From positions 1 through 64,000 of the forward strand of contig NZ_BJDW01000006.1 of assembly GCF_005405345.1 (NCBI RefSeq): DNA of 64,000 bases. The letters run 5' to 3'. Below are positions 1 through 64,000 of the stretch, piece by piece (the first letter of the stretch is position 1; each line of letters starts with the position of its first letter). Origin of the DNA: Enterococcus viikkiensis. Lineage in GTDB: Bacteria > Bacillota > Bacilli > Lactobacillales > Enterococcaceae. The position numbers and the translations under genes were made by a program. The notes under the pieces are model-generated. The model was not told the origin of the DNA and ran no database searches. It saw only the letters and a program-made list of their open reading frames with translations.

Positions 1-246
1 AATTCTTTGGTCAGAACTATTTTGAGTGTAGCACAAATGGCTTTTTTAGTTGTCTAGCTTAATTTTACAATCGGCGAGATAAAATTCTACTGTTGATAAA
101 ATTTTAAAAAAACTGTTGTTTCATATTTCAAGGACTTTATCGAAATTGTTAATACAACTACTTCTTTATTATGCCTCAACTACGACATATTGTACAAGTT
201 TACAATAATTGGTTACCTATATACTTTTTGAACTCATCTTAGAACG
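1..246. other. Non-coding stretch downstream of the orf13 homologue
   Basis: I see no convincing gene here. In Tn916 this position, after orf13, precedes the tet(M) accessory region, but no resistance leader or gene is visible before the window edge. On the minus strand TTGTAC (192-197) and CATAAT (168-173) are 18 bases apart and could form a weak sigma-A promoter reading left into unseen accessory genes. That promoter is only a guess. Confidence 0.4.
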
Positions 247-1164
247 TTATTCGCAATTGGTAATCTTCCAGTTTTCTCCTTTAGATAACAATAAGTTATA
301 TTGAAAATCATGAGTCACCTTTTCAACATCATCGAGATATTTCACTATGACTTTTACTCGAACCGAATCCTTTGTTTCAAAATAAATAGGATTAGTTATT
401 TCTACAAATTGAAGATTTGTATTAATCGGTTGAATCACATTATTTTCAACATAATACTCAAGTTCTTTTTCCGATGCTGTTGGATAAAGCTTGAAAAATG
501 TCTCTAAAAATTCAGTGATCTCTTCTGTGGTTTTGGCATCAATTTCCGAATCACTTTCTACTTGTTTTGCCTCATATTTTGCCTTATCAGGTTTTGCAAC
601 CATTGTCGGCAAACTAGTTACAATATGATTCCCTTTTTCATCTTCAAAAATTGTCACTCGATATGCAGAGGAAATTGATTGTGTCTTTTTCCCTTCTGTA
701 ATCTTTTGATCCACTAAAAACGAAACAACAAATTCTACTGAATTCTTTTCAACATCTAGAATTTTTACAGATTTAACTTCAGAACTAGTGGGAATATCCG
801 CTCGAACCATATCTTGACTCAAAGCGAGACCTTCTTCTGTAAGGTACTGTCCAAGAGTATTCATTCTCTTTTCAACTACTTCCTTGTTATTCTTCCACGA
901 AAAGTATTCTTTCGCAAAATCCTCCGTAAAACTTTCAACCCCAGAAGTATTCACCACCTTCTCTTTCACTACCACTTTTTCATGAGTCGTATGCTGATCA
1001 ATGGCGGTGAAATTTTTGTAGATGCCAAAAGCAAGACTACAAGACAATAAAAGCCAAAGGGCAAGCACCATTTTTCGATGCTTGCCCACTGAAATGACTC
1101 GTTCTTTCTTCTTTTTTGGGATCTTTTCCTTTTGGTTTCGTTCAATTTTTATCTTCATGTTCAT
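247..1164 (-). CDS. Conjugal transfer protein TcpC-like (Tn916 Orf13 family)
   Basis: 305 residues. A very basic cytoplasmic N-terminus (about 1-30, Lys/Arg rich) is followed by one membrane helix (about 31-48, MVLALWLLLSCSLAFGIY) and a long extracellular part. This is the architecture of TcpC/Orf13, a structural component of the type IV secretion channel in Gram-positive ICEs, with tandem NTF2-like folds outside the membrane. It lies 12 bases downstream of the orf14 homologue and is the last transfer gene visible, matching Tn916 order (orf17-16-15-14-13). The ATG is preceded by AAAGAGG. Identification rests on family resemblance and synteny. Confidence 0.85.
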   Translation of the reverse strand: MNMKIKIERNQKEKIPKKKKERVISVGKHRKMVLALWLLLSCSLAFGIYKNFTAIDQHTTHEKVVVKEKVVNTSGVESFTEDFAKEYFSWKNNKEVVEKRMNTLGQYLTEEGLALSQDMVRADIPTSSEVKSVKILDVEKNSVEFVVSFLVDQKITEGKKTQSISSAYRVTIFEDEKGNHIVTSLPTMVAKPDKAKYEAKQVESDSEIDAKTTEEITEFLETFFKLYPTASEKELEYYVENNVIQPINTNLQFVEITNPIYFETKDSVRVKVIVKYLDDVEKVTHDFQYNLLLSKGENWKITNCE

Positions 1165-1176
1165 TCCTCTTTTCTC

Positions 1177-2181
1177 TTATTTGTAGCGGCCAGCTCCGAT
1201 AAGATGCTGCTGCCAATAGCTTTCTGTTAGATCTGTCCAGCCCACTGGATTTCCTGCATGAAACATGCGATTCTCTCCTGCATAAATCCCCACATGAGTC
1301 ACATAAGTACCGGCATCATAGGTTGAATGAAAGAAAATCAAATCACCTGGTTTGGCATCTTTTAAATCAATATGAGTCATGGCATCATATTGATCCTGAG
1401 CCACCCGAGGAAGTTTCAAACCAACTTTGGCATAACACCATTGGGTCAAGCCACTACAATCAAAACCCGTTTCGGGACTTGAGCCACCAAATACATAGGC
1501 CGTTCCTTCATACTTAAACGCCTCGTCAAAAATTCCTTGGACTGTTTTATCATCAAACTGTGTGGTGGTCAGATATTGTTTCACCAATAAGCAATAAAAC
1601 ATATTGCCATAGTTATACCGCCACCCACCATTCTCCTTGATTGCGATGGGATTAGGATAATCGACTTTTTGACCACCTGATTTTTCCTTTGAAAAAGATT
1701 CTGCTAAAGCAAAACTGTGCTTCTTTCCGTTTTCCGAGACATAATCCAAATACCCGCCACCATAGTTATAGGCCTGAATAATGCTATCTTGATCACAACC
1801 TAGTTCTTTGGAACGCTTAACCAAAGACGCAAAATAGAGGCATCCTTGTTTGATGGATGCCTCGGTATTTAACGAATTCGGTGGTAAGCCGGCTGACTCC
1901 GAACTTTGCATAACGTCTTCCATTGTGCCACCAGATTCCACTTGAATAATCGCCAAAAGAATCGGGACATACTCTGCTATATCCGATTCTTTGGCATACT
2001 TTTCTACCATTGCACGGTGTTTCAAAACTTCTTCTGAGACACTAGTTCCCCCAGGAGAAGCACCTGAACTGCCACTTCCTTCGCTGTCTTCACCAAACAA
2101 CAAACCCACACACATCAAAATTCCCATAAATGAGATGGTCAGGAAGGTTAATGAAATGACACCCAATTTTTTCAAGTTCAT
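1177..2181 (-). CDS. Bifunctional cell-wall hydrolase, CwlT type (Tn916 Orf14 family)
   Basis: 334 residues with an N-terminal membrane/signal helix (about 7-29) and a Gly/Ser linker. A lysozyme-like transglycosylase/muramidase domain (about 50-190) contains the VESGG and MQSSES motifs. A C-terminal NlpC/P60 endopeptidase domain (about 210-334) has the nucleophile Cys in FDCSGLTQW, a His in VTHVGIY and GDLIFF. In Tn916 and ICEBs1 such enzymes open peptidoglycan for the conjugation channel. The start overlaps the end of the orf15 homologue by 4 bases, so translation is probably coupled. All expected catalytic motifs look intact. Confidence 0.93.
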   Translation of the reverse strand: MNLKKLGVISLTFLTISFMGILMCVGLLFGEDSEGSGSSGASPGGTSVSEEVLKHRAMVEKYAKESDIAEYVPILLAIIQVESGGTMEDVMQSSESAGLPPNSLNTEASIKQGCLYFASLVKRSKELGCDQDSIIQAYNYGGGYLDYVSENGKKHSFALAESFSKEKSGGQKVDYPNPIAIKENGGWRYNYGNMFYCLLVKQYLTTTQFDDKTVQGIFDEAFKYEGTAYVFGGSSPETGFDCSGLTQWCYAKVGLKLPRVAQDQYDAMTHIDLKDAKPGDLIFFHSTYDAGTYVTHVGIYAGENRMFHAGNPVGWTDLTESYWQQHLIGAGRYK

Positions 2182-4301
2182 TTTTTCTCACCTGACCTTG
2201 GTTTTGAACGAGGGTTCATTCTTTTTTGTATTTTTTGATTGGTCCGCTTTGGAAGAGTAGACCTCTGTTTCACTTGTTGAAAAGAATTTTTCTTTCCTGA
2301 GGATTGGTTTATTCCTTTTGAAATGATTTCTTGACCAGCTAGTTTTCGTTTGATTTCAGGATTCAGATTTGCTCTCATAATCCGCTTTGATGCTTCTTTT
2401 TTCTGCGTCATATCTTTCTGAGGTTGAGCTGCTTTATCTATTGGAATATTCGCCCTTTTTTTTCCCTGACGATTTGTAGCTTCACTCAGTATCTTGCGTT
2501 TTTCGTCCATTTTCGCATTTCTTCGTTGTCGTTGTTTTTCTCGCAACTCCGCTCGATTTGCTTTTTCTTGGACAAGTCCACGCTTGAATTCTTCTGGTGC
2601 TTTTTTCGTCTTTTCGATTCCTTTATGGAGGTTATATTTCAAGTTGGTCGGCGTATTCCGTACTTGATCCTTTACTTGTTTAGTCTTATCTTTCACTAAA
2701 GCTTGGGTATCCAGAACTTTGCCGACTTTTCTCCCGGCTAAATTCATTCGAGACTGGTTCTTATTATTTGAAATTGGCTTTTCCTTATTCGAGACAGGCG
2801 GTACCTCTTGATCGTTAGGTAATCGTGAGTTCTTTCGTAGAGAAGAATCGGATGGCTTAAATTTGGATTTTGATTGTTCCTTTGCCAGCTTATTTCCAAC
2901 TGTTGCACCACCACCAAAAGCTAAAGTTCGCCCCACATTTCGATTGAGTTGTCGCAATTTACGGTTCATCAACATTTGCGGTCTTCGCATGACGCGTCTA
3001 CCCATTGACTGGCTATCATTACTTTGGAGATTGAACATGCTCATAATGTCACCCAATTTGAAATAGATACCGGCAAAGGTCACAATTTGCAGAAAAGCTA
3101 CCATAAAAAAGGGATAGGTGGCGGAAATATTGAAAAACATGGTAGAGATACTAAATGCAGTCGTGATTACCAAAGTAACTCCCGCTCGCATCATAATTGT
3201 ATTAAACAAACGAATAATCGCCTTCTTGCCCAAACTCTCATAAGTCGGCAACATAGACAATAAGAAACTAATTGGCAGAAACATCGCAAAAATAATGAAG
3301 AGAATTTGCGAGAACAATATAATCCCAGTCAGAAGAAAGACAAAGAAGGAAATCCCAATATTGAACAATACCAAAAAGACCACGGTCCCTAAGCGGTTCA
3401 TGGTCTTGGTAATACTTAGATTCGCATTGTCATTGTCTTCAATCTCAGCTTTAACCGCTTCTTCTCGATCCTTCCCTTTATTTTCATCCGGACTGACAGA
3501 TAGTATGTTGTTGACCCGCTCTTCCCCAATTTCTTCTATATTTGAATCATCAAACTGCAAGAGTAACCAAGGTTGTTGGACTTGAATGGAAAACAAGCTA
3601 TCCCGAATCAAATCCACACTATCTTTTCCTTGGCTTTCAGAATTAGGAACAACAATCTCCGTGCCGAGGCTAAGTGCCGCCTCACTGACATCTGAACTAA
3701 AGTCATTGATTTTTGTAATATAGGTAGGCGCATACGCAATGAAGGAACCTGAAAGCAGAAAGATCATCACAAAATTAATCACTGCCCGAACTGCTTTAGT
3801 GGTTTCTCGTTTTAATAATCCGGTATACGCCACATAAACTCCTAGAGCTAAAATCATTAATAATAGAAACCCAAAGTAAAATCCCGATGTCTGTAGTCCA
3901 TTTTCGGTAATACCGGCTAGGGTTTGGATATTTTTTCCAATACTTTCAGCCGTATCCGAAATGAAGTCCAGCTTATATGCTTCTTGAACTACATAACCTG
4001 TAGCATTCGATAAATACAAACTTACGGACCAAATAAAATTGGTAATGGCATAAAGACCATACATTACGCTCTTCCCTAGGCCATCCCCCCAATTCCAAGG
4101 TAGCCAATCCCAAGAGCTATCCACAAAGAAATCTAGTTGATAGTTACCAAGTGAATATTGGGAATAAAGATTTCCGGATTCAACTGTATCATCAACCAGA
4201 CCCGTTGCCTCGGCCACCGTTCCAATCAGACTGAGAAGAAGTAGCATGGTACAGAGACTGATTGCGATTATCCCCACAATCCGAAAAAGTTTCTTTTTCA
4301 T
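2178..4301 (-). CDS. Polytopic conjugation channel protein (Tn916 Orf15 family)
   Basis: About 707 residues from the ATG at 4301 (MKKKLFRIVG), which follows a GGGGTGAGG ribosome binding site. The reading frame is open further upstream, but that stretch lies inside the orf16 homologue. A signal/anchor helix is followed by several transmembrane segments in the first 440 residues. The last 260 residues are soluble, strongly basic and low in complexity (Lys, Arg, Gln, Asn). This matches the VirB6/TcpH-like Orf15 proteins that form the inner-membrane pore of Gram-positive type IV secretion. The start is 4 bases after the orf16 stop and the end overlaps orf14. Confidence 0.88.
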   Translation of the reverse strand: MKKKLFRIVGIIAISLCTMLLLLSLIGTVAEATGLVDDTVESGNLYSQYSLGNYQLDFFVDSSWDWLPWNWGDGLGKSVMYGLYAITNFIWSVSLYLSNATGYVVQEAYKLDFISDTAESIGKNIQTLAGITENGLQTSGFYFGFLLLMILALGVYVAYTGLLKRETTKAVRAVINFVMIFLLSGSFIAYAPTYITKINDFSSDVSEAALSLGTEIVVPNSESQGKDSVDLIRDSLFSIQVQQPWLLLQFDDSNIEEIGEERVNNILSVSPDENKGKDREEAVKAEIEDNDNANLSITKTMNRLGTVVFLVLFNIGISFFVFLLTGIILFSQILFIIFAMFLPISFLLSMLPTYESLGKKAIIRLFNTIMMRAGVTLVITTAFSISTMFFNISATYPFFMVAFLQIVTFAGIYFKLGDIMSMFNLQSNDSQSMGRRVMRRPQMLMNRKLRQLNRNVGRTLAFGGGATVGNKLAKEQSKSKFKPSDSSLRKNSRLPNDQEVPPVSNKEKPISNNKNQSRMNLAGRKVGKVLDTQALVKDKTKQVKDQVRNTPTNLKYNLHKGIEKTKKAPEEFKRGLVQEKANRAELREKQRQRRNAKMDEKRKILSEATNRQGKKRANIPIDKAAQPQKDMTQKKEASKRIMRANLNPEIKRKLAGQEIISKGINQSSGKKNSFQQVKQRSTLPKRTNQKIQKRMNPRSKPRSGEKK

Positions 4302-4305
4302 ACCC

Positions 4306-6753
4306 TCACCCCATCCTCTCTTGAGCCGGCGGACGGGTATCAAAGGCATGGAAGAGTTCTTCAAAGACTGGATGAACTTGGACCACACCTACTCGACCAT
4401 ACAAATCTTGCATCAAGCATTGACCGTTTTCCAAATCTCGTAGACGTTTTTGATTGCTTTCATCTTCTTGATCTAAGCCAAAGAATTCCAAAGTTTTCTT
4501 GATTTCATGAATATCGGTACTTCGAAACGCAAATTTCAACCCGATATTATTTTTCAAGCGTTCATCCAGTAAGTCATCACTGTTTTGTGTGACAAAGTAA
4601 ACACCGGCATTCATGGCCCGACCAGCACGCACTAATTTATTCGATAACGTTTTTCCTTGCGCTACTTGAAGAAAACTCCACGCCTCATCCAGGTCCACAA
4701 TCTTGAAAATTTCTCGATTACTATGGATAAAGTCCAAGGCAAAAGTGGAAATGACGATTAGCATAGAAACACTAAGCAATTCCATGGTGGTATATTCTTC
4801 AAAAGTGGTTTCTGCATCTGGTAAAACCAAATCCGCTACTTGAATGATATTTAACTGCCTATCTAAACTAATCGACTGGGTAATCGAACCATCTGAGAAA
4901 AGCAAATGGGCAAAATCATAATCGGTAAAGGACTCGATGTGATCCGCGATATTTTCCGCAACTGGTGAGCCTTCTTTTCGAAGCTCATTAATTACTTGTA
5001 ATAATCCCCGTTGATTGCTTTGGGTAACCGTCCGAATGGCCTTACGCAACACTGGAAACTTCTCCCCATCTCGACTAGAAATTCCTGTTAAAAAGGTCAG
5101 AATATCAATTGCTAAACTTTCTGAGTCTTTCTTTTTCTTCATGATGACATAGGGATCAAGTAAGCCTTGATTTTTTGGCTTACTAGTTAAGTTGAGAATA
5201 TTGATTTCATCCGCAATTTCTGGCAAGGTTTCTTTCCAGCCACCCCGTTCCCCTTTTGGATCGACAATCACAGCTTGTCCACCAAAAAGGACGGCGTAAT
5301 AAACTAAGAGATTGTTACTAAAGGACTTTCCGCCACCGAGTGAACCAAGGAAAGCGGCGGCTAGCGCATTGGTAACTGAACCTTTTACCCCTTGTGAAGC
5401 CAAGGCCGGTTTCAGGTAAACATTTCGCCCCGTGTCCACGTTGTAGCCAAAGTAAATGCCTTCTAATTCTCCTAGCATCTGAGTAGCCCCAAAACCAAGT
5501 CCGGCGAGAAAATCAGAGGTAACATACTGAATATAGTCGTTCATGTAGCGTTTGCTTGAAGGTAAGAATTCTTCATGTAGCCCTATCATATCGCCAAAGG
5601 GCCGGACTAGTTTTACATTGGTATCATCATAAAAGTCAAGCACTTCATCACAGCGGCGTTTTAGTTCATCTACTGATTCGGCACTTACTCGAACCACATA
5701 ACTCAGTTTGTACATGGATTCTTTCGACTGATCCAAGGTGGTTTCCAATTCGTCCACAGAATCCAACGCATCTAAAACATTAGAATTTGTTTCATTGTCG
5801 GATTGATAGGCGTGATTGTCTAAATCTTTTAGTTCCTTTTTCTTATTGCGAACGGTGGCTAATGCCTTCTTGTTCGTCACAATCTCTACATTCATACTTG
5901 TGTCGATTGGGAATGTAAATTGTTGTTGCTGGTAATAGAAAAGTTCTGAGGAAGGAAACTCCATTTCCCCTACAATCGTATTGATTGTCAGATACGCTAC
6001 ATACGATTCATGATTTTCGTGTTCTATCCGTAAGTAACGAGGCTTTTCTTCAATCAAGCAACGACTGGGACGTAGAAGGTCATAACGTTTCACCAGCGTT
6101 TCGGATTTTAGCTTTTTCTTTGGTAGCTGAAATTCATATTCTTCAAACGGTGTACCTTTTTCACCATAGATATGTTCAATCAAATACGTCAGATCACTGG
6201 GAGTGACTCGTCTGACTTTAAATCTTCGAGTCAATTTATTTTCCATTAGTTTTTCAAGCTTGGTATATCGGCGAATTTCTTCATTAGATAAGGAAACAAA
6301 ATCACCCATTAGATGATGATTCACTCCATAGACAAATTCTTGAAGCCCAGAAAAGAAAGATTTCTTGAGACTCTTTAGATTTACTTCTTCATCTGTGGCA
6401 ATCAGTTTGAAGCCAATAAAAAAGCGATAATCAATCTGACTATCGCCAATCATGGATACTAATGCATCTGTCTGTAAATCAATTCGTTGTTTCGCGACTT
6501 CTTTGAGTCTACCGGTAATTTCCTTTTTCGATCGCTCTTGTGTGGCACGAATACTACTTTCCGTGGCAATTTGTAAGGCGTGAATCTTGCCTTCACGATT
6601 TTGTGCAATCAATTGGCGAAAGTTATCATGTACTTGATACTTCTGTTCAGGTGACAAAAAGGAGTAATTGTAAGGTATTAACTCATAGTAGGCAAAACAT
6701 TCTCCCTCTTGATTAAAGACAAGATTATTTTCAATATACTTAATCGGGTACAT
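4306..6753 (-). CDS. VirB4-like conjugation ATPase (Tn916 Orf16 family, TcpF)
   Basis: 815 residues. A P-loop (LGSLGGGKSFSNN, around residue 470), a Walker B-type segment (FKIVDLDEAWSF, about 675) and a conserved VTQNSDDLLD stretch mark a VirB4/TraE-family ATPase that powers assembly or substrate movement in the type IV secretion channel at the membrane. The first half (about 1-400) is the family's N-terminal region. Length agrees with Tn916 Orf16. The gene overlaps the orf17 homologue by 14 bases, a typical coupled arrangement. No frameshift is seen. Confidence 0.93.
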   Translation of the reverse strand: MYPIKYIENNLVFNQEGECFAYYELIPYNYSFLSPEQKYQVHDNFRQLIAQNREGKIHALQIATESSIRATQERSKKEITGRLKEVAKQRIDLQTDALVSMIGDSQIDYRFFIGFKLIATDEEVNLKSLKKSFFSGLQEFVYGVNHHLMGDFVSLSNEEIRRYTKLEKLMENKLTRRFKVRRVTPSDLTYLIEHIYGEKGTPFEEYEFQLPKKKLKSETLVKRYDLLRPSRCLIEEKPRYLRIEHENHESYVAYLTINTIVGEMEFPSSELFYYQQQQFTFPIDTSMNVEIVTNKKALATVRNKKKELKDLDNHAYQSDNETNSNVLDALDSVDELETTLDQSKESMYKLSYVVRVSAESVDELKRRCDEVLDFYDDTNVKLVRPFGDMIGLHEEFLPSSKRYMNDYIQYVTSDFLAGLGFGATQMLGELEGIYFGYNVDTGRNVYLKPALASQGVKGSVTNALAAAFLGSLGGGKSFSNNLLVYYAVLFGGQAVIVDPKGERGGWKETLPEIADEINILNLTSKPKNQGLLDPYVIMKKKKDSESLAIDILTFLTGISSRDGEKFPVLRKAIRTVTQSNQRGLLQVINELRKEGSPVAENIADHIESFTDYDFAHLLFSDGSITQSISLDRQLNIIQVADLVLPDAETTFEEYTTMELLSVSMLIVISTFALDFIHSNREIFKIVDLDEAWSFLQVAQGKTLSNKLVRAGRAMNAGVYFVTQNSDDLLDERLKNNIGLKFAFRSTDIHEIKKTLEFFGLDQEDESNQKRLRDLENGQCLMQDLYGRVGVVQVHPVFEELFHAFDTRPPAQERMG

Positions 6754-7129
6754 AGTTCACACTCCTTACAAGAGTAATGGGTTCATCCCATCGTTTCTTC
6801 TGTTCTTTGACTTTCTTTCCTGCAAAAGTGACCTTAAATCGCAAGTGATAACTAATAAAGGATCGTAAAAATCCCAATGGTTTCTTACCGTCAAACGTTT
6901 TTTGCGACATGAACCAAGTAACCGCCACCGGTATACCTAAGTATTTTAAAAATGTCCCCTCTATCATAGACAGCGGAGGCATATGGGCAAATACGATGAC
7001 AAACAGCAAGGATAAAACAAACCAAGCCATCTGGTTAAAAGTCACAGGAAAAGGCAGTTGAAAGTCATTAATCGCATAAATGACCTTTTCAACTGCCCAA
7101 ATACTGGTATAGCTTTTTATTTTTTTCAT
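6740..7129 (-). CDS. TcpE family conjugation membrane protein (Tn916 Orf17 family)
   Basis: 129 residues from the ATG at 7129 (MKKIKSYTSIW). A GTG at 7144 in the same frame would add five residues. Two hydrophobic helices (about 37-75) are followed by the conserved MSQKTFDGKKP segment and a basic tail ending SVNYVPD, as in Tn916 Orf17/TcpE, a small inner-membrane subunit of the conjugation channel. Its 3' end overlaps the VirB4-like gene by 14 bases. In Tn916 the next gene upstream is ardA (orf18); here a cargo island with an IS separates the two. Confidence 0.88.
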   Translation of the reverse strand: MKKIKSYTSIWAVEKVIYAINDFQLPFPVTFNQMAWFVLSLLFVIVFAHMPPLSMIEGTFLKYLGIPVAVTWFMSQKTFDGKKPLGFLRSFISYHLRFKVTFAGKKVKEQKKRWDEPITLVRSVNYVPD

Positions 7130-7151
7130 ATTCAATTGGCTCACTTTCTAA

Positions 7152-7157
7152 TATAAT
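7152..7157 (+). promoter_or_regulatory. -10 element of the HEPN-like cargo gene
   Basis: A perfect TATAAT lies 36 bases before the ATG at 7193, which has a strong AAGGAGG ribosome binding site. No good -35 box is visible at 16-18 bases; TTCAAT at 7131 is too close. The gene most likely has its own promoter in this 48-base divergent gap with orf17. Confidence 0.5.
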
Positions 7158-7192
7158 ATAAACATCATGCTTAATTTTTTAAGGAGGTACAT

Positions 7193-7921
7193 ATGCAAAA
7201 CTTAGTAACAATGGCAAGTGGAACACTTAACGAAGCTTACTCGGGAACTGAGATTGCAACTTTATTTGCTGAATATGGAGCAGAATTTAACGCTTCTGTT
7301 CCCTTTGTCTCAACTCCCTTTCCGAACTTTACTTCTAAGGCTACCGCGATTCAAAATAATTTACAAGCTTTCACAGAAGAACAGCAATTTAAAATTATAA
7401 AAGATCTTTGTGAAAGAGTGCTTACTCAAAATCCAGCAAATAAAGACGTTGCTAAGGTTTTAAAACTGTTACTAAAAAATTATGGTTCAGTTTATTCTAG
7501 TGATAAAATAGATAGAAATATCATCAATGAAACTAACACTTGGTTGGCTGCTTCCTCAAGAGCAAAAGAAGAGTTTGAAAAGGCCATACAGTCATACGAC
7601 AACAGCATCTATAACCGTTACACTTTAGATAGTATCAGGCTGGCCTTTGAGTTTTTTATGCAGGATATTTTAAAAAACTCAAAGTCTTTAGAAAACCAGC
7701 CTATCGATGGGGAACTTCTACCCTTATTGAGAAAAAAAGGCCTTCCAAAAGAAATAATCAATTTGGTCCGTTCAATTATCAAAGGACTTATAAGCTATCA
7801 AAATGAAAATGTTAAGCATAGTCAGACATTTACTGATCTAGAAGTAGAATTTGTTATTGAACAAACTAGCATTCTTATGAAGTTATTCGCAAAAATTGAA
7901 AAGATAGAAAAAGAGAGTTGA
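7193..7921 (+). CDS. Putative abortive-infection / HEPN-like protein (ICE cargo)
   Basis: 242 residues; the only cargo CDS here on the plus strand outside the IS. The N-terminal third (ALFAEYGAEFN-type and YG-rich segments, 20-100) resembles the small domains fused to HEPN in AbiJ-like proteins. The C-terminal part (about 140-235) has helices around RLAFEFFMQDIL and SKSLENQ, and NENVKH ending at His209. This fits a HEPN-fold Abi C-terminus, but the Arg of the classical R-x4-6-H RNase motif is not obvious, so it may be non-catalytic or use Asn. It converges on a second Abi-type gene and shares its terminator. A function in phage or plasmid exclusion is inferred. Confidence 0.5.
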   Translation: MQNLVTMASGTLNEAYSGTEIATLFAEYGAEFNASVPFVSTPFPNFTSKATAIQNNLQAFTEEQQFKIIKDLCERVLTQNPANKDVAKVLKLLLKNYGSVYSSDKIDRNIINETNTWLAASSRAKEEFEKAIQSYDNSIYNRYTLDSIRLAFEFFMQDILKNSKSLENQPIDGELLPLLRKKGLPKEIINLVRSIIKGLISYQNENVKHSQTFTDLEVEFVIEQTSILMKLFAKIEKIEKES

Positions 7922-7941
7922 TTTTTATCAACTCTCTTTTT
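7908..7941. terminator. Bidirectional terminator containing both stop codons
   Basis: Perfect 15-bp inverted repeat (7908-7922 and 7927-7941) with a TTTT loop. The A-rich and T-rich arms supply U-tracts in both directions. The TGA stops of the plus-strand HEPN-like gene (7919-7921) and the minus-strand Abi gene (7928-7930) lie inside the stem. Confidence 0.9.
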
Positions 7942-8429
7942 CATCACTACACCTTTTTCTCTTTTTATACTTTCGAAATAGATACTCACATAGAATCATC
8001 GCTGAATTCGCAGTAAGGATAGCTTCCTCTTCATTAATTGCAATCCTCTTAGAGCCCTGAGCATGGGCATCTCCTTGACTATTTCTCATCTCAAGAATTT
8101 TATCTGACAATGTATTTAGAGCCCCAACTAAAGCTTTTATTCTCTTATCCATATCTTTGTCAATTTTTATATTTAGCCTCTCAAAGACTTCATTTCTTAA
8201 ATCTTTAGATCTTACAATATTATTATCAATCTTTTTTCCCTTTGTGTTTTCGATGATATATTTCAAGACTTCATCAATCATAGTATTTGATTTTGTCAAA
8301 ACAGAATCGAAATCTTCATTTTGGATGTCCTTACTTATACGAGTTGGAAGTTGTTGAATATACTCTAAACTGACTTCCTTTGAAAATTTAGTTCCATTAA
8401 TTAATCTTACGCTATCCTTCTTCTGATAT
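7928..8429 (-). pseudogene. 3' part of an IS-split abortive-infection (Abi C-terminal HEPN) gene
   Basis: Open to the IS left end at 8430. It encodes 165 residues beginning QKKDSVRL when read from the target duplication. The segment MRNSQGDAHA carries an R-x6-H motif, followed by a long helix, as in the Abi_C/HEPN ribonuclease domain. A TTG at 8299 or an ATG at 8281 could start a fragment, but neither has a clear ribosome binding site. Joined to 10597-10925 after removing the IS and one GATAT copy, the frame is continuous. The split gene is probably inactive, although the HEPN part could be expressed from the IS end. See the 5' part at 10592. Confidence 0.82.
8425..8429. repeat. Target site duplication GATAT (left copy)
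   Basis: GATAT directly precedes the TGT terminus of the IS21-family element. The identical 5-mer follows the right end at 10592-10596. Confidence 0.9.
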
Positions 8430-8478
8430 TGTAAAGGGCCACGATAAAATGTAGGAAAAGGGCCATCGAAAATGTAGG
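8430..8478 (+). repeat. Left terminal repeat of the IS21-family element
   Basis: 49 bases starting TGTAAAGGGCCA. A second GGGCCA and a repeated AAAATGTAGG give the tandem-site layout of IS21 ends. It matches the inverted right end at 10543-10591. Confidence 0.88.
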
Positions 8479-8532
8479 TTAGATTTAAAATCTGATATTC
8501 TTTTTCATGAAACCATTCAAGGAGAGTGACTC

Positions 8533-9759
8533 ATGCGAAAAGATGTCTTAGAAGGAGTCTTACGACACATTATGAACGATATTCAACCTAACTATGCAGC
8601 CATGGCCAAGCAATATAATTGTGATTACCGAACAGTCAAGCGTTACTATGAAGCTGGAACTAAAGGGGAAGTAGAACAGATCAAAAAGAGACAATCTTCT
8701 GCTCCTCTTTTATTAAGCGGTTTTGAAGAAATTATTAAAGATAAAATGGAGTTAAGCTGTTCCGCTTCTTCAATTTATTATTTTATTAAGAAAAAAGGAT
8801 ATCAAGGTGGCTATACCACCGTCAAACGATATTGTCGGAACTATCGAGAAAAGCGTGTAAAAAAAGCAACCATTCGAATTGAAACGACGCCAGGTCTTTC
8901 TGCTCAAGTCGATTGGAAAGAAAATATTAAGATGGTGAGTAAACATGGTGAAGTCTTTTACTTCAATCTTTTTCTATATATTCTAGGCTATTCTCGCATG
9001 AAATACTTAGAGGTAACCTTTGATCGAACCCAAGCGAATGTCTTCAATTGTTTGGTCAATGCGTTTGAGTACTGCGGGAATGGTGTTCCTCAAGAAATTT
9101 GGTTTGACAATATGAAAACAGTTGTTGATAGAAGTAAAAGCCAATTTAGTCAAACCGTTTTTAACGAAAAATTTCGTCAATTTGCTAAAGATGCTGGATT
9201 CAATCCGATTGCTTGTCGCCCTTTTCGTCCACAAACCAAAGGCAAAGTTGAAGCTTTAGCTCGTACTGTTAACCGCTTAATGGTCTTTAACTACGAGTTT
9301 GAAAATGAGCAGGAGCTAAAACGAATCGTCTATGAGTTTATGAATGACTTAAATAATGAACGTTCTCAAGCAGTGAATAATCATCCCTCTAAGCTTCTTA
9401 TAGATGAACAATCGGTGTTGCGTCCTTTCAATCGTTTAGAATTAGTCAGATATGTTTCTAGAACCCAACACGTAATTAGAAAAGTTTCCATTGAATCCAT
9501 GGTCCAATATCAAAACTCAAAGTATTCTGTTCCCGTGAAATATATTGGTAAAGAGGTAACTTTAGATGTCCGTAAGGACAGTCTATTCATTTGGTATGGC
9601 CATCAATGTATTCGCTCGCACCCATTAAGCAAAAAAACCTTAAATTATCAACGTGATGACTCTCTTGAGATTCTTCGATCTGATGTCTTCAAATACTTAG
9701 AAGACGAAGAGTTGGAGCGCTTTGTAGAAGAAAATTTAGATGCTTACGATGAATTATAA
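8533..9759 (+). CDS. istA: IS21-family transposase IstA
   Basis: 408 residues. An N-terminal helix-turn-helix (about 18-45, YAAMAKQYNCDYRTVKRYY) binds the IS ends. The DDE integrase core has D127 (QVDWKE), D192 (IWFDNMK) and E240 (TKGKVEAL), followed by a C-terminal Mu-type beta domain. It catalyses cut-and-paste or circle-mediated transposition together with IstB. ATG at 8533 follows AAGGAGAGTGACTC. The full length and three catalytic residues are present, so the element should be active in principle. Confidence 0.96.
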   Translation: MRKDVLEGVLRHIMNDIQPNYAAMAKQYNCDYRTVKRYYEAGTKGEVEQIKKRQSSAPLLLSGFEEIIKDKMELSCSASSIYYFIKKKGYQGGYTTVKRYCRNYREKRVKKATIRIETTPGLSAQVDWKENIKMVSKHGEVFYFNLFLYILGYSRMKYLEVTFDRTQANVFNCLVNAFEYCGNGVPQEIWFDNMKTVVDRSKSQFSQTVFNEKFRQFAKDAGFNPIACRPFRPQTKGKVEALARTVNRLMVFNYEFENEQELKRIVYEFMNDLNNERSQAVNNHPSKLLIDEQSVLRPFNRLELVRYVSRTQHVIRKVSIESMVQYQNSKYSVPVKYIGKEVTLDVRKDSLFIWYGHQCIRSHPLSKKTLNYQRDDSLEILRSDVFKYLEDEELERFVEENLDAYDEL

Positions 9760-9769
9760 GGAGGCTCAT

Positions 9770-10531
9770 ATGTCAAATTACCATCAGTTATTAAATCAAT
9801 TATCAGATTTAAATCTTACCTGTATCAAAGAAATTTTACCTGCCCATTTAGATGAAGTAGCTAAAAATGAACAATCTCTAGTTGATTCTTTATTTGAATT
9901 AACACATCAAGAAATTAGCTATCGTAGAAAGGAGACCCAAAGAAAAATTTTAAAACGGGCAATGTTTCCCTATCATAAACGCCTTCATGATTTTAACTTT
10001 GATTTTCAACCCAAAATCAAAAAAAGTGAAATTCAAGATTTAGTGACATTACGCTTTTTAGACACGTATGACAACCTTTTATTCATTGGAAATAGCGGTG
10101 TTGGAAAAACCCATTTAGCCGTTTCAATTGGTTTAGAGTGTATTGATAGAGGGCAGAGCTGTTTATTTATCACTAGTACAGAACTGGTTAATCGACTTAT
10201 CCGGGCACATAAACGTGGGACAAGTGATACCATGCTCAAAAAATATGCGAGCTATTCTGTATTAATTATTGATGAAGTCGGGTATCTCCCCTTCTCAAAA
10301 GAAGGATCTAACTTACTGTTTCAACTAATTAATATGCGATACGAAAGAAAATCAACGATTATTACAACGAATATTCCTCTGTCTCAATGGTCCGAAATTT
10401 TTGGTAATAAGAAATTGACTAATGCTTTATTGGACCGATTGGTCCATCATTCTAAAATTATTCAAATTACAGGACCTTCCTATCGAATGAAAAGTTATAG
10501 TGAAACGAAAGGAAAAGAAACGAAACGATAA
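9770..10531 (+). CDS. istB: IS21-family helper ATPase IstB
   Basis: 253 residues from the ATG at 9770, which has AAGGAGG six bases upstream. An in-frame ATG at 9740 lies inside istA and lacks a site. Walker A (GNSGVGKTH) and Walker B (VLIIDEVG) plus the DnaC/IstB AAA+ core are visible, then a sensor segment (IITTNIPLSQW). IstB is the ATP-dependent target-selection and remodelling partner of IstA. It starts 10 bases after the istA stop, so the two are co-translated. Confidence 0.96.
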   Translation: MSNYHQLLNQLSDLNLTCIKEILPAHLDEVAKNEQSLVDSLFELTHQEISYRRKETQRKILKRAMFPYHKRLHDFNFDFQPKIKKSEIQDLVTLRFLDTYDNLLFIGNSGVGKTHLAVSIGLECIDRGQSCLFITSTELVNRLIRAHKRGTSDTMLKKYASYSVLIIDEVGYLPFSKEGSNLLFQLINMRYERKSTIITTNIPLSQWSEIFGNKKLTNALLDRLVHHSKIIQITGPSYRMKSYSETKGKETKR

Positions 10532-10542
10532 AGAGAAAACTA

Positions 10543-10591
10543 CCTACAATTTCAATGGCCCAAAACCAACATTTTATTATGGCCCTTGACA
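10543..10591 (-). repeat. Right terminal repeat of the IS21-family element
   Basis: Read on the minus strand it begins TGTCAAGGGCCA and repeats GGGCCA about 30 bases further in, mirroring the left end. It ends exactly at the GATAT duplication. Confidence 0.88.
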
Positions 10592-10596
10592 GATAT
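10592..10596. repeat. Target site duplication GATAT (right copy)
   Basis: Second copy of the 5-base duplication made on IS insertion; the first is at 8425-8429. Confidence 0.9.
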
Positions 10597-10925
10597 GCCT
10601 CTTCAATCAATAGGGTTACAATTGGATTCATTTTAGGCGGTTTATAATCGCTTGGATTTTCAAATTGGCGGATGGCGGTGATTTGCTTCATAGTTTCGTT
10701 TAATGAATATATTAATTTGAACTTTATGTGATCACTAATATCCTCTGAGACAAGAAATTCTTTGAAGGAATTTCCTTTAGAGCCACCAAATCTTTCTTGA
10801 ATTCCAAATCCAACTATTTTCTTAGTATATAGATCCCATTCGAGGTTACTGAACTCCAATATATATCCAGGAGAGCCGTCTGAAAAATAATTTGCAAGCT
10901 GTTTAGCCTCATCAATATTCACCAC
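10592..10925 (-). pseudogene. 5' part of the IS-split abortive-infection gene
   Basis: Encodes about 111 residues ending IEEAY before the IS. The native frame then continued into the part at 7928-8429, giving about 276-278 residues in total. The start is a GTG: 10925 and 10922 sit 5-8 bases after AAAGGAG, better than the first GTG at 10931. The N-terminal region shows acidic and aromatic segments (NYFSDG, WDLYTKKIVGFG) and helical stretches, with no catalytic motif I recognise. As it stands, translation would run into the IS end and finish with a 41-residue foreign tail, so the product is probably non-functional. Confidence 0.82.
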
Positions 10926-10959
10926 TTCCACTCCTTTGAAATACTACTCGATATTTTCT

Positions 10960-10988
10960 ATTGTAGTATCTTTAAGGGCAGTATTCAA
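10960..10988 (-). promoter_or_regulatory. Sigma-A promoter of the split Abi gene
   Basis: On the minus strand TTGAAT (10983-10988), a 17-base spacer and TACAAT (10960-10965) lie just upstream of the Abi start and just downstream of the ardA stop. The cargo gene therefore has its own promoter independent of the transfer operon. Confidence 0.65.
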
Positions 10989-10995
10989 TATACTC

Positions 10996-11499
10996 TCACT
11001 CACATAGCTCAAAGACCCCACGACTCGTAACCAAATAATTGCCTCCAATCTCCAAATCTCGACCACACGCATCAAAATCAATATACGTCTTCAAATGTTC
11101 CGGTACTTCTCCAAAATCACCAGCTTCCACAATCAAGTAATACGCTACATCACTCATATCATTACAATCGGGATAACAAATAATATCATCCACATGCTCC
11201 ACCATCTCCTCAAAAGAATTGAAAAAAGCGTGCTGAATCTCTAAAGCAACCTCGCCAATCGGCGTTCCTTCTAATTCCTCTGCTAAACCACATAACCGAT
11301 TAATTTCCTCAATTGGTGTATACTCATCAATCTCAAAAGGCAGTTCATAATCATGAATCGCATATTCTTCATATTCGTCAATTAATCCAATCCGTTCTTT
11401 CACTTCATCAAAATCGATAGGTGGGGTAAACCACGCCCCCACCAATTCACCTTCATTGTATTTTCCAAGGTTCGCAATATAAACACGCATCTGTTCCAT
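10996..11499 (-). CDS. ardA: Antirestriction protein ArdA (Tn916 Orf18 family)
   Basis: 167 residues, very acidic throughout with regularly placed Asp/Glu, the signature of ArdA. These dimers imitate B-form DNA and block type I restriction-modification enzymes as the element enters a new cell. RVYIANLGKYNEG at the N-terminus and the central EEMVEHVDD segment fit Tn916 Orf18. The ATG at 11499 has AAGGGGG seven bases upstream; a second ATG is at 11490. In Tn916 it is followed by orf17; here the Abi/IS cargo has been inserted after it. Confidence 0.95.
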   Translation of the reverse strand: MEQMRVYIANLGKYNEGELVGAWFTPPIDFDEVKERIGLIDEYEEYAIHDYELPFEIDEYTPIEEINRLCGLAEELEGTPIGEVALEIQHAFFNSFEEMVEHVDDIICYPDCNDMSDVAYYLIVEAGDFGEVPEHLKTYIDFDACGRDLEIGGNYLVTSRGVFELCE

Positions 11500-11511
11500 C
11501 GTGAATCCCCC

Positions 11512-11733
11512 TTACGCACCGATAATTCGGTTAAACAAATTAAGCAAGACATCCTTCACACCAGAAGCATTAAAGACCAGACCTACCGCAATCAAGGCAA
11601 TCACCAAGAAGCCAATCAGTTTGGAAAACTCACGTTTAAATCCTAAAAACAAACCAATGACCACAATCGCTAGTAAGACTAAAGATTGAGCATTGGTTAA
11701 AAACCATTGATATAAATTTTGTCCGAAATTCAT
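11512..11733 (-). CDS. Small membrane protein of the ICE transfer module (Tn916 Orf19-like / TcpD-like)
   Basis: 73 residues from the ATG at 11733 (MNFGQNLYQW). Two hydrophobic helices are separated by a short basic turn (GFKREFSK), ending in LFNRIIGA. This is the usual small two-helix protein found between the relaxase and ardA in Tn916-family elements, thought to belong to the conjugation channel. The frame is open upstream to 11778, but that part overlaps the preceding small gene and lacks a ribosome binding site. The gap to ardA is 12 bases. Confidence 0.8.
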   Translation of the reverse strand: MNFGQNLYQWFLTNAQSLVLLAIVVIGLFLGFKREFSKLIGFLVIALIAVGLVFNASGVKDVLLNLFNRIIGA

Positions 11734-11737
11734 CTTG

Positions 11738-11857
11738 TCACTTTCCTTTCTTTTCCATTGCTCGATCCGCTGCTGCACTTGCGTTCATCAAGCACATCAC
11801 AGTAACACCAAGTAGACTGCCACCAAATACCAATAACATATCTTTTACAATTCCCAT
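11738..11857 (-). CDS. DUF3789-like small membrane protein, 39 residues
   Basis: Short gene starting ATG at 11857 (MGIVKDMLLVFGG) after AGAGGAATTTTG. It has one membrane helix (about 8-25) and a charged tail (AADRAMEKKGK). It sits between the relaxase gene and the Orf19-like gene, four bases before the latter's start, a position that Tn916-family elements often fill with a DUF3789 protein. Role unknown. The spacing, ribosome binding site and family position support a real gene. Confidence 0.7.
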   Translation of the reverse strand: MGIVKDMLLVFGGSLLGVTVMCLMNASAAADRAMEKKGK

Positions 11858-11871
11858 CAAAATTCCTCTTT

Positions 11872-13056
11872 TCATATAATCAAGTCTTCAATTGCCATAC
11901 TTTGTTGCTCCAAAATCTTTTTATGCCGGTCTGATAACCGCGCATTCTGTACCATATCCTGGATATACGCTGTTTGATTCAATCGATCCAACTCCTTAGC
12001 CATTTTCCACGTAGGGGCGACTTGGCGTCCAAGCCAATTCAAGGTTCGTTCGATAGCATAAGGTTTCGGTTCAGAAGTTAATTGAATTTCCTTCCGATTC
12101 CGTCCAATAAAGCGCCCCCATTGTTCATTCAAGGGCCAGTTGGTTCGCCGTTTTCCTTCCACCTTATCCGCAAATCGCAAGTAACGATTGATAATGGAAA
12201 ACGTGGTGCTCTCAATGCTACGACCTTTTAACAAATCTTGAATCGCATGATAAGCACGGTCATTTTTCAGTCGAATCTCAAAACGATTTTTCGTCTCAGT
12301 CTGGTCTAATGGAATCCCTAACTTGATATATTGTTCATAATCTTTTTCGTACAGGCAGAAATAAACCTCACTTTTGAGGCTACCGATATATAAAGTATTT
12401 CCCATGCCATCCTTTTCATCAGCTTTCAACAGTTCCCCGGAACGGTAACTTTTAAAGGTACGGAACAAGGAGATACATTCTTCCTTCTGACATTTTTTCG
12501 TTAACTCAGGTATATCCAATAGCCCCACTCGATCATTGATTGCCAAGTCCAAGCGTTTCATTACGCCACCAGCTTTTAGACAATTCTCGAAAAAGTCGTA
12601 CCAACTACGCTTTTGGGCGAGTAAAAAAGTTTCAAATTGCCGACAACCACGACCCTTTAATTCTAAAAGAACACCTTTATCTTCTTCATGAGACAACATC
12701 ACCACTATATCTCCCATGACGTATTGTTCTTGATAGGAGTAAAAGGCGTAATCTTCATGGAGCATATACTCAAATTTTAAATGGAGAATTTCTTGAATAA
12801 TTTTCCGTACATCCGTTGTGGGGAAACGAATCCTTACATAGTCAAACAGTAACGTCAAAGGCAAATCGGGATTGAAACTTTCCAGTTGGTCAAAAATTTT
12901 TCTCATGGTCTTTGCGGATGGTGTTACGCCACCGTTTTCTATCTGATTTAAATAGGGACGACTAAGCCCGCAAGCCGTAGCCAATTTATTTTGCGAAACA
13001 CCATATTCGTTGCGTCGGTCTTTTAATAACCGGTAATCTAAATTCCGTTGTGCCAA
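11872..13056 (-). CDS. MobT-type relaxase / replication initiation factor (Tn916 Orf20 family)
   Basis: 394 residues. An N-terminal Cro/CI-type helix-turn-helix (about 8-55, RNEYGVSQNKLATACGLSRP) precedes the Rep_trans/rolling-circle initiator domain (about 80-330) found in Orf20/MobT relaxases. These nick oriT to start conjugative transfer and autonomous replication. The start is TTG at 13056, supported by TTGGAGG seven bases upstream. The oriT it should cut is at 13180-13203, 124 bases upstream. The methyltransferase pair lies beyond oriT, unlike Tn916, where orf21 follows directly. Confidence 0.94.
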   Translation of the reverse strand: MAQRNLDYRLLKDRRNEYGVSQNKLATACGLSRPYLNQIENGGVTPSAKTMRKIFDQLESFNPDLPLTLLFDYVRIRFPTTDVRKIIQEILHLKFEYMLHEDYAFYSYQEQYVMGDIVVMLSHEEDKGVLLELKGRGCRQFETFLLAQKRSWYDFFENCLKAGGVMKRLDLAINDRVGLLDIPELTKKCQKEECISLFRTFKSYRSGELLKADEKDGMGNTLYIGSLKSEVYFCLYEKDYEQYIKLGIPLDQTETKNRFEIRLKNDRAYHAIQDLLKGRSIESTTFSIINRYLRFADKVEGKRRTNWPLNEQWGRFIGRNRKEIQLTSEPKPYAIERTLNWLGRQVAPTWKMAKELDRLNQTAYIQDMVQNARLSDRHKKILEQQSMAIEDLII

Positions 13057-13076
13057 GTTCTCGCCTCCAAATTCAA

Positions 13077-13106
13077 GGTGTTAACTTTTTCAAATGAGTT
13101 AACACC
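13077..13106. promoter_or_regulatory. Perfect 9-bp inverted repeat in the relaxase leader
   Basis: GGTGTTAAC (13077-13085) and GTTAACACC (13098-13106) with a 12-base loop, 20 bases upstream of the relaxase TTG and just before its ribosome binding site. It could be an operator (the relaxase itself has an HTH), a translational hairpin, or an accessory binding site near oriT. Confidence 0.6.
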
Positions 13107-13136
13107 TATACAAATTACTTACTATCCTTGATACAA

Positions 13137-13159
13137 CAAGCATTCTTAATGATTGCTTG
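13137..13159. repeat. Small inverted repeat beside oriT
   Basis: CAAGCA (13137-13142) and TGCTTG (13154-13159) flank 11 bases, about 20 bases from the oriT core on the relaxase side. Possibly a relaxase or accessory protein site. Confidence 0.4.
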
Positions 13160-13179
13160 CTTATTTTTTGTGTTTTTGT

Positions 13180-13203
13180 ACCCCCCTGTTAGATACGGGG
13201 GGT
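13180..13203 (-). other. oriT: oriT core, Tn916/ICEBs1 type
   Basis: Read on the minus strand, ACCCCCC + GTATCTAACA + GGGGGGT: a 7-bp G/C inverted repeat around a 10-base core. This is the hallmark of the Tn916 and ICEBs1 origins of transfer, where MobT-type relaxases nick inside the repeat. It lies upstream of the relaxase gene as expected. It is followed (13204-13312) by a GC-rich stretch of about 100 bases without genes that stands out from the AT-rich neighbourhood and probably belongs to the transfer/replication origin region. Confidence 0.9.
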
Positions 13204-13312
13204 GAGACATCATGGCCGGCTGCCGCCGTCCATGAACAGGCACAGCACCACGGAGGATTTCTGCTTCGCAAATCCCCCGCGGTCAGCGCCTATCAGTTGG
13301 TTTATTTACCTG

Positions 13313-13603
13313 TTACTCCGAGGTAATCCCCTCAATTTCTAGTTCTGCTTTTATCTCGAACAAGTATTGACGGATATCCGGTTCTTTCGCAAGGTCCGCA
13401 ATCCGTTCAAGTTCCGTGATTACTTGATTTAGTTCAATTCGAGTATCGGTTTCCTCATCCATTACATATGAATCACCAGGGACCTTCACCCCATTTTTTC
13501 GAATATCAAAATTGAGCCGGTACAGTTCTTCTTCCAATTCCAGATCTGACTGAATCTTGCCAATCACCCAGTAGATTTCTCCAATCAACTCATCATAAAT
13601 CAT
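13313..13603 (-). CDS. Small acidic protein partnered with the methyltransferase, unknown function
   Basis: 96 residues; I do not recognise the family. It is helical and acidic, with a central segment RKNGVKVPGDSYVMDEETD. It overlaps the methyltransferase stop by 11 bases, and its ribosome binding site (AAAGGAGG) lies inside that gene, so the two are translationally coupled. It lies next to the oriT region. No HNH, PD-(D/E)XK or other nuclease motif is visible, so it is not an obvious restriction enzyme. Confidence 0.7.
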   Translation of the reverse strand: MIYDELIGEIYWVIGKIQSDLELEEELYRLNFDIRKNGVKVPGDSYVMDEETDTRIELNQVITELERIADLAKEPDIRQYLFEIKAELEIEGITSE

Positions 13604-14735
13604 CTATTTTTACCTCCTTTAATCTTCTGGCAACATCAAAAATGACCGGAACTGTTACTGAGTTTCCTGCCTGCTTATACAACTGACTATCTGAATTAAC
13701 TTGAGAAGCTCGGTCAAAAGCCCAATTGGGAAAGCCTTGAAGTCGCCAGCACTCTCTAGGTGTTAGCTTCCGAATCTGATACTGATCCGTGACAACTGCT
13801 TGTTGGTCACCTGTTAGTAAAGTATGCACACTTTGTTTTCCCAGACGGCCTCGACGACTTGTGGAATTAGGAAAAGCCAAGTTCACACTGTCCCCTGGCT
13901 TCACCTCTTGATATTCTGTTTCATTTTTTCGAATCATAATTTTCGTTCCCCCTTGTTTCGTTGACAAAGTGGGGGCAGTGCCAGTTACCTCATAAACTCG
14001 ATTGCCTTGTTCAAAATTTCCCGGTAACATACCCGCTACAGAAATCCCATCCTTTACCGGCAATGCGATTTTGATTCCTTCATCACCGGTTAAGGTTGGG
14101 GCAACCCCATCTGAACCATAGACTTGGCCACCCATTCCTCGATTGGAAGGATTGATATTTAACAAGTTTCGGATGTTTTGATCAGATGTTGGAGACGATC
14201 CAATGATAGGAAATACTTGTTCGGTACGTGCGTCTCGAGAATGTCCGATAAGGAAGACCCGCTCACGGCTTTGGGGAACGTAGGCCTTTGAGTTAAGCAC
14301 TTGCCATTCCACATCATACCCCAATCCATCCAACGTTCGGAGGATCGTCTCGAACGTAGCCCCTCCTTCGTGATTGAGCAATCCCCGGACGTTCTCAAGG
14401 AATAAAAGCTTAGGTTGGAGAAGAGTGGCGAACCGAGCGATTTCAAAGAATAAAGTACCTCGAGTATCGGAAAATCCTTGCCGCTTTCCCGCAATTGAAA
14501 AAGCTTGGCACGGAAATCCGCCGCAAAGGATATCCACTGATCCGAGGGATTGAACAAACTCGTCTGATACACTTGTGATGTCATGCATTTCCACCTCCTT
14601 CCTTGTATCATGGATTGCCTTATAACTCCTCCGAGCAAATTTATCAATTTCACAAAAGCCGATACACTGGTGACCCGCTTGTTCCATACCTAAGCGAAAG
14701 CCACCAATCCCAGCGAATAAATCTAAAAATGTCAT
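13593..14735 (-). CDS. C5-cytosine DNA methyltransferase (orphan)
   Basis: 380 residues with all key motifs in canonical order: I DLFAGIGGFRLG, IV GGFPCQAFS with catalytic Cys76, VI ENVRG, VIII QSRERVFLIG, IX RKLTPRECWRLQGFP and X KQAGNSVTVP. The target-recognition region (about 190-320) is unusual for APTL repeated in GVAPTLTG and GTAPTLST. It transfers methyl from SAM to cytosine C5. No cognate nuclease is visible, so it probably protects the element from host restriction, complementing ArdA. It is inserted between orf21 and oriT/orf20 relative to Tn916. ATG at 14735 after GAGGTGATTT. Confidence 0.95.
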   Translation of the reverse strand: MTFLDLFAGIGGFRLGMEQAGHQCIGFCEIDKFARRSYKAIHDTRKEVEMHDITSVSDEFVQSLGSVDILCGGFPCQAFSIAGKRQGFSDTRGTLFFEIARFATLLQPKLLFLENVRGLLNHEGGATFETILRTLDGLGYDVEWQVLNSKAYVPQSRERVFLIGHSRDARTEQVFPIIGSSPTSDQNIRNLLNINPSNRGMGGQVYGSDGVAPTLTGDEGIKIALPVKDGISVAGMLPGNFEQGNRVYEVTGTAPTLSTKQGGTKIMIRKNETEYQEVKPGDSVNLAFPNSTSRRGRLGKQSVHTLLTGDQQAVVTDQYQIRKLTPRECWRLQGFPNWAFDRASQVNSDSQLYKQAGNSVTVPVIFDVARRLKEVKIDDL

Positions 14736-14748
14736 AAATCACCTCAAT

Positions 14749-14782
14749 AAAAAAAGCCGAGGATTATTGATATCCCCAGGCT
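14749..14782 (-). terminator. Terminator-like hairpin between the orf21 homologue and the methyltransferase gene
   Basis: On the minus strand an imperfect stem (AGCC...GGCT with an inner GGGGAT/ATCCTC pairing) is followed by seven T. It begins within the orf21 stop codon and ends 14 bases before the methyltransferase ATG, leaving no room for a promoter. It must therefore be read through or act as an attenuator. Confidence 0.65.
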
Positions 14783-16148
14783 ACATACTATTATTTTCTC
14801 TTTCCATATGAACGGTTAATCCAGCAATGTTGCTAATTTCCTTTAAGAAATCATACCCTTTTGGTACAAGTGGCGTATAAAATTCGCTAATCACACTCCC
14901 TCCTGTATCTACATAACCTCGTCCTTTGATACGTTTCATAAAGAAATTTTTATCAACCTCACCAAACATCATGGAATACCCGAGTTCACTCATACGGCCC
15001 AAAGCCACACGAAAATTAAACTGATCGCGAATCCCATCTCCTAAATATTTCGCATCTGGTCTTTGACAAGCCAAAATCAGGAAGAAACCAGACTGACGGC
15101 CTAACATCACAATTTGTTTGAGTCTATTCAAAATCACCGCACTTTCTTTCGTCGTTAACATCTCCATATAAGCCACGTATTCATCAAAGATTAAAAAGTT
15201 GGGCGGAAGTCCGAGATACGCATAATTTTCTCCTGTTTTGTAGTTGGGCATTTCTTTCATTGCCTTGCTACGGTCCATCATGCGTTCATAAAAATCTTCC
15301 ACACATGCAGAAATTTCTTCTTTTTGGAAGTATACGTGAGGTATCACCGTACCTAAATCGGCAAGGTCTGCATTTTTGGGATCAAGAACATAAAGCTCGG
15401 CATCTGACTTCAAGAGAGCTTGGATAATGGTGAGCAAAAAGTAAGTCTTTCCACCACCTGTACCGCCTGCAATTAACATATGAGGCAAGGAATCATAGGC
15501 CCATACTAGATTTTTCATCAATTGCAGAGCTCCGTTTTTTGCTACTACTTCATCTATCCCAATTCGATTGGCAATCATATCGTAAAACAAGGTGTATTCC
15601 ACATAGGAGTCTTTAAGCTCTTTTTCTACTAACTCACAATACAGTCCGCTTTCTAACTTCTTTTCCAACTTTAAAAGCTGATCTTGATATTTTCCCAGTG
15701 AAATTTGAACGCGAATGGAAAGTAAGCCATCTTTCATTCGATAATAAATTTTGGGGAAGTAACTGATAGTCTCTCTAGTTTTACTACTATTCAAATCTTT
15801 GAAAAAACCTTCACTTTGCGTCTGTTTTACTTCATACCAATGGTTTTCTAGAATCATCCGGGCTAGCTTTTGTCGATGCCATAAACTTCGCCAATGATCA
15901 GGAAAAAAATGAATATAAAGCAACATCATACTTCCTGACAAAACAAAACTCCCAAGCAGACATACTAAATCTTTTATAGACCAAACGATTTTACTAGTGG
16001 AAAGTGATAGCTTAGAAATCTCAACTTGTCTAAGCTCATGAAAATAAAAGACGCTCATCCAACCAATGAACAAAGCAATGATCCAGCCAAGAACAAAGTG
16101 ATAAACCAAGTGCTGATCTCCTGCACGTATGCGATGCCCGTTGTACAT
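14781..16148 (-). CDS. FtsK/SpoIIIE-type coupling protein TcpA (Tn916 Orf21 family)
   Basis: 455 residues from the ATG at 16148 (MYNGHRIRAG), after GGAGGTG. A TTG seven codons earlier sits inside the ribosome binding site. Two membrane helices (about 12-85) precede the motor domain with Walker A GGTGGGKT (about 228-235) and Walker B FLIFDEYVAY. RQSGFFLILACQRPD is the conserved sensor region. It recruits the relaxase-DNA complex and pumps DNA into the channel. It closely resembles Tn916 Orf21 across the whole length. A terminator-like hairpin follows directly. Confidence 0.95.
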   Translation of the reverse strand: MYNGHRIRAGDQHLVYHFVLGWIIALFIGWMSVFYFHELRQVEISKLSLSTSKIVWSIKDLVCLLGSFVLSGSMMLLYIHFFPDHWRSLWHRQKLARMILENHWYEVKQTQSEGFFKDLNSSKTRETISYFPKIYYRMKDGLLSIRVQISLGKYQDQLLKLEKKLESGLYCELVEKELKDSYVEYTLFYDMIANRIGIDEVVAKNGALQLMKNLVWAYDSLPHMLIAGGTGGGKTYFLLTIIQALLKSDAELYVLDPKNADLADLGTVIPHVYFQKEEISACVEDFYERMMDRSKAMKEMPNYKTGENYAYLGLPPNFLIFDEYVAYMEMLTTKESAVILNRLKQIVMLGRQSGFFLILACQRPDAKYLGDGIRDQFNFRVALGRMSELGYSMMFGEVDKNFFMKRIKGRGYVDTGGSVISEFYTPLVPKGYDFLKEISNIAGLTVHMERENNSM

Positions 16149-16216
16149 TTTGATGGTTTCCACCTCCAATCAAAAATTGCCCAATAGAATTTATCAGGCA
16201 ATTTCAAAAAGTTATG

Positions 16217-16561
16217 CTAGTCATTTACTGACACGGGAAGTTGTTTCGTTTCTATCACTTGTGTTAAAAAACCTTCAATGGCATCCGGCATCTCCACACC
16301 GATTTCTTCCAAGACAGATTCCGCCTGCCGACATAAGTTTTCATTTACTTCGACAACCATAAAGAACGACTCTTCTTCCTCTAACCAATTCAGTACATCA
16401 AAGTCTTCTTCGGCATCGTTACCTACTCCCAGTAACCCTTGATGCATAATCAGAAACATTTTTTCATCATAGGTTAATGCTTTAGTGAGTTGTTCCTCAG
16501 TTAACTCACCTTTGCCATATTGATCGAGACAGTCTAAAATATGTTCCACATTAATTTCCAT
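16217..16561 (-). CDS. RelB/DinJ-like ribbon-helix-helix protein in the transfer operon
   Basis: 114 residues from the ATG at 16561, after AGGTGA; a GTG at 16570 is less well placed. The first 65 residues are helical and acidic with no family I know. The last 45 (FFMVVEVNENL, AESVLEEIGVEMPDAI, FLTQVIETKQLPV) follow the RelB/DinJ antitoxin pattern: a strand, then two helices with Leu-Gly, then FL-x-QV and a LP ending. No RelE/YafQ-type toxin gene is next to it. It lies between the orf22 and orf21 homologues with short spacers, so it is part of the transfer operon; it may be a repressor or an antitoxin lacking its toxin. It has no counterpart I recall in Tn916. Confidence 0.7.
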   Translation of the reverse strand: MEINVEHILDCLDQYGKGELTEEQLTKALTYDEKMFLIMHQGLLGVGNDAEEDFDVLNWLEEEESFFMVVEVNENLCRQAESVLEEIGVEMPDAIEGFLTQVIETKQLPVSVND

Positions 16562-16570
16562 TCTTTTCAC

Positions 16571-16945
16571 CTATTTCTTTCCATCATTTTGGTTCGTAGG
16601 ATTTCCTTGATTCGGTTGTCGTTTCAAGACTAAATCATCTGCCTTGATAAACCAATTAACAGTGGTCCCTTCTCGAAAAACATAATTGGCGACTGTATCC
16701 ACGATAGGATTGACCAACTCTACCTCTGCATCATAAGCAAACTCGCGTAAGGGTACATTTGCTGGGATACTAACTTGGATCATTCGACCTTGCGCAGAGG
16801 ATTTCAAATTATAGGTCCGTTCTTTTACCTCATTACTAACCGTTCCATCCTCATTTTGTTTCCGTACTTCTCGACGTAATGCGGAAAAGCGCAACTTCCC
16901 AAACGTTAATCCTGAATCTACGACAATACCTTCTGTTAATCTCAT
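16571..16945 (-). CDS. DUF961 family protein (Tn916 Orf22 / YdcP-like)
   Basis: 124 residues. The MRLTEGIVVD start, TFGKLRFSALRREVR, and KERTYNLKSSAQGRMIQVSIP segments match Tn916 Orf22. DUF961 proteins always open the transfer module of Tn916/ICEBs1-type elements; their Tn916/ICEBs1 homologues act as helicase-processivity (HelP-type) factors for rolling-circle replication of the element. ATG at 16945 follows AGGAGG. It lies 12 bases after the Orf23 homologue. Confidence 0.9.
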   Translation of the reverse strand: MRLTEGIVVDSGLTFGKLRFSALRREVRKQNEDGTVSNEVKERTYNLKSSAQGRMIQVSIPANVPLREFAYDAEVELVNPIVDTVANYVFREGTTVNWFIKADDLVLKRQPNQGNPTNQNDGKK

Positions 16946-16957
16946 CTTCTTTTCCTC

Positions 16958-17272
16958 CTATGCTTTCACTAAATCATCGACATACAACACGTAATCAGTA
17001 AACCCACGATTCTCAATCTCATACCCTTTGGCAACCAAGTGGGGATTCACGGCTTTTAGCGGTTGGTCTTGATCAAAATCCTTTTCACCGGCTTCCGCAG
17101 CTACCACCACCTCAATATCATCGGCTCGCTGTTTACTGGAATACAAATGGTAACTACGACCAATTACTGTAGTATTCCGACCATATCCTTCTGTTAAAAC
17201 TTCGCCTTCTCCGGCATAACTGATCTTTCCAAAGGTTTCGGTCATATCTGGCACAACAAATTTCAATTCCAT
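16958..17272 (-). CDS. DUF961 family protein (Tn916 Orf23-like)
   Basis: 104 residues beginning MELKFVVPDM, with RADDIEVVVAAEAGEK and ending YVLYVDDLVKA, as in Tn916 Orf23. It is a paralogue of the next gene (shared EV-L-NP and final DD-V layout), so the pair probably arose by duplication in the family and may act together in ICE replication. Start ATG at 17272 after AGAGGAAAAG. The putative 37-residue gene upstream ends inside its first codons. Confidence 0.88.
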   Translation of the reverse strand: MELKFVVPDMTETFGKISYAGEGEVLTEGYGRNTTVIGRSYHLYSSKQRADDIEVVVAAEAGEKDFDQDQPLKAVNPHLVAKGYEIENRGFTDYVLYVDDLVKA

Positions 17273-17376
17273 ATTCTTTTCCTCTTTTCATTGTTAGTTT
17301 TGGATACAAAAATAGCGCGACCACTTTTTTTAGGAGGCGGTCGCGCACGTCGGTTCTTCTTATTTACTTGTTTCAC
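17263..17376 (-). CDS. Possible 37-residue very basic protein
   Basis: GTG at 17376 preceded by AAGG seven bases upstream. The frame encodes a Lys/Arg/Pro-rich peptide (VNKKNRRARPPPKKSGRAIF, then Thr-Asn and a basic end) and stops inside the start of the orf23 homologue, suggesting coupling. It begins 10 bases after the surface-protein stop. A hairpin at 17315-17346 lies within it, so the sequence may instead be a terminator region. I know no family for it. Confidence 0.35.
   Translation of the reverse strand: MKQVNKKNRRARPPPKKSGRAIFVSKTNNEKRKRIWN
17315..17346 (-). terminator. GC-rich hairpin after the surface-protein gene
   Basis: Perfect 8-bp stem GCGCGACC/GGTCGCGC with a 16-base loop, followed on the minus strand by TATTTTTG. 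It would act as a terminator or attenuator between the surface-protein gene and the orf23 homologue. The weak U-tract leaves open that it only reflects codons of the small overlapping frame. Confidence 0.55.
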
Positions 17377-17385
17377 CTCATCACC

Positions 17386-20300
17386 TTAGTTCCGGCGATT
17401 CCATAAATAATAGCCAGCCGTCGCAAAGATTAAAGTAAAACCAATGAACAGTAACACACTGGAATTTTTCTCCCCAGTTTGTGGGAATTTCTTCACTGTA
17501 GGGCTAGATTCTTGAGAGTCACTTGGAATAGTTGGTGTTTCCGGTTGTTCTGGCGTACTTGGTGTAGTTGGCACTTCTTTTGGTGTTAAGGTTTGAGATT
17601 TTTCTTTTAGATCCTCATTGTGTTTTCCATTCACGTTTCCATCTTTGTCGTAGTTAATTTCTTTAAAGGTAAAACTTGTGCCTTCTGGATATTTACTTGT
17701 GTCCACTTTTTCTGCAAGTACGGTTTTGGTAAATTCTTTGTCATTCACTTCGTAATCAATTTTGCCAGATTTCCAAATCTCTTTGTTCGTACCATCCGGT
17801 AATAAGGCGTACAGAATTGTTTCGAAAGCTTCTTTTGAGCCATCTAGTACATCATGAGTAATCGATACATCATCAAACATATCCACCACGTCACCATGAG
17901 TAAAGGTCTGAGAATCGTCTTCTAAGTGGGCTTTGGTTTGGATGGAAACATGACGTTCCACTGCACAATTGACAGTTTGGGCTTGATTATTCAAGCTAGC
18001 ATCCTTCGCTACTGGCTCGTCACCTGCTTCAAAGGCTTCCTTGTTTTCATACACATAGTTGAATAAGACGATGGTTTTATCCAAAACTTGTTCGGCGGTT
18101 AATTTATGCAGAATTTCCCAAGTTCCTGTTTTCTCTTTGTTCGCCAAGGTGGCCGTCGTTTCGGCAATCACGACTGGTTTGGCTTTTTCATCTTTTTCTT
18201 GAGCAGCTTTTGTCGCCTCCACATCAATGGCTTGCGCTACGATATACCAGTCTTCTTTAATTTCATGCAAGTTATAGCTCAACTTATCAACTAGCTCGGT
18301 AGAATCAAGAGTAGTCAATTCTTTGTCTCCGTCTTTCCAGGTCGCAAGAGAAGTTAGACTATCTTCTTCCTCAGGCAAATCATAGAGCATTAAACGATTC
18401 AAACTAACGGAGAATTCTTTGCTCGTCAGCTTCTCGTAAGGAACGGTCACCGTTTTAATTGGTTGTTTTTGACCTTGTTCGGTAATGGTAAACATGTATT
18501 CACTCTTGGTGTAATCCTCTTTATTTTCCTTAAAAGTAGAACGAATTTCTAATGGTGTAATCTTTTGAAATCCTTCTGGGGCTTCTACTTCTTCAAGTAA
18601 ATAATCCCCATAAGGAAGATTTTCAAACTTGCCATAGCCATCAAAACCTAGTTGCTCGTTATAAGCTGTGGTCGCTTCATCTTCAGCGCCTGTGATTTCA
18701 TTGGTTCCTTCCAATGGCGATACTTTAAAGGTTAAGTCATTAAACCCAGTTTCGGCAGTGCCCGCAGCTGATCCAGCAAATTTGAAGAAATCAAAGACAA
18801 AACGAATCACTTGTTCTTTTGCCGTAACATCTCGAGTAATCACAGCATTTTTTTCGCTATCATCCACCTTTTTGATGGATACAGGATACTTCGTTTCATC
18901 CAAGGTATACCCTTCAGGTGCTTTGGTTTCTTGCCAGTAGTACTCGTTGATGGCTAAGTGTTTAACGGCAGCTTGATTCTTTTCATCTAAAGTCAAAGTC
19001 ACCGTTTCATCAGAAGCCTTCGTTCCTTTCACTAATTCTGGTTTAAAAGCCTCACCCCATTTAACCGCTTGACCATCTTTTGCAGTAAAGAGAGTATATT
19101 CAGCTCCTTTAAACTCCGCTTTCCCTTGAGTCTCATTACCGGTATCTTTGTCTTCTTTCGTCAAAGTGGTTTCACCAGTAATTTCCTGGTTTTGCCCTTT
19201 TACGTTACTGGTCACAAGGGCTACCGTTTGATTGGCATACTCCAATTCAACTTTTACTGGTTTGAAAGTATTCACGAAGCCATTAGCTGCTTTGGTTTCT
19301 GTCACATAATAGGTTCCCAATTCCAACGCGTCAGCAATCTCTTTTGGTGTTTCCGCATGACCCTTTTCATCCGTGGTCATTTCTTGAATAATTTCACCAG
19401 TTGGACTGTCTTTGCGAATGGCAAACGTATTGCCAGCTAAAGAATAATTGTCGTTCCAAAGATCATTCCCTGTTTCAACTCCCGTTTTATCCAGAATGAT
19501 TTGACCTTTTTCTCGCGTATTTTTTGAAGTCACAGAAATGGTTTCACCTGCTTTAATCATGGCAGTCATAGGTGTGGTATCAATCGTATAAGGCGCCGGC
19601 ACCGATTTTTCAGTAATGGTTACTTTTGTTCCGTGAGGAATCCCATCTAAGGTAGCAATGCCTTCTTTGTCAGTAGTCACGTCTTTTGCAGGCAAAGTTT
19701 TTCCAAATTCTAAATGGAAAATCGTTCCTGGTACAACATCACCTGATTCTTTATCGACTTTTTTAATCTTTAAAGAACCCTTAGTTTCCACATCAATTTT
19801 GATCGTGTAAGTGTTCGGTTTATCAATTGCCCCGGCCATCAAGGTCTGTTGTCCAGCCATCTTGTAAGCTACCGGTGTTCCAGTTCCAGCAGATTTCTTA
19901 AGCGTCAACACACCGCTTTCTTTTGAATTGGTATTAGGTGTGATAACCAATTGATTGCCATTGACACGATAATCAATATTTGCGGTGTTTTCCACAACAT
20001 CATCGAACTCTGACAAATTCAAATTATTCGTGTCCGTTACAGTAGTTGATTGACCTAACACTGTTTTAGCCGTGCTATTATGGAAGCTTGGTTTCTTCTG
20101 ATAATCGGCAATGGCTTGATTAATTTTTGCCTCAATAGCTGGGATATTTACGGCACTGCCATCTGGATGCTTCATAGAGTGAAGCGTATACCCATTGACC
20201 TCCTGCCAGATCATCTTTTGAGCAACCATTTGTGTATCAATATCTGTACCGGCGTTTTTCCATAACACTGAAACTAATTTGGCTTTCTCCGACATATCAG

Positions 20301-20613
20301 GCAATGGATTTTTCTCATAACCTGGCGTGAACTCATTGTAAATTGGCACTCCCGGTTCGATACAGAAAATATCTTGTTTCTCCCCATTATAGATAGCATA
20401 GTGAGGAACAGTTACCTCAGATAATGTTCGACCATCACTGAACGTCCCTTCGACCGAATATAAGTGCGACAAATCGCAGTGCACAGTCACTGTTTGCGGA
20501 TGAGTAATTTCATCAGCAAAGGCAATCGTAGGACCAATCGCTCCGCCAATTGTTTGACCCAACAGAGCTAAAGTCGCAAATAATCGCCAATTTTTAAATC
20601 TCAGCTTTTTCAT
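17386..20613 (-). CDS. LPXTG-type surface adhesin with thioester domain and Cna-B/SpaA repeats
   Basis: 1075 residues. Signal peptide about 1-33. An N-terminal TQXA thioester domain (about 40-170) has Cys84 in FCIEPG and TQ127-128 in TQMVAQKMIW, residues that can form an internal Cys-Gln thioester for covalent host or cell binding. Several Cna-B/SpaA-type domains follow from about 275, with recurrent KK-D...G and Y-V-E-T-KAP-G-type endings that suggest isopeptide cross-links. Then come a Pro/Thr linker, sortase signal FPQTGE (1043-1048), a hydrophobic helix and the RRN tail. ATG at 20613 after AAAGGAG. As the first large gene of the transfer operon it probably helps mating-cell contact. A terminator-like hairpin lies directly upstream. 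Confidence 0.93.
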   Translation of the reverse strand: MKKLRFKNWRLFATLALLGQTIGGAIGPTIAFADEITHPQTVTVHCDLSHLYSVEGTFSDGRTLSEVTVPHYAIYNGEKQDIFCIEPGVPIYNEFTPGYEKNPLPDMSEKAKLVSVLWKNAGTDIDTQMVAQKMIWQEVNGYTLHSMKHPDGSAVNIPAIEAKINQAIADYQKKPSFHNSTAKTVLGQSTTVTDTNNLNLSEFDDVVENTANIDYRVNGNQLVITPNTNSKESGVLTLKKSAGTGTPVAYKMAGQQTLMAGAIDKPNTYTIKIDVETKGSLKIKKVDKESGDVVPGTIFHLEFGKTLPAKDVTTDKEGIATLDGIPHGTKVTITEKSVPAPYTIDTTPMTAMIKAGETISVTSKNTREKGQIILDKTGVETGNDLWNDNYSLAGNTFAIRKDSPTGEIIQEMTTDEKGHAETPKEIADALELGTYYVTETKAANGFVNTFKPVKVELEYANQTVALVTSNVKGQNQEITGETTLTKEDKDTGNETQGKAEFKGAEYTLFTAKDGQAVKWGEAFKPELVKGTKASDETVTLTLDEKNQAAVKHLAINEYYWQETKAPEGYTLDETKYPVSIKKVDDSEKNAVITRDVTAKEQVIRFVFDFFKFAGSAAGTAETGFNDLTFKVSPLEGTNEITGAEDEATTAYNEQLGFDGYGKFENLPYGDYLLEEVEAPEGFQKITPLEIRSTFKENKEDYTKSEYMFTITEQGQKQPIKTVTVPYEKLTSKEFSVSLNRLMLYDLPEEEDSLTSLATWKDGDKELTTLDSTELVDKLSYNLHEIKEDWYIVAQAIDVEATKAAQEKDEKAKPVVIAETTATLANKEKTGTWEILHKLTAEQVLDKTIVLFNYVYENKEAFEAGDEPVAKDASLNNQAQTVNCAVERHVSIQTKAHLEDDSQTFTHGDVVDMFDDVSITHDVLDGSKEAFETILYALLPDGTNKEIWKSGKIDYEVNDKEFTKTVLAEKVDTSKYPEGTSFTFKEINYDKDGNVNGKHNEDLKEKSQTLTPKEVPTTPSTPEQPETPTIPSDSQESSPTVKKFPQTGEKNSSVLLFIGFTLIFATAGYYLWNRRN

Positions 20614-20643
20614 AAAATAAAATCTCCTTTCGTTTTTGAGAAA

Positions 20644-20680
20644 TAAAAAAAGACGTTCAAATTTTTAGTTTTGAACGTCT
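20644..20680 (-). terminator. Terminator-like hairpin between the 220-residue gene and the adhesin gene
   Basis: Perfect 11-bp stem AGACGTTCAAA/TTTGAACGTCT (20651-20661, 20670-20680) with an 8-base loop, followed on the minus strand by seven T. It lies 15 bases after the upstream gene stop and about 30 bases before the adhesin start, too close to leave room for a separate promoter, so it may be a regulated attenuator. Confidence 0.8.
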
Positions 20681-20694
20681 AATCTCTCGTATTA

Positions 20695-21357
20695 CTATTT
20701 AGTTTTCTTTGTTTGAGATAAGTTATTTCTTTGTTTATAGATTTTGATTCTTCGATAATCAAATCCTATTTCTGCCATCAATTCCTCCCAATTTTTATTT
20801 GTTCTTTTCATAATTGTATCAACTGACGGAAGTTTCGAGGATTGGACAAGTTTCCGAAATTTTGTCATTGATAAATCATCCTGTAATTTTAGTCGGATTA
20901 TTTCATTTCTTAGTTCAAGCATCAGTTCAAAATCAGTAAGTGAAGGTTTCTCTATTTTCTTTCTGAATAGAGGTTTTACATCTCCAAGCCTCTTTTTCAA
21001 TGTACTTAATGAAGGAACATCTTTTCCCACTGATTTTTGTTCATATTTACGCTGAGAAGTTATTTTCTCAGCCACAATAAAGGACTCTACTATTTCCAAT
21101 AATTTTTTTTCTGATATTTTTGACCATTTCCCATATTCTGTATTCTCCAGACCAACACTAACCAATAAATTTTCCCATGATCCATATTTTTGATTAATAA
21201 ACCACATACTTGGTGCAGAATTTGGATTCTCTGATAATTTTTTCTGGTACTGACGACTAGATTTTATTCCGTGTTTTTCGATGAATTGATTGATTAGCAA
21301 AATTAGCTTGAGATCACTCAAATTTTTCCATACGATTCGTCCATCATCTTGCTTCAC
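20695..21357 (-). CDS. Three-repeat putative DNA-binding protein at the ICE end
   Basis: 220 residues from GTG at 21357 (TTAGGAG upstream). I see three related units of about 50-58 residues: 17-70, 83-137 and 143-200. Each has a leading helix, then S/T-x3-Y/F-x2, PS, and a closing G/N-x-W or D-x2-x-L segment (GSWENLLVSVGL, LGDVKPLFRKK, KNWEELMAEIGF). The pattern recalls homing-endonuclease-associated repeats used for DNA recognition, but no nuclease domain is present. It is the outermost ICE gene next to rplS and the first gene before the adhesin. It could be an activator or repressor of the transfer operon or an att-site binding protein. Function is not known. Confidence 0.65.
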   Translation of the reverse strand: MKQDDGRIVWKNLSDLKLILLINQFIEKHGIKSSRQYQKKLSENPNSAPSMWFINQKYGSWENLLVSVGLENTEYGKWSKISEKKLLEIVESFIVAEKITSQRKYEQKSVGKDVPSLSTLKKRLGDVKPLFRKKIEKPSLTDFELMLELRNEIIRLKLQDDLSMTKFRKLVQSSKLPSVDTIMKRTNKNWEELMAEIGFDYRRIKIYKQRNNLSQTKKTK

Positions 21358-21664
21358 GATAAAAACTCCTAAGAATTATTTAGATAGAAACCTATCACAT
21401 CAACTTTTTAGTAGAAAAGTACATGTTTTGTCTTTTTTGAAAAAAGTCAACCTTTTTAGTAACTCGGGTTCAAAAGTTGCTAAATTCGGTAAATGTTTTG
21501 GTATTTTTCGTATTAAATTTGCAGTCAGACTGACTACTAAATTTTGCCCTATTTTGACGACACTGATAGTCAATATCGGACAATCTAGGACATTTTAGGG
21601 GAATATGAGTGAAAAATGGTCCAAAACAGCCAAAAATGGCATAAAACTGTGATAGAGAAAAAAG
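21358..21664. other. ICE terminal region, no gene
   Basis: About 300 AT-rich bases between the outermost ICE gene and the rplS terminator. They contain a perfect 6-bp inverted repeat AGTCAG-A-CTGACT (21523-21535) and a near-palindrome of T and A runs (21439-21457). A directly repeated AAAAATGG lies at about 21611 and 21633. Such sites could be integrase arm or excisionase sites, but this is inference. No promoter with acceptable spacing to the gene at 21357 was convincing. Confidence 0.45.
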
Positions 21665-21695
21665 AAAAAGCCCTTGATATACAAGGACTTTTCAC
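21660..21695 (-). terminator. rplS terminator / probable ICE attachment site region
   Basis: On the minus strand AAAAGTCCTTG, TATAT, CAAGGGCTTTT form an 11-bp stem (one G-T pair) followed by T-rich sequence, 35 bases after the rplS stop. Because the ICE begins here, the hairpin may have been supplied or preserved by the element and may overlap the integration core. The core itself cannot be fixed without the left end. Confidence 0.7.
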
Positions 21696-21727
21696 AAATT
21701 TCAGATTTCCAAGGAAGTTTTCCGTGT

Positions 21728-22075
21728 TTATCTTCTAATTTCTTTGATACGAGCTGCTTTTCCGTGTAATGCACGTAGGTAGTAAAGTTTTGCACGACGC
21801 ACTTTACCATAACGAACTACTTCGATTTTTGCAACACGTGGCGTGTGTAGTGGGTAAGTACGTTCCACACCAACACCGTTAGAGATTTTACGTACAGTAT
21901 ACGTTTCGCTAATGCCAGCTCCGCGACGTTTGATTACTACGCCTTCGAATAACTGAATACGTTCGCGAGTTCCTTCGACAACTTTCGCGTGAACACGAAC
22001 AGTGTCCCCAGGACGGAATGCTGGGATGTCAGTACGTAATTGTTCTTTAGTTAGTTCTTGAATCAATGGATTCAT
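21728..22075 (-). CDS. rplS: 50S ribosomal protein L19
   Basis: 115 residues from ATG at 22075 ([14 protein letters not shown]) after AAGGAGAATG. Upstream in-frame codons are leader, not protein. The full L19 sequence is present, including [23 protein letters not shown], and the basic C-terminus ending KEIRR. L19 sits at the 30S-50S interface. The ICE has entered just after the 3' end, leaving the coding sequence complete. Confidence 0.98.
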
Positions 22076-22081
22076 ATTTAT

Positions 22082-22157
22082 CATTCTCCTTATTCCAAAC
22101 ATTCTTAGGACTAGTGCCCCAGCGGAATATTGTATAATTGATGAGCGTTGCACTCAC
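22082..22157 (-). ncRNA. Candidate L19 leader RNA (autoregulatory)
   Basis: The transcribed leader between the rplS promoter and its ribosome binding site has a hairpin TGAGTG-CAA-CGCTCA (about 22141-22155) and a second long-range pairing ATTCC/GGAAT enclosing the GGGGCACTAG segment. This agrees in place and general shape with the L19 leader element known upstream of rplS in Firmicutes, where L19 represses its own synthesis. The Rfam match has not been computed. Confidence 0.5.
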
Positions 22158-22163
22158 CAAAAC

Positions 22164-22193
22164 ATTCTACCACAAATAAAAAGCATCTGTAAA
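22164..22193 (-). promoter_or_regulatory. rplS promoter
   Basis: TTTACA (22188-22193), an 18-base spacer, then TAGAAT (22164-22169) on the minus strand. Transcription should start near 22157. It separates rplS from the DUF389 gene and from the trmD operon. Confidence 0.65.
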
Positions 22194-22216
22194 GATAAAT
22201 TTCTTGTCATGTAAGT

Positions 22217-23482
22217 TTAATCTTCTAGCTTAATAGAAATTTCTTTCTCTTGCTGCTTGATATAACTCTCGGCCTGTCGTTTGATTTTATTTTGTTCTGT
22301 CTCTGAAAGATTTTTCTGAGTGATGATTTCAATCACACCGGCTTGCTCTCCTTTCTTAGTTTCTTGCTCTTTTAAGGAGATGCTCGTAATTCGGTTAGGA
22401 AAATCAGTGAACAGTTTTTCTTTGATTTGTTCCATTTCCTGATACAACGAATGATCGCTTGCGGCGTTTGTTAAGCGCTGTGTTTTAGCTTCCGGAGTAT
22501 TTTCTTGTTGATTTTCTAAATAACGATCTAAATCCTTTAAACTCAGCGCTTCACTGTCTGCGACTTGGCGGACGCTTAATTGATAATTCTTCAGCCGATA
22601 ATCTGCTAACTTTTTTTGCAACTGTGTAATCTTTGATTTCGTCAGTTCCGATCCGATGATATCAATGGATAGCTGATGGTTCTCTGCGTCTATGTCTTGA
22701 TTTAAAACATAATAATCAGAGAACTCGTTGGCTACGTATTTTTTGACTTGTTGTTCGTCTACTTGTTTTTTTACTAAGGAACCCGCTGAAAAAATACTCG
22801 GCAGTAATACTAAAACAGCAATGAGGATCATAGCATAGTTTCTCTTTTTTTCCTCACCTTTTTTCACCACTTTACGGGTGGAAATCCGAAAAATTTGCAG
22901 TACGATAAAGGATGTCAAAATAATACAAGAAACATTGACGAGAAACAAGTAACTGGCACCTAAAAAGTAATCTAGATTTCTTTCGTAGATCCCATAACCT
23001 ACCACACACAGTGGTGGCATCAAAGCCGTTGCAATTGCGACCCCCGGAACGATGTTATTCATCTCTTTTTTCCGAGCGCCAATCATACCCGCAATCCCAC
23101 CAAAAATAGCAATGATTGCATCCCAAATCGTCGGCTGGGTGCGAGCTAAAATTTCCGAACTGGCATAGGTAATCGGGGAAAGAAAAAAATAAATTGCTGC
23201 CGCAATAATAGCAAACCCAGCTTCCAATAATAATAATTTCAACGCTTTAATCGTCAACCGGGAATCAAAAGTCGCAAGCCCCATCCCTAGACCTTGGACC
23301 GAGGCCATGATCGGCGAAATCAACATCGCACCGATTACTACTGGCTGTGAATTCATATTTAACCCGATCGAAGCAATCACAATCGCGCACACCAAAATCA
23401 GGACATTCTCCTTCTTTGGTGTGATTCCGTCATAAATTTTATCGTAAAGTTCTTGATTTGTTAGTATTGATGGATCATCCAC
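22217..23482 (-). CDS. DUF389 integral membrane protein
   Basis: About 421 residues from the GTG at 23482, preceded by GAGGAAGTGAG. An in-frame TTG at 23518 would lie within the trmD terminator and is unlikely. Six or more membrane helices (about 30-260) include the family motif GAMLISPIMASVQGLG and GVAIATALMPPLCVVG. A soluble C-terminal region (about 265-421) is rich in Lys, Glu and Gln. DUF389 proteins are widespread with no settled function. In many genomes rplS directly follows trmD; this gene stands between them. Confidence 0.85.
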   Translation of the reverse strand: MDDPSILTNQELYDKIYDGITPKKENVLILVCAIVIASIGLNMNSQPVVIGAMLISPIMASVQGLGMGLATFDSRLTIKALKLLLLEAGFAIIAAAIYFFLSPITYASSEILARTQPTIWDAIIAIFGGIAGMIGARKKEMNNIVPGVAIATALMPPLCVVGYGIYERNLDYFLGASYLFLVNVSCIILTSFIVLQIFRISTRKVVKKGEEKKRNYAMILIAVLVLLPSIFSAGSLVKKQVDEQQVKKYVANEFSDYYVLNQDIDAENHQLSIDIIGSELTKSKITQLQKKLADYRLKNYQLSVRQVADSEALSLKDLDRYLENQQENTPEAKTQRLTNAASDHSLYQEMEQIKEKLFTDFPNRITSISLKEQETKKGEQAGVIEIITQKNLSETEQNKIKRQAESYIKQQEKEISIKLED

Positions 23483-23516
23483 GATTCTCACTTCCTCGCT
23501 TTCTTTTAATTGTAGC

Positions 23517-23557
23517 AAAAAAACTTGAATGACTGAAAAAATATGCAGTCACTCAAG
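23517..23557 (-). terminator. trmD operon terminator
   Basis: 12-bp stem CTTGAGTGACTG/CAGTCATTCAAG (one G-T pair) followed by seven T on the minus strand, directly after the trmD stop. Confidence 0.85.
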
Positions 23558-23562
23558 CTCGT

Positions 23563-24297
23563 TTATTCTTCGTTCTTGATTTCAATTAATAATTTTTGCA
23601 TCTCCTGAGTTAGCTCTACTTTTTCAAGCATGTCCGGACGACGCAAGTAGGTGCGGCGTAACGATTCTTTTAATTGCCATTCCTCAATCAGACGATGATT
23701 GCCGTTCATCAAAACTTCCGGCACTCCCATCCCTTCAAATTCTGCAGGTCGGGTATACTGAGGATGTTCAAGCAAGCCCGTCGAATGAGAGTCCGTTTTC
23801 GCCGAAGTCTGGTTGCCAAGCACATCTGGTAATAAACGGACCGTCGCATCAATCATTACCATTGCTCCAAGCTCGCCACCAGTCAACACATAATCGCCTA
23901 AAGAAACTTCATCGGTCACCAAAGAGCGAATCCGTTCATCATATCCTTCATAATGTCCGCAAATAAAAACCAGCTGTTCCTCTTGAGAAAATTCTTCCGC
24001 CATTTTTTGGTTAAAAGGTTTTCCCGCCGGATCCAGTAAAATCACCCGTTTTGACTGATTGCTTGTTTCAGCCTCAATCGCCTTCAAGTTATCATAGATC
24101 GGCTGAACCTTTAACAGCATCCCAGCACCGCCACCATAGGGATAGTCATCGACTTGCTTATGCTTATTGTCTGAATACTGACGGAAATCATGAACATTAA
24201 TCTCCAGTAATTCTTTTTCCACCGCTTTGCCGATAATTGATTCGCCTAATGGTTCTTCGATCATTTTAGGAAAGAGGGTCAGTACATCAATCCGCAT
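23563..24297 (-). CDS. trmD: tRNA (guanine-37-N1)-methyltransferase
   Basis: 244 residues, standard TrmD length. [12 protein letters not shown] at the start, the SAM-binding trefoil knot loop ([27 protein letters not shown]) and the linker [16 protein letters not shown] are all present. It makes m1G37 in tRNAs that read CNN and some other codons, preventing +1 frameshifts. The start overlaps the end of rimM by 11 bases, so the two are coupled. Confidence 0.98.
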
Positions 24298-24811
24298 CGT
24301 CTAACAATCCTTCCGGAAGCTCTACATGAACGACACCTTCAGTAAGATCGATGTCTTTCACAACTGATTCAATGTACGGAATCAGAGCATCTTTCTGACC
24401 TTTACGTTTTATCACCCAAACATCATTTGCCCCTGGCGATAATATTTCAGTAATTCTCCCAATTTCATGCTCTTCTTCATCAATAACCGTCAGACCGATG
24501 ATTTCATGATAATAGTATTCATGTTCATTCAATTCAGTCAATTGCTTTTCAGATATTTTCAAAATTCCATCACGAAACGCCTCGACTTGATTAATATTGG
24601 GATAGCCTTCAAAACTTAACAAGTCGAAGTTTTTGTGGCGACGATAGCTAGCTATCGTTAAAGGTAAAACCTCTTGGCCTTCTCTAAACAAGAAAAGTTT
24701 TTCTCCAACTTGATAGCGTTCCTCCGTGAAATCTGTGCTTGAGATTACGCGAACCTCGCCACGGATTCCGTGGGTATTGACGATTTTCCCGACTTTATAA
24801 TAATTAGTCAC
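24287..24811 (-). CDS. rimM: 16S rRNA processing / 30S maturation factor RimM
   Basis: 174 residues. GTG start at 24811 with a purine-rich GAGGGAAGT site. The N-terminal RimM domain ([17 protein letters not shown]) and C-terminal PRC-barrel ([23 protein letters not shown]) are present. It aids late assembly of the 30S head around protein S19. It lies between the lipoprotein gene and trmD. Confidence 0.97.
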
Positions 24812-24834
24812 TTACTTCCCTCTTTCTGCTTTCT

Positions 24835-25683
24835 CTAGGATGCCATCGAAACAGCCATCTTCAAGCTGTTCATAGCATCTGCATTCATTAGTGTATAAAC
24901 CGTTTGATTGTTTTGCCAAACGACCGTATTGGATTGGAAATCGCTTGGAGTCACCTGTAAGGAAATTTGACCGGCCCTTTGCGGTGCTGGTAAAAAGGCC
25001 TCTTCCAAATATTCAACCGTTTGTTTAGCCAACGGTTTCGGATCCTCTTGTTCCAAATTATTGGCACGAACTAAAAGACTCCAATTGCCTTCTTTCCAAC
25101 CTAAAAAGCTTGAGCCAGCGCCGGCTGTTTGGTAGCCGGTAATATTATGGCCTAAATCAACCTGCTGCCCGTTTGGATCATAGATTTGGCCAACTTCATT
25201 TTGAGCCGTTTCCGTTGAATCAAAGGTATGGCGTTGAAATTGTGCCACTGGTGTTTGGCTATTTAAACTTGAATCATTAAAAGGTGTCTCTTCATTGACA
25301 ACATAATAAGTCACTTTCAACGTCCCTTGCGCTTCAGAAGCAGTCATTCCAATTGTTTTCCCACCACTAATCGTGGACGGATCAGGAAATTTTTCATTTG
25401 GATACTTGGCTTTCAGCTCTTCTAGTGCGGTCATGGTCTGATTAGCGTGGGTCGAGTCGGTACCAATGGCGCTTGTAGCCATCTTTGTGCTTGAAGCGAC
25501 AGTTGACGCTGGTTTTGCGCTACTTGGTTTACTGCTTTGCGAACGTGATAGGTTGGTAGTCGAGTGGGACTTCGTTGTAGCTGTCTCCATCGACTTTGTG
25601 GTGCTATCTTTTGAATCATTGGTTGCAGAGTTACAGGCGGCGAGTGCGAACAATGTACTAAACAATACTAAAAATTTTTTCAT
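24835..25683 (-). CDS. Lipoprotein of unknown function
   Basis: 282 residues. Signal peptide with lipobox LAAC (Cys17), then about 60 residues of Ser/Thr/Lys-rich linker typical of surface lipoproteins, and a globular domain from about 85. I do not recognise the family. It is placed between khpA and rimM, inside what is elsewhere a tight ribosome-biogenesis operon, 23 bases before rimM. Confidence 0.8.
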   Translation of the reverse strand: MKKFLVLFSTLFALAACNSATNDSKDSTTKSMETATTKSHSTTNLSRSQSSKPSSAKPASTVASSTKMATSAIGTDSTHANQTMTALEELKAKYPNEKFPDPSTISGGKTIGMTASEAQGTLKVTYYVVNEETPFNDSSLNSQTPVAQFQRHTFDSTETAQNEVGQIYDPNGQQVDLGHNITGYQTAGAGSSFLGWKEGNWSLLVRANNLEQEDPKPLAKQTVEYLEEAFLPAPQRAGQISLQVTPSDFQSNTVVWQNNQTVYTLMNADAMNSLKMAVSMAS

Positions 25684-25762
25684 GATGAACCACCTCCACC
25701 CTCATTCTACCCCACATCTACATAAAAAACACCCGAATCAAACTGACTCGAGTGTTCCAATT

Positions 25763-26008
25763 TTATTTACCATCCACGATGTTTAGACGAACTTTTTTCG
25801 GTCCATTTGTCCGAACACTGTATACGATCGTACGGATCGCTTTTGCGACACGGCCTTGTTTTCCGATGATTCTACCGATATCCTCAGGTGCAACCGCTAA
25901 GTTGTACTCTAAGAAATCTTTAGACTCTTCAATCTCTAATTTCACTTCTTCTGGTTTCGTCACCAATGGACGAACAATGGTCAACACAAGGTTAGTTAAA
26001 TCTTGCAT
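25763..26008 (-). CDS. khpA: KH-domain RNA-binding protein KhpA
   Basis: 81 residues: a single KH domain with GxxG loop IIGKQGRVAKAI. KhpA forms a complex with KhpB/EloR and affects cell elongation and sRNA/mRNA control in Gram-positive cocci. It follows rpsP by 11 bases as in most Firmicutes. Confidence 0.93.
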   Translation of the reverse strand: MQDLTNLVLTIVRPLVTKPEEVKLEIEESKDFLEYNLAVAPEDIGRIIGKQGRVAKAIRTIVYSVRTNGPKKVRLNIVDGK

Positions 26009-26019
26009 AATTGATCACC

Positions 26020-26295
26020 TTACTTCTTAGTGAATTTAGCGTCGTGGTGTTTTTGCATGATGCCTTCTTTAGAAAGAATGTTACGAACTGTATCAGAAGG
26101 TTGTGCACCTTTTTGTAACCAGTTTAAAACATTTTCTTCTTTTAAGACTACTTCTGCAGGGTCTTTCAAAGGATTGTAAGTACCCACAGTTTCGATAAAA
26201 CGTCCATCACGAGGAGAACGAGAATCAGCAACAACGATACGGTAGAAAGGTTTCTTTTTAGAACCCATACGTTTCAAGCGAATTTTAACTGCCAT
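26020..26295 (-). CDS. rpsP: 30S ribosomal protein S16
   Basis: 91 residues, [11 protein letters not shown] through [20 protein letters not shown]; complete S16. ATG at 26295 follows TGGAGGTG. It is the first gene of the rpsP-khpA-lipoprotein-rimM-trmD unit. Confidence 0.98.
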
Positions 26296-26333
26296 TGTAT
26301 AACTACACCTCCATATAATTAATCACAAGATGT

Positions 26334-26381
26334 AGTCTAACACGCTTTTGATTAGCTGTAAAGAGTTTTTTCTTTACAGCT
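26334..26381 (-). promoter_or_regulatory. rpsP operon promoter overlapped by an 11-bp inverted repeat
   Basis: On the minus strand TTTACA (26357-26362), a 17-base spacer and TAGACT (26334-26339). The -35 box is inside a perfect inverted repeat AGCTGTAAAGA/TCTTTACAGCT (26354-26364, 26371-26381). On the plus strand the same hairpin is followed by a T-rich tract. Confidence 0.6.
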
Positions 26382-26519
26382 TCTTTTTCTTTCTAATCAG
26401 CAATCCTATCCCGAAAAACGGCTGGAATAAAAATCATAAGTCGTATCTTTTGCATCCATTACTTATTTTTTGTAAGATTAAAAAGTAGATAACATGTAAT
26501 TTACTTAGGAGGAATAGCT

Positions 26520-27074
26520 ATGACAAAAACTATTGGTATTTTAGTAGGAAGTTTACGTAAAGATTCTTATAACAAAATCGTCGCAAAACAATTTGCGGAA
26601 TTATTACCTGAAGGCTTTGAAGCAAAATTTATTAAAATTGATGATCTTCCATTCTATAATGAAGACTTAGAGGTTGAAGGACAAATTCCTGAAGCTTGGG
26701 CTCGTTTGCGTGAAGATGTTAAAGGTGTCGACGGACTATACTTCGTTACGCCAGAATACAATCGTTCCATTCCAGCCGCTTTAAAAAATGCGTTAGATGT
26801 TGGTTCGCGTCCAATGGGTAGCAGTGTTTGGGGTGGCAAACCAGGCCTAGTTGTGACTGTATCACCTGGTGGCCCTGGTGGATTCGGTGCAAACCATATC
26901 CTACGTCAATCATTAGTCTTTTTAGATGTTCCCACTTTGCAACAACCAGAAGCATATATCGGTGGCATCATGAACTTAGTGGATAATGATGGTCACCTGG
27001 CTGACGGCACCGTTAAATTCTTCAAGACGATCACTGATCAGTATATTGAATTCTTCAATAAATTAACCAAATAA
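26520..27074 (+). CDS. NADPH-dependent FMN reductase family protein
   Basis: 184 residues with flavodoxin-like fold signatures: GSLRKDSYNK near the start (phosphate loop for FMN) and FVTPEYNRSIPAALKNALD in the middle. Members reduce FMN, quinones or azo dyes with NAD(P)H. ATG at 26520 after TTAGGAGG. It is divergent from rpsP and ends in its own terminator, so it is a single-gene unit. Confidence 0.9.
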   Translation: MTKTIGILVGSLRKDSYNKIVAKQFAELLPEGFEAKFIKIDDLPFYNEDLEVEGQIPEAWARLREDVKGVDGLYFVTPEYNRSIPAALKNALDVGSRPMGSSVWGGKPGLVVTVSPGGPGGFGANHILRQSLVFLDVPTLQQPEAYIGGIMNLVDNDGHLADGTVKFFKTITDQYIEFFNKLTK

Positions 27075-27087
27075 TTACGTCCACGTA

Positions 27088-27120
27088 AATGACTTACGAT
27101 TTTTCGTAAGTCATTTTTTT
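27088..27120 (+). terminator. Terminator after the FMN reductase gene
   Basis: Stem ATGACTTACGA/TCGTAAGTCAT with a short T loop followed by seven T. Confidence 0.9.
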
Positions 27121-27166
27121 AATATGGTATACTTATTACTAAATAACCATTTTTAGGAGGGATTAT

Positions 27167-27814
27167 TTGACCATTACGATTCGTTTGGAAGAAGAAAAGG
27201 ATTACCGACAAGTAGAAGAAATAACCCGAGAGGCATTTTGGAATTTATATGTGCCTGGAGCGGAAGAACACTATATTGCCCACACTTTGCGGAAACATCC
27301 TGATTTTATCCCAGAATTGACCTTTGTGATTGAAAAAGACGGAGAACTCATTGGCAGCATCTTTTTCAGTCATGCTAAAATCAAAGATGAAACCGGGAAA
27401 GACTTTCCGGTGATTTCCTTTGGACCTGTTAGCATTTCGCCTAAGTATCATCGCCAAGGCTATGGTCGGATGCTAATTGAACACGGCATTGCCGAAGCAA
27501 AACGGTTGGGCTATCTTGCTATCGTAATCGGCGGCTTTCCGTATCATTATCATACTTATGGCTTTGTCGGGACAAAAAAATACGGTATCTCGATGCCTGA
27601 TGGCAAATATTACACCGGAATCATGGCATTACCATTAAAAAAAGGAGCATTGGATCAAGTGACAGGTACAATCATTTTTTCCGAGGGGATGTATCCTGAC
27701 CAAGCTCACTTGGCAAGCTTTGACGAAACCTTCCCGCCTAAAGAAAAGAACGTTTTGCCTTTTCAAGCAAAATTTGAAGCAGCCGTCAATGAAATTGATA
27801 ACAATGCGTATTAA
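27167..27814 (+). CDS. GNAT family N-acetyltransferase
   Basis: 215 residues. TTG start at 27167 supported by AGGAGGGATTAT. The acetyl-CoA binding motif appears as ISPKYHRQGYGRMLIEHG (about 90-108), with a preceding GPVSI strand. This is the YhbS-like GNAT type; substrate unknown. It shares a bidirectional terminator with the reductase gene that faces it. Confidence 0.88.
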   Translation: MTITIRLEEEKDYRQVEEITREAFWNLYVPGAEEHYIAHTLRKHPDFIPELTFVIEKDGELIGSIFFSHAKIKDETGKDFPVISFGPVSISPKYHRQGYGRMLIEHGIAEAKRLGYLAIVIGGFPYHYHTYGFVGTKKYGISMPDGKYYTGIMALPLKKGALDQVTGTIIFSEGMYPDQAHLASFDETFPPKEKNVLPFQAKFEAAVNEIDNNAY

Positions 27815-27846
27815 AAAAGTTTTGAGCTGTTGCTCAAAACTTTTTT
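27813..27846. terminator. Bidirectional terminator
   Basis: Stem AAAAAAGTTTTGAGC/GCTCAAAACTTTTTT with a TGTT loop, serving the plus-strand GNAT gene and the minus-strand DHFR-like gene. Confidence 0.92.
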
Positions 27847-28357
27847 ATTTTTTTAAATGTAATTGAGCAAATTGCCCAAATTGTTCTGTATCGATCAATT
27901 GTAATTTCTGCTGATGACTTTGCGGTAAAAATAAGGGGACTCCCTCACCTAACAAGATCGGTACAACTTGGATCCACCATTCTTCGATCAAACCAGCTTC
28001 GATCACTGGTTGCAGAAGCATTCCGCCACCTACGACCCAAATTGTTTTCTCTTCAGGCAATCGCCGGATAAAAGCCACCGGGTCCTCATCCATCCGTTTC
28101 AGATTATCATCCAAATTTACCTTTGAACGACTAAAAACAAAATTCTCTTTTTCAGGATAAAGGATCTCCTTTGGTGCATCCCGCTTCACCACTTCATACG
28201 TCCGTCGTCCCATCATCGTATAGTCAATTCCTTGATAAAATTGATCATAAGGGACCAAATTTCCGCCTGGTTGATTGTACAACCAGTCCAATTGATCCTG
28301 CTTATCAGCTAAATAGCCATCCAGACTGATCGCTCCATAAAACACTGCTCGTGCCAC
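27845..28357 (-). CDS. Dihydrofolate reductase family protein (RibD C-terminal-like)
   Basis: 170 residues. GTG at 28357 is six bases after AGGAGG; a TTG one codon earlier is too close. It contains AVFYGAISLDGYLA at the start, MMGRRTYEVV and a glycine-rich nucleotide site WVVGGGMLLQPV. This is the YwjB/RibD_C type of stand-alone reductase; substrate unproven. It is not the housekeeping DHFR. Confidence 0.85.
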   Translation of the reverse strand: MARAVFYGAISLDGYLADKQDQLDWLYNQPGGNLVPYDQFYQGIDYTMMGRRTYEVVKRDAPKEILYPEKENFVFSRSKVNLDDNLKRMDEDPVAFIRRLPEEKTIWVVGGGMLLQPVIEAGLIEEWWIQVVPILLGEGVPLFLPQSHQQKLQLIDTEQFGQFAQLHLKK

Positions 28358-28395
28358 CAAATCCCTCCTCGTTCTATTTTTATCATGATATCAAA

Positions 28396-28425
28396 GAAAG
28401 GCTTCCTCAACAAAAAAGGAAGCCT
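28396..28425 (-). terminator. Terminator after the dipeptidase gene
   Basis: Stem AGGCTTCC/GGAAGCCT; on the minus strand it is followed by TTCTTTG. The U-tract is weak. Confidence 0.65.
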
Positions 28426-28431
28426 CGATCT

Positions 28432-29841
28432 TTATAAATTGATATCCATTTTGTACGTTAACTTAGATAAATCAATACTACTTTTTACTAACTCTCCAAT
28501 ATACTTCATCGCTTTTTCTTTCATCGCACCGACGATTTCATGATTACGTTTGGTTAAGTATTCAGTGAGTTCCGCTCCTTGCAACCGTTGGGCCTGTTTA
28601 TCCGTCTCTGCCACTAGACGAATCAAGTTCTCACGACAATCTTTGACAAAATCACGATCAGATTCAATTAGTTCACTATAGTGGCCTTCCACTAAAGCAG
28701 TGATCGTCCGATACATCCAATAGCCGTCTGCTAAATTCCAATCCAACTTCGTATCGTTGAAGCTTGGGTCTGAATCTGTTGCATTGCCATAGAATGGTAG
28801 ATGTGGATTAAAGGCTGGTACCCCTAAACAGACCCACATAATGGTTGAAAGCTCTTCTGGTACGTGATTACGAACTTGCATAATATGTGAATCTTGTGTC
28901 CGATTCAAAGCGATCGGGCGATACAAATGTTTTTCACGTTCAGATCCCTTGCCGTAAGGATCATAGACGGTCTCATTGTAATGAGAACCTAGAATATAGG
29001 CGATATCTTCCAAACTGATTTTACGATTCGCTTTTTGTAAAAACGGTAGCTTAGAAGAGACTGGACTCTGATCGATTTCAGGATTGAAATAGCGTTGGCC
29101 AAACCACACCCGTGGCGTATTGTAATAACGATCTTTTTCCGTATCCGTACCAAAAATATGACGGAAATTAAAGCCTTCGTGATCAGGATTCAAATGATTT
29201 TTTTCGACAAATTCTTGGATGCCTTCTGACCACATAAAGTTTTCTGGATCATTAAAGTCGATTTCTTCTTGAGCAACTTGGTTGGCAATCACCGCATAGT
29301 GGTCTTCTGGGATACGTTGTGCTACCCAATGATGACCGGTAACGATTTCCATGTACCACACCTCATCTTTGTCGCTAAAGACTACCCCATTTCCTTCCGG
29401 TGAGCCAGAATTTTTGATGATCTCGCCTAAATATTCTACCCCATGTTTAGCGGAATCAATGTACGGTAAGACCGCGACGACCATTGAATCTTCTGCGATT
29501 CCATTTTTTACTAACGGATCAAAAGCCAAAACATGTTCATTGGCGTAGACACTTTCCGTCGCGCTGATGCCGACATTTTTTTCATTAAAGCCGCTACCGC
29601 CAAAAATCCCTTCCTTTTCAACATTTACGTTTGGCACTATTTGATAACGATACGCTTTCTTCGGATAATCAAAAGTAAAACCATTTTTATTCGATACGTA
29701 TTTTCCTGTTTGATTGTCCTTGCTTGGAATCACTTGAATTTTTTGCGGCGTATCCGCCACGAACATATCGTTGTTCCGCGCCATCATTGTTGAACCGTCT
29801 GTTGAAGCTTTTTTCCCTACTAAGATCGTTGTACAAGCCAC
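28432..29841 (-). CDS. pepD: C69 family dipeptidase (PepD type)
   Basis: 469 residues. GTG start at 29841 after AAAGGAGG. The protein starts MACTTILVGKKAS, so Cys3 is the N-terminal nucleophile of this Ntn-hydrolase family, with STMMARNND close by. Long segments (WYMEIVTGHHWVAQRIP, SHYNETVYDPYG) match lactic-acid-bacterial PepDA/PepDB. It is cytoplasmic and cleaves dipeptides with broad specificity. It is a single-gene unit. Confidence 0.93.
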   Translation of the reverse strand: MACTTILVGKKASTDGSTMMARNNDMFVADTPQKIQVIPSKDNQTGKYVSNKNGFTFDYPKKAYRYQIVPNVNVEKEGIFGGSGFNEKNVGISATESVYANEHVLAFDPLVKNGIAEDSMVVAVLPYIDSAKHGVEYLGEIIKNSGSPEGNGVVFSDKDEVWYMEIVTGHHWVAQRIPEDHYAVIANQVAQEEIDFNDPENFMWSEGIQEFVEKNHLNPDHEGFNFRHIFGTDTEKDRYYNTPRVWFGQRYFNPEIDQSPVSSKLPFLQKANRKISLEDIAYILGSHYNETVYDPYGKGSEREKHLYRPIALNRTQDSHIMQVRNHVPEELSTIMWVCLGVPAFNPHLPFYGNATDSDPSFNDTKLDWNLADGYWMYRTITALVEGHYSELIESDRDFVKDCRENLIRLVAETDKQAQRLQGAELTEYLTKRNHEIVGAMKEKAMKYIGELVKSSIDLSKLTYKMDINL

Positions 29842-29917
29842 TATAAAGGCCTCCTTTTTTCTTACAAATCAACTATAACGCTGATCGAAAAAAAAGACCA
29901 AAGAAAACCTAAACCGT

Positions 29918-30484
29918 TTACTTTTTGCTCAATTCCTCATAGCGGAAGCAAGTAATTTTATGATCATTGACGATTCCAACCGCCTGTAAAAAAGCATAAA
30001 TCGTTGTACTGCCGACAAACTTAAACCCGCGCTTTTTCAAATCCTTCGCAATCGCATCAGATAATTCTGTTTTGGCCGGGACATCCGCCATCGAAGCTCT
30101 TTTCTCATCAATCACTTGATGGCCCACGAAGCCCCACAAATAATCCGAGAAACTCAACCCACTCGCCTGCATATCCAACACTTTTTGAGCATTAGTGATC
30201 GCTGCTTCGATTTTTCTACGGTTCCGAATGATACCCGCATCTTGCATCAAGGATTCAACCTTTGCTTCATCAAAGGCCGCAACTTTTTCAAGCACAAAGT
30301 GTTCATAGGCTTGATCAAAGTTCTCCATCTTATTCAGAATCGTTTGCCAACTTAATCCAGCTTGATTCATATCTAGCACTAATTTACGAAAAAGACGTTG
30401 ATCATCGTATTCTGGTACTCCCCAAACAGTATCGTGATACTCCTGCATATTCTCATTACTACCCGCCCATTCGCATCTTTCCAT
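29918..30484 (-). CDS. tag: DNA-3-methyladenine glycosylase I
   Basis: 188 residues, the usual Tag length. ERCEWAGSN at the N-terminus (zinc Cys), YHDTVWGVPEYDD, LSWQTILNKMENF and the C-terminal GFKFVGSTTIYAFLQA with HKITCF are conserved. It removes 3-methyladenine from alkylated DNA. Confidence 0.94.
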   Translation of the reverse strand: MERCEWAGSNENMQEYHDTVWGVPEYDDQRLFRKLVLDMNQAGLSWQTILNKMENFDQAYEHFVLEKVAAFDEAKVESLMQDAGIIRNRRKIEAAITNAQKVLDMQASGLSFSDYLWGFVGHQVIDEKRASMADVPAKTELSDAIAKDLKKRGFKFVGSTTIYAFLQAVGIVNDHKITCFRYEELSKK

Positions 30485-30543
30485 TTCAACACTCCTTAAT
30501 TTTTATTTACAAAAATCGAACATACGCTCCCCTTCAGTATAGC

Positions 30544-30582
30544 AGAAAAAAGTGCCTATCTCTATTGAGACAGACACTTATT
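30544..30582 (-). terminator. ffh operon terminator
   Basis: Imperfect stem AAGTG..TCTC/GAGA..CACTT around TATT; T-rich on both sides, directly after the ffh stop. Confidence 0.7.
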
Positions 30583-30584
30583 TT

Positions 30585-32000
30585 TTATTTCCGTTTCTTT
30601 TTCTTCTTCTTGGTTTTCTTGACCATTCGGTTCATCGCCATTTTACCCATCTTGCCTTTGATACCTGAACCAAACATTTGATCCATTCCTGCCGGCATAC
30701 TGCCTTTGCTCATTTGCTGCATCATTTTGCGAGATTCTTTGAATTGTTTGATCATACGATTGACTTCGACAACTGAATTCCCAGAACCTGCTGCAATTCG
30801 GCGGCGACGACTTGGATTTAACAAATCAGGATCTTCCCGCTCCGCTGGGGTCATCGAGAAGACCATCGCTTTTTTCCGTTCCACATCTTTTGGATCGACT
30901 TTGACATTTTCAATGCCTGGCATTTGATTCATTCCCGGAATCATTTTTAATAGATCTTCGATCGGTCCCATCCCCATGACTTGATCCAATTGTTCGATGA
31001 AGTCATTGAAGTCAAAACTATTTTCCTTCATTTTGCGGGCAAGTTCTTCGGCTTTTTTCTCATCATAATCTTGTTGGGCTTTTTCGATCAAGGTCAGCAT
31101 ATCGCCCATTCCTAAGATACGACTGGACATCCGATCCGGGTGGAAAATTTCAAGATCCGTTAATTTTTCGCCTGATCCGATGAATTTGATTGGTGCCCCT
31201 GTCACCGCTCGAATAGATAGAGCCGCACCACCACGAGTGTCCCCATCTAATTTAGTAATAACTACCCCGGTAATTCCTAACTGTTCATTGAAACTTTGCG
31301 CCACGTTGACCGCATCTTGTCCGGTCATGGCATCGACAACTAACAGAATTTCGTTTGGTTGAGCGATTTCTTTGATTTGTTTTAATTCATCCATCAATGC
31401 TTCATCGATGTGCAGACGCCCTGCCGTATCAATTAAGACATAGTCATTTTTATTTTGACGGGCTTGTTCCATCCCCTGACGCACGATCTCAACCGGGCTG
31501 ACTTCCGTTCCCAGATCAAAAACAGGAACGTTTAATTGTTGACCCAATACTTTTAATTGATCGATAGCCGCTGGACGATAGATATCGCCAGCGATCATTA
31601 ATGGTCGGGCCTTTTCGTTTTTGATTAATTGATTCGCTAATTTTCCGGCAAAGGTCGTTTTACCAGCCCCTTGTAAACCAGCCATCATAATGACCGTTGG
31701 GATCTTCGGTGATTTTTCGATTCCAACAGCTTCCGAACCCAGCGTTTTCGTTAATTCTTCATCAACGATCTTTACGATTTGTTGAGCTGGAGATAAGCTG
31801 TCTAAAACTTCTGCCCCTAATGCTCGAGTCCGAACTTCTTTGGTGAACTGCTTCACGACTTGCAAGTTAACGTCGGCTTCTAATAAAGCCAAACGAATCT
31901 CACGCATCATTTCTGTGATATCAGCCTCTGTAACTTTTCCTTTTTTACGTAATTTTCCCATCGCAGCTTGTAGACGCTGCGTTAAATTTTCAAATGCCAT
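30585..32000 (-). CDS. ffh: Signal recognition particle protein Ffh
   Basis: 471 residues. N domain (1-90), G domain with P-loop GLQGAGKTT, DTAGR and TKLDGD (about 100-295), and a Met-rich M domain (about 330-455) that binds 4.5S/scRNA and signal sequences. It ends in an unusually Lys-rich tail (VKKTKKKKKKRK). It targets membrane and secreted proteins to FtsY and the Sec translocon. It follows ylxM by 58 bases. Confidence 0.98.
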   Translation of the reverse strand: MAFENLTQRLQAAMGKLRKKGKVTEADITEMMREIRLALLEADVNLQVVKQFTKEVRTRALGAEVLDSLSPAQQIVKIVDEELTKTLGSEAVGIEKSPKIPTVIMMAGLQGAGKTTFAGKLANQLIKNEKARPLMIAGDIYRPAAIDQLKVLGQQLNVPVFDLGTEVSPVEIVRQGMEQARQNKNDYVLIDTAGRLHIDEALMDELKQIKEIAQPNEILLVVDAMTGQDAVNVAQSFNEQLGITGVVITKLDGDTRGGAALSIRAVTGAPIKFIGSGEKLTDLEIFHPDRMSSRILGMGDMLTLIEKAQQDYDEKKAEELARKMKENSFDFNDFIEQLDQVMGMGPIEDLLKMIPGMNQMPGIENVKVDPKDVERKKAMVFSMTPAEREDPDLLNPSRRRRIAAGSGNSVVEVNRMIKQFKESRKMMQQMSKGSMPAGMDQMFGSGIKGKMGKMAMNRMVKKTKKKKKKRK

Positions 32001-32058
32001 TGCTTACTTTCCTTTCTCCTAATCAGATACAACACATGCTTAAAGCATTCTTTTCATA

Positions 32059-32397
32059 CTATTCATCCAACTCTTGCAAGCCGCTAATTACCTCGGCTAA
32101 CACTTCATCTTTTGGATAGTGTTCGGTGACATATTGCGCCAGCTTATCTAGCTGTTCTTCTCGTACGATATAATCCGAAAACAAATGCAACTTGCGCTCG
32201 TATTCCTCGATAATTTTTTCTGTCCTTTTGATATTATCATAAACTGCCTGACGACTCACCTGATATTCTTCCGCAATTTCTCCTAAAGAAAAATCATCTG
32301 CGTAATACAGTTCCATATAATTCATTTGTTTTTCAGTCAATAGCGTCGCATAAAATTCAAACAACGCATTCATTCGATTGGTTTTTTCGATCTCCAT
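32059..32397 (-). CDS. ylxM: YlxM-like SRP-operon DNA-binding protein
   Basis: 112 residues from the ATG at 32397 ([16 protein letters not shown]) after GAGGATAACG; a TTG eight codons upstream lies inside the previous gene. It has a sigma-70 region 4-like helix-turn-helix ([27 protein letters not shown]). In streptococci YlxM stimulates the SRP GTPase pathway. Its ATG overlaps the stop of the DUF523 gene by one base (TAATG), so the two are coupled. Confidence 0.93.
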
Positions 32398-32858
32398 TAC
32401 GTTATCCTCATTTCTCGCCAATTTTCTTCTGAATATACCTTCAAGCCTTGTTGAATAAAATAAGCGGTCGCCACCCCAACGCCCGCGATCCGGTTACCCG
32501 AGAAGCTGCCGTCATAAATCAAACCGCTGCCGCAGGAAGGACTTCTTTCTTTTAAAATCAGTCCGCTGATCTGCAGTTTTTCTATTTCATTATAAGCTTT
32601 AACTGCCCCTTGTTTAAACAGTTCGGTGACATCTTCACCATCAGTATCTACGACCCGCGCTTGATTTCTCCACACGTCAAAACCATCGCCTTTTTGAATC
32701 TCCGCTGGTCTTCGTGGGACCGGCAAGCCCCCTAAAACTTCTGGACAAATCATGATTGCCAGCCCGTCATCGACTAACTGACGCAACTCCGGGATCGTAT
32801 TCGACTGACCGTCATAGCGGCAAGCTGTGCCGCCTAAACAGGCACTAATTCCTAACAT
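32397..32858 (-). CDS. DUF523 family protein
   Basis: 153 residues. [14 protein letters not shown] near the start, [19 protein letters not shown], and [17 protein letters not shown] are the conserved Cys-containing DUF523 motifs. Function is uncertain. Its stop overlaps the ylxM start, forming a DUF523-ylxM-ffh unit. Confidence 0.9.
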
Positions 32859-33042
32859 CTATTCTTCTCCCATCATTTTAAAAAGAAAATAGGTGACAAA
32901 ACTGCTTTCACATTATACCATTTATTCAAGTATTGAAATAGTCCTTCGCAAATGTTCTTATTAAGAAAAGCTACACAGATTCTTGTAGACGCTAAGCAAT
33001 TGACAGAACGGATCAAATTTCAGTTTTATTTAGGCAAGAACC

Positions 33043-33066
33043 TTGTTTTGCAAAACTGCAAAACAA
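33043..33066. promoter_or_regulatory. Perfect 10-bp inverted repeat upstream of the phoP-like gene
   Basis: TTGTTTTGCA-AAAC-TGCAAAACAA, 86 bases before the response-regulator ATG in a 293-base divergent gap with DUF523. On the plus strand it is followed by TAAAAATA rather than a T-run, so an operator is more likely than a terminator. TTGACA at 33000 could be a -35 box, with a poor -10. Confidence 0.5.
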
Positions 33067-33151
33067 TAAAAATACGGTCTCCTTTTTAGTAGATATGAAG
33101 GTTCAACGGGAGTAATCAAAGTATGAAGTTTTTTTAGGAAGGGAGATAGTT

Positions 33152-33847
33152 ATGAAACATGTATTAGTAGTAGACGACGAACCATCGATCGTGAAATTAT
33201 TAAGTTTCAATTTAGAGAAAGAAGGCTATTTAGTTACCACCGCAGAGGATGGGCAAGAAGGCTTTGAACTAGCTTTAAACGAAAAGTTTGATTTTATTAT
33301 TTTAGATGTGATGCTGCCCTCAATGGATGGTTTGGAGATCGCTAAAAAACTGCGACAGGAAAAAGTGGAGACACCGATTTTGATGTTAACGGCAAAAGAC
33401 GATACCATCGATCGCATTCTAGGGTTAGAGATTGGCGCCGATGATTATTTAACGAAACCTTTTTCACCAAGAGAAGTGTTGGCACGAATGAAAGCCATTT
33501 TTCGGCGCATCGAGCCCCGTCAGGAACAAGTGACGCATGAATTTTTATCGGCAGGCGAGATTAACGCCGATTTAACCAACTATCAAGTTACCGTTCGCGA
33601 CAAAAAAATCGAATTGACACCGAAGGAATTCGAGTTGCTAATTTACTTCATGAAGCGGAAAGAACGAGTGATTGACCGCGACACATTATTGGATCGCATT
33701 TGGCAATATGACTTTTCCGGTCAAAGTCGGATCGTGGATGTTCACGTCTCCCATTTGCGGGAAAAAATCGAAGTTGATCCGAAGCACCCACGATATTTGC
33801 AAACCGTTCGCGGCTTTGGCTATAAATTTCAGGTGCCAGATCAATGA
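33152..33847 (+). CDS. phoP: OmpR/PhoB-family response regulator, PhoP type
   Basis: 231 residues. The receiver domain has acidic pocket DD8-9, phosphoacceptor Asp52 (IILDVMLPSMDG), Thr in MLTAKDD and Lys in LTKPFSP. The winged-helix output domain (about 135-228) ends VRGFGYKF. ATG after GGGAGATAGTT. It overlaps the sensor-kinase gene by four bases (ATGA). Facing pstS with PHO-like boxes points to phosphate control; a WalR-like role is less likely because the usual walHI/yycHI partners are absent. Confidence 0.85.
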   Translation: MKHVLVVDDEPSIVKLLSFNLEKEGYLVTTAEDGQEGFELALNEKFDFIILDVMLPSMDGLEIAKKLRQEKVETPILMLTAKDDTIDRILGLEIGADDYLTKPFSPREVLARMKAIFRRIEPRQEQVTHEFLSAGEINADLTNYQVTVRDKKIELTPKEFELLIYFMKRKERVIDRDTLLDRIWQYDFSGQSRIVDVHVSHLREKIEVDPKHPRYLQTVRGFGYKFQVPDQ

Positions 33848-35580
33848 AACGAAAACAACTAGACTATATTATGCCGCTAGTGTTTGTCTGTTTGCTTTTT
33901 TTTGGTAGCTGGAAATTAGCAAATCATTTTTATAATAAGGAATTATTAGAACAGCAAGAAGAATTTTTGACCAGTAACGGCGAACTGCTGCTCCATCATC
34001 TGGATCTCACTGAGCTTAATTCAGCCACCAACAAACAAGCAATCGAAACATTTTCCCAAGAGGCGCATGATCGGATCACCTTACTAGATAAAAACGGCAC
34101 GATTTTATTTGACAGCTCCGAGCCCAATCTTTCCGGCAGCCGCGAAAATCGGCCGGAAGTAAAAATGGTCTTGAAAAACAACGATGTTGGTTCTTCGGTC
34201 CGCTACAGCTCGACGCTAAAGAGTGAGCTGCTCTACACCGCTCAACCAATTCGGGGAGCAGATGAAACTATCGGCATTTTACGAGTGGCCAAAAGAACCT
34301 CCGCCTTTCAGCCAAAAACGAGAAACTTCCAGCAATCAATCGCCATCATTCTTGTGATTTTTTATGCTCTGATTTATTTAATTATCTGCTATTTGATCTA
34401 TCAACGAAACCGCCCGATCGAAACGGTCCTACCAGTCTTGCAACGAATGCTGAAAGAGCCGGAAAAAAGTAATTATGTCATGCAGAATGCTCCTCAATGG
34501 CAGGAGCTTTATGTCACGGTCAATCAAATTAGCGAACAATTGAATGAGACCTATGCCGCTTATACTTCCACCGAGGAACAATTTTCAACTCTGTTTCACG
34601 AGTTGACCATCGGCGTTTTTATCATTGATATGGATGGACGCTTTGTTATGATTAATCCAGCGATGGAGGAACTTTTACAATTTGGCGGTGCCAGTCAGCA
34701 TCATTATTGGCAAGTCATTCAGGACAATCGTTTCATTCAATTGATCCAACAAGTTTTAGTTGAAAAAAATCAAGTCCACCAAGAGATCTCCACTAAATTG
34801 CCAGCGGCGATGAATTTAGATATTCGTCTGCGCTACTTAGAAAACGAGGTAAGAGGAGATCAAATCATGGGCACGGTTTATGACCTGACTCACGTCCGGG
34901 AACTAGAAAAAATTCAACGTGACTTTGTAGGAAATGTCTCTCATGAATTAAAAACACCGGTAACTTCTTTATTAGGCTTTTCTGAGACGCTGCTTGACGG
35001 TGCAAAAGAAGATCCTGAGTTAACCACTGAATTTTTGACGATCATGCAAAATGATGCTAAACGTCTACAACATTTAATCCAAGACATTATTGAATTATCA
35101 AAAGACAAAAATGATTTGGCTGAGGACCATCAGACCGTTGAATTGAGGTCATTTATCCAGCAGCAAGTGGGTCTCTTCCAACATTTGCTGAAGAAAAAAA
35201 GAATTACTGTGACAATCGCCGGACAAAGCGATTATTTTTACCAGACACGTCTACCTTTCTTCCAACCAATCATTAAAAATCTTTTGGAAAACGCGATTCA
35301 GTATTCTCCAGAAGGCAGTCAAATCGAAATTTCTTATCAATCTGCTAAGGAACTGGTAATCTCTGTTAGTGATCATGGTATTGGCATGAATGAGGCTGAT
35401 CAGCAGCGTATTTTTGAGCGCTTTTATCGTATCGATAAGGCTCGCAGCCGGCATTCAGGCGGTACCGGATTAGGACTTGCGATTGTAAAAGAATACAGTG
35501 AGATTCTTGGCGGTACGGTGACCGTTGATAGTCATCCACAACTAGGTTCGACCTTTACGGTGCGTTTGCCATTAAATTAA
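33844..35580 (+). CDS. phoR: Sensor histidine kinase, PhoR type
   Basis: 578 residues. Two membrane helices (about 10-28 and 163-187) enclose an extracellular sensor region; next come a HAMP-like linker, a PAS domain (about 245-345), the HisKA box with His367 (SHELKTPVTSLLGF), and an HATPase domain with ENAIQYSPEG, DHGIGM and GGTGLGLAIVKEY. It autophosphorylates and passes phosphate to the preceding regulator. The two genes overlap and share a terminator with convergent pstS. Confidence 0.88.
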   Translation: MKRKQLDYIMPLVFVCLLFFGSWKLANHFYNKELLEQQEEFLTSNGELLLHHLDLTELNSATNKQAIETFSQEAHDRITLLDKNGTILFDSSEPNLSGSRENRPEVKMVLKNNDVGSSVRYSSTLKSELLYTAQPIRGADETIGILRVAKRTSAFQPKTRNFQQSIAIILVIFYALIYLIICYLIYQRNRPIETVLPVLQRMLKEPEKSNYVMQNAPQWQELYVTVNQISEQLNETYAAYTSTEEQFSTLFHELTIGVFIIDMDGRFVMINPAMEELLQFGGASQHHYWQVIQDNRFIQLIQQVLVEKNQVHQEISTKLPAAMNLDIRLRYLENEVRGDQIMGTVYDLTHVRELEKIQRDFVGNVSHELKTPVTSLLGFSETLLDGAKEDPELTTEFLTIMQNDAKRLQHLIQDIIELSKDKNDLAEDHQTVELRSFIQQQVGLFQHLLKKKRITVTIAGQSDYFYQTRLPFFQPIIKNLLENAIQYSPEGSQIEISYQSAKELVISVSDHGIGMNEADQQRIFERFYRIDKARSRHSGGTGLGLAIVKEYSEILGGTVTVDSHPQLGSTFTVRLPLN

Positions 35581-35590
35581 TTTTTTAAAT

Positions 35591-35629
35591 AAAAAAGGAT
35601 CCCGGAAAAAGTCTCCGCGATCCTTTTTT
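35591..35629. terminator. Bidirectional terminator between phoR and pstS
   Basis: AAAAAAGGATC/GATCCTTTTTT with inner CGGA/TCCG pairing; U-tracts on both strands. Confidence 0.93.
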
Positions 35630-35633
35630 AGCT

Positions 35634-36512
35634 TTATTTAACGGTACCGTCCGCTGAACGTTCAACCTTCATGGAGGTGATTGGTAAGTAACCTAATTCT
35701 TTGACTGGTCCGTTTTGGATTTCATCAGTGGTCATGTATTTTAAGAAGTCAGCCAATGCTTTGTCTGGTTTGCCCTTAGTATACATGTGTTCGTATGACC
35801 AAATTGGCCATTTATTGGTCGTAATATTTTTATCAGTCGCTTTGACGCCATCTAGATCCAATGCTTGTAAGCTGTCATCTACATACGAAAGTGCTAAGTA
35901 GCTGATGGCCCCTGGTGTTTGCGCCACAATTTTTTTAACCGTTCCTGACGAATCCTGTTCTTGTGACTGAATCGGTTCTTTTCCATCCAATCCCCACTTT
36001 TCAAAAGTTGCGCGCGTTCCGCTACCGGAAGCCCGGTTGACGACTTGAATCGCTTCGTCTTTCCCACCAAGTTCTTTCCAATTTTTAAGCTTACCAGTAA
36101 AAATATCGATTAATTGCTGCTTCGTAATATCTTTGACACCCACATCTTTATTTACTACTGGAACAAAACCAACTACTGCAACCTTATGATCAACTAATTT
36201 TGAGGCATCTACGCCGTCTTTTTCTTCCGCAAAGACATCTGAGTTTCCAATTTGAACGGAGCCATTTTCTACCTGACTTAATCCGGTACCACTACCGCCT
36301 CCTTGAACAGAAATTTGTACTTTGGGGTGTTCTTGTGTATAACTTTCTTGCGCTGCGTCAACTAATGGCTGCAAAGCCGTTGAACCTACCGCCGTGATTT
36401 TTGCTGTCTCATTTTTTCCTGCTTCTGAAGAATCTTTACTGGCCCCACTACCGCTACCACAGCCTGCTAACAAAACTCCTGATAAAGCTAAAGCAAAAAT
36501 AATTTTCTTCAT
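35634..36512 (-). CDS. pstS: Phosphate-binding lipoprotein PstS
   Basis: 292 residues from the ATG at 36512 (MKKIIFALALSG), with GGAGAGTAT upstream. Lipobox LLAGC, then phosphate-binding motifs GSTALQPL, GGGSGTGL and NRASGSGTRATFEKW. It captures inorganic phosphate outside the membrane for the Pst ABC transporter. The transporter genes pstC/A/B are not next to it in this window; only the two-component system is. Six PHO-box-like hexamers lie 150-210 bases upstream. Confidence 0.96.
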   Translation of the reverse strand: MKKIIFALALSGVLLAGCGSGSGASKDSSEAGKNETAKITAVGSTALQPLVDAAQESYTQEHPKVQISVQGGGSGTGLSQVENGSVQIGNSDVFAEEKDGVDASKLVDHKVAVVGFVPVVNKDVGVKDITKQQLIDIFTGKLKNWKELGGKDEAIQVVNRASGSGTRATFEKWGLDGKEPIQSQEQDSSGTVKKIVAQTPGAISYLALSYVDDSLQALDLDGVKATDKNITTNKWPIWSYEHMYTKGKPDKALADFLKYMTTDEIQNGPVKELGYLPITSMKVERSADGTVK

Positions 36513-36661
36513 GTTATACTCTCCTTCTCCAGTTAAAGAATAAATTCCAATAAGCAACTTATCCTATTTTTGATTCCTAAAGTCATTTTTATCCTGTCAT
36601 ATCAAATGAGTTCAGGTTTCGATTTCATTATTTTTAGTACATGTTTACTTTAGCAACCCAA

Positions 36662-36727
36662 CGTAAATATGCTGTTTAGCAGATGTAAATGATTGGTTAA
36701 GAACTGTAAAGCTTTGGTAAAGGTAAA
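36662..36727 (-). promoter_or_regulatory. PHO-box-like hexamer array upstream of pstS
   Basis: On the minus strand TT(T/A)AC(A/C/G) or TAAACA hexamers occur at plus coordinates 36662, 36673, 36684, 36695, 36705 and 36716, spaced 11, 11, 11, 10 and 11. An out-of-phase extra copy lies at 36722. Helically phased TTAACA-like repeats are the known PhoP binding signature in Firmicutes. Confidence 0.7.
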
Positions 36728-36800
36728 ACAGCTTACTTTTTATTAGTTTTGCGGTACAATACGGATGAATCCAAAAATTTAAACGAGAGAAGCGATTAAC

Positions 36801-37001
36801 ATGCTAGTTATTACTTATGAATTGAACGGCTCAGAAAAAGAAAAAACTTATACTGCTGCCAGTGATTTTGTCGGTGCACAATTAAAGGAAGTACCTGATC
36901 TACCTGATTATTATCACGTAGTCAAAGCAACCGTTGACGGTGAAGAAATCAACTTAGACGACAAAACAATCAGCGGCTTATTCAACTACTTAAATAACTA
37001 A
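36801..37001 (+). CDS. DUF4649 family small protein
   Basis: 66 residues, acidic (MLVITYELNGSEKEKTY start, LFNYLNN end), of a family restricted largely to lactic cocci; function unknown. ATG at 36801 after GAGAAG. A promoter TTACTT (36733-36738), 16 bases, TACAAT (36755-36760) lies just upstream, back-to-back with the pstS control region. Confidence 0.75.
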   Translation: MLVITYELNGSEKEKTYTAASDFVGAQLKEVPDLPDYYHVVKATVDGEEINLDDKTISGLFNYLNN

Positions 37002-37039
37002 AAAAGGACCCACATGAGATCCTTTCCAGACTAAAGATA

Positions 37040-37084
37040 AATCAGGTTCACCACTCTCTATCGAGTGGCGACCCTGATTTTTTA
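37040..37084. terminator. Bidirectional terminator
   Basis: AAATCAGG/CCTGATTT outer stem with inner ACCACTC/GAGTGG pairing, between the plus-strand DUF4649 gene and the minus-strand aminotransferase gene. Confidence 0.85.
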
Positions 37085-38248
37085 TTTATTTAGATAGTTC
37101 GTTAAACGTTTCATCGCTTCTTCCAAATTCTCTAGCGAAGCGGCGTAACTAATACGGACGTAGCCTTCTCCTTCTGGTCCGAATGCAATTCCCGGGATCA
37201 AAGCTAATTGGTTTTTCTCTGCTAAATCAATACAAAAGGCCATTGAATCTTGAATGTAGCCAGCTGGGATCTTGGCGAATATATAAAAGGCTCCTGATGG
37301 TCGTGCAACGTCAAACCCTAAGTCGGTCATCGACTGATACACGAAATCCCTTCGCACGCGATATTCTTCTCGCATGATCTCTGCATCTGAGATTCCTTGG
37401 ACCAATGCGCGTACGGCAGCCTTTTGTGAAATCGTTGAGGCTGCTGTCACTAAATATTGATGAACTTTGATAATTTCCGCGACTAGCTCTGCCGGAGCGA
37501 AAATAAAGCCGATCCGCCAACCGGTCATGGCATGAGATTTTGACAAGCCATTGATTACGATTGTCTGTTCTCTCAAATATTTCCCAAAGGACACATGTTT
37601 AGATTCATAGTTCAACTCACTATATATTTCATCGCTAATCACGAAGATCGAGTATTTCTTCAAGGTTTCACTTAACGCGGCAACTTCTGCTTCATTATAG
37701 GCAACCCCAGTTGGATTGGATGGCGAAGTGATAATGATTGCCTTTACTTTATCCCCATGTTCCGTCATCGCTTGATCAATTTGTTCCGGCGTTAAAACAA
37801 AACCAGTTGCACGGGTATCAATATAAACGGGCTCAGCCCCAGCTAATAAAATCAGCGGTTCATAGCCTGGATACGTCGGTGCGGGTAATAATACTTTATC
37901 GCCAGGTTCAAGGATTGCTAGCAAGCCGGCAGACAGGGCCTCGGTCGCTCCGACCGTCACTAAAACTTCCGTTGCTGCTTCATAATTAACCGCATATTTT
38001 TCAGATAAAAAACGGCTGGCGGCCTCACGAACATCAATCAAACCGGACATCCCAGTATAATGGCTAAAATTCTCTTTGATTGCCTGCTGACCCGCTTCTT
38101 TTATATGCTCGGGGGTATTAAAATCTGGTTCGCCTAATGTCAGCTTCAACATATTAGGAATCCCAGAAACCTTCTCATCAAATTGACGAATCAACGAGAC
38201 GGTGATTTGATAAACATTTTTGTTAAATTGATCTTGTAATTTGTTCAT
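37082..38248 (-). CDS. PLP-dependent aminotransferase, class I/II (PatA-like)
   Basis: 388 residues. Fold-type I aminotransferase with TLGEPDFNTPEHI, SPSNPTGVAYN, DEIYSELNYE, and the Schiff-base Lys in INGLSKSHAMTGWRIG. It resembles Bacillus PatA (N-acetyl-LL-diaminopimelate aminotransferase) and general aromatic/aspartate aminotransferases; the substrate cannot be fixed by sequence alone. ATG at 38248 after GGAGGGG. Single-gene unit. Confidence 0.9.
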   Translation of the reverse strand: MNKLQDQFNKNVYQITVSLIRQFDEKVSGIPNMLKLTLGEPDFNTPEHIKEAGQQAIKENFSHYTGMSGLIDVREAASRFLSEKYAVNYEAATEVLVTVGATEALSAGLLAILEPGDKVLLPAPTYPGYEPLILLAGAEPVYIDTRATGFVLTPEQIDQAMTEHGDKVKAIIITSPSNPTGVAYNEAEVAALSETLKKYSIFVISDEIYSELNYESKHVSFGKYLREQTIVINGLSKSHAMTGWRIGFIFAPAELVAEIIKVHQYLVTAASTISQKAAVRALVQGISDAEIMREEYRVRRDFVYQSMTDLGFDVARPSGAFYIFAKIPAGYIQDSMAFCIDLAEKNQLALIPGIAFGPEGEGYVRISYAASLENLEEAMKRLTNYLNK

Positions 38249-38586
38249 ATAACCCCTCCATTTCTAATCATATTATCACAATCTTCCAGATAGTAAAGGG
38301 AAAATATTTCGCTTATTTTTCTTGTTAGAAAGGGATAGTAAAATTTAAAGCTGTTAAATTCCGTATCTTTCTTAAGAAGATACAATCAAGCTAGAATTTT
38401 TTTCTCAGAAAACCCCTTCCTTATTGCGAAAATAAAATAATTTATCGGCAATCCCCTTATGATTTGTTGATAACAGCATAAAATAATCTTCATTATTAAT
38501 CAAAATAAATTGGTCGCTGTTGTATTGACTATTTATCGGTCATAAAATAACCTTATACAAATGTTTTTAGAAGGAGCTGACTGAGC
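38249..38586. other. Intergenic region, divergent promoters
   Basis: 338 AT-rich bases without a gene. CATAAAATAAYCTT occurs twice in direct orientation (38477-38490, 38541-38554) and TTTATCGG twice (about 38442, 38533). These could be regulator sites for the small membrane-protein gene. TTGACT at 38525 may be a -35 box. Confidence 0.4.
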
Positions 38587-38973
38587 ATGAACAAAGAACG
38601 AATCAAACGATTTCCTTTTATTTTCTTTTTAATTCCATATATTCACCTATCATTGGCGATGGACTATTTGTTTGATTCCATTGTTGGTATTTTCCTCTTT
38701 GTATTGGTGACCGCTATTATTGGTTTTTTTGCGAAGCGAACGCAGCAGCTGCCTTTATTGGTGATTGGAAATATCATCAATATTTTATTAAGCGGTCTAT
38801 TGATTCTGCAAAAAAGTCCGTTGGTGAATCTCTATCATTCCTCCTCACCATTGACGGCGATCGCTCCCTTATGCGTCCTTTTTTTGATTTCACAAATTAC
38901 CGGAATTTTTTGGGGTAGTTTTTTTATAAAAGAATCAAGCTTAACACTTAACAAAAAAACTTCGGATCGCTAG
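38587..38973 (+). CDS. Small polytopic membrane protein, unknown function
   Basis: 128 residues with about four hydrophobic helices (10-28, 31-48, 52-72, 86-112) and a short polar tail. I recognise no family. ATG at 38587 after AGAAGGAGCTGACTGAGC. Its stop codon lies in the loop of the terminator that follows. Confidence 0.65.
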   Translation: MNKERIKRFPFIFFLIPYIHLSLAMDYLFDSIVGIFLFVLVTAIIGFFAKRTQQLPLLVIGNIINILLSGLLILQKSPLVNLYHSSSPLTAIAPLCVLFLISQITGIFWGSFFIKESSLTLNKKTSDR

Positions 38974-38987
38974 ACGATCCGAAGTTT
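38957..38987 (+). terminator. Terminator overlapping the end of the small membrane-protein gene
   Basis: Perfect 13-bp stem AAACTTCGGATCG/CGATCCGAAGTTT with loop CTAGA, then a T-run. The TAG stop at 38971-38973 is in the loop. Confidence 0.92.
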
Positions 38988-39013
38988 TTTGTTTATTCCT
39001 TTGCCGAAAGATT

Positions 39014-39053
39014 TGCAAAAAAACCAGTGAAAGAAATGATCTTCCACTGGTTT
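39014..39053 (-). terminator. truB-ribF terminator
   Basis: Stem AAACCAGTG/CACTGGTTT with seven T on the minus strand, directly after the ribF stop. Confidence 0.88.
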
Positions 39054-39062
39054 ACGGAAATA

Positions 39063-40004
39063 CTAGTTAAAATAATCTCTCGTTGCTTGTTCGTCAATTT
39101 CTAACTGTTTCACTAAGCCGTCAACGGATTCAAAGGCAACTTGTCCACGCAACATATGGTACCAACGTACTTTGACCTTTTCACCATAAATTTCTTGATC
39201 GAAATCTAAAATATTGATCTCAACCGTCAGCATGCGATTCGGTCCAAAAGTATCGTTATGACCAATCGACCCCATTGCTGGATACCACTGGTCGCCCACT
39301 TTGATTTGATTGACATAGACGCCTTCTTTCGGCAAATTCATATCCTCTGGCACTTGGATATTGGCAGTGGGATAGCCCAATGTTCTGCCACGTGCTTCCC
39401 CATGAATCACCGTGCCACTGACTTCATAGATATAGCCTAATAGATGGTTTGCTTCTTCTAAACGGCCTTCAGATAAAAGTCGGCGAATTCGGGAAGAACT
39501 GATTTTTTCTTTTTCATTTTTTTCGGTTTTTTTCGCCACTGTAACGACTTCAAAACGGTCTTTCGCATATTTTGGCAAATACTTGGCATCCGCTGATTGA
39601 TCCTTGCCAAAATTATAATCAAAGCCCGACACCGCAACTTTCCCATGCAGTCCAACGATATATTGATCGACAAACGTTTGTGGGTCTAAAGCTGCAAATC
39701 CTGAGGTGAAAGCCACCTCATACAAAAGATCAACGCCCAGTTTTGCCATCTGTTCTTCTTTTTGTTTTAGCGTTGATAAATATTTAATTGGTGTACTTTG
39801 AACCTTTTGAAAGACGACTGCTGGATGCTGATTGAAGGTCATCACTGCTAATTTCAAATTTTTTTCCTGCGCAATTTTCTTGCCCGTATTGATCACTTCC
39901 TGATGCCCGCGATGAACACCATCAAAAAAACCTAAAACCAATACGCAGTCGCCAGCTGGAATTTCTGCTGGTTGATACGGGTGACGTAATTTTACAATTT
40001 CCAT
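39063..40004 (-). CDS. ribF: Bifunctional riboflavin kinase / FAD synthetase
   Basis: 313 residues. The N-terminal FAD synthetase (nucleotidyltransferase) has GFFDGVHRGHQ and SSRIRRLLSEG. The C-terminal riboflavin kinase has GRTLGYPTANI and GVY segments. It converts riboflavin to FMN and FAD. The ATG is 3 bases after the truB stop, the usual truB-ribF pair. Confidence 0.97.
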   Translation of the reverse strand: MEIVKLRHPYQPAEIPAGDCVLVLGFFDGVHRGHQEVINTGKKIAQEKNLKLAVMTFNQHPAVVFQKVQSTPIKYLSTLKQKEEQMAKLGVDLLYEVAFTSGFAALDPQTFVDQYIVGLHGKVAVSGFDYNFGKDQSADAKYLPKYAKDRFEVVTVAKKTEKNEKEKISSSRIRRLLSEGRLEEANHLLGYIYEVSGTVIHGEARGRTLGYPTANIQVPEDMNLPKEGVYVNQIKVGDQWYPAMGSIGHNDTFGPNRMLTVEINILDFDQEIYGEKVKVRWYHMLRGQVAFESVDGLVKQLEIDEQATRDYFN

Positions 40005-40007
40005 CTG

Positions 40008-40931
40008 TTATACCTCGTTTCGAATCACTTTACTAGGCTTCAAAAGCCCTTTTTTTTCGGGATGTCGTGCATACAGACTGACTAATTGATCTTGATAGAA
40101 AAAAGCCAACAAGCCTGCAACATCTTCTTTTAAACCAAAATTTTTCAGCGGCATCAACTGTCCGTTTTTTACTTTTTGCCAATCATCATCACTTAAATCG
40201 ATCCGGGGAAAGGCACTCATTGCTTCTTCAATGGGACGCAGCGCCTGTTCGATTTGGCCGCTTTCCATTAACTCACTAACTTGTGCCAGCGTTACCGCTT
40301 GGCCGACTGCAAAGCCGCCACTTGCCAGCCGGGTCAAATCAGACATATGAGCTGGATAGCCTAGCTTTGCGCCAAGATCTACTGCTAACGTACGGACGTA
40401 GGTTCCTTTACCGCAAGCAACACGAAAACGCCAGCTTTGAGTTTGTGTCGCTTCATGATAGATTGGTAGCGTAATCCGTTCAAAACGCTCAATCTCTGCT
40501 TTCCTTTTTGGCCGCTCCACCGTCTCACCAGCACGCGCATATTCATATAAGCGCTTGCCATTCACTTTAACAGCAGAATACATCGGCGGTACTTGAACAA
40601 TCGTTCCGATAAACCTCGCCATCATTTGGTCGATTTCAGCTGCTGTCAAAGGGCTCACTACGGCTTTCTGATCTACTACTTCACCACTTGCATCTTCTGT
40701 AGTAGTAGAAAATCCAAGGGTGATTTCGCCTTCATATATTTTTCCATTATCTTGCAGGTATTCGATTACCTTCGTACCTTTACCAATGCAGATTGGTAAG
40801 ACGCCATCCACATCTGGATCCAAGGTGCCGCCATGACCGACTTTTTTAGTCTGCAAAATTTTTCTTAATTTAAAGACGCAGTCATGACTAGTCATGCCTC
40901 GCTCTTTCCATAACGGTAAAATACCGTCCAT
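40008..40931 (-). CDS. truB: tRNA pseudouridine-55 synthase
   Basis: 307 residues. HGGTLDPDVDGVLPI carries the catalytic Asp of TruB; KVGHGG, YEGEITLG and YVRTLAVDLG are conserved. It makes the universal pseudouridine at position 55 in tRNA. The TLDPDVDGVL segment keeps the Asp in the normal place. Confidence 0.97.
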   Translation of the reverse strand: MDGILPLWKERGMTSHDCVFKLRKILQTKKVGHGGTLDPDVDGVLPICIGKGTKVIEYLQDNGKIYEGEITLGFSTTTEDASGEVVDQKAVVSPLTAAEIDQMMARFIGTIVQVPPMYSAVKVNGKRLYEYARAGETVERPKRKAEIERFERITLPIYHEATQTQSWRFRVACGKGTYVRTLAVDLGAKLGYPAHMSDLTRLASGGFAVGQAVTLAQVSELMESGQIEQALRPIEEAMSAFPRIDLSDDDWQKVKNGQLMPLKNFGLKEDVAGLLAFFYQDQLVSLYARHPEKKGLLKPSKVIRNEV

Positions 40932-41055
40932 TGCTTGTCCCTCATTTCAATTTTTACTCAACGTTGCCATTATATCACAGCTGCTTAAAGAATTGGTACG
41001 TTGGCTCATCAGATAAAATGGAAAAGCTTTTGACGTATTTTAAAAAAATAGTCGC

Positions 41056-41085
41056 TAAAAAACCACCGCCAAATCTGACGATGGT
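41056..41085 (-). terminator. Terminator after the antiporter gene
   Basis: Stem ACCATCG/CGGTGGT (one T-G pair) followed by six T on the minus strand, at the antiporter stop. Confidence 0.75.
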
Positions 41086-41090
41086 CTGCA

Positions 41091-43166
41091 TTAATCTTTT
41101 AATTTCTTTTTTTTCTTACGTTGACGGTTGATAACAAAGCGAATGCTAGGATCAGCAGGCTGCTGCATCGCATATGATTCTAATTGATTCACTTGATGAC
41201 GATAATTATTAGCCGCATAATTTGAAATATCGCCGTTCACTTCGAACTCGTCAATCTTTTTTCGTTCTAAATAATAGCCACGCACCAATTCTTTGGTGTA
41301 CAAGGGGTCCTGCTGAATGAGATACGTGCCAAATAATCCATGACTACTCACTTGACGCATTAAATTTTTCCGTTCATCAACAAAAAAATCAATCAATTCT
41401 TCATCATAAACATCTCGTAAGTTTTCTAAACTATCTAAAATTGCTTCGCTGTTGCGCATGAAGATTTTTCTGAGGGAGGTGATGTCTTCATTGTCCACCG
41501 TTTCACGGCGCTTTTCACGACGCTGCCAAAACATTTTAGGATGCATAATCACACGAATGATCCGACGAACAAAGATCAACCAGAAGCTCAGTAAAGAAAG
41601 CATCTGTTTCGTGACTGATTCAGAGACATTCGAGATAAATCGAGAATATAACCGATAGGCGCCAGAATTGATTTGATGACGGCGGAAGCTTTCATCTAAA
41701 CCATCTCGCTCTACTGAAATAATCAATGCTTGAATTTCTTGGAATTCCTGCTGAGCACTTTCCGGCATGGAGTTATTAAAGACTAACTGAATTCGATTCT
41801 GATAATTCGCGATCACAGCTTGCAAGGCAAAACGTTCTTTTTCACTGAGGTCCCGATTTTCAATATCATCATACAATTCACTAATAACTTCACGGAAAAT
41901 CAGCATCGACTTCTGATCCGTCGGCGGCACAACTTCACCGTCTGACAATAGTGGCAGCACGATCATTCCTACTACGAGAGTTAAAAAAGTGACACAGGCG
42001 GTGATAAATAATAGTAAGGATCGCTCAGGAAACTCCATGCCATTAATCGTTGTTGGCAAAATGAAAATCGTCGCGATACTGACTGTCCCCTTGACGCCAC
42101 CAAACGTTAATAATAAACGATCTCTTAATTGTGCATGACTTTTTTTCCAGCCTTGTGTCACAAAATAAAAAGCACTCACAAAGAGAAAACGCAGAACAAA
42201 CAACAACAATGTCAAAAGTAACACGATTGAAAAGAGGTGCATATTCGAATAATTACGACTATTCCAAATTGGTGAAAAGACTTGTGTCAATTCGATTCCT
42301 AGGAAAATAAAGACTAACCCATTCAATGTGAAGCTAATCGTACTCCAAGAGCTTTCAGTCACATTGGATAACTGAGCGTCAAATAGAGTCACACGGCGGA
42401 AGCCGGTTGCTTGTAAGACCCCGGTAACTACAGCGGCGATGATTCCAGAAGCATGGAAGACTTCTGCGATGAAATAAGCGGCAAAAGGCAGAATCAATTC
42501 AATCAATAAATAGGCGGAAACATCTTGTGCCGAAATTCGCTCAATGATTTTAATTGCTTCATTTTTAATCCAGACAACAACAAATCCAACTACTGCGCCA
42601 ATGAGGCTCGATGTAAGTAACGAGATCGAGGCATCCGCCGCAGAAAACTGCCCCGTCAATAAGGCCGCTACCGCAAACTGGAAAGCTGTAACGCCTGTCG
42701 CGTCGTTAATCAACCCTTCGCCTTCTAATACGTGCATCACTGACTCTGGAATATTTAAACGCTTGGCCAACGAACTCACTGCTACCGCATCGGTCGGCCC
42801 AAGAGAAGCTCCAAAAGCTAAACAAGCCGCGATTGGAATCGCCGGCAAGATACTGTGCAACACATAACCTAACCCAAAAATCGTGAACAAAACGCCGCCA
42901 AAGGCTAAGAGTAAGATTAAACCAAAGTGTTTCAATATAGACGGAATATCGGCAGTTTCACCTTCTCGAAACAATAGCGGGGCGATAATCATTACCAGAA
43001 AAACTTCTGGTTCAAAATTAATTGAGCTACCGACCTCAGTTAGTCCGAGGATAATTCCGGTAATAATTTGAATCATAAAAATCGGAAAAGATGGGAAAAC
43101 TTTTGCTAAAACATTGGATAAGGTAATGGCAATGGCTAAAATGATAATGATCTCAATTAAGCCCAT
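41091..43166 (-). CDS. Na+/H+ antiporter, CPA1/NhaP type
   Basis: 691 residues. Twelve or so membrane helices (1-420) have the family's LLFREGE, LGPTDAVAVSS, GEGLINDATG and LTFGGVKGTVSIA motifs carrying the ion-binding Asp residues. A long cytoplasmic tail (about 430-691) includes a Met/Leu-rich helix near 510-535 and a basic end (RQRKKKKKLKD). It exchanges cytoplasmic Na+ or K+ for protons. ATG at 43166 after AGAGGTGATTGA, 5 bases after the small upstream gene. Confidence 0.9.
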   Translation of the reverse strand: MGLIEIIIILAIAITLSNVLAKVFPSFPIFMIQIITGIILGLTEVGSSINFEPEVFLVMIIAPLLFREGETADIPSILKHFGLILLLAFGGVLFTIFGLGYVLHSILPAIPIAACLAFGASLGPTDAVAVSSLAKRLNIPESVMHVLEGEGLINDATGVTAFQFAVAALLTGQFSAADASISLLTSSLIGAVVGFVVVWIKNEAIKIIERISAQDVSAYLLIELILPFAAYFIAEVFHASGIIAAVVTGVLQATGFRRVTLFDAQLSNVTESSWSTISFTLNGLVFIFLGIELTQVFSPIWNSRNYSNMHLFSIVLLLTLLLFVLRFLFVSAFYFVTQGWKKSHAQLRDRLLLTFGGVKGTVSIATIFILPTTINGMEFPERSLLLFITACVTFLTLVVGMIVLPLLSDGEVVPPTDQKSMLIFREVISELYDDIENRDLSEKERFALQAVIANYQNRIQLVFNNSMPESAQQEFQEIQALIISVERDGLDESFRRHQINSGAYRLYSRFISNVSESVTKQMLSLLSFWLIFVRRIIRVIMHPKMFWQRREKRRETVDNEDITSLRKIFMRNSEAILDSLENLRDVYDEELIDFFVDERKNLMRQVSSHGLFGTYLIQQDPLYTKELVRGYYLERKKIDEFEVNGDISNYAANNYRHQVNQLESYAMQQPADPSIRFVINRQRKKKKKLKD

Positions 43167-43170
43167 TCAA

Positions 43171-43461
43171 TCACCTCTTAGAACAAGTATCTTTCGCTTT
43201 ACAAAATAATTTTAAAAATTCGCGTTTCTTACCAATAATTCGATCTTCCAATTCAGAAAGTTCTTCTGGATCATCATCCAAAGAGAGCTGCGCTCGTTTG
43301 GTTTCCATCCGCAATAATTCATGCTTCATGCGTTCCAATTTACGCGCAGTTAAAACATTTACTCGTTTAATTTTTTGTTTAACGGCTTTTCTTTCTTCCG
43401 GGCTCAAGTTTTCAAACTCTTTATGGAGAGCCTTCATCCGTTCTTCAAATTCAGTCGTCAT
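43171..43461 (-). CDS. Small helical protein co-transcribed with the antiporter
   Basis: 96 residues from the ATG at 43461 (MTTEFEERMKALHKEF), which follows AAGGAGG; the open frame further upstream lacks a site. It is almost entirely charged alpha-helix, with a likely coiled coil (about 10-75), and two Cys near the end (LFCKAKDTCSK). Family not recognised. The stop is 5 bases before the antiporter start, so it may regulate or assemble with the antiporter. Confidence 0.7.
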   Translation of the reverse strand: MTTEFEERMKALHKEFENLSPEERKAVKQKIKRVNVLTARKLERMKHELLRMETKRAQLSLDDDPEELSELEDRIIGKKREFLKLFCKAKDTCSKR

Positions 43462-43509
43462 TTCGACCTTGCCTCCTTGAAAAATATCCAGCAAAAGGAT
43501 TAGTTGCAA

Positions 43510-44007
43510 ACATCAATACTCTAACAGGATTTAGCAAATAATGCAATTGGCGCAAAGCAATAGGAAAATAAATGGTTCAAACTTTATACTTGTCTTTATA
43601 ACTTTGTTGCGAGATTCAACAAACTTTCCTCGATCATATTATTATACTGTTAAAAGCAGAACTCGCAGCTATCTCTATTCAAAGTATTTATTTTTCTAAA
43701 CCCACGAAAAACAAATTTTATCTTCACCACACGTATCATCGCGCTATACAAATTAAGTTTAGCTTTTCAGTCTCTCACGAAAACGCTCTTTGGCTCTATA
43801 AACTGTGAAGAGCGCGACTGACAGCTAGCTCGCTTTAAAGGAAATTTTTCAAAAACCGAAAAATCATTCTCGTGCGCATACGATTCTGCTAAACAGTTTG
43901 CATGTTTTCGTTGATTGAATTAATAAATTCTATTCAAACAAATTATACTGCCAAAAGCAGAACTCGCAAAAAGAACCTGAGGCTGTCTGCTTCAGGTTCT
44001 AAGGAAA
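43510..44007. repeat. Long intergenic region with degenerate repeat copies
   Basis: 498 bases with no gene. The segment ACTG(TT/CC)AAAAGCAGAACTCGCA occurs at about 43649 and 43951, bracketing a TTCACCACACGTATCATCG motif (about 43725) that recurs in other intergenic regions here (48939, 57308). A hairpin AAGAACCTGA/TCAGGTTCT at about 43973-44001 serves as terminator for rbfA. Confidence 0.55.
43973..44001 (-). terminator. rbfA (nusA-infB operon) terminator
   Basis: Stem AGAACCTGA(A)/(T)TCAGGTTCT around a short GC-containing loop, with an A-rich left arm that gives a U-tract on the minus strand, just after the rbfA stop. Confidence 0.7.
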
Positions 44008-44355
44008 TTATTCTTTATTTAAATCACGGATCATTTGATCGATCTTAGAACCGTATTCAACTGATTCATCTAATTCAAAAAATAATTCGGGCGTCTTGTA
44101 GATCGACAACGCTTGGCCTAGTTCACGACGAACTAAACCAGTTGCTTTGTTCAATCCCTCTTGCGCTTTTTGTTTATCCGAAGCTTTATCAGATAATAGG
44201 CTGTAATAAATCGTCGCTTGTTGCAAGTCGCCAGTCACGTGAACATCAGTAATATTCACATCTTGGACTCGTGGGTCGCGAACTTTCTTACGTAAGATGT
44301 CATTGACTTCTTTTAAGATTTCTTGTGCTAGACGACGATCGCGATAATTTGGCAT
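44008..44355 (-). CDS. rbfA: Ribosome-binding factor A
   Basis: 115 residues. [22 protein letters not shown] and the KH-like core [15 protein letters not shown] are characteristic. It binds 30S precursors near helix 1 of 16S rRNA and is needed for cold growth. Last gene of the rimP-nusA-rnpM-ylxQ-infB-rbfA operon. Start after AGGAGGCC. Confidence 0.97.
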
Positions 44356-44452
44356 AACGATGGCCTCCTGTCTTTACTTATAAATTCGGTATCACCATAG
44401 CTTAGGGCATGTGGTAAAACATCGCACACCCTAAACTACTTTGCTGAACCAA

Positions 44453-47068
44453 TTATTTTTGTTTAATTTCTTGCATAACGAAGGCTTCGATCACGTCATC
44501 AACCTTCATGTCATTGAAGTTTTCAATCATGGCACCACATTCAAAGCCCATTTTAACTTCTTTCACATCATCTTTGAAACGTTTCAAGCTAGCTAGCTTG
44601 CCTTCGTAGATAACGATACCGTCACGGATAATCCGTACGCCACTATCTCGTTGGATAACGCCTTCGTTAACGTAACAACCAGCGATTGTTCCAACTTTAG
44701 AAACTTTATACGTTTCACGAACAGTCATTTGACCAGTGATGATTTCTTCGTATTCAGGATCAAGCATACCCTTCATCGCTGTTTCGATTTCTTCGATTGC
44801 TTTGTAAATGATCCGGTGCAAGCGAATGTCCACTTCTTCAGCAGAAGCTTGTTGTTTAGCTTGCGGTGTAGGACGGACGTTGAACCCGATAATAATCGCG
44901 TTACTTGCAGCGGCTAAAGTTACATCGCTCTCGTTGATTGCACCAACAGCTGAATGGACGATCTTCACACGAACACCTTCCACGTCGATTTTTTGCAAGG
45001 ATGCAGCTAATGCTTCTGCAGAACCTTGAACGTCTGCCTTAATAATAACATTGACTTCTTTCAATTCGCCTTCTTTAAGCGATTCAAACAAGTTGTCTAA
45101 GGTTACACGTGCATTTGAGTTTCGGTGTTCCAACAACGCACGTTTTGCACGTTCTTCACCAGCAGCTCGAGCTGTTTTTTCATCATCAAAGGTTGCGAAA
45201 CGATCGCCCGCTTGCGGTACATCATTCAACCCAGTAATTTCAACTGGAGTTGCTGGGCCAGCCGTTTTTTCACGACGACCAATATCATTCGTCATAACAC
45301 GAACGCGACCATAAGTGTTTCCGACAACGATTGGATCGCCGACTTTCATCGTTCCTTGTTGTACTAACAATGTTGCAACTGGTCCTTTGCCTTTATCAAG
45401 ACGTGCTTCGATGACTGTACCAATCCCATGTTGTGTTGGATCAGCTTTCAAGTCTTCCACTTCAGCAACTAAAAGAATCATTTCTAATAGTTCCTCAATG
45501 TTTTGGTTGAATTTCGCTGAAATTTCAACAAAGATCGTATCGCCGCCCCATGATTCAGGGATTAATTCGTATTCACTTAATTCTTGCATCACGTGTTGTG
45601 GGTTTGCACCTGGCTTATCGATTTTATTCACCGCTACGATGATCGGCACTTTCGCCGCTTTCGCATGGTTGATTGCTTCGATTGTTTGCGGCATTACACC
45701 ATCATCGGCTGCGACAACTAAGATTGTGATATCGGTGATACTTGCACCACGGGCCCGCATACTTGTGAAGGCCGCATGTCCTGGAGTATCTAAGAACGTA
45801 ATTGGTTTGCCATTGATATCGATTTGGTAAGCACCGATATGCTGTGTAATCCCACCGGCTTCTCCACTAGTTACACGTGAATGACGTAAAGTATCAAGCA
45901 ATGTTGTTTTCCCGTGATCGACGTGTCCCATGATAGTTACAACTGGCGGACGAGAAACTAAGTTGTCTTCGTTCACTTCTTCTGTATCGAAGAAACGGTC
46001 GATATCAGCAATATCAATTTGAACTTTCTCTTCTGCTTCCATGCCATAATCCGTTGCCAATAATTCAATCGTATCTTGATCTAATGGTTGATTTTGATTG
46101 ACCATAACGCCCATCATAAATAATTTTTTGATGATCTCAGCTGGTTCCCGATGGATCTTTTTAGCAATATCCGCCACATTCATACCAACCGTATATTCTA
46201 ATACTTCAGGCAATTCACGGAATTTACGTGGTGGCACAGCAGGCTTGTTACTTTGTTGCTGTTTGCCTTTTTTGCCTTTTTTATTAAAGCGGTTCTTATT
46301 ACGGTTTTGATTGCCACCGAAGCCGTTCCCACGATTTTGATTGCCATAATTATTTTTATTGCGGTTTTGGTTGCCGCCTTGTCCTTGTCCGCCGCTGCTT
46401 TGGTTTGAACGTTGACCTTGTGTGTTGCTACTTTGGTTCGAACGTTGTGTATTTGAAGCGTTTTGCGCTGGACGTTGACCTTGGTTTTGATTTGGACGCT
46501 GTGCACTGTTTGTATTTCCTTGTGGACGTTGTTGTCCTTGGTTTGGACGTTGTGCATTGTTTGTATTGCCTTGTGGGCGTTGTTGTCCTTGGTTTGGACG
46601 TTGTGCACTGTTTGTGTTGCTTTGTGGACGTTGTTGTCCTTGGTTTGTACGTTGTGCATTGTTTGTATTGCCTTGTGGACGTTGTTGTCCTTGGTTTGTA
46701 CGTTGTGCATTGTTTGTATTGCTTTGTGGACGTTGTTGTCCTTGGTTCGAACGGTTTGCGTTCGCTGAGTTGTTCTGATTATTAGTTTGTGTCAATTCTT
46801 TATTTCCTTTTCTATTCTGGAAATTTGGGTTGTTCTTAGAGCTCTTTCCATGGAATTTTGGTTTTTCGTGCTGGTTAGCTGATGGTTTTGCTTGAGTATT
46901 TGCTTGTGATTTGTCAGTAAAAGCCTGCTTTAATTTTGTTTCATCGTCCCCAGACAATGAACCCATATGATTTTTTACGTCAATTCCTAAAGCATTTGCT
47001 TTCTCTACAACATCCTTACTTGATTGGTTCACTTCTTTGGCAAATTCGTATACTCTTTTTTTTCCCAT
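44453..47068 (-). CDS. infB: Translation initiation factor IF-2
   Basis: 871 residues. An N-terminal IF2N domain (1-50) is followed by about 230 residues of Asn/Gln/Arg low-complexity linker with five 17-residue repeats (108-192). A second IF2N domain (about 290-340) precedes the G domain with [14 protein letters not shown] and NKID, then domains II-IV that bind fMet-tRNA. It is a GTPase that places initiator tRNA on the 30S subunit and promotes subunit joining. The linker is longer than usual for the family (often 700-800 residues in cocci). Confidence 0.98.
46493..46747 (-). repeat. Five 51-bp tandem repeats inside infB
   Basis: Five in-frame units encode 17 residues each (NQGQQRPQ + S/G + NTN + N/S + AQR + T/P), residues 108-192 of IF-2. 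The units differ at only a few codons, so recent duplication and strain-to-strain copy-number change are likely. Long open frames on the opposite strand and in a second frame are by-products of this repeat. Confidence 0.95.
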
Positions 47069-47080
47069 GCAATCACCTTC

Positions 47081-47383
47081 CTAACCTTTTATTAACGTCA
47101 TGATTTTGTTAGCGAAGCCTTGGTCTAAAATCCCGATCACTTTTCGAGGTTTGCCAATCGCGCCTAAAATTTCTCCTTGAGTAAATTCGACAAAACATGT
47201 CGTTTGATAATACTTGCTTTTATCAGATACTTTTTTCTGAGTGTTTTCACTCGCATCCGTTGTGACGATCACGAGCTTCACTTTATTTCTGCGAATCTCG
47301 TTGATTGTCAGGTCTTCCCCTGTAATCAGTTTGCCTGCACGCATTGCAAGGCCTAACATGTTCAAGGCCTTTTCTCTATTCAT
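47081..47383 (-). CDS. ylxQ: L7Ae-family ribosomal-like protein YlxQ
   Basis: 100 residues from the ATG at 47383 (MNREKALNMLGLAMRAGKL); an in-frame TTG two codons earlier also exists. L7Ae/L30e fold with AGKLITGEDL and KLVIVTTDAS. It is an RNA kink-turn-binding protein of the nusA operon; role poorly known. It overlaps the ylxR stop by 8 bases. Confidence 0.9.
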   Translation of the reverse strand: MNREKALNMLGLAMRAGKLITGEDLTINEIRRNKVKLVIVTTDASENTQKKVSDKSKYYQTTCFVEFTQGEILGAIGKPRKVIGILDQGFANKIMTLIKG

Positions 47384-47672
47384 CGCCAAAGAGCTCTTTT
47401 CTGGCTTTTTGGTGCTTCACATAATCGAGTAGTTCTTGATAAAATTCATCACTTAAGTCTGTTCCAAGATTGCGATCTAAGATTTTCTTTTTCCAAGCTT
47501 CTTCAACTTCCGCCGGCTCTAACGCGATATAAGCACCTCGCCCAGGCTTCTTACCTGAAGGATCAATGGAAACTTCGCCTTCTTTTGACTTAGCGATCCG
47601 AATTAATTCTTTTTTAGGGAACATTTCACCGGAAACAACCGATTTGCGCAAAGGAATTTTTCTTTTTTTCAT
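47376..47672 (-). CDS. rnpM: YlxR-family RNA-binding protein (RnpM)
   Basis: 98 residues from the ATG at 47672 (MKKRKIPLRKSVVSG), seven bases after GGAGG. DUF448 motif KPGRGAYIAL is present. Members bind RNA and modulate RNase P (RnpM). Encoded between nusA and ylxQ as in other Firmicutes. The first Cys of the common C-V-x-S motif is replaced here by S-V-V-S. Confidence 0.92.
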   Translation of the reverse strand: MKKRKIPLRKSVVSGEMFPKKELIRIAKSKEGEVSIDPSGKKPGRGAYIALEPAEVEEAWKKKILDRNLGTDLSDEFYQELLDYVKHQKARKELFGDE

Positions 47673-47690
47673 TTGCTGTCCTCCCATAAA

Positions 47691-48878
47691 TTACTCTTCC
47701 TCTTGATCGAAAGCAACGTTCTCGATGTCGTCTGCTGTCATATCAGGAGTAATTTCATCCAAATTTTCTTCTGTTGCTTCAACTGTTGGTTCTTCGTTTT
47801 CTACTTCTTCGACTTCTGCTTCATCATAATTGGCGTAAAATTCTTCCATATCTGATTCAGATTTGATGTCGATTTTGTGAGCCGTTAATTTGGCTGCTAA
47901 ACGAGCATTTTGACCACGTTTACCAATTGCTAATGATAATTGATAATCGGGGACGACTACCGTACAAACTTTTGGATTGTCAATATCAAAGATGACATCT
48001 TCCACTTGAGCAGGATTTAAAGAGTTTGCGATAAAGACTGCCGGGTCTTCATTCCACTCAACGATATCCATGTTTTCGCCTTTCAATTCATTGACGATGG
48101 CTTGGACACGTTGACCTTTTGGTCCGACACAAGTGCCGACTGGATCGATATTAGGGTCCGTTGAACGTACCGCAACTTTTGCTCGATCACCGGCTTCTCT
48201 AGCGATGCTTACAATTTCCACAATTCCGTCATATACTTCAGGAATTTCTTGTTCGAATAAGCGACGCAATAAATCCGGATGACTACGGCTTACAAAAACT
48301 TGTGGGCCTTTTGATGTGTTTTCAACACGAGAGACGTAAACCTTGATTCGGTCATGCGGTTGATAATGTTCATTAGGCATTTGGTCTTGCTTCGAAAGAA
48401 CCGCTTCGATCTTGCCTAAGTTCACATAAATATACCGATTATCTTGACGCTCAACAACGCCTTGCATGATATCTTTTTCATACGCGCTGTACTCGTTATA
48501 GATAATGCTGCGTTCTGCTTCACGAACACGTTGCAAAATTACTTGTTTCGCTGTTTGTGCAGCAATCCGACCAAAATCTTTTGGTGTCACTTCAAAACGA
48601 ATCGTATCACCAATTTCATAAGCTGGATTGATTTCCATCGCTTCTTTCAATGACACTTCTAGTTGTGAATCCATGACCTCTTCGGTTACTTCTTTCACAG
48701 CGTAAACGTGGATATCGCCTTTCTTTTCGTTGAATTCCACTTCAACATTTTGTGATTGTCCATAATGACGTTTATAGGCAGAAACTAGCGCTGCCTCTAA
48801 CGCGTCGATGACGATTTCTTTTGAAATACCTTTTTCTGCTTCGAGAGTATCCAACGCATTCAGCATTTCTTTACTCAT
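47691..48878 (-). CDS. nusA: Transcription termination/antitermination factor NusA
   Basis: 395 residues. N-terminal RNAP-binding domain (1-130), S1 (about 133-200, VVERQDNRYIYVNLG), KH1 and KH2 (about 205-345, GPKGQRVQAIVNELKGE, LAIGKRGQNARLAAKLT), and an acidic tail of about 45 residues in place of the Proteobacterial AR repeats. It controls pausing and intrinsic termination. The gap to rimP holds a direct repeat. Confidence 0.98.
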   Translation of the reverse strand: MSKEMLNALDTLEAEKGISKEIVIDALEAALVSAYKRHYGQSQNVEVEFNEKKGDIHVYAVKEVTEEVMDSQLEVSLKEAMEINPAYEIGDTIRFEVTPKDFGRIAAQTAKQVILQRVREAERSIIYNEYSAYEKDIMQGVVERQDNRYIYVNLGKIEAVLSKQDQMPNEHYQPHDRIKVYVSRVENTSKGPQVFVSRSHPDLLRRLFEQEIPEVYDGIVEIVSIAREAGDRAKVAVRSTDPNIDPVGTCVGPKGQRVQAIVNELKGENMDIVEWNEDPAVFIANSLNPAQVEDVIFDIDNPKVCTVVVPDYQLSLAIGKRGQNARLAAKLTAHKIDIKSESDMEEFYANYDEAEVEEVENEEPTVEATEENLDEITPDMTADDIENVAFDQEEE

Positions 48879-48889
48879 TTTTTCTTTCC

Positions 48890-49089
48890 TCCTAGTTCAT
48901 ATTAACGAATCCATTTTCTAAAGAAAATAGGGTTGATTTTCACCACGTATATCATCCAACTACGCAGATCGCATATTTTTTTTGGATAAACCTAAATCCA
49001 TTTCTTGCTAGACGAAACTGCTAAAAGTTGGACTGACATCCTAGTTCATATTAACGAATCTATTTTCTAAAGAAAATAGGGCTGATTTT
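48890..49089. repeat. 51-bp direct repeat pair between rimP and nusA
   Basis: 48890-48940 and 49039-49089 agree in 49 of 51 positions, offset by 149 bases. The second copy runs into the last codons of rimP. Each copy includes ATTTTCT-AA-AGAAAAT, a short inverted repeat. The spacer contains TTCACCACGTATATCATC, shared with other intergenic copies in this window. Confidence 0.85.
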
Positions 49090-49562
49090 TAAAACTCAAT
49101 CGCAAAACGGGCTTTGGCGATATTTTTACGTTCGAAAACCATCTCTTTCGTCCGTGTTTTGATTTTCACTGTCAATGTTAATTCATCGTCAGTCAGTTCT
49201 TTCAAAAATCCTTGGTATTGCTTTTCGCCATCAATATTTTGATAAAGCGAGATGTTGATGTATTGCCCAATTGCTTTTTGATAGTCCTCTTCTTTTTTCA
49301 ATGGACGTTCCGCCCCTGGAGAAGAAACCTCTAAGAAATAAGCTTGGGGAATTGGATCAGGATCGATCGCATCCAACTTATCACTAAGTTTTTCACTAAC
49401 AAAGGCACATTCTTCAATATCAATGCCGCCTTCTTTATCGATATACACTCTTAAAAACCAACTTTTCCCTTCTTTGACAAACTCAACTTCCACTAATTCA
49501 AAATGTTGTTCATCTAAGATTGGCATTACTAGATCAGTCACTGTTTCGACTACACTGCTCAA
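49089..49562 (-). CDS. rimP: Ribosome maturation factor RimP
   Basis: 157 residues. TTG start at 49562 with AAAGGAGG eight bases upstream. RimP motifs [32 protein letters not shown] and the final ARFAIEF are seen. It aids assembly of the 30S head and is first in the nusA-infB operon. Its 3' end borders the direct repeat. Confidence 0.95.
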
Positions 49563-49586
49563 ACTGTCAGCCTCCTTTTATCCATT

Positions 49587-49616
49587 AAAAAGAGTGAGCG
49601 AAAAATCCGCTCACTC
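49587..49616 (-). terminator. polC terminator / rimP-nusA leader attenuator
   Basis: Perfect 9-bp stem GAGTGAGCG/CGCTCACTC followed on the minus strand by only five T and then AA, between the rimP promoter (49642-49670) and the rimP ribosome binding site. It can terminate polC transcripts and, as part of the rimP leader, attenuate the nusA operon. Confidence 0.8.
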
Positions 49617-49641
49617 ACCATCAGTCTTTGATTACATTATT

Positions 49642-49670
49642 ATAGTAGCATAATTCTATTGAAAATTCAA
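49642..49670 (-). promoter_or_regulatory. rimP-nusA operon promoter, extended -10
   Basis: TTGAAT (49665-49670), 17 bases, TACTAT (49642-49647) with TG one base upstream of the -10. An overlapping TATAAT (49639-49644) is also present. The start site should be near 49635, giving a leader of about 73 bases that includes the hairpin at 49592-49616. Confidence 0.6.
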
Positions 49671-49728
49671 CCGTGTCATTTTCACAACAAAATTTTCTTT
49701 CATTTAAAGCTTGAATTTATCTTTTTCT

Positions 49729-52700
49729 TTACATATCAAATAATGAAAGTTGGTTTTCATCAGGTAAATCTTTCAAAACGCCATGAGTATCCATATATTC
49801 AATCAGTGTCTTAGAAACTTTCCCACGTGAGGCCAAATCTTCTTTTGATAAAAAGATTCCGTTTTTACGTGCTTCAACGATTTGTTTCGCCACGTTCAAA
49901 CCAAGTCCGGGTACAGCTCGGAAAGGTGCAATCAATGTATCCCCATCAATCACAAAATCTTGTGCGTCAGACTTATACAAATCGATCATGCCAAAGTGAA
50001 AATCACGTTCCAACATCTCATTACATAATTCTAACACCGTCAATTGATTTTTTTCTTTGGTAGAAGCATCCATTCCTTTATCCGTGATGGCTTTCATCGC
50101 TGCTTTGACTGCGTCTTTGCCTTTCGCCATTGCGACTAAATCAAAGTCATCCGCCCGTACAGAAAAATACGCACAGTAATAAAGAATTGGGAAATACACT
50201 TTAAAATACGCCACCCGCAAGGCCATCAATACATACGCTGCCGCATGGGCTTTCGGAAACATATATTTGATCTTAGAACAAGAATCAATGTACCAATCTG
50301 GCACATTATTTTCCTTCATAGCCGTCAGATAGGTCTCGCGTAACTCGTCATCAATTTTATTCCATTGACCTTTACGTACGGTCTCCATGATTTTGAAGGC
50401 CATCCCACTATCAAGTCCCGCATGGATCAAATAAACCATGATGTCATCCCGACAACCGATTACTTCTGCTAAGTTGGCTTCGCCACGACTGATTAATTCT
50501 TCCGCATTGCCTAGCCAAACATCGGTTCCATGTGACAGACCAGAGATTTGCAGCAATTCCGCAAAGGTTGTCGGTCCTGTTTCTTCCAGCATCCCCCGCA
50601 CAAAGCGCGTTCCAAATTCAGGAATCCCCAAGGTCCCAGTCTTCGAATAAATTTGATCCGCCTCAACGCCTAGAACTTGTGGACCAGCAAAAATTTTCAT
50701 CACTTCCGGATCATCGGTGGGAATTGTTTTAGGATCGACCCCTGATAACTCTTGCAACATTCGAATCACAGTTGGATCATCGTGTCCCAGAATATCTAGC
50801 TTCAACACATTGTCATGAATCGAGTGGAAATCAAAGTGGGTCGTTTTCCATTCCGCATTTTGATCATCGGCTGGAAATTGAATTGGCGTAAAGTCATAAA
50901 CATCCATATAATCGGGAATAACGATAATCCCCCCTGGGTGCTGTCCGGTCGTGCGTTTCACTCCCGTCGCACCTTTTGCTAGACGATCGACTTCGGCATT
51001 CCGAAAATGCAAATTATGATCACGTTCGTAGCCTTTAACGAAACCATAAGCCGTCTTATCCGCAACCGTACCAATCGTCCCTGCGCGATAGACATACTCT
51101 TCACCAAATAAGACCTTTGTATAGTTATGCGCTTCTGCTTGATAATCGCCTGAGAAGTTCAGATCGATATCGGGAACCTTATCTCCGTGAAAGCCTAAGA
51201 AAGTCTCAAATGGAATATCATGACCGTCTTTATTTAGTCGCGCGCCACATTTGGGACACGCTTTTTCTGGCATATCAAAACCTGACCCATAGGAACCGTC
51301 CTCGAAAAATTCTGAGTATTGACACTCTGGGCAATAATAATGAGGCGGCAAAGGATTAACCTCAGTGATCCCTGTCATCGTCGCAACAAAACTGGACCCT
51401 ACTGATCCCCGTGAGCCAACTAAATAACCGTCAGCGTTACTCTTATGCACCAGTTTTTGTGCGATTAAATAAATCACAGAGAACCCGTTTCCGATGATCG
51501 AAGTCAATTCCTTCTCCAACCGCTTCTCGATAATATCAGGGAGTGGATCACCATACAATTCCCGCGCGCGATTATAACTTAAATCCTTGATTTCTTCCTC
51601 AGAACCAGGGATCTTTGGCGTATATAAATCATCTTTAACCGGAATAATTTCTTCGCAAGTATCCACGATCGTATTGGGTCCGTCAACAACAACTTCTTTG
51701 GCCAACTCAGGACCTAAGAAACTAAAGGCCTGCAACATTTCATCGGTTGTCCGGAAATGAACATCCGGTAAGCTATGACGGTTCAATGGATTCGCTCCAC
51801 CCATCGAGCTGATCAAAATTTTGCGATAAATAGCGTCCTCTTTATTCAAATAGTGAACATCGCCAGTTGCGACGACTGTTTTGTTCAACTCTTTTCCAAT
51901 TTGGATCAGATTCCGCAAGATATCTTCCAAGTCTGCTTCATTTTTCACTAACTCTTGTTCGATTAGTGGCGCATAGACCGCTTTAGGCATGACTTCGATA
52001 TAGTCGTAAAAGGCTGCCCGATTCTTGGCTTCTTCCACCCCTTTTTGCATCATTGCTTCAAAGATTTCCCCTTGGGAACAAGCGGAGCCGACTAATAAAT
52101 TTTCTCGCAATTTATTTAATTGCGAACGAGGAATCCGTGGCACCCGCTCGAAATAATTGATATTTGACATAGAGATTAATTTAAATAAATCCTTCAAGCC
52201 CGCTTGATTCTTTGCCAAGATTGTTGCATGGAAAGGCCGTGCTCGTTTATAAGAATCGCCTTCGCCAACATGATCGTTCAATTGATCATGGTAATTCATC
52301 TCGTGTTTTTCAATCGCTTCTTTGACAAACAGCCAACCTAGATGACCCGTTGCTTCCGCATCATAAACCGCACGGTGATGCTGTTCCAAATTAATCCCAA
52401 ATTTTTTCGTCAACACACCTAACCCAAATCGTTTGAATTCAGGGTATAAAAAGCGAGCTAACTCCAATGTATCGATCACTGGATTAGGTGTTTCCGGCAT
52501 ATTGTGACGAACATAAGTCGTATTGATGAAGCCAATATCAAAAGTCGCATTATGAGCGACCAGGATCGAATCTTCACAGAATTTTTCAAACAATTCCATG
52601 ACTTCTTTTTCTGGTTTTGAACCACGGACCATTTCATTTGTAATCCCGGTTAAATTAATCGTCGTTTCTGATAAAGGATGTCCCGGATCAATAAATTCTT

Positions 52701-54072
52701 CGAAAGTCTCAATGACATTTCCTTTATGCATCTTCACTGCCGCTAATTCGATGATCGTATCATAAACCGCCGACAAGCCGGTGGTTTCCACGTCAAATAC
52801 AACATAAGTCGCGTCCGTCAAGGCCACATGGGCATCGTTATAGGCAATTGGTACACCGTCGGACACCACGTTGGCTTCCACACCATATAAAATTTTAACA
52901 CCCGCTTTTTTCCCAGCCGCGTGAGCTTCAGGAAATGATTGGGCCCCGCCATGATCGGTGATCGCAATTGCTTTATGGCCCCATTTTCCAGCTTGTGCAA
53001 CTAAGTCACTGGCGTTGTTAATAGCATCCATCGTACTCATGTTGGTATGCAAGTGTAATTCAGAACGCTTTTCTTTCGCTGTATCTTTTCGTTCTGGATG
53101 TTTTACCTCTTGGATATCTTGCGCATTCATGACTAAATCCCGCATAAAGGTATCTTCTTGCACACTTCCCCGTACACGGATCCAGCTTTTATTTTCAATC
53201 GCATCAAAAATAGCCTCGTCCTTTTCGCCATTGGAGAATTTTTTCACGACGAAAGAAGACGTGTAGTCCGTCATCTTGATGATCAAAATTTTTCGTTTAG
53301 AACGCAATTCTCGGACTTCTTTATCGAAAATAAAGCCTTCGATCGTGATGCGCCGTTCTTCTTCAATAATGTTCCCCATCGGCGTGATCGCTTCGTCAGC
53401 GGGAATATTTCGTCCCATCTGAATTGGACCGTCAAAATGAGCGGCGCTTTCCTTCTTCTCTTTTTTCTTCGATTCGTACTGCGCGATGCTAGCAGCCGCC
53501 TGCTCTTGCATTGCTTGTGCCTGTGCTTGTTTGCGAACTTCAAACTCTTGCAATTTTTTGTCGGCTTGTTCCTTGTCCACTTCAGGATCAATACGTAAAT
53601 GAGGAAAGCCAAAAGAAACGAGATTTTCTTCGATTAAAGGTAAGTATTGCTGCTTCAAGACCGGAATCACTGAATCATTGTCGATTAATAAAACGATCCG
53701 ATTTCCTTGAATCACTGGCAAAGGTTTGCTTAATACTTGTTTGACTAGCGGCGTATCACAAGCTTGTTCACTTAAAGCAAGCTGCCAATAATTCTGTAAA
53801 GTTTCTTCCACAAATTGATTGTCTTCTGGAATAATATGTACTTTCACTTGCGCAATGGATTGGAAAGCAAGCATTAATTTTTGGTGGAACGCATAAAATA
53901 ATTTTGCAGGAAGAATCTCCGGTGTTTGGATAAAAAATTCCCAGACCCGTGATTTCTCATGAACAACAACTTCTTTGATCTCTGCTGCTTGAATCATTGG
54001 GTGTTGTTGCTCTTCATCTGCCAATTCAATTTGTCGTAATAAGTTTTCGAATAACTCACGATTTTTAGACAA
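49729..54072 (-). CDS. polC: DNA polymerase III alpha subunit, Gram-positive type PolC
   Basis: 1447 residues. TTG start at 54072 after AAGGAGATG. Order: N-terminal domain (1-220), OB fold (about 235-325), PHP domain split around an inserted 3'-5' exonuclease (about 420-590, [31 protein letters not shown]), zinc-binding CPEC/CPKCG (about 915-940), polymerase core ([21 protein letters not shown]) and a C-terminal domain. It is the main replicative polymerase of Firmicutes. It lies directly after rseP; proS, usual in Enterococcus here, is missing. Confidence 0.98.
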
Positions 54073-54134
54073 ATGGACATCTCCTTCACTTTTTCAAGTA
54101 TGTTTCAGTATAACTGTTTTCTTTTATGTTTGCA

Positions 54135-54167
54135 TTAGAAAAAGGACCGAAAAAATTTCGATCCTTT
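54135..54167 (-). terminator. rseP terminator
   Basis: Stem AAAGGATCG/CG(G)TCCTTT with a short AT loop, followed by TTTTTC on the minus strand, between the rseP stop and the polC start. Confidence 0.7.
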
Positions 54168-54171
54168 CATT

Positions 54172-55440
54172 TTAAAAGAAGAAACGTTGAATGTCATTCC
54201 AGGTCACCATAATCATTAGCAACATGATGAAGCCAAAACCGATCATCGTAATCAAGCCTTCTTTTTCAGGGTCAAGGGGCTTGCCGCGAATACCTTCAAT
54301 CACGTTCAATAAAATTTTCCCACCATCAAATGCCGGAATCGGTAAAAGGTTCACGATTCCTAAATTGATAGAGAGTAAGGCCATTAAATAAATGACGGTT
54401 TTCACGCCTTGTTGCGAGGCTTCCTCAGACATCTTGAACATCATCACCGGACCACCTAGCTTGTTTAAACTAAAACCAGTGAACAGCGAACCTAATGCAC
54501 TGAAAATATTTTTCGTCATATCCCACGATTGAGTCAAGCCGCCCATAATCTTATCAAAAAATCCCGTCCGAAGATACGGTGTCACACCGATTTGACCAAC
54601 TTTTTGACCATTGCTTTCAACACTTCTAGGGGTCATCTCGATCGTCTTTTGCTTGCCGTTCTGTTCGATCACAACCGATAATTCTTTTCCAGGGCTACTA
54701 GTAACCGGTTTGGTCAAGTCTTCCCACGAGTGGACCTGCTTTCCTTCGATAGACACGATCGCGTCGTGATCCTTCATACCCGCTTGTGCTGCTGGACTAC
54801 CAGCTTCAACCGAGCCAATCTGGTTCGTGTTGTAATCCGCTACCCCACCTTGAAGGAAGGCTAAAGCAATAAACAAAATAATCGTTAAAATAAAATTATT
54901 CATTGGTCCAGCAAAATTCGTTAGAATCCGTGAACTCAATTTCGCTGATTGGAATTGGACATCCCGTGGGGCAATTCGAACTTCCGTCCCGCTTTCTTCA
55001 ATCACCGTAGCATCATGTAGAACCTTGTAGATCGTCTCTTGACTCTCGTCACCATTTACATACCCTTTGATAGTTAAGTCATCCACCAAATCAGCCGCGA
55101 TCAGCTCCATTGGAATACTATTAGGTAGCTGGACTTTTTTGCTGACATTGATTCGACGAACTTCATTTTTTTCAGTCAGCTCAACAGAAAGCGGTGTCCC
55201 AGGACTTAACTCTGTCTCTTCATCTTCTAGTCCAGCCATTCGGACATAACCACCAATTGGTAATAATCGTAATGTATAGGTGGTGCCATCTCTTCCCATA
55301 TGAGCAATCAGCTTGGGGCCCATGCCGATCGAAAATTCTCTAACTAAAATTCCTGAACGTTTTGCAAAGAAAAAATGTCCGAATTCATGGACAATCACTA
55401 AAACGCCAAAAACGATTAAAAACGTAATAACAGTGCGCAT
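54172..55440 (-). CDS. rseP: RIP metalloprotease RseP (Eep type)
   Basis: 422 residues, site-2 protease. Zinc site HEFGHF (His18, His22) in the first membrane helix, NNFILT segment, PDZ domain (about 200-275, GSVEAGSPAAQAGMKDHD), and the third ligand in LLPIPAFDGGK. Enterococcal Eep trims signal peptides into sex pheromones and cleaves the RsiV anti-sigma factor. It follows cdsA in the uppS-cdsA-rseP unit. Confidence 0.96.
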   Translation of the reverse strand: MRTVITFLIVFGVLVIVHEFGHFFFAKRSGILVREFSIGMGPKLIAHMGRDGTTYTLRLLPIGGYVRMAGLEDEETELSPGTPLSVELTEKNEVRRINVSKKVQLPNSIPMELIAADLVDDLTIKGYVNGDESQETIYKVLHDATVIEESGTEVRIAPRDVQFQSAKLSSRILTNFAGPMNNFILTIILFIALAFLQGGVADYNTNQIGSVEAGSPAAQAGMKDHDAIVSIEGKQVHSWEDLTKPVTSSPGKELSVVIEQNGKQKTIEMTPRSVESNGQKVGQIGVTPYLRTGFFDKIMGGLTQSWDMTKNIFSALGSLFTGFSLNKLGGPVMMFKMSEEASQQGVKTVIYLMALLSINLGIVNLLPIPAFDGGKILLNVIEGIRGKPLDPEKEGLITMIGFGFIMLLMIMVTWNDIQRFFF

Positions 55441-55562
55441 AATTTCCCTACCTTCACTATTTTCTTAGGGATAGTTTATCACAGTCTTGTAGAAATAGAG
55501 CTCTTTCTCGTTCTTTTCATAGAAAATTAAAAAAACTCTGAAATTCTTCAAACTTCAAACGA

Positions 55563-55587
55563 AAAAAAGAGCGTTTCCGCTCTTTTT
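55563..55587 (-). terminator. cdsA terminator
   Basis: AAAAAGAGCG/CGCTCTTTTT around a GAAA-type loop (minus strand), followed by seven T, overlapping the end of cdsA. Placed between cdsA and rseP, it probably gives partial termination. Confidence 0.8.
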
Positions 55588-56380
55588 AAAATACACCTAA
55601 CAAATGCATCATTGGAAAGACAAACAACATACTGTCGAAGCGATCTAAGATGCCACCGTGGCCTGGTAAAATATTTCCTGAATCTTTCACATCATAATGA
55701 CGCTTGATGGCTGATTCCACTAAGTCGCCAAATTGACCAACGATAGAAAAGATAATCGTAAAAAGGATCATCGTCACTAAATTATGTTGGAATACTTGTG
55801 GTTGTACTAAAAAGAAAATGACTGCTACAACAACCGCACTAACGATTCCTCCAAGCGCACCCTCAATCGTTTTATTTGGTGAGATTTCAGGCCAAAGCTT
55901 TCGCTTCCCAATTTGCCGTCCAACCATATACGCACCAATATCAGTTGCCCAAACAACAAAAAAGGCAAATAATAAAATAGCTAATCCACTGTCGCGCGCC
56001 GTCACGAGGTTTTGAAAGCCAACGCCAACATATAAACTGACAATTACAGGAAACCCTGCTTCATCAATCGTATACGTATTTTTTGAAACGACTGAAAAAC
56101 CTAAGATAACCATTACTGTCAAATAAAATAATAAGAAATTACTATTGCTGCCACTTAAAAAAGGCATCCAACGTTCCGCTGGCAAGACAAGAAAAACGGC
56201 GCCCAATATCGAAAGCACCCCTTCAAAACTTAAAATCGCCAAGCCCTTCATACGAAATAATTCGTATACACCAATTCCTGCTAATACTGCCGCCGCTATT
56301 TCTACCGCGATTCCCCCAACATACAAGATAGGGATAAAAATCACTAAGGCAACGACAGCCGTAATTACTCGCTGTCTCAC
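55586..56380 (-). CDS. cdsA: Phosphatidate cytidylyltransferase
   Basis: 264 residues with about eight membrane helices. GTG start at 56380 after GAGGAAAAAG. The family signature is seen at the C-terminus (GDLVESAIKRHYDVKDSG, LPGHGGILDRFDSM), plus SPNKTIEGALGG. It makes CDP-diacylglycerol for phospholipid synthesis. Confidence 0.96.
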   Translation of the reverse strand: MRQRVITAVVALVIFIPILYVGGIAVEIAAAVLAGIGVYELFRMKGLAILSFEGVLSILGAVFLVLPAERWMPFLSGSNSNFLLFYLTVMVILGFSVVSKNTYTIDEAGFPVIVSLYVGVGFQNLVTARDSGLAILLFAFFVVWATDIGAYMVGRQIGKRKLWPEISPNKTIEGALGGIVSAVVVAVIFFLVQPQVFQHNLVTMILFTIIFSIVGQFGDLVESAIKRHYDVKDSGNILPGHGGILDRFDSMLFVFPMMHLLGVF

Positions 56381-56434
56381 ACTTTTTCCTCCTAATTCAG
56401 TTACTAATTTTTCAGGCCACTCCTGTAAAAATCG

Positions 56435-57238
56435 TTAAGTAGCGCTGGTTCCTTTATTCAAACCACCAAAACGACGGTTACGATTTTGGAAAGAGGCAAT
56501 CGCCGTTTCTAAATGGGCACCATCAAAATCAGGCCATAACGCTTTAGTAAAATATAATTCGCTATACGCTAATTGCCATAGTAAGAAATTACTGATCCTT
56601 TCTTCCCCACTAGTACGCACTACCAACTCTGGATCGCGTAGCTCATAGGGCAAAAAGCCAGTCATCAGATGATCCCCCATAACTGTATCATCAATAGCAT
56701 CGATTGTTAATCGGTCATCCTTCACTTCTTGCGCCATCTGTTTCATAGCAGAAATAATTTCTGCTCGACTGCCGTAGTTGAGGGCGAAATTTAAAACCAA
56801 GCCATCATTGTCAGCCGTCTGTTCAATAGCTCGCTTTACTGCATCCTGTGTATGGTCTGGCAAATACTCTTCGTAGCCCATCACGTGAACTTGAACATTT
56901 TCTTCAATCAATTCAGGAACGAAAGTATCAAAAAAATCAACCGGCAACTGCATCAGAAACTTGACTTCATCGTCGGGCCGTTTCCAATTCTCCGTCGAAA
57001 AAGCATAGAGAGTCAAAACTTTTACCCCAAGACGATTGGCTTCCTTCGTAATTTTTTTGACCGTTTCCATGCCTTCTTTATGACCGGCAATTCGTGGCAG
57101 TCGACGATTTTGTGCCCAACGTCCGTTGCCGTCCATAATAATTGCGACATGTTTTGGAATAGCACCCTCTGGATCAAACACAACGTCCGATTCTTCAGGT
57201 GTATATTTTTCTTTTTGTGGAAAAAAACGTAAGACCAT
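56435..57238 (-). CDS. uppS: Undecaprenyl diphosphate synthase
   Basis: 267 residues. IIMDGNGRWAQNRRLPR, the FSTENWKRP loop, LNFALNYGSRAEI and RTSGEERISNFLLWQ are cis-prenyltransferase motifs. It extends FPP with isopentenyl diphosphate to C55-PP, the lipid carrier for peptidoglycan and wall polymers. Start ATG at 57238. It has a 30-residue N-terminal extension compared with the shortest homologues. Confidence 0.97.
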   Translation of the reverse strand: MVLRFFPQKEKYTPEESDVVFDPEGAIPKHVAIIMDGNGRWAQNRRLPRIAGHKEGMETVKKITKEANRLGVKVLTLYAFSTENWKRPDDEVKFLMQLPVDFFDTFVPELIEENVQVHVMGYEEYLPDHTQDAVKRAIEQTADNDGLVLNFALNYGSRAEIISAMKQMAQEVKDDRLTIDAIDDTVMGDHLMTGFLPYELRDPELVVRTSGEERISNFLLWQLAYSELYFTKALWPDFDGAHLETAIASFQNRNRRFGGLNKGTSAT

Positions 57239-57415
57239 GTTTTCACTCCTATCTCGTATTTATGTATTCATTCTTCAAATTGCGAAAAATCAGTGTGATT
57301 CCCGCCACGCCTATCATTTCGCTAAAGTGTTCGTACTTTCTGAGTTCAGCTTAATGAATTTATTCTTTTGCTATGGATTATTTCGCAAGTGATTTGTTAA
57401 TTTATCAGAAATAAA

Positions 57416-57462
57416 CAAGCATTTAGATTCAACAGCCATTATAGCAATAATCTAAATGCTTG
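57416..57462. repeat. 14-bp perfect inverted repeat
   Basis: CAAGCATTTAGATT and its exact inverse separated by 19 bases. On the minus strand it is followed by TTTATTTC, so it could be a second, weaker terminator after frr or part of the uppS leader. Confidence 0.6.
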
Positions 57463-57761
57463 CCTATGAATATTAATAGGTATTTAAATAATTTCAAACA
57501 TTGACTCAACTAATTTTCAAAATTCGTGCTCTTTGCGCGTTTTTCATTTCAACTTTCAGTCAATAACTAGTTCTCTTAGTTAAAAAATAATCAAGCTCTG
57601 ACTCTTTTAAGCCACTTTTTTAGTTCAGCATTTGGCCTGTTTGAAAAATAGTTTAATCAATAGATAACTTTTCAAACGGCCAATGAATCCCAAAAAAATA
57701 AAATAATTAAAATGGAAGCCAGCGTCCTTCATTCATCACGAAATATTGAAAAAAAAAACGA

Positions 57762-57796
57762 TAAAAAAAACTGGTGTACGAATCTCGTACACCAGT
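57762..57796 (-). terminator. pyrH-frr terminator
   Basis: Perfect 12-bp stem ACTGGTGTACGA/TCGTACACCAGT with a 3-base loop and eight T on the minus strand, directly after the frr stop. Confidence 0.95.
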
Positions 57797-57803
57797 CATT
57801 GAA

Positions 57804-58361
57804 TTACACATCTAATAATTCTTTTTCTTTTTCGCTAATGATTTGATCAATGGCTTTAATATTGTCATCTGTTAATGTTTGGATGTCTTTTTCTACATCA
57901 CGCAAATCATCTTCGGTCAAGTCGCCATTTTTTTGTTGTTTTTTGTAATCGTCCATCGCATCACGGCGAATATTACGAACAGCAATTTTCGCGCCCTCTG
58001 CTTCTTTTTTCACTTCTTTAGCCAATTCTTTCCGGCGTTCTTCCGTCAATTGTGGAATCACTAGACGAATCACATTGCCGTCGTTTGCAGGATTCAACCC
58101 GATGTCGCTTGCTTGAATCGCTTTTTCAACATCACCGATCATATTTTTATCAAAGGGTGTTACCATCAATACACGTGCTTCTGGAATCGTGATTGACGCC
58201 ATTTGATTCACCGGTGTTGGGACACCATAGTAATCCACAGTAATACGGTCTAAAAGACTTGCGTTCGCACGTCCGGCACGAATTTGGCCTAATTGACGTT
58301 GTAAGGCTTCTTGCGCCTTCTTCATTTTATCTTTTGCTTCATTCATTACTACATCTGCCAT
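57804..58361 (-). CDS. frr: Ribosome recycling factor
   Basis: 185 residues, full RRF length. [19 protein letters not shown] and [13 protein letters not shown], with a helical [11 protein letters not shown] segment. With EF-G it splits post-termination ribosomes. The ATG is one base after the pyrH stop. Confidence 0.98.
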
Positions 58362-58362
58362 A

Positions 58363-59085
58363 TTATTTCCCCCTTACAGTCGTCCCGATATTTTCGCCGA
58401 GTACAACTCGTTTAATATTTCCTGGTTCATTTAAATTAAAGACAACAAGTGGAATATCGTTATCCATACTTAATGAGCTTGCAGTTGAATCCATCACTTG
58501 AAGGCCTTTAGCGATGACATCTAAGTGAGTCAATTCCTCATACTTCACGGCATTTTCATCAAGCTTCGGATCCGCTGAATAAACCCCATCGACATTATTT
58601 TTCGCCATTAAGATCACGTCCGCATTGACTTCTGCCGCTCTTAATGCCGCTGTTGTATCTGTTGAGAAATAAGGATTTCCAGTTCCACCAGCAAAAATCA
58701 CGATCCGACCTTTTTCAAGATGACGCTCTGCTTTTCGACGAATATAAGGCTCAGCAATTTGACGCATTTCAATTGATGTTTGAACACGAGTTGGTACATC
58801 AATATTTTCTAACGCATCTTGCAAAGCTAGAGCATTCATCACAGTTGCTAACATGCCCATATAGTCAGCTTGTGCACGTTCCATGCCCATTTGAGCACCG
58901 ATTTGTCCACGCCAGATATTTCCGCCACCGACGATGATTGCCATTTCAATTCCTAAATCATGAACTTCTTTGATTTCTTCTACGATATCTTTGATTACTG
59001 GTGGATTGATACCGAACTTTTCATCACCTGCTAAGGCTTCTCCACTAAGTTTCAATACTACGCGTTTATACTTTGGTTCATCCAT
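58363..59085 (-). CDS. pyrH: UMP kinase
   Basis: 240 residues, hexameric bacterial UMP kinase: [37 protein letters not shown] and KNNVDGVY motifs. It phosphorylates UMP to UDP, feeding RNA, DNA and UDP-sugar synthesis. It is coupled with frr. Confidence 0.98.
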
Positions 59086-59161
59086 TTCAATACCTCCACT
59101 GTCACTCTATTGATATTTTAGCATACTCTGCTTCTGACGCCACTCAAATTTGAATTTGCTT

Positions 59162-59195
59162 AAAAAAAGGGAGCGCACATTTTTCGTGCGTTCCC
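59162..59195 (-). terminator. rpsB-tsf terminator
   Basis: 10-bp stem GGGAACGCAC/GTGCGCTCCC (one G-T pair) plus seven T on the minus strand, after the tsf stop. Confidence 0.93.
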
Positions 59196-59214
59196 AACTG
59201 TTTATTAAACAGAA

Positions 59215-60099
59215 TTATTTTTTGATTTGGCTCATAACTTCTTCAACAAAGTTATCTTCGCGTTTTTCGATACCTTCGCCGACTTCGAAACGAACGAAGC
59301 TGACAACTGTAGCACCTTTAGAAGATACATATTTTTCAACAGTCATATCAGGATCTTTAACGAACGGTTGGTCAACCAAAGCGATTTCGGCTTTAAATTT
59401 GTTCAAACGGCCGATAACCATTTTTTCAACGATATTCGCTGGTTTGCCTTCGTTTAACGCTTGTTCAGTTAAAACATTTTTTTCATGTTCTAATTCTGAT
59501 TCAGGAATTTGGCTTTCATTTACATAACGAGGGTTAATTGCCGCAACGTGCATCGCAACATCTTTGGCAACTGATTCGTCAGTAGTGCCGTCTAGTAATG
59601 CTAAAACAGCAATCCGTCCACCCATGTGTAGGTAGCCGCCAAATGCAGCGTTGTCTTCTTTTTCAACAACTTCAAAACGACGGAAATTGATTTTTTCACC
59701 AATTACTTGCGTTGCTTCGATTAAAGCCGCTTCTAACGTTTCACCTTTAGCATTTGTCAATTTCATTGCAGCGTCCATGTCAGCTGGTTTGTGTTCAGCA
59801 ACTAATTCTGCGATTTCTTTCACTAGGTCTTGGAACATTTCGTTTTTAGAAACGAAGTCTGTTTCTGAGTTTACTTCAACGATTGCAGCAGTGTTTCCTT
59901 TCACTGCAACTGAAGCTAAACCTTCAGCAGCGATCCGGTCATTTTTCTTAGCTGCTTTAGCCATGCCTTTTTCACGTAAAAGATCGACAGCTTTTTCAAT
60001 GTCGCCTTCTACTTCTACTAACGCACGTTTTGCATCCATCATCCCTACGCCAGTCATGTCGCGTAATTCTTTTACTAATTTAGCTGTTACATCTGCCAT
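59215..60099 (-). CDS. tsf: Elongation factor Ts
   Basis: 294 residues. N-terminal UBA-like domain ([20 protein letters not shown]), core TDFVSKNE motif that contacts EF-Tu, and a C-terminal [14 protein letters not shown] segment. It exchanges GDP for GTP on EF-Tu. It follows rpsB after a hairpin. Confidence 0.98.
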
Positions 60100-60123
60100 T
60101 TTAACGGCCTCCTTAATTTTTCT

Positions 60124-60164
60124 AAAAAAGCTGCTTCAAAGGTAGTTATTTACTTTGAAGCAGC
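60124..60164 (-). terminator. Intercistronic hairpin between rpsB and tsf
   Basis: Perfect 12-bp stem GCTGCTTCAAAG/CTTTGAAGCAGC followed by six T on the minus strand, in an 78-base gap without a visible promoter. It probably acts as a partial terminator that keeps S2 mRNA above Ts mRNA. Confidence 0.85.
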
Positions 60165-60177
60165 ATATGCTACGAAA

Positions 60178-60975
60178 TTATTCAGCTGATTCTGTAGAAG
60201 CGTTGTCGCCTTCTACTACATCAACGATTTCTTCGATTGAAGTTGCTTGTCCGCCTTCTTCAGTTGCGAAGTCTGCTTCTGCTACTTGATCTTCACCTTG
60301 GTTTCCTTCGATGAATGCATCAGCCATTTTAGCAGTGATCAATTTCACGGCGCGAATAGCGTCATCATTTGAAGGGATAACTACGTCGATTTCATCTGGA
60401 TCGCAGTTTGTATCAACCATAGCAACGATTGGAATGTTCAATTTTTGTGCTTCTTGAACAGCAATACGTTCTTTACGAGGGTCAACGATATACATAACAT
60501 CTGGGATGCGAGGCATATCAGCGATACCGCCTAAGAATTTTTCAAGACGTTCACGTTCTTTGTTTAAACCAACAACTTCTTTTTTAGGCAATACTTCGAA
60601 AGTACCGTCTGCTTCCATAGCGTTGATTGATTTCAAACGAGCGATACGTTTTTGGATTGTATCCCAGTTAGTCAAAGTTCCGCCTAACCAACGGTGGTTT
60701 ACATAGTATTGACCAGCGCGGATTGCTTCTTCTTTGATAGCATCTTGTGCTTGTTTTTTAGTACCTACGAATAAAGCAACGCCGCCGTCTTCAGCAACAT
60801 TTTTCATGTAGTCGTAAGCTGCGTCTACTAATTTGACTGTTTTTTGCAAGTCAATGATGTAGATGCCGTTTCTTTCTGTGAAGATATATTTCTTCATTTT
60901 TGGGTTCCAGCGACGAGTTTGGTGACCAAAGTGTACGCCGGCTTCTAGTAATTGTTTCATAGACAATACTGACAT
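60178..60975 (-). CDS. rpsB: 30S ribosomal protein S2
   Basis: 265 residues from the ATG at 60975 ([19 protein letters not shown]) after TTGGAGG; the longer open frame upstream is leader RNA. Coiled-coil insertion (about 105-150) and [24 protein letters not shown]-type core are present. The acidic tail (about 225-265) is longer than usual. Confidence 0.98.
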
Positions 60976-61105
60976 TTGTGTTTCCTCCAATTGGTTTTTT
61001 TGTTTTCCTCTTCTGCTCTCTTCTTCATAAGGAACTGACAAGCAGCACCGCCTTATGAATCAAGTCAGAATGTGGATTTTTTTGTGAGCAGTCTCCTACA
61101 CACAA
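60976..61105 (-). ncRNA. rpsB mRNA leader with hairpin, possible S2 autoregulation
   Basis: About 130 transcribed bases between the promoter and rpsB. A perfect 9-bp stem TTCATAAGG/CCTTATGAA (61024-61032, 61051-61059) encloses an 18-base GC-richer loop. Such leaders often bind the encoded ribosomal protein; here this is only inferred. Confidence 0.4.
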
Positions 61106-61111
61106 TTAGTA

Positions 61112-61140
61112 ATTATACAAGAACCCTCTTGATAAATCAA
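61112..61140 (-). promoter_or_regulatory. rpsB promoter
   Basis: TTGATT (61135-61140), 17 bases, TATAAT (61112-61117) on the minus strand; a strong sigma-A promoter. Confidence 0.8.
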
Positions 61141-61207
61141 TCTTTTTTATTTCCTTTTGTAGGATTAATAATTATTAAGGGATACTGTTTAAAAAAACTT
61201 TTTCTGC

Positions 61208-61236
61208 TATACTGAGTGCATAATTATTATTATTTT
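61208..61236 (+). promoter_or_regulatory. argR -10 box and possible ARG-box-like operator
   Basis: TATACT (61208-61213) is followed by TGCATAATTATTATTATT (61217-61234), which resembles half or more of an ARG box (TGAATAWWTATTCA). It overlaps the expected start site, consistent with self-repression. The match is imperfect. Confidence 0.35.
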
Positions 61237-61300
61237 TTCCTTGCTTGTCGAGACTAGCAGGGAATTTAAACAGCTACTACAACAATTAAGGAGTTTTCTT

Positions 61301-61777
61301 ATGCGAAAAAAAGACCGTCATGAATTAATTAAACAAATCATTTCAGAAAATCCGATTCGCAATCAAAACGAATTGATGGATCATTTAAAAATCCACGAGG
61401 TTTCCGCAACCCAAGCGACGATTTCAAGAGATATTCGCGACTTAAAAATCGTGAAGACGATTGACGAGAGTGGCAAACCCCGTTTTGAACTATTTCAAGA
61501 GCATGCAACCCCTACAGAAGATGACGACATTAAGCGCTTGATTCGAATGACTGGAGAAGTTATCGTGAAAATTGAAGCCATTCAATTTATGACGATTGTT
61601 AGCACACTCCCTGACAATGCGCACTTGTTGGCTTCTGTATTGGATGATCTTTCGAGTGATTTGATTGTCGCTACGATGGCTAGTTTTGATACGATTATTA
61701 TTATCTCAAGAACGCCAGAAGACGCACAACGCGTCGCGGCCTTTTTAGAAGATCCAACCAGCACTTCTATTTTCTAA
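61301..61777 (+). CDS. argR: Arginine repressor ArgR/AhrC
   Basis: 158 residues from the ATG at 61301 (MRKKDRHELIKQI) after AAGGAG; the upstream in-frame TTG at 61241 has no site. The N-terminal winged HTH (NELMDHLKIHEVSATQATISRDI) and C-terminal hexamerisation/arginine-binding domain (GSxxxHLLASVLDD-like DNAHLLASVLDDL) are present. It is divergent from rpsB; argS lies 1.3 kb away on the other strand. Confidence 0.93.
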   Translation: MRKKDRHELIKQIISENPIRNQNELMDHLKIHEVSATQATISRDIRDLKIVKTIDESGKPRFELFQEHATPTEDDDIKRLIRMTGEVIVKIEAIQFMTIVSTLPDNAHLLASVLDDLSSDLIVATMASFDTIIIISRTPEDAQRVAAFLEDPTSTSIF

Positions 61778-61808
61778 AACTCAATTCTACAACAAGGCTC
61801 CTTCTCAG

Positions 61809-61853
61809 AAAAATCAGAAGCAGAACTCGTAATGAGCGCTGCTTCTGATTTTT
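61809..61853. terminator. Bidirectional terminator between argR and the BMP lipoprotein gene
   Basis: Perfect 15-bp stem AAAAATCAGAAGCAG/CTGCTTCTGATTTTT with a 15-base loop. The left arm and loop contain AGCAGAACTCG, also found in the 43.6-kb intergenic repeats. Confidence 0.93.
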
Positions 61854-62906
61854 TTATTCTTCCGGAACGGTCAATTTCCTCTCATTAATCTGTTCTTTCG
61901 CAGTCGCAACTGCTTTATCAGTCGCTTCCGACAACTGCCCTTTGGTTAAATCAACGCCGCCTTCTTTTAATCCAAATTCTAAGTGCTTGCCACCAGGAAA
62001 TTTATTTTTGTAAGCCGCATCCGCAATTTCAGTCACAGCCGCACCTACATTTTTCTTAGTGGAAGTCAACGTGAAATTCCCTGTCTTACCATCAGCCATT
62101 TGATAGTTCCCTTCATCAGCCTGGTCGCGATCTACACCAATCACCCAAACTTTTTGACTAGGATTATTCTCGTTCTGCGCTTTCGCTTCTTGGAAAACAC
62201 CAGCCCCCGTACTGCCGGCAGCTTGGTAAAGAATGTCTGCTCCCTCTTTATACATGGATGCAGCAATCGCCTTTCCTTTGTCTGGTGCATCATAAGAGGC
62301 TGCATATTGCACTTCAATTTTGATTTCTTTTCCTAACTGTTTCCCAGCAGCTTTTATCCCAGCTTCGAAACCACTTTGAAAACGTTGGATCACAGGGCCT
62401 TCCATTCCCCCAATAAAACCGACGTGATTTTGCTTTGTGCTGTAAGCAGCAGCTATTCCAGCAAGATAGGCACTTTCTTGATCTTTAAATGTTGCTGAAA
62501 CGACATTTTTCAACCCTGTAATGTCACCGTCGATTAAAGCAAAATTTAGTTTTGGATGTTGTTCTGCCGCTTCCTTGATCGCATCTGCTTGTAAGTAACT
62601 TAAACTAATGACTGTAGTGAAGCCATTTTCAACCGCTTGGCTGATGTTTGTACTATTTTCTTGCGGATCATTGGTCTCTAAATAAGTGAAATCTTTTTTG
62701 GCTGTTAAGCCTTTAGTTTTCCCCCACTTTTCAAGACCTTCCCAGCCTGCTTGATTAAACGAACGATCGTCGACACCCCCGAAGCCTAAAATCAACGCCA
62801 ATTTGTGATGATTTTCTGCAGTGTTTTTTTCAGCTTGACTTTGCCCACAACCTACTAATAATCCGATTAAACCTAAACAACCTAATCCTAAAAATAGCTT
62901 TTTCAT
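61854..62906 (-). CDS. BMP family nucleoside-binding lipoprotein (BmpA/PnrA type)
   Basis: 350 residues from the ATG at 62906 (MKKLFLGLGCLGLIG) with GGAGTGATAG upstream; the frame is open for 23 more codons without a site. Lipobox LVGC, then LILGFGGVDDRSFNQAGWEGL, GFIGGMEGPVIQRFQSGF and YQAAGSTGAGVF, features of substrate-binding proteins for purine nucleoside ABC importers. The transporter genes are not in this window. Confidence 0.92.
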   Translation of the reverse strand: MKKLFLGLGCLGLIGLLVGCGQSQAEKNTAENHHKLALILGFGGVDDRSFNQAGWEGLEKWGKTKGLTAKKDFTYLETNDPQENSTNISQAVENGFTTVISLSYLQADAIKEAAEQHPKLNFALIDGDITGLKNVVSATFKDQESAYLAGIAAAYSTKQNHVGFIGGMEGPVIQRFQSGFEAGIKAAGKQLGKEIKIEVQYAASYDAPDKGKAIAASMYKEGADILYQAAGSTGAGVFQEAKAQNENNPSQKVWVIGVDRDQADEGNYQMADGKTGNFTLTSTKKNVGAAVTEIADAAYKNKFPGGKHLEFGLKEGGVDLTKGQLSEATDKAVATAKEQINERKLTVPEE

Positions 62907-62983
62907 ACTATCACTCCTCCACATGTGTCTTGACACATCGTGCCGTAAAAAGTATACCATACTGATTTTGAACATGCGGATTT

Positions 62984-63025
62984 ATTAAAAAAAGACTCAG
63001 ACAAGTTTAAAACTTGTCTGAGTTC
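62984..63025 (-). terminator. argS terminator
   Basis: 13-bp perfect stem ACTCAGACAAGTT/AACTTGTCTGAGT with loop TAA and seven T on the minus strand. Confidence 0.93.
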
Positions 63026-63028
63026 ATT

Positions 63029-64000
63029 TTACATTTTATTTGGTGCGTGAACGCCTAGTAGACGTAAATCTTCTTTCAAAATGACAGTGACCGCATGGAC
63101 TAAAGCTAGACGCGCGTTCTTTTCTTCATCATCAACCAACACTTTTGTATGAGCGTAGTATTTGTTGAAGGCTTGGGCTACTCTGATTGCATGCTTTGCG
63201 ATTACAGATGGTTCATATTGATCTGCCGCCTGCATCACAATTTCTGGGTAGCTTTGTAACAGCTTGATGATTTCCCAGCTATCGGCATCTTTTAAGGCAT
63301 AGACTGCTTCTGGATCAACGGTGAACTCAGCTTTTTCCAAAATTGACATCGCACGAGCATGAGTATATTGGACATACGGCCCCGTTTCCCCTTCAAAACG
63401 TACGACTTCTTCTAAATTGAAATCAAAATTATTCAGACGATCATTCTTCAGGTCATGGAAGATTACTGCGCCGACACCGACTTGATGCGCCACTTCTTCT
63501 TTATTTGGCAAATCAGGATTTTTTTCTTCGATTTGTTTGAAAGCTAATTCCTTCGCTTCATTTAATACTTCTTCTAATAAAACGATCTTCCCTTTACGTG
63601 TCGATAATTTTTTTCCATCTTTTGTGATCAAGCCAAATGGAACATGCACCATTTCATCTGACCAATCAAAGTCCATTTCCTTTAAGACAGCTTTCAATTG
63701 TTTAAAGTGTCCACTTTGTTCATTTCCAACAACGTAAAGTGACTTAACAAAGTTGTATTCACGTTTCCGGAAAAGTGCCGCGGATAAGTCCCGGGTAATA
63801 TATAACGTCGCACCATCCGATTTTTTGATTAAGGCTGGATTTAAATCGTATTTATCAAGGTTAACGATCTCCGCACCCTCGCTGGTTTGCAACAAATGTT
63901 TTTCTTCCAGCATCGTTACCACTTCATCCATCTTATCGTTGTAAAAGGCTTCGCCATTATAAGAATCAAATTCAACTTCCAGCATACTATAAATTTTGTT
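63029..64000 (-). CDS. argS: Arginyl-tRNA synthetase, 3' part
   Basis: The last 323 codons; the frame is open through the window edge, so the gene is cut by the window, not broken. It shows [14 protein letters not shown], the KMSKS-like signature [27 protein letters not shown] and the C-terminal DALR anticodon-binding domain ([14 protein letters not shown], then [11 protein letters not shown]) ending GVHAPNKM. It charges tRNA-Arg. The N-terminal HIGH motif is outside the window. Confidence 0.97.

What the first reader, a model, noticed from the sequence alone, without database searches (positions are those of the whole stretch)
7928..10931. Abortive-infection gene split by an IS21 element; the intact frame can be rebuilt exactly
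The 5' part ends ...IEEAY at the right GATAT duplication, and the 3' part opens QKKDSV at the left one. Removing bases 8430-10591 and one GATAT joins the frames without a shift into one 278-codon gene with an R-x6-H (RNSQGDAH, about R227-H234) HEPN/Abi_C motif. Two fragments that look like unrelated hypothetical genes are one defence gene switched off by transposition. IS21 elements can leave precisely only rarely, so this may be a snapshot of defence loss on a mobile element.
Basis: partly seen in the sequence, partly recalled or inferred. Interest (0 to 1): 0.75.

Follow-up and report, generated by a model that had tools for sequence, protein, structure and literature searches.

The report
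Jumping gene broke phage-defence gene
A transposable element has landed inside a likely anti-virus (abortive-infection) gene carried by a mobile bacterial DNA element; unbroken copies exist in related elements, and the spot where the gene sits looks like a changeable socket for defence genes.

Summary
A 2162-bp IS21-family element (8430-10591) with 5-bp GATAT target copies splits one gene on the minus strand. Two related ICEs, one in Enterococcus gallinarum, carry the gene unbroken (278 codons) at the same place; the window's two flanks map onto them overlapping by exactly 5 bp. The product is an AbiJ-type HEPN protein: unassigned N-terminal half, Abi_C/AbiJ C-terminal half with R-x6-H. The insertion parts the two; the 3' piece has no good start, so the gene is most likely off. 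No stop or frameshift has built up, so the hit is recent. The gene is also broken in other enterococcal genomes and plasmids, mostly beside IS1216/IS6-type elements. Next to it a second defence candidate (PADLOC PDC-S32) is intact. The gap between ardA and orf17 of this Tn916-like ICE is a variable cargo slot: of 32 related places examined (of 54 found) 6 are empty, 25 hold cargo, 1 is unresolved; 11 of the 25 hold known or candidate defence modules (Gabija, CBASS, Lamassu, Iet, PDC). No listing or passage I saw names this slot. The knock-out is ordinary; the slot is the better lead. Anti-phage function is inferred, not tested.

The parts
10592..10931 (-). 5' part of the AbiJ-type gene (codons 1-113; true start probably codon 3 or 4); runs on in frame into the IS as a 154-codon ORF
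   Evidence: 93% identical to L018 residues 1-113
7928..8429 (-). 3' part of the AbiJ-type gene with the Abi_C/HEPN domain and RNSQGDAH; first start codon in frame is a TTG at 8299 without a Shine-Dalgarno box
8430..10591 (+). IS21-family insertion sequence, 2162 bp, imperfect terminal repeats TGTAAAGGGCC / TGTCAAGGGCC
   Evidence: one copy in the genome
8533..9759 (+). istA, IS21 transposase, 408 aa
   Evidence: NF033546 228.5 bits, cut-off 160
9740..10531 (+). istB, helper ATPase, 263 aa
   Evidence: NF038214 267.9 bits, cut-off 200
8425..8429 (.). target duplication GATAT, left copy
10592..10596 (.). target duplication GATAT, right copy
7193..7921 (+). intact neighbour, 242 aa, PADLOC phage-defence candidate PDC-S32, converging with the abi gene
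   Evidence: PDLC04998 1.1e-53, profile 1-232 of 237; 94% identical copies in L018 and L019
7910..7939 (.). perfect 10-bp inverted repeat with A and T runs on its two sides: probable shared two-way terminator between the converging genes
   Evidence: read from the sequence; activity not tested
10996..11499 (-). ardA (orf18), right border of the cargo slot
   Evidence: PF07275 1.5e-41
6740..7144 (-). orf17-like conjugation gene, left border of the cargo slot
   Evidence: homology and gene order; orf17 is virB3-like by PMC9632896 (passage)

Best explanation
A Tn916-like ICE carries two converging defence genes between ardA and orf17: PDC-S32 (intact) and an AbiJ-type abortive-infection gene. In intact relatives the AbiJ-type protein would be an N-terminal sensing half joined to a C-terminal HEPN RNase half; on phage infection it would cut RNA and stop the cell (inferred from the family). 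An IS21-family element inserted at codon 113, ahead of the HEPN match, duplicating GATAT. The 5' piece can still be translated but lacks the RNase; the 3' piece keeps the RNase motif but has lost its start and, if begun at its TTG, the first 28 residues of the AbiJ match. The gene is therefore off, and recently so, while its neighbour is kept. Shown: the split, the target copies, the intact relatives, the absence of decay, the domain matches. Inferred: RNase activity, phage trigger, loss of phenotype.
For: IS limits, target copies and empty site. Intact orthologues in the same gene order in L018 and L019, 91-93% identical over both halves, and more distant full-length relatives. Abi_C and AbiJ matches; R-x6-H invariant in 6 of 6. 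AbiJ proteins are HEPN domains behind varied N-terminal domains (PMC3710099, passages). Foldseek ranks 1-3 are HEPN-type structures (2q00, 3o10), though not at a significant E-value. dN/dS of the halves 0.08-0.10, within the 0.03-0.18 of five neighbouring genes, no stop in either half. No start codon upstream of TTG 8299 in the 3' frame and no Shine-Dalgarno box before it.
Against: No functional test. The AbiJ profile is matched only over its second half (142-279 of 281); the N-terminal 113 residues match no Pfam family at E 1. The AF2 model is poor (mean pLDDT 50.9, pTM 0.45); 0 of 332 Foldseek matches reach E 0.001 and unrelated helical proteins such as OspC stand at ranks 4 and 5. Residual activity of the pieces cannot be excluded from sequence.
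Confidence: 0.88

Rival explanations
1. The 3' piece is still expressed, from the IS end or the TTG at 8299, as a free HEPN domain, so the insertion uncouples the RNase from its sensor rather than killing the gene.
For: The frame runs on into the IS without a stop (open frame 200 codons) and the 123-codon ORF from 8299 keeps the Abi_C match.
Against: No ATG, GTG or TTG in that frame before 8299 and no Shine-Dalgarno box there; a start at 8299 (codon 156) loses residues 128-155 of the AbiJ match. An ungoverned RNase should be costly (inference).
Confidence: 0.06
2. The two fragments are two separate genes that happen to flank an IS.
For: Each is an ORF of its own in the window.
Against: One uninterrupted gene in L018, L019 and in more distant relatives; exact 5-bp overlap of the flanks.
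Confidence: 0.01
3. The gene is not anti-phage but a costly addiction or regulatory function of the element, and its loss adapts the ICE.
For: In the five plasmid loci opened the relative lies beside a RelE/ParE-HTH pair (annotated in four; seen as ORFs in the fifth). It is broken in several lineages.
Against: AbiJ profile match and PDC-S32 beside it; known or candidate defence modules in 11 of 25 occupied slots.
Confidence: 0.15

Closest known systems
AbiJ abortive-infection family (HEPN; Pfam Abi_C PF14355)
   Same: C-terminal half matches AbiJ and Abi_C, R-x6-H motif, on a mobile element
   Different: N-terminal half matches no Pfam family; activity not tested; the window copy is split
IS21 family (for example IS712 of Lactococcus, IS21-like elements of Listeria plasmids)
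   Same: istA and istB, TG...CA ends, 5-bp target copy, end-to-end match at 78% to Listeria copies
   Different: no plasmid record at 95% identity or more; otherwise nothing notable
Defence cargo of ICEs, such as the spbK abortive-infection gene of ICEBs1 (PMC9632896, passage)
   Same: an ICE carrying an anti-phage gene as cargo
   Different: here the cargo lies between ardA and orf17 and differs from ICE to ICE
Defence hotspots of Pseudomonas aeruginosa and E. coli genomes (PMC10250203, PMC10121019; search listings only)
   Same: constant borders, changing defence modules
   Different: inside the conjugation gene run of an ICE, where Tn916 itself has terminators T2a/T2b (PMC11658703, passages)

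Membership tests
AbiJ | HEPN R-x4-6-H motif | tested here: met
   RNSQGDAH; R227 and H234 invariant in 6 of 6 aligned relatives, present in the window 3' part
AbiJ | AbiJ / Abi_C profile match in the C-terminal half | tested here: met
   PDLC02347 1.3e-37 on P0003 residues 128-268; PF14355 65.1 bits, cut-off 24
AbiJ | one of the described N-terminal domains in front of HEPN | tested here: inconclusive
   no Pfam family at E 1 for the N-terminal 113 residues or for residues 1-188 of P0003; the paper's NTD1-5 alignments were not at hand
AbiJ | HEPN helical fold | tested here: inconclusive
   model pLDDT 50.9; best Foldseek matches HEPN-type but none at E 0.001
AbiJ | blocks phage growth | not testable with these tools
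   needs a phage assay
IS21 | istA transposase and istB helper over curated cut-offs | tested here: met
   NF033546, NF038214
IS21 | terminal inverted repeats and short target duplication | tested here: met
   target copy confirmed on intact relatives
IS21 | transposes | not testable with these tools
   both ORFs are open
Tn916-family ICE | conjugation gene order with ardA, Rep_trans and orf16/17 homologues | tested here: met
   the orf numbers are recalled from Tn916 and agree with PMC9632896 passages
Tn916-family ICE | own integrase and excisionase | not tested
   the contig begins in an IS end at window base 1
PDC-S32 (PADLOC candidate) | full-length profile match | tested here: met
   1.1e-53, 1-232 of 237; a candidate only, no paper holds the name

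The most novel reading that the evidence does not exclude
The gap between ardA and orf17 of Tn916-family ICEs (where Tn916 itself has terminators T2a/T2b) is a dedicated socket for phage-defence modules inside the conjugation gene run. A module can sit there if its transcription is kept off orf17-orf16, which are lethal when expressed in B. subtilis: either it ends in a terminator or its last gene points away. Modules change from ICE to ICE and are knocked out by IS elements while the ICE lives on.
Probability: 0.6. Interest if true: 0.65.

Novelty: new member of a known kind. Interest (0 to 1): 0.45.

Why it matters
It turns two anonymous fragments into one recent loss of a likely defence gene on a mobile element, with intact relatives, one in a named type-collection strain, to compare against. 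It also points to a defined place where unnamed genes stand in for known defence systems: 14 of 25 occupied slots have no full-length match to a known or candidate system, so they are places to look for new ones.

Tried and rejected
Viral contigs: no relative of the gene or of PDC-S32. Solved structures by sequence: one chance match at E 0.33 for the gene, none for PDC-S32. PDC-S32 in plasmids: no match. A tetracycline-protection gene in the genome: 0 matches over the family cut-off (the sub-threshold matches are also seen in all 14 control genomes); the window ORF lists showed me no drug-resistance gene, by eye. A recently recombined cargo block: identity to L018 is 92.5-97% over 7106-7905 and 81.5-96.5% over the other stretches, too little contrast to claim it. 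Literature for the slot: (listings) and passages of PMC12479173, PMC11658703 and PMC9632896; nothing that I saw names it, but the library holds open-access papers only and I did not read the other papers listed. Host species: not obtained.

Full report
The split gene. The window holds an IS21-family element at 8430-10591: istA 8533-9759 and istB 9740-10531 score over the NCBIfam cut-offs, the ends are imperfect inverted repeats, and Listeria plasmid IS21 elements align with it from its first to its last base at about 78%. GATAT stands on both sides. The element is single-copy in the genome.

Intact relatives. A search of 147 genomes with the 3' part found matches in 12, the window's own included. 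Two, G021 (L018) and G024 (L019), carry one uninterrupted 278-codon gene in the same place of the same kind of ICE, 91-93% identical to both halves of the window gene. The window's left and right flanks map on each relative with an overlap of exactly 5 bp, GATAT, which shows a simple insertion. A scan of genome contigs gave 5 loci, all near full length (L030-L034: one E. gallinarum at 99%, four Enterococcus or Vagococcus at 61-62%); its search peptides both lie in the N-terminal part, so it could not find copies that lack that part. Plasmid relatives are annotated as abortive infection family protein.

What the gene is. The C-terminal half matches Abi_C and the PADLOC AbiJ profile; R-x6-H is invariant in 6 of 6 aligned relatives. 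The passages that I read of PMC3710099 describe AbiJ as a HEPN RNase domain behind varied N-terminal domains. The N-terminal 113 residues match nothing in Pfam at E 1. A model of the intact relative is weak (pLDDT 50.9); its first three Foldseek matches are HEPN-type structures (2q00 is listed as HEPN in PMC3710099), but 0 of 332 matches reach E 0.001. The insertion, at codon 113, lies ahead of the AbiJ match (residues 128-268 of P0003).

State of the pieces. The 5' piece keeps its start and Shine-Dalgarno box and runs 41 codons into the IS. The 3' piece has no start codon before TTG 8299 (codon 156) and no Shine-Dalgarno box there. Each half has dN/dS 0.08-0.10 against L018 and L019, within the 0.03-0.18 of five neighbouring genes, and no stop or gap, so the hit is recent compared with the split of these ICEs.

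Other breaks of the same gene. In the family scan (14 of 105 genomes with any match, several of them short or distant) close copies are full length in G020, G021, G024, G073 and G081; broken in the window, in G037 (begins about codon 162-167 beside an IS6-type transposase, partly masked) and in G074 (remnant with a stop and indels, no IS seen). In plasmids, 66 enterococcal or vagococcal records hold the 3' part and 62 the 5' part (60 rows listed in each, the totals are the tool's); I did not pair them record by record, but 61 of 75 records hold at least 80% of the whole protein in one place. Four records with a short match were opened: CP102071 and CP030934 (IS1216, the same break, about codon 138-143), CP066674 (IS1216, about codon 220) and LR961976 (unannotated IS6-type transposase, about codon 225). 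With G037 that makes four further IS-linked breaks at different codons. IS1216 can cut into many enterococcal genes (recalled), and I have no control gene, so I do not claim that this gene is hit more than others.

The neighbour. 7193-7921 matches PADLOC PDC-S32 nearly end to end, is kept at 94% in L018 and L019, and converges with the abi gene on a shared 10-bp hairpin. On plasmids the abi gene has other neighbours (RelE/ParE, HTH, DUF4062) and PDC-S32 has no match there, so the two look like separate systems that share a place.

The slot. The orf17 homologue was found in 38 of 105 family genomes at 54 places. I examined 32 of 54: the 30 loci returned plus two more; the other 22 were not looked at. 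All 21 places at 92% orf17 identity or more in that table are among them. ardA abuts orf17 in 6 (L069, L071, L075-L078). L090 is unresolved (its contig begins just upstream). In the other 25 something lies between. ardA was found on the far side in 20 of 20 stretches fetched with longer flanks, 0.65-4.4 kb away. PADLOC gives a full-length match for at least one gene of the module in 11 of 25: PDC-S32 with AbiJ-type (window, L062, L066), Gabija GajA+GajB (L065), Iet (L067; IetA full, IetS partial), CBASS cyclase+E1-E2+JAB+2TM (L068), Lamassu (L072, L079, L109), PDC-M49 (L074), PDC-S06 (L088). L066 and L079 were not scanned themselves; they are near copies of L062 and L072 (first 90 residues). 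L063 (SMC-like) and L086 (nSTAND3) have partial PADLOC matches. Twelve have none: the 204+190-aa pair (L064, L073; L110 not scanned itself), L070, L080 (DUF4365), L081, L082, and the 339-350-aa family (L083, L087, L089 scanned; L084 and L085 are identical to L083). Control: 1 of 10 chromosomal window proteins has any PADLOC match at 1e-5, a partial one to a histidine kinase. That control is small and not matched to mobile-element genes, which are richer in defence genes anyway.

Borders and a rule. The DNA changes right at the 3' end of ardA and just before orf17. Tn916 has terminators T2a/T2b downstream of orf18, and its orf17 begins 88 bp after ardA (PMC11658703, PMC9632896, passages). Together orf17 and orf16 kill B. 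subtilis, a killing that depends on the host gene yqaR of the skin element, so it may not hold in enterococci. A hairpin with a T run stands within 110 bp before orf17 in 13 of 17 slots whose last gene points at orf17, in 0 of 6 whose last gene points away (window, L018, L019, L092, L098, L110) and in 5 of 6 empty ones; shuffled sequences gave 47 of 580. Fisher one-sided 0.002 is only indicative: I set the criterion after seeing the sequences, the six divergent slots are two kinds of module, and several co-oriented ones are related.

More damage in the slot. In L092 the 204-aa gene of the pair is split by an ISL3-type element, and in L110 the 190-aa gene is frameshifted, which could also be a sequencing error. 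With the window this makes three damaged modules among 25; the others were not checked for subtler damage.

Judgement. The finding is right and the knock-out is of an ordinary kind. The slot is the part a specialist would want to follow.

Noticed in passing
6740-11499 and loci L061-L110: The gap between orf17 and ardA of Tn916-like ICEs is a variable cargo slot (Gabija, CBASS, Lamassu, Iet, PDC modules, unnamed genes, or empty).
   Followed up: partly
L098:8745-9947, L092, L110: Unnamed pair of 204- and 190-aa genes pointing away from orf17 in the slot; split by an ISL3-type element in L092 and frameshifted in L110. Possible new defence pair.
   Followed up: partly
L104:582-1607 (relatives in L106, L108): 339-350-aa protein family alone in the slot at five places; no PADLOC match in the three scanned, no Pfam match in the one scanned (L104).
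   Followed up: no
L018 14085-16654; L019 11169-13809: Group II intron type reverse-transcriptase ORFs (recognised by eye) interrupt the FtsK-like coupling gene (L018) and the DNA methyltransferase gene (L019) of the sister ICEs; both genes are whole in the window.
   Followed up: partly
L018 9761-11011: 416-aa transposase-like ORF (IS110-like by eye) between orf19 and the rep gene.
   Followed up: no
L029 (OR846638): 13.2 of 16.6 kb of the record filed as Enterococcus phage Efs 1-1-1 match the L018 ICE at 99.98%; it is most likely an ICE fragment, not a phage.
   Followed up: yes
1-84: The contig begins in an IS end of about 80 bp that recurs at 17 other places of this genome, many of them contig ends; the left part of the ICE is cut off there.
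   Followed up: no
17386-20613: ICE-borne 1075-aa LPXTG surface protein with SpaA and TQ ester-bond domains.
   Followed up: no
L028 6001-8609: On an E. faecalis plasmid the AbiJ-type gene is followed by RelE/ParE, HTH and DUF4062 genes, a different neighbourhood from the ICE.
   Followed up: partly
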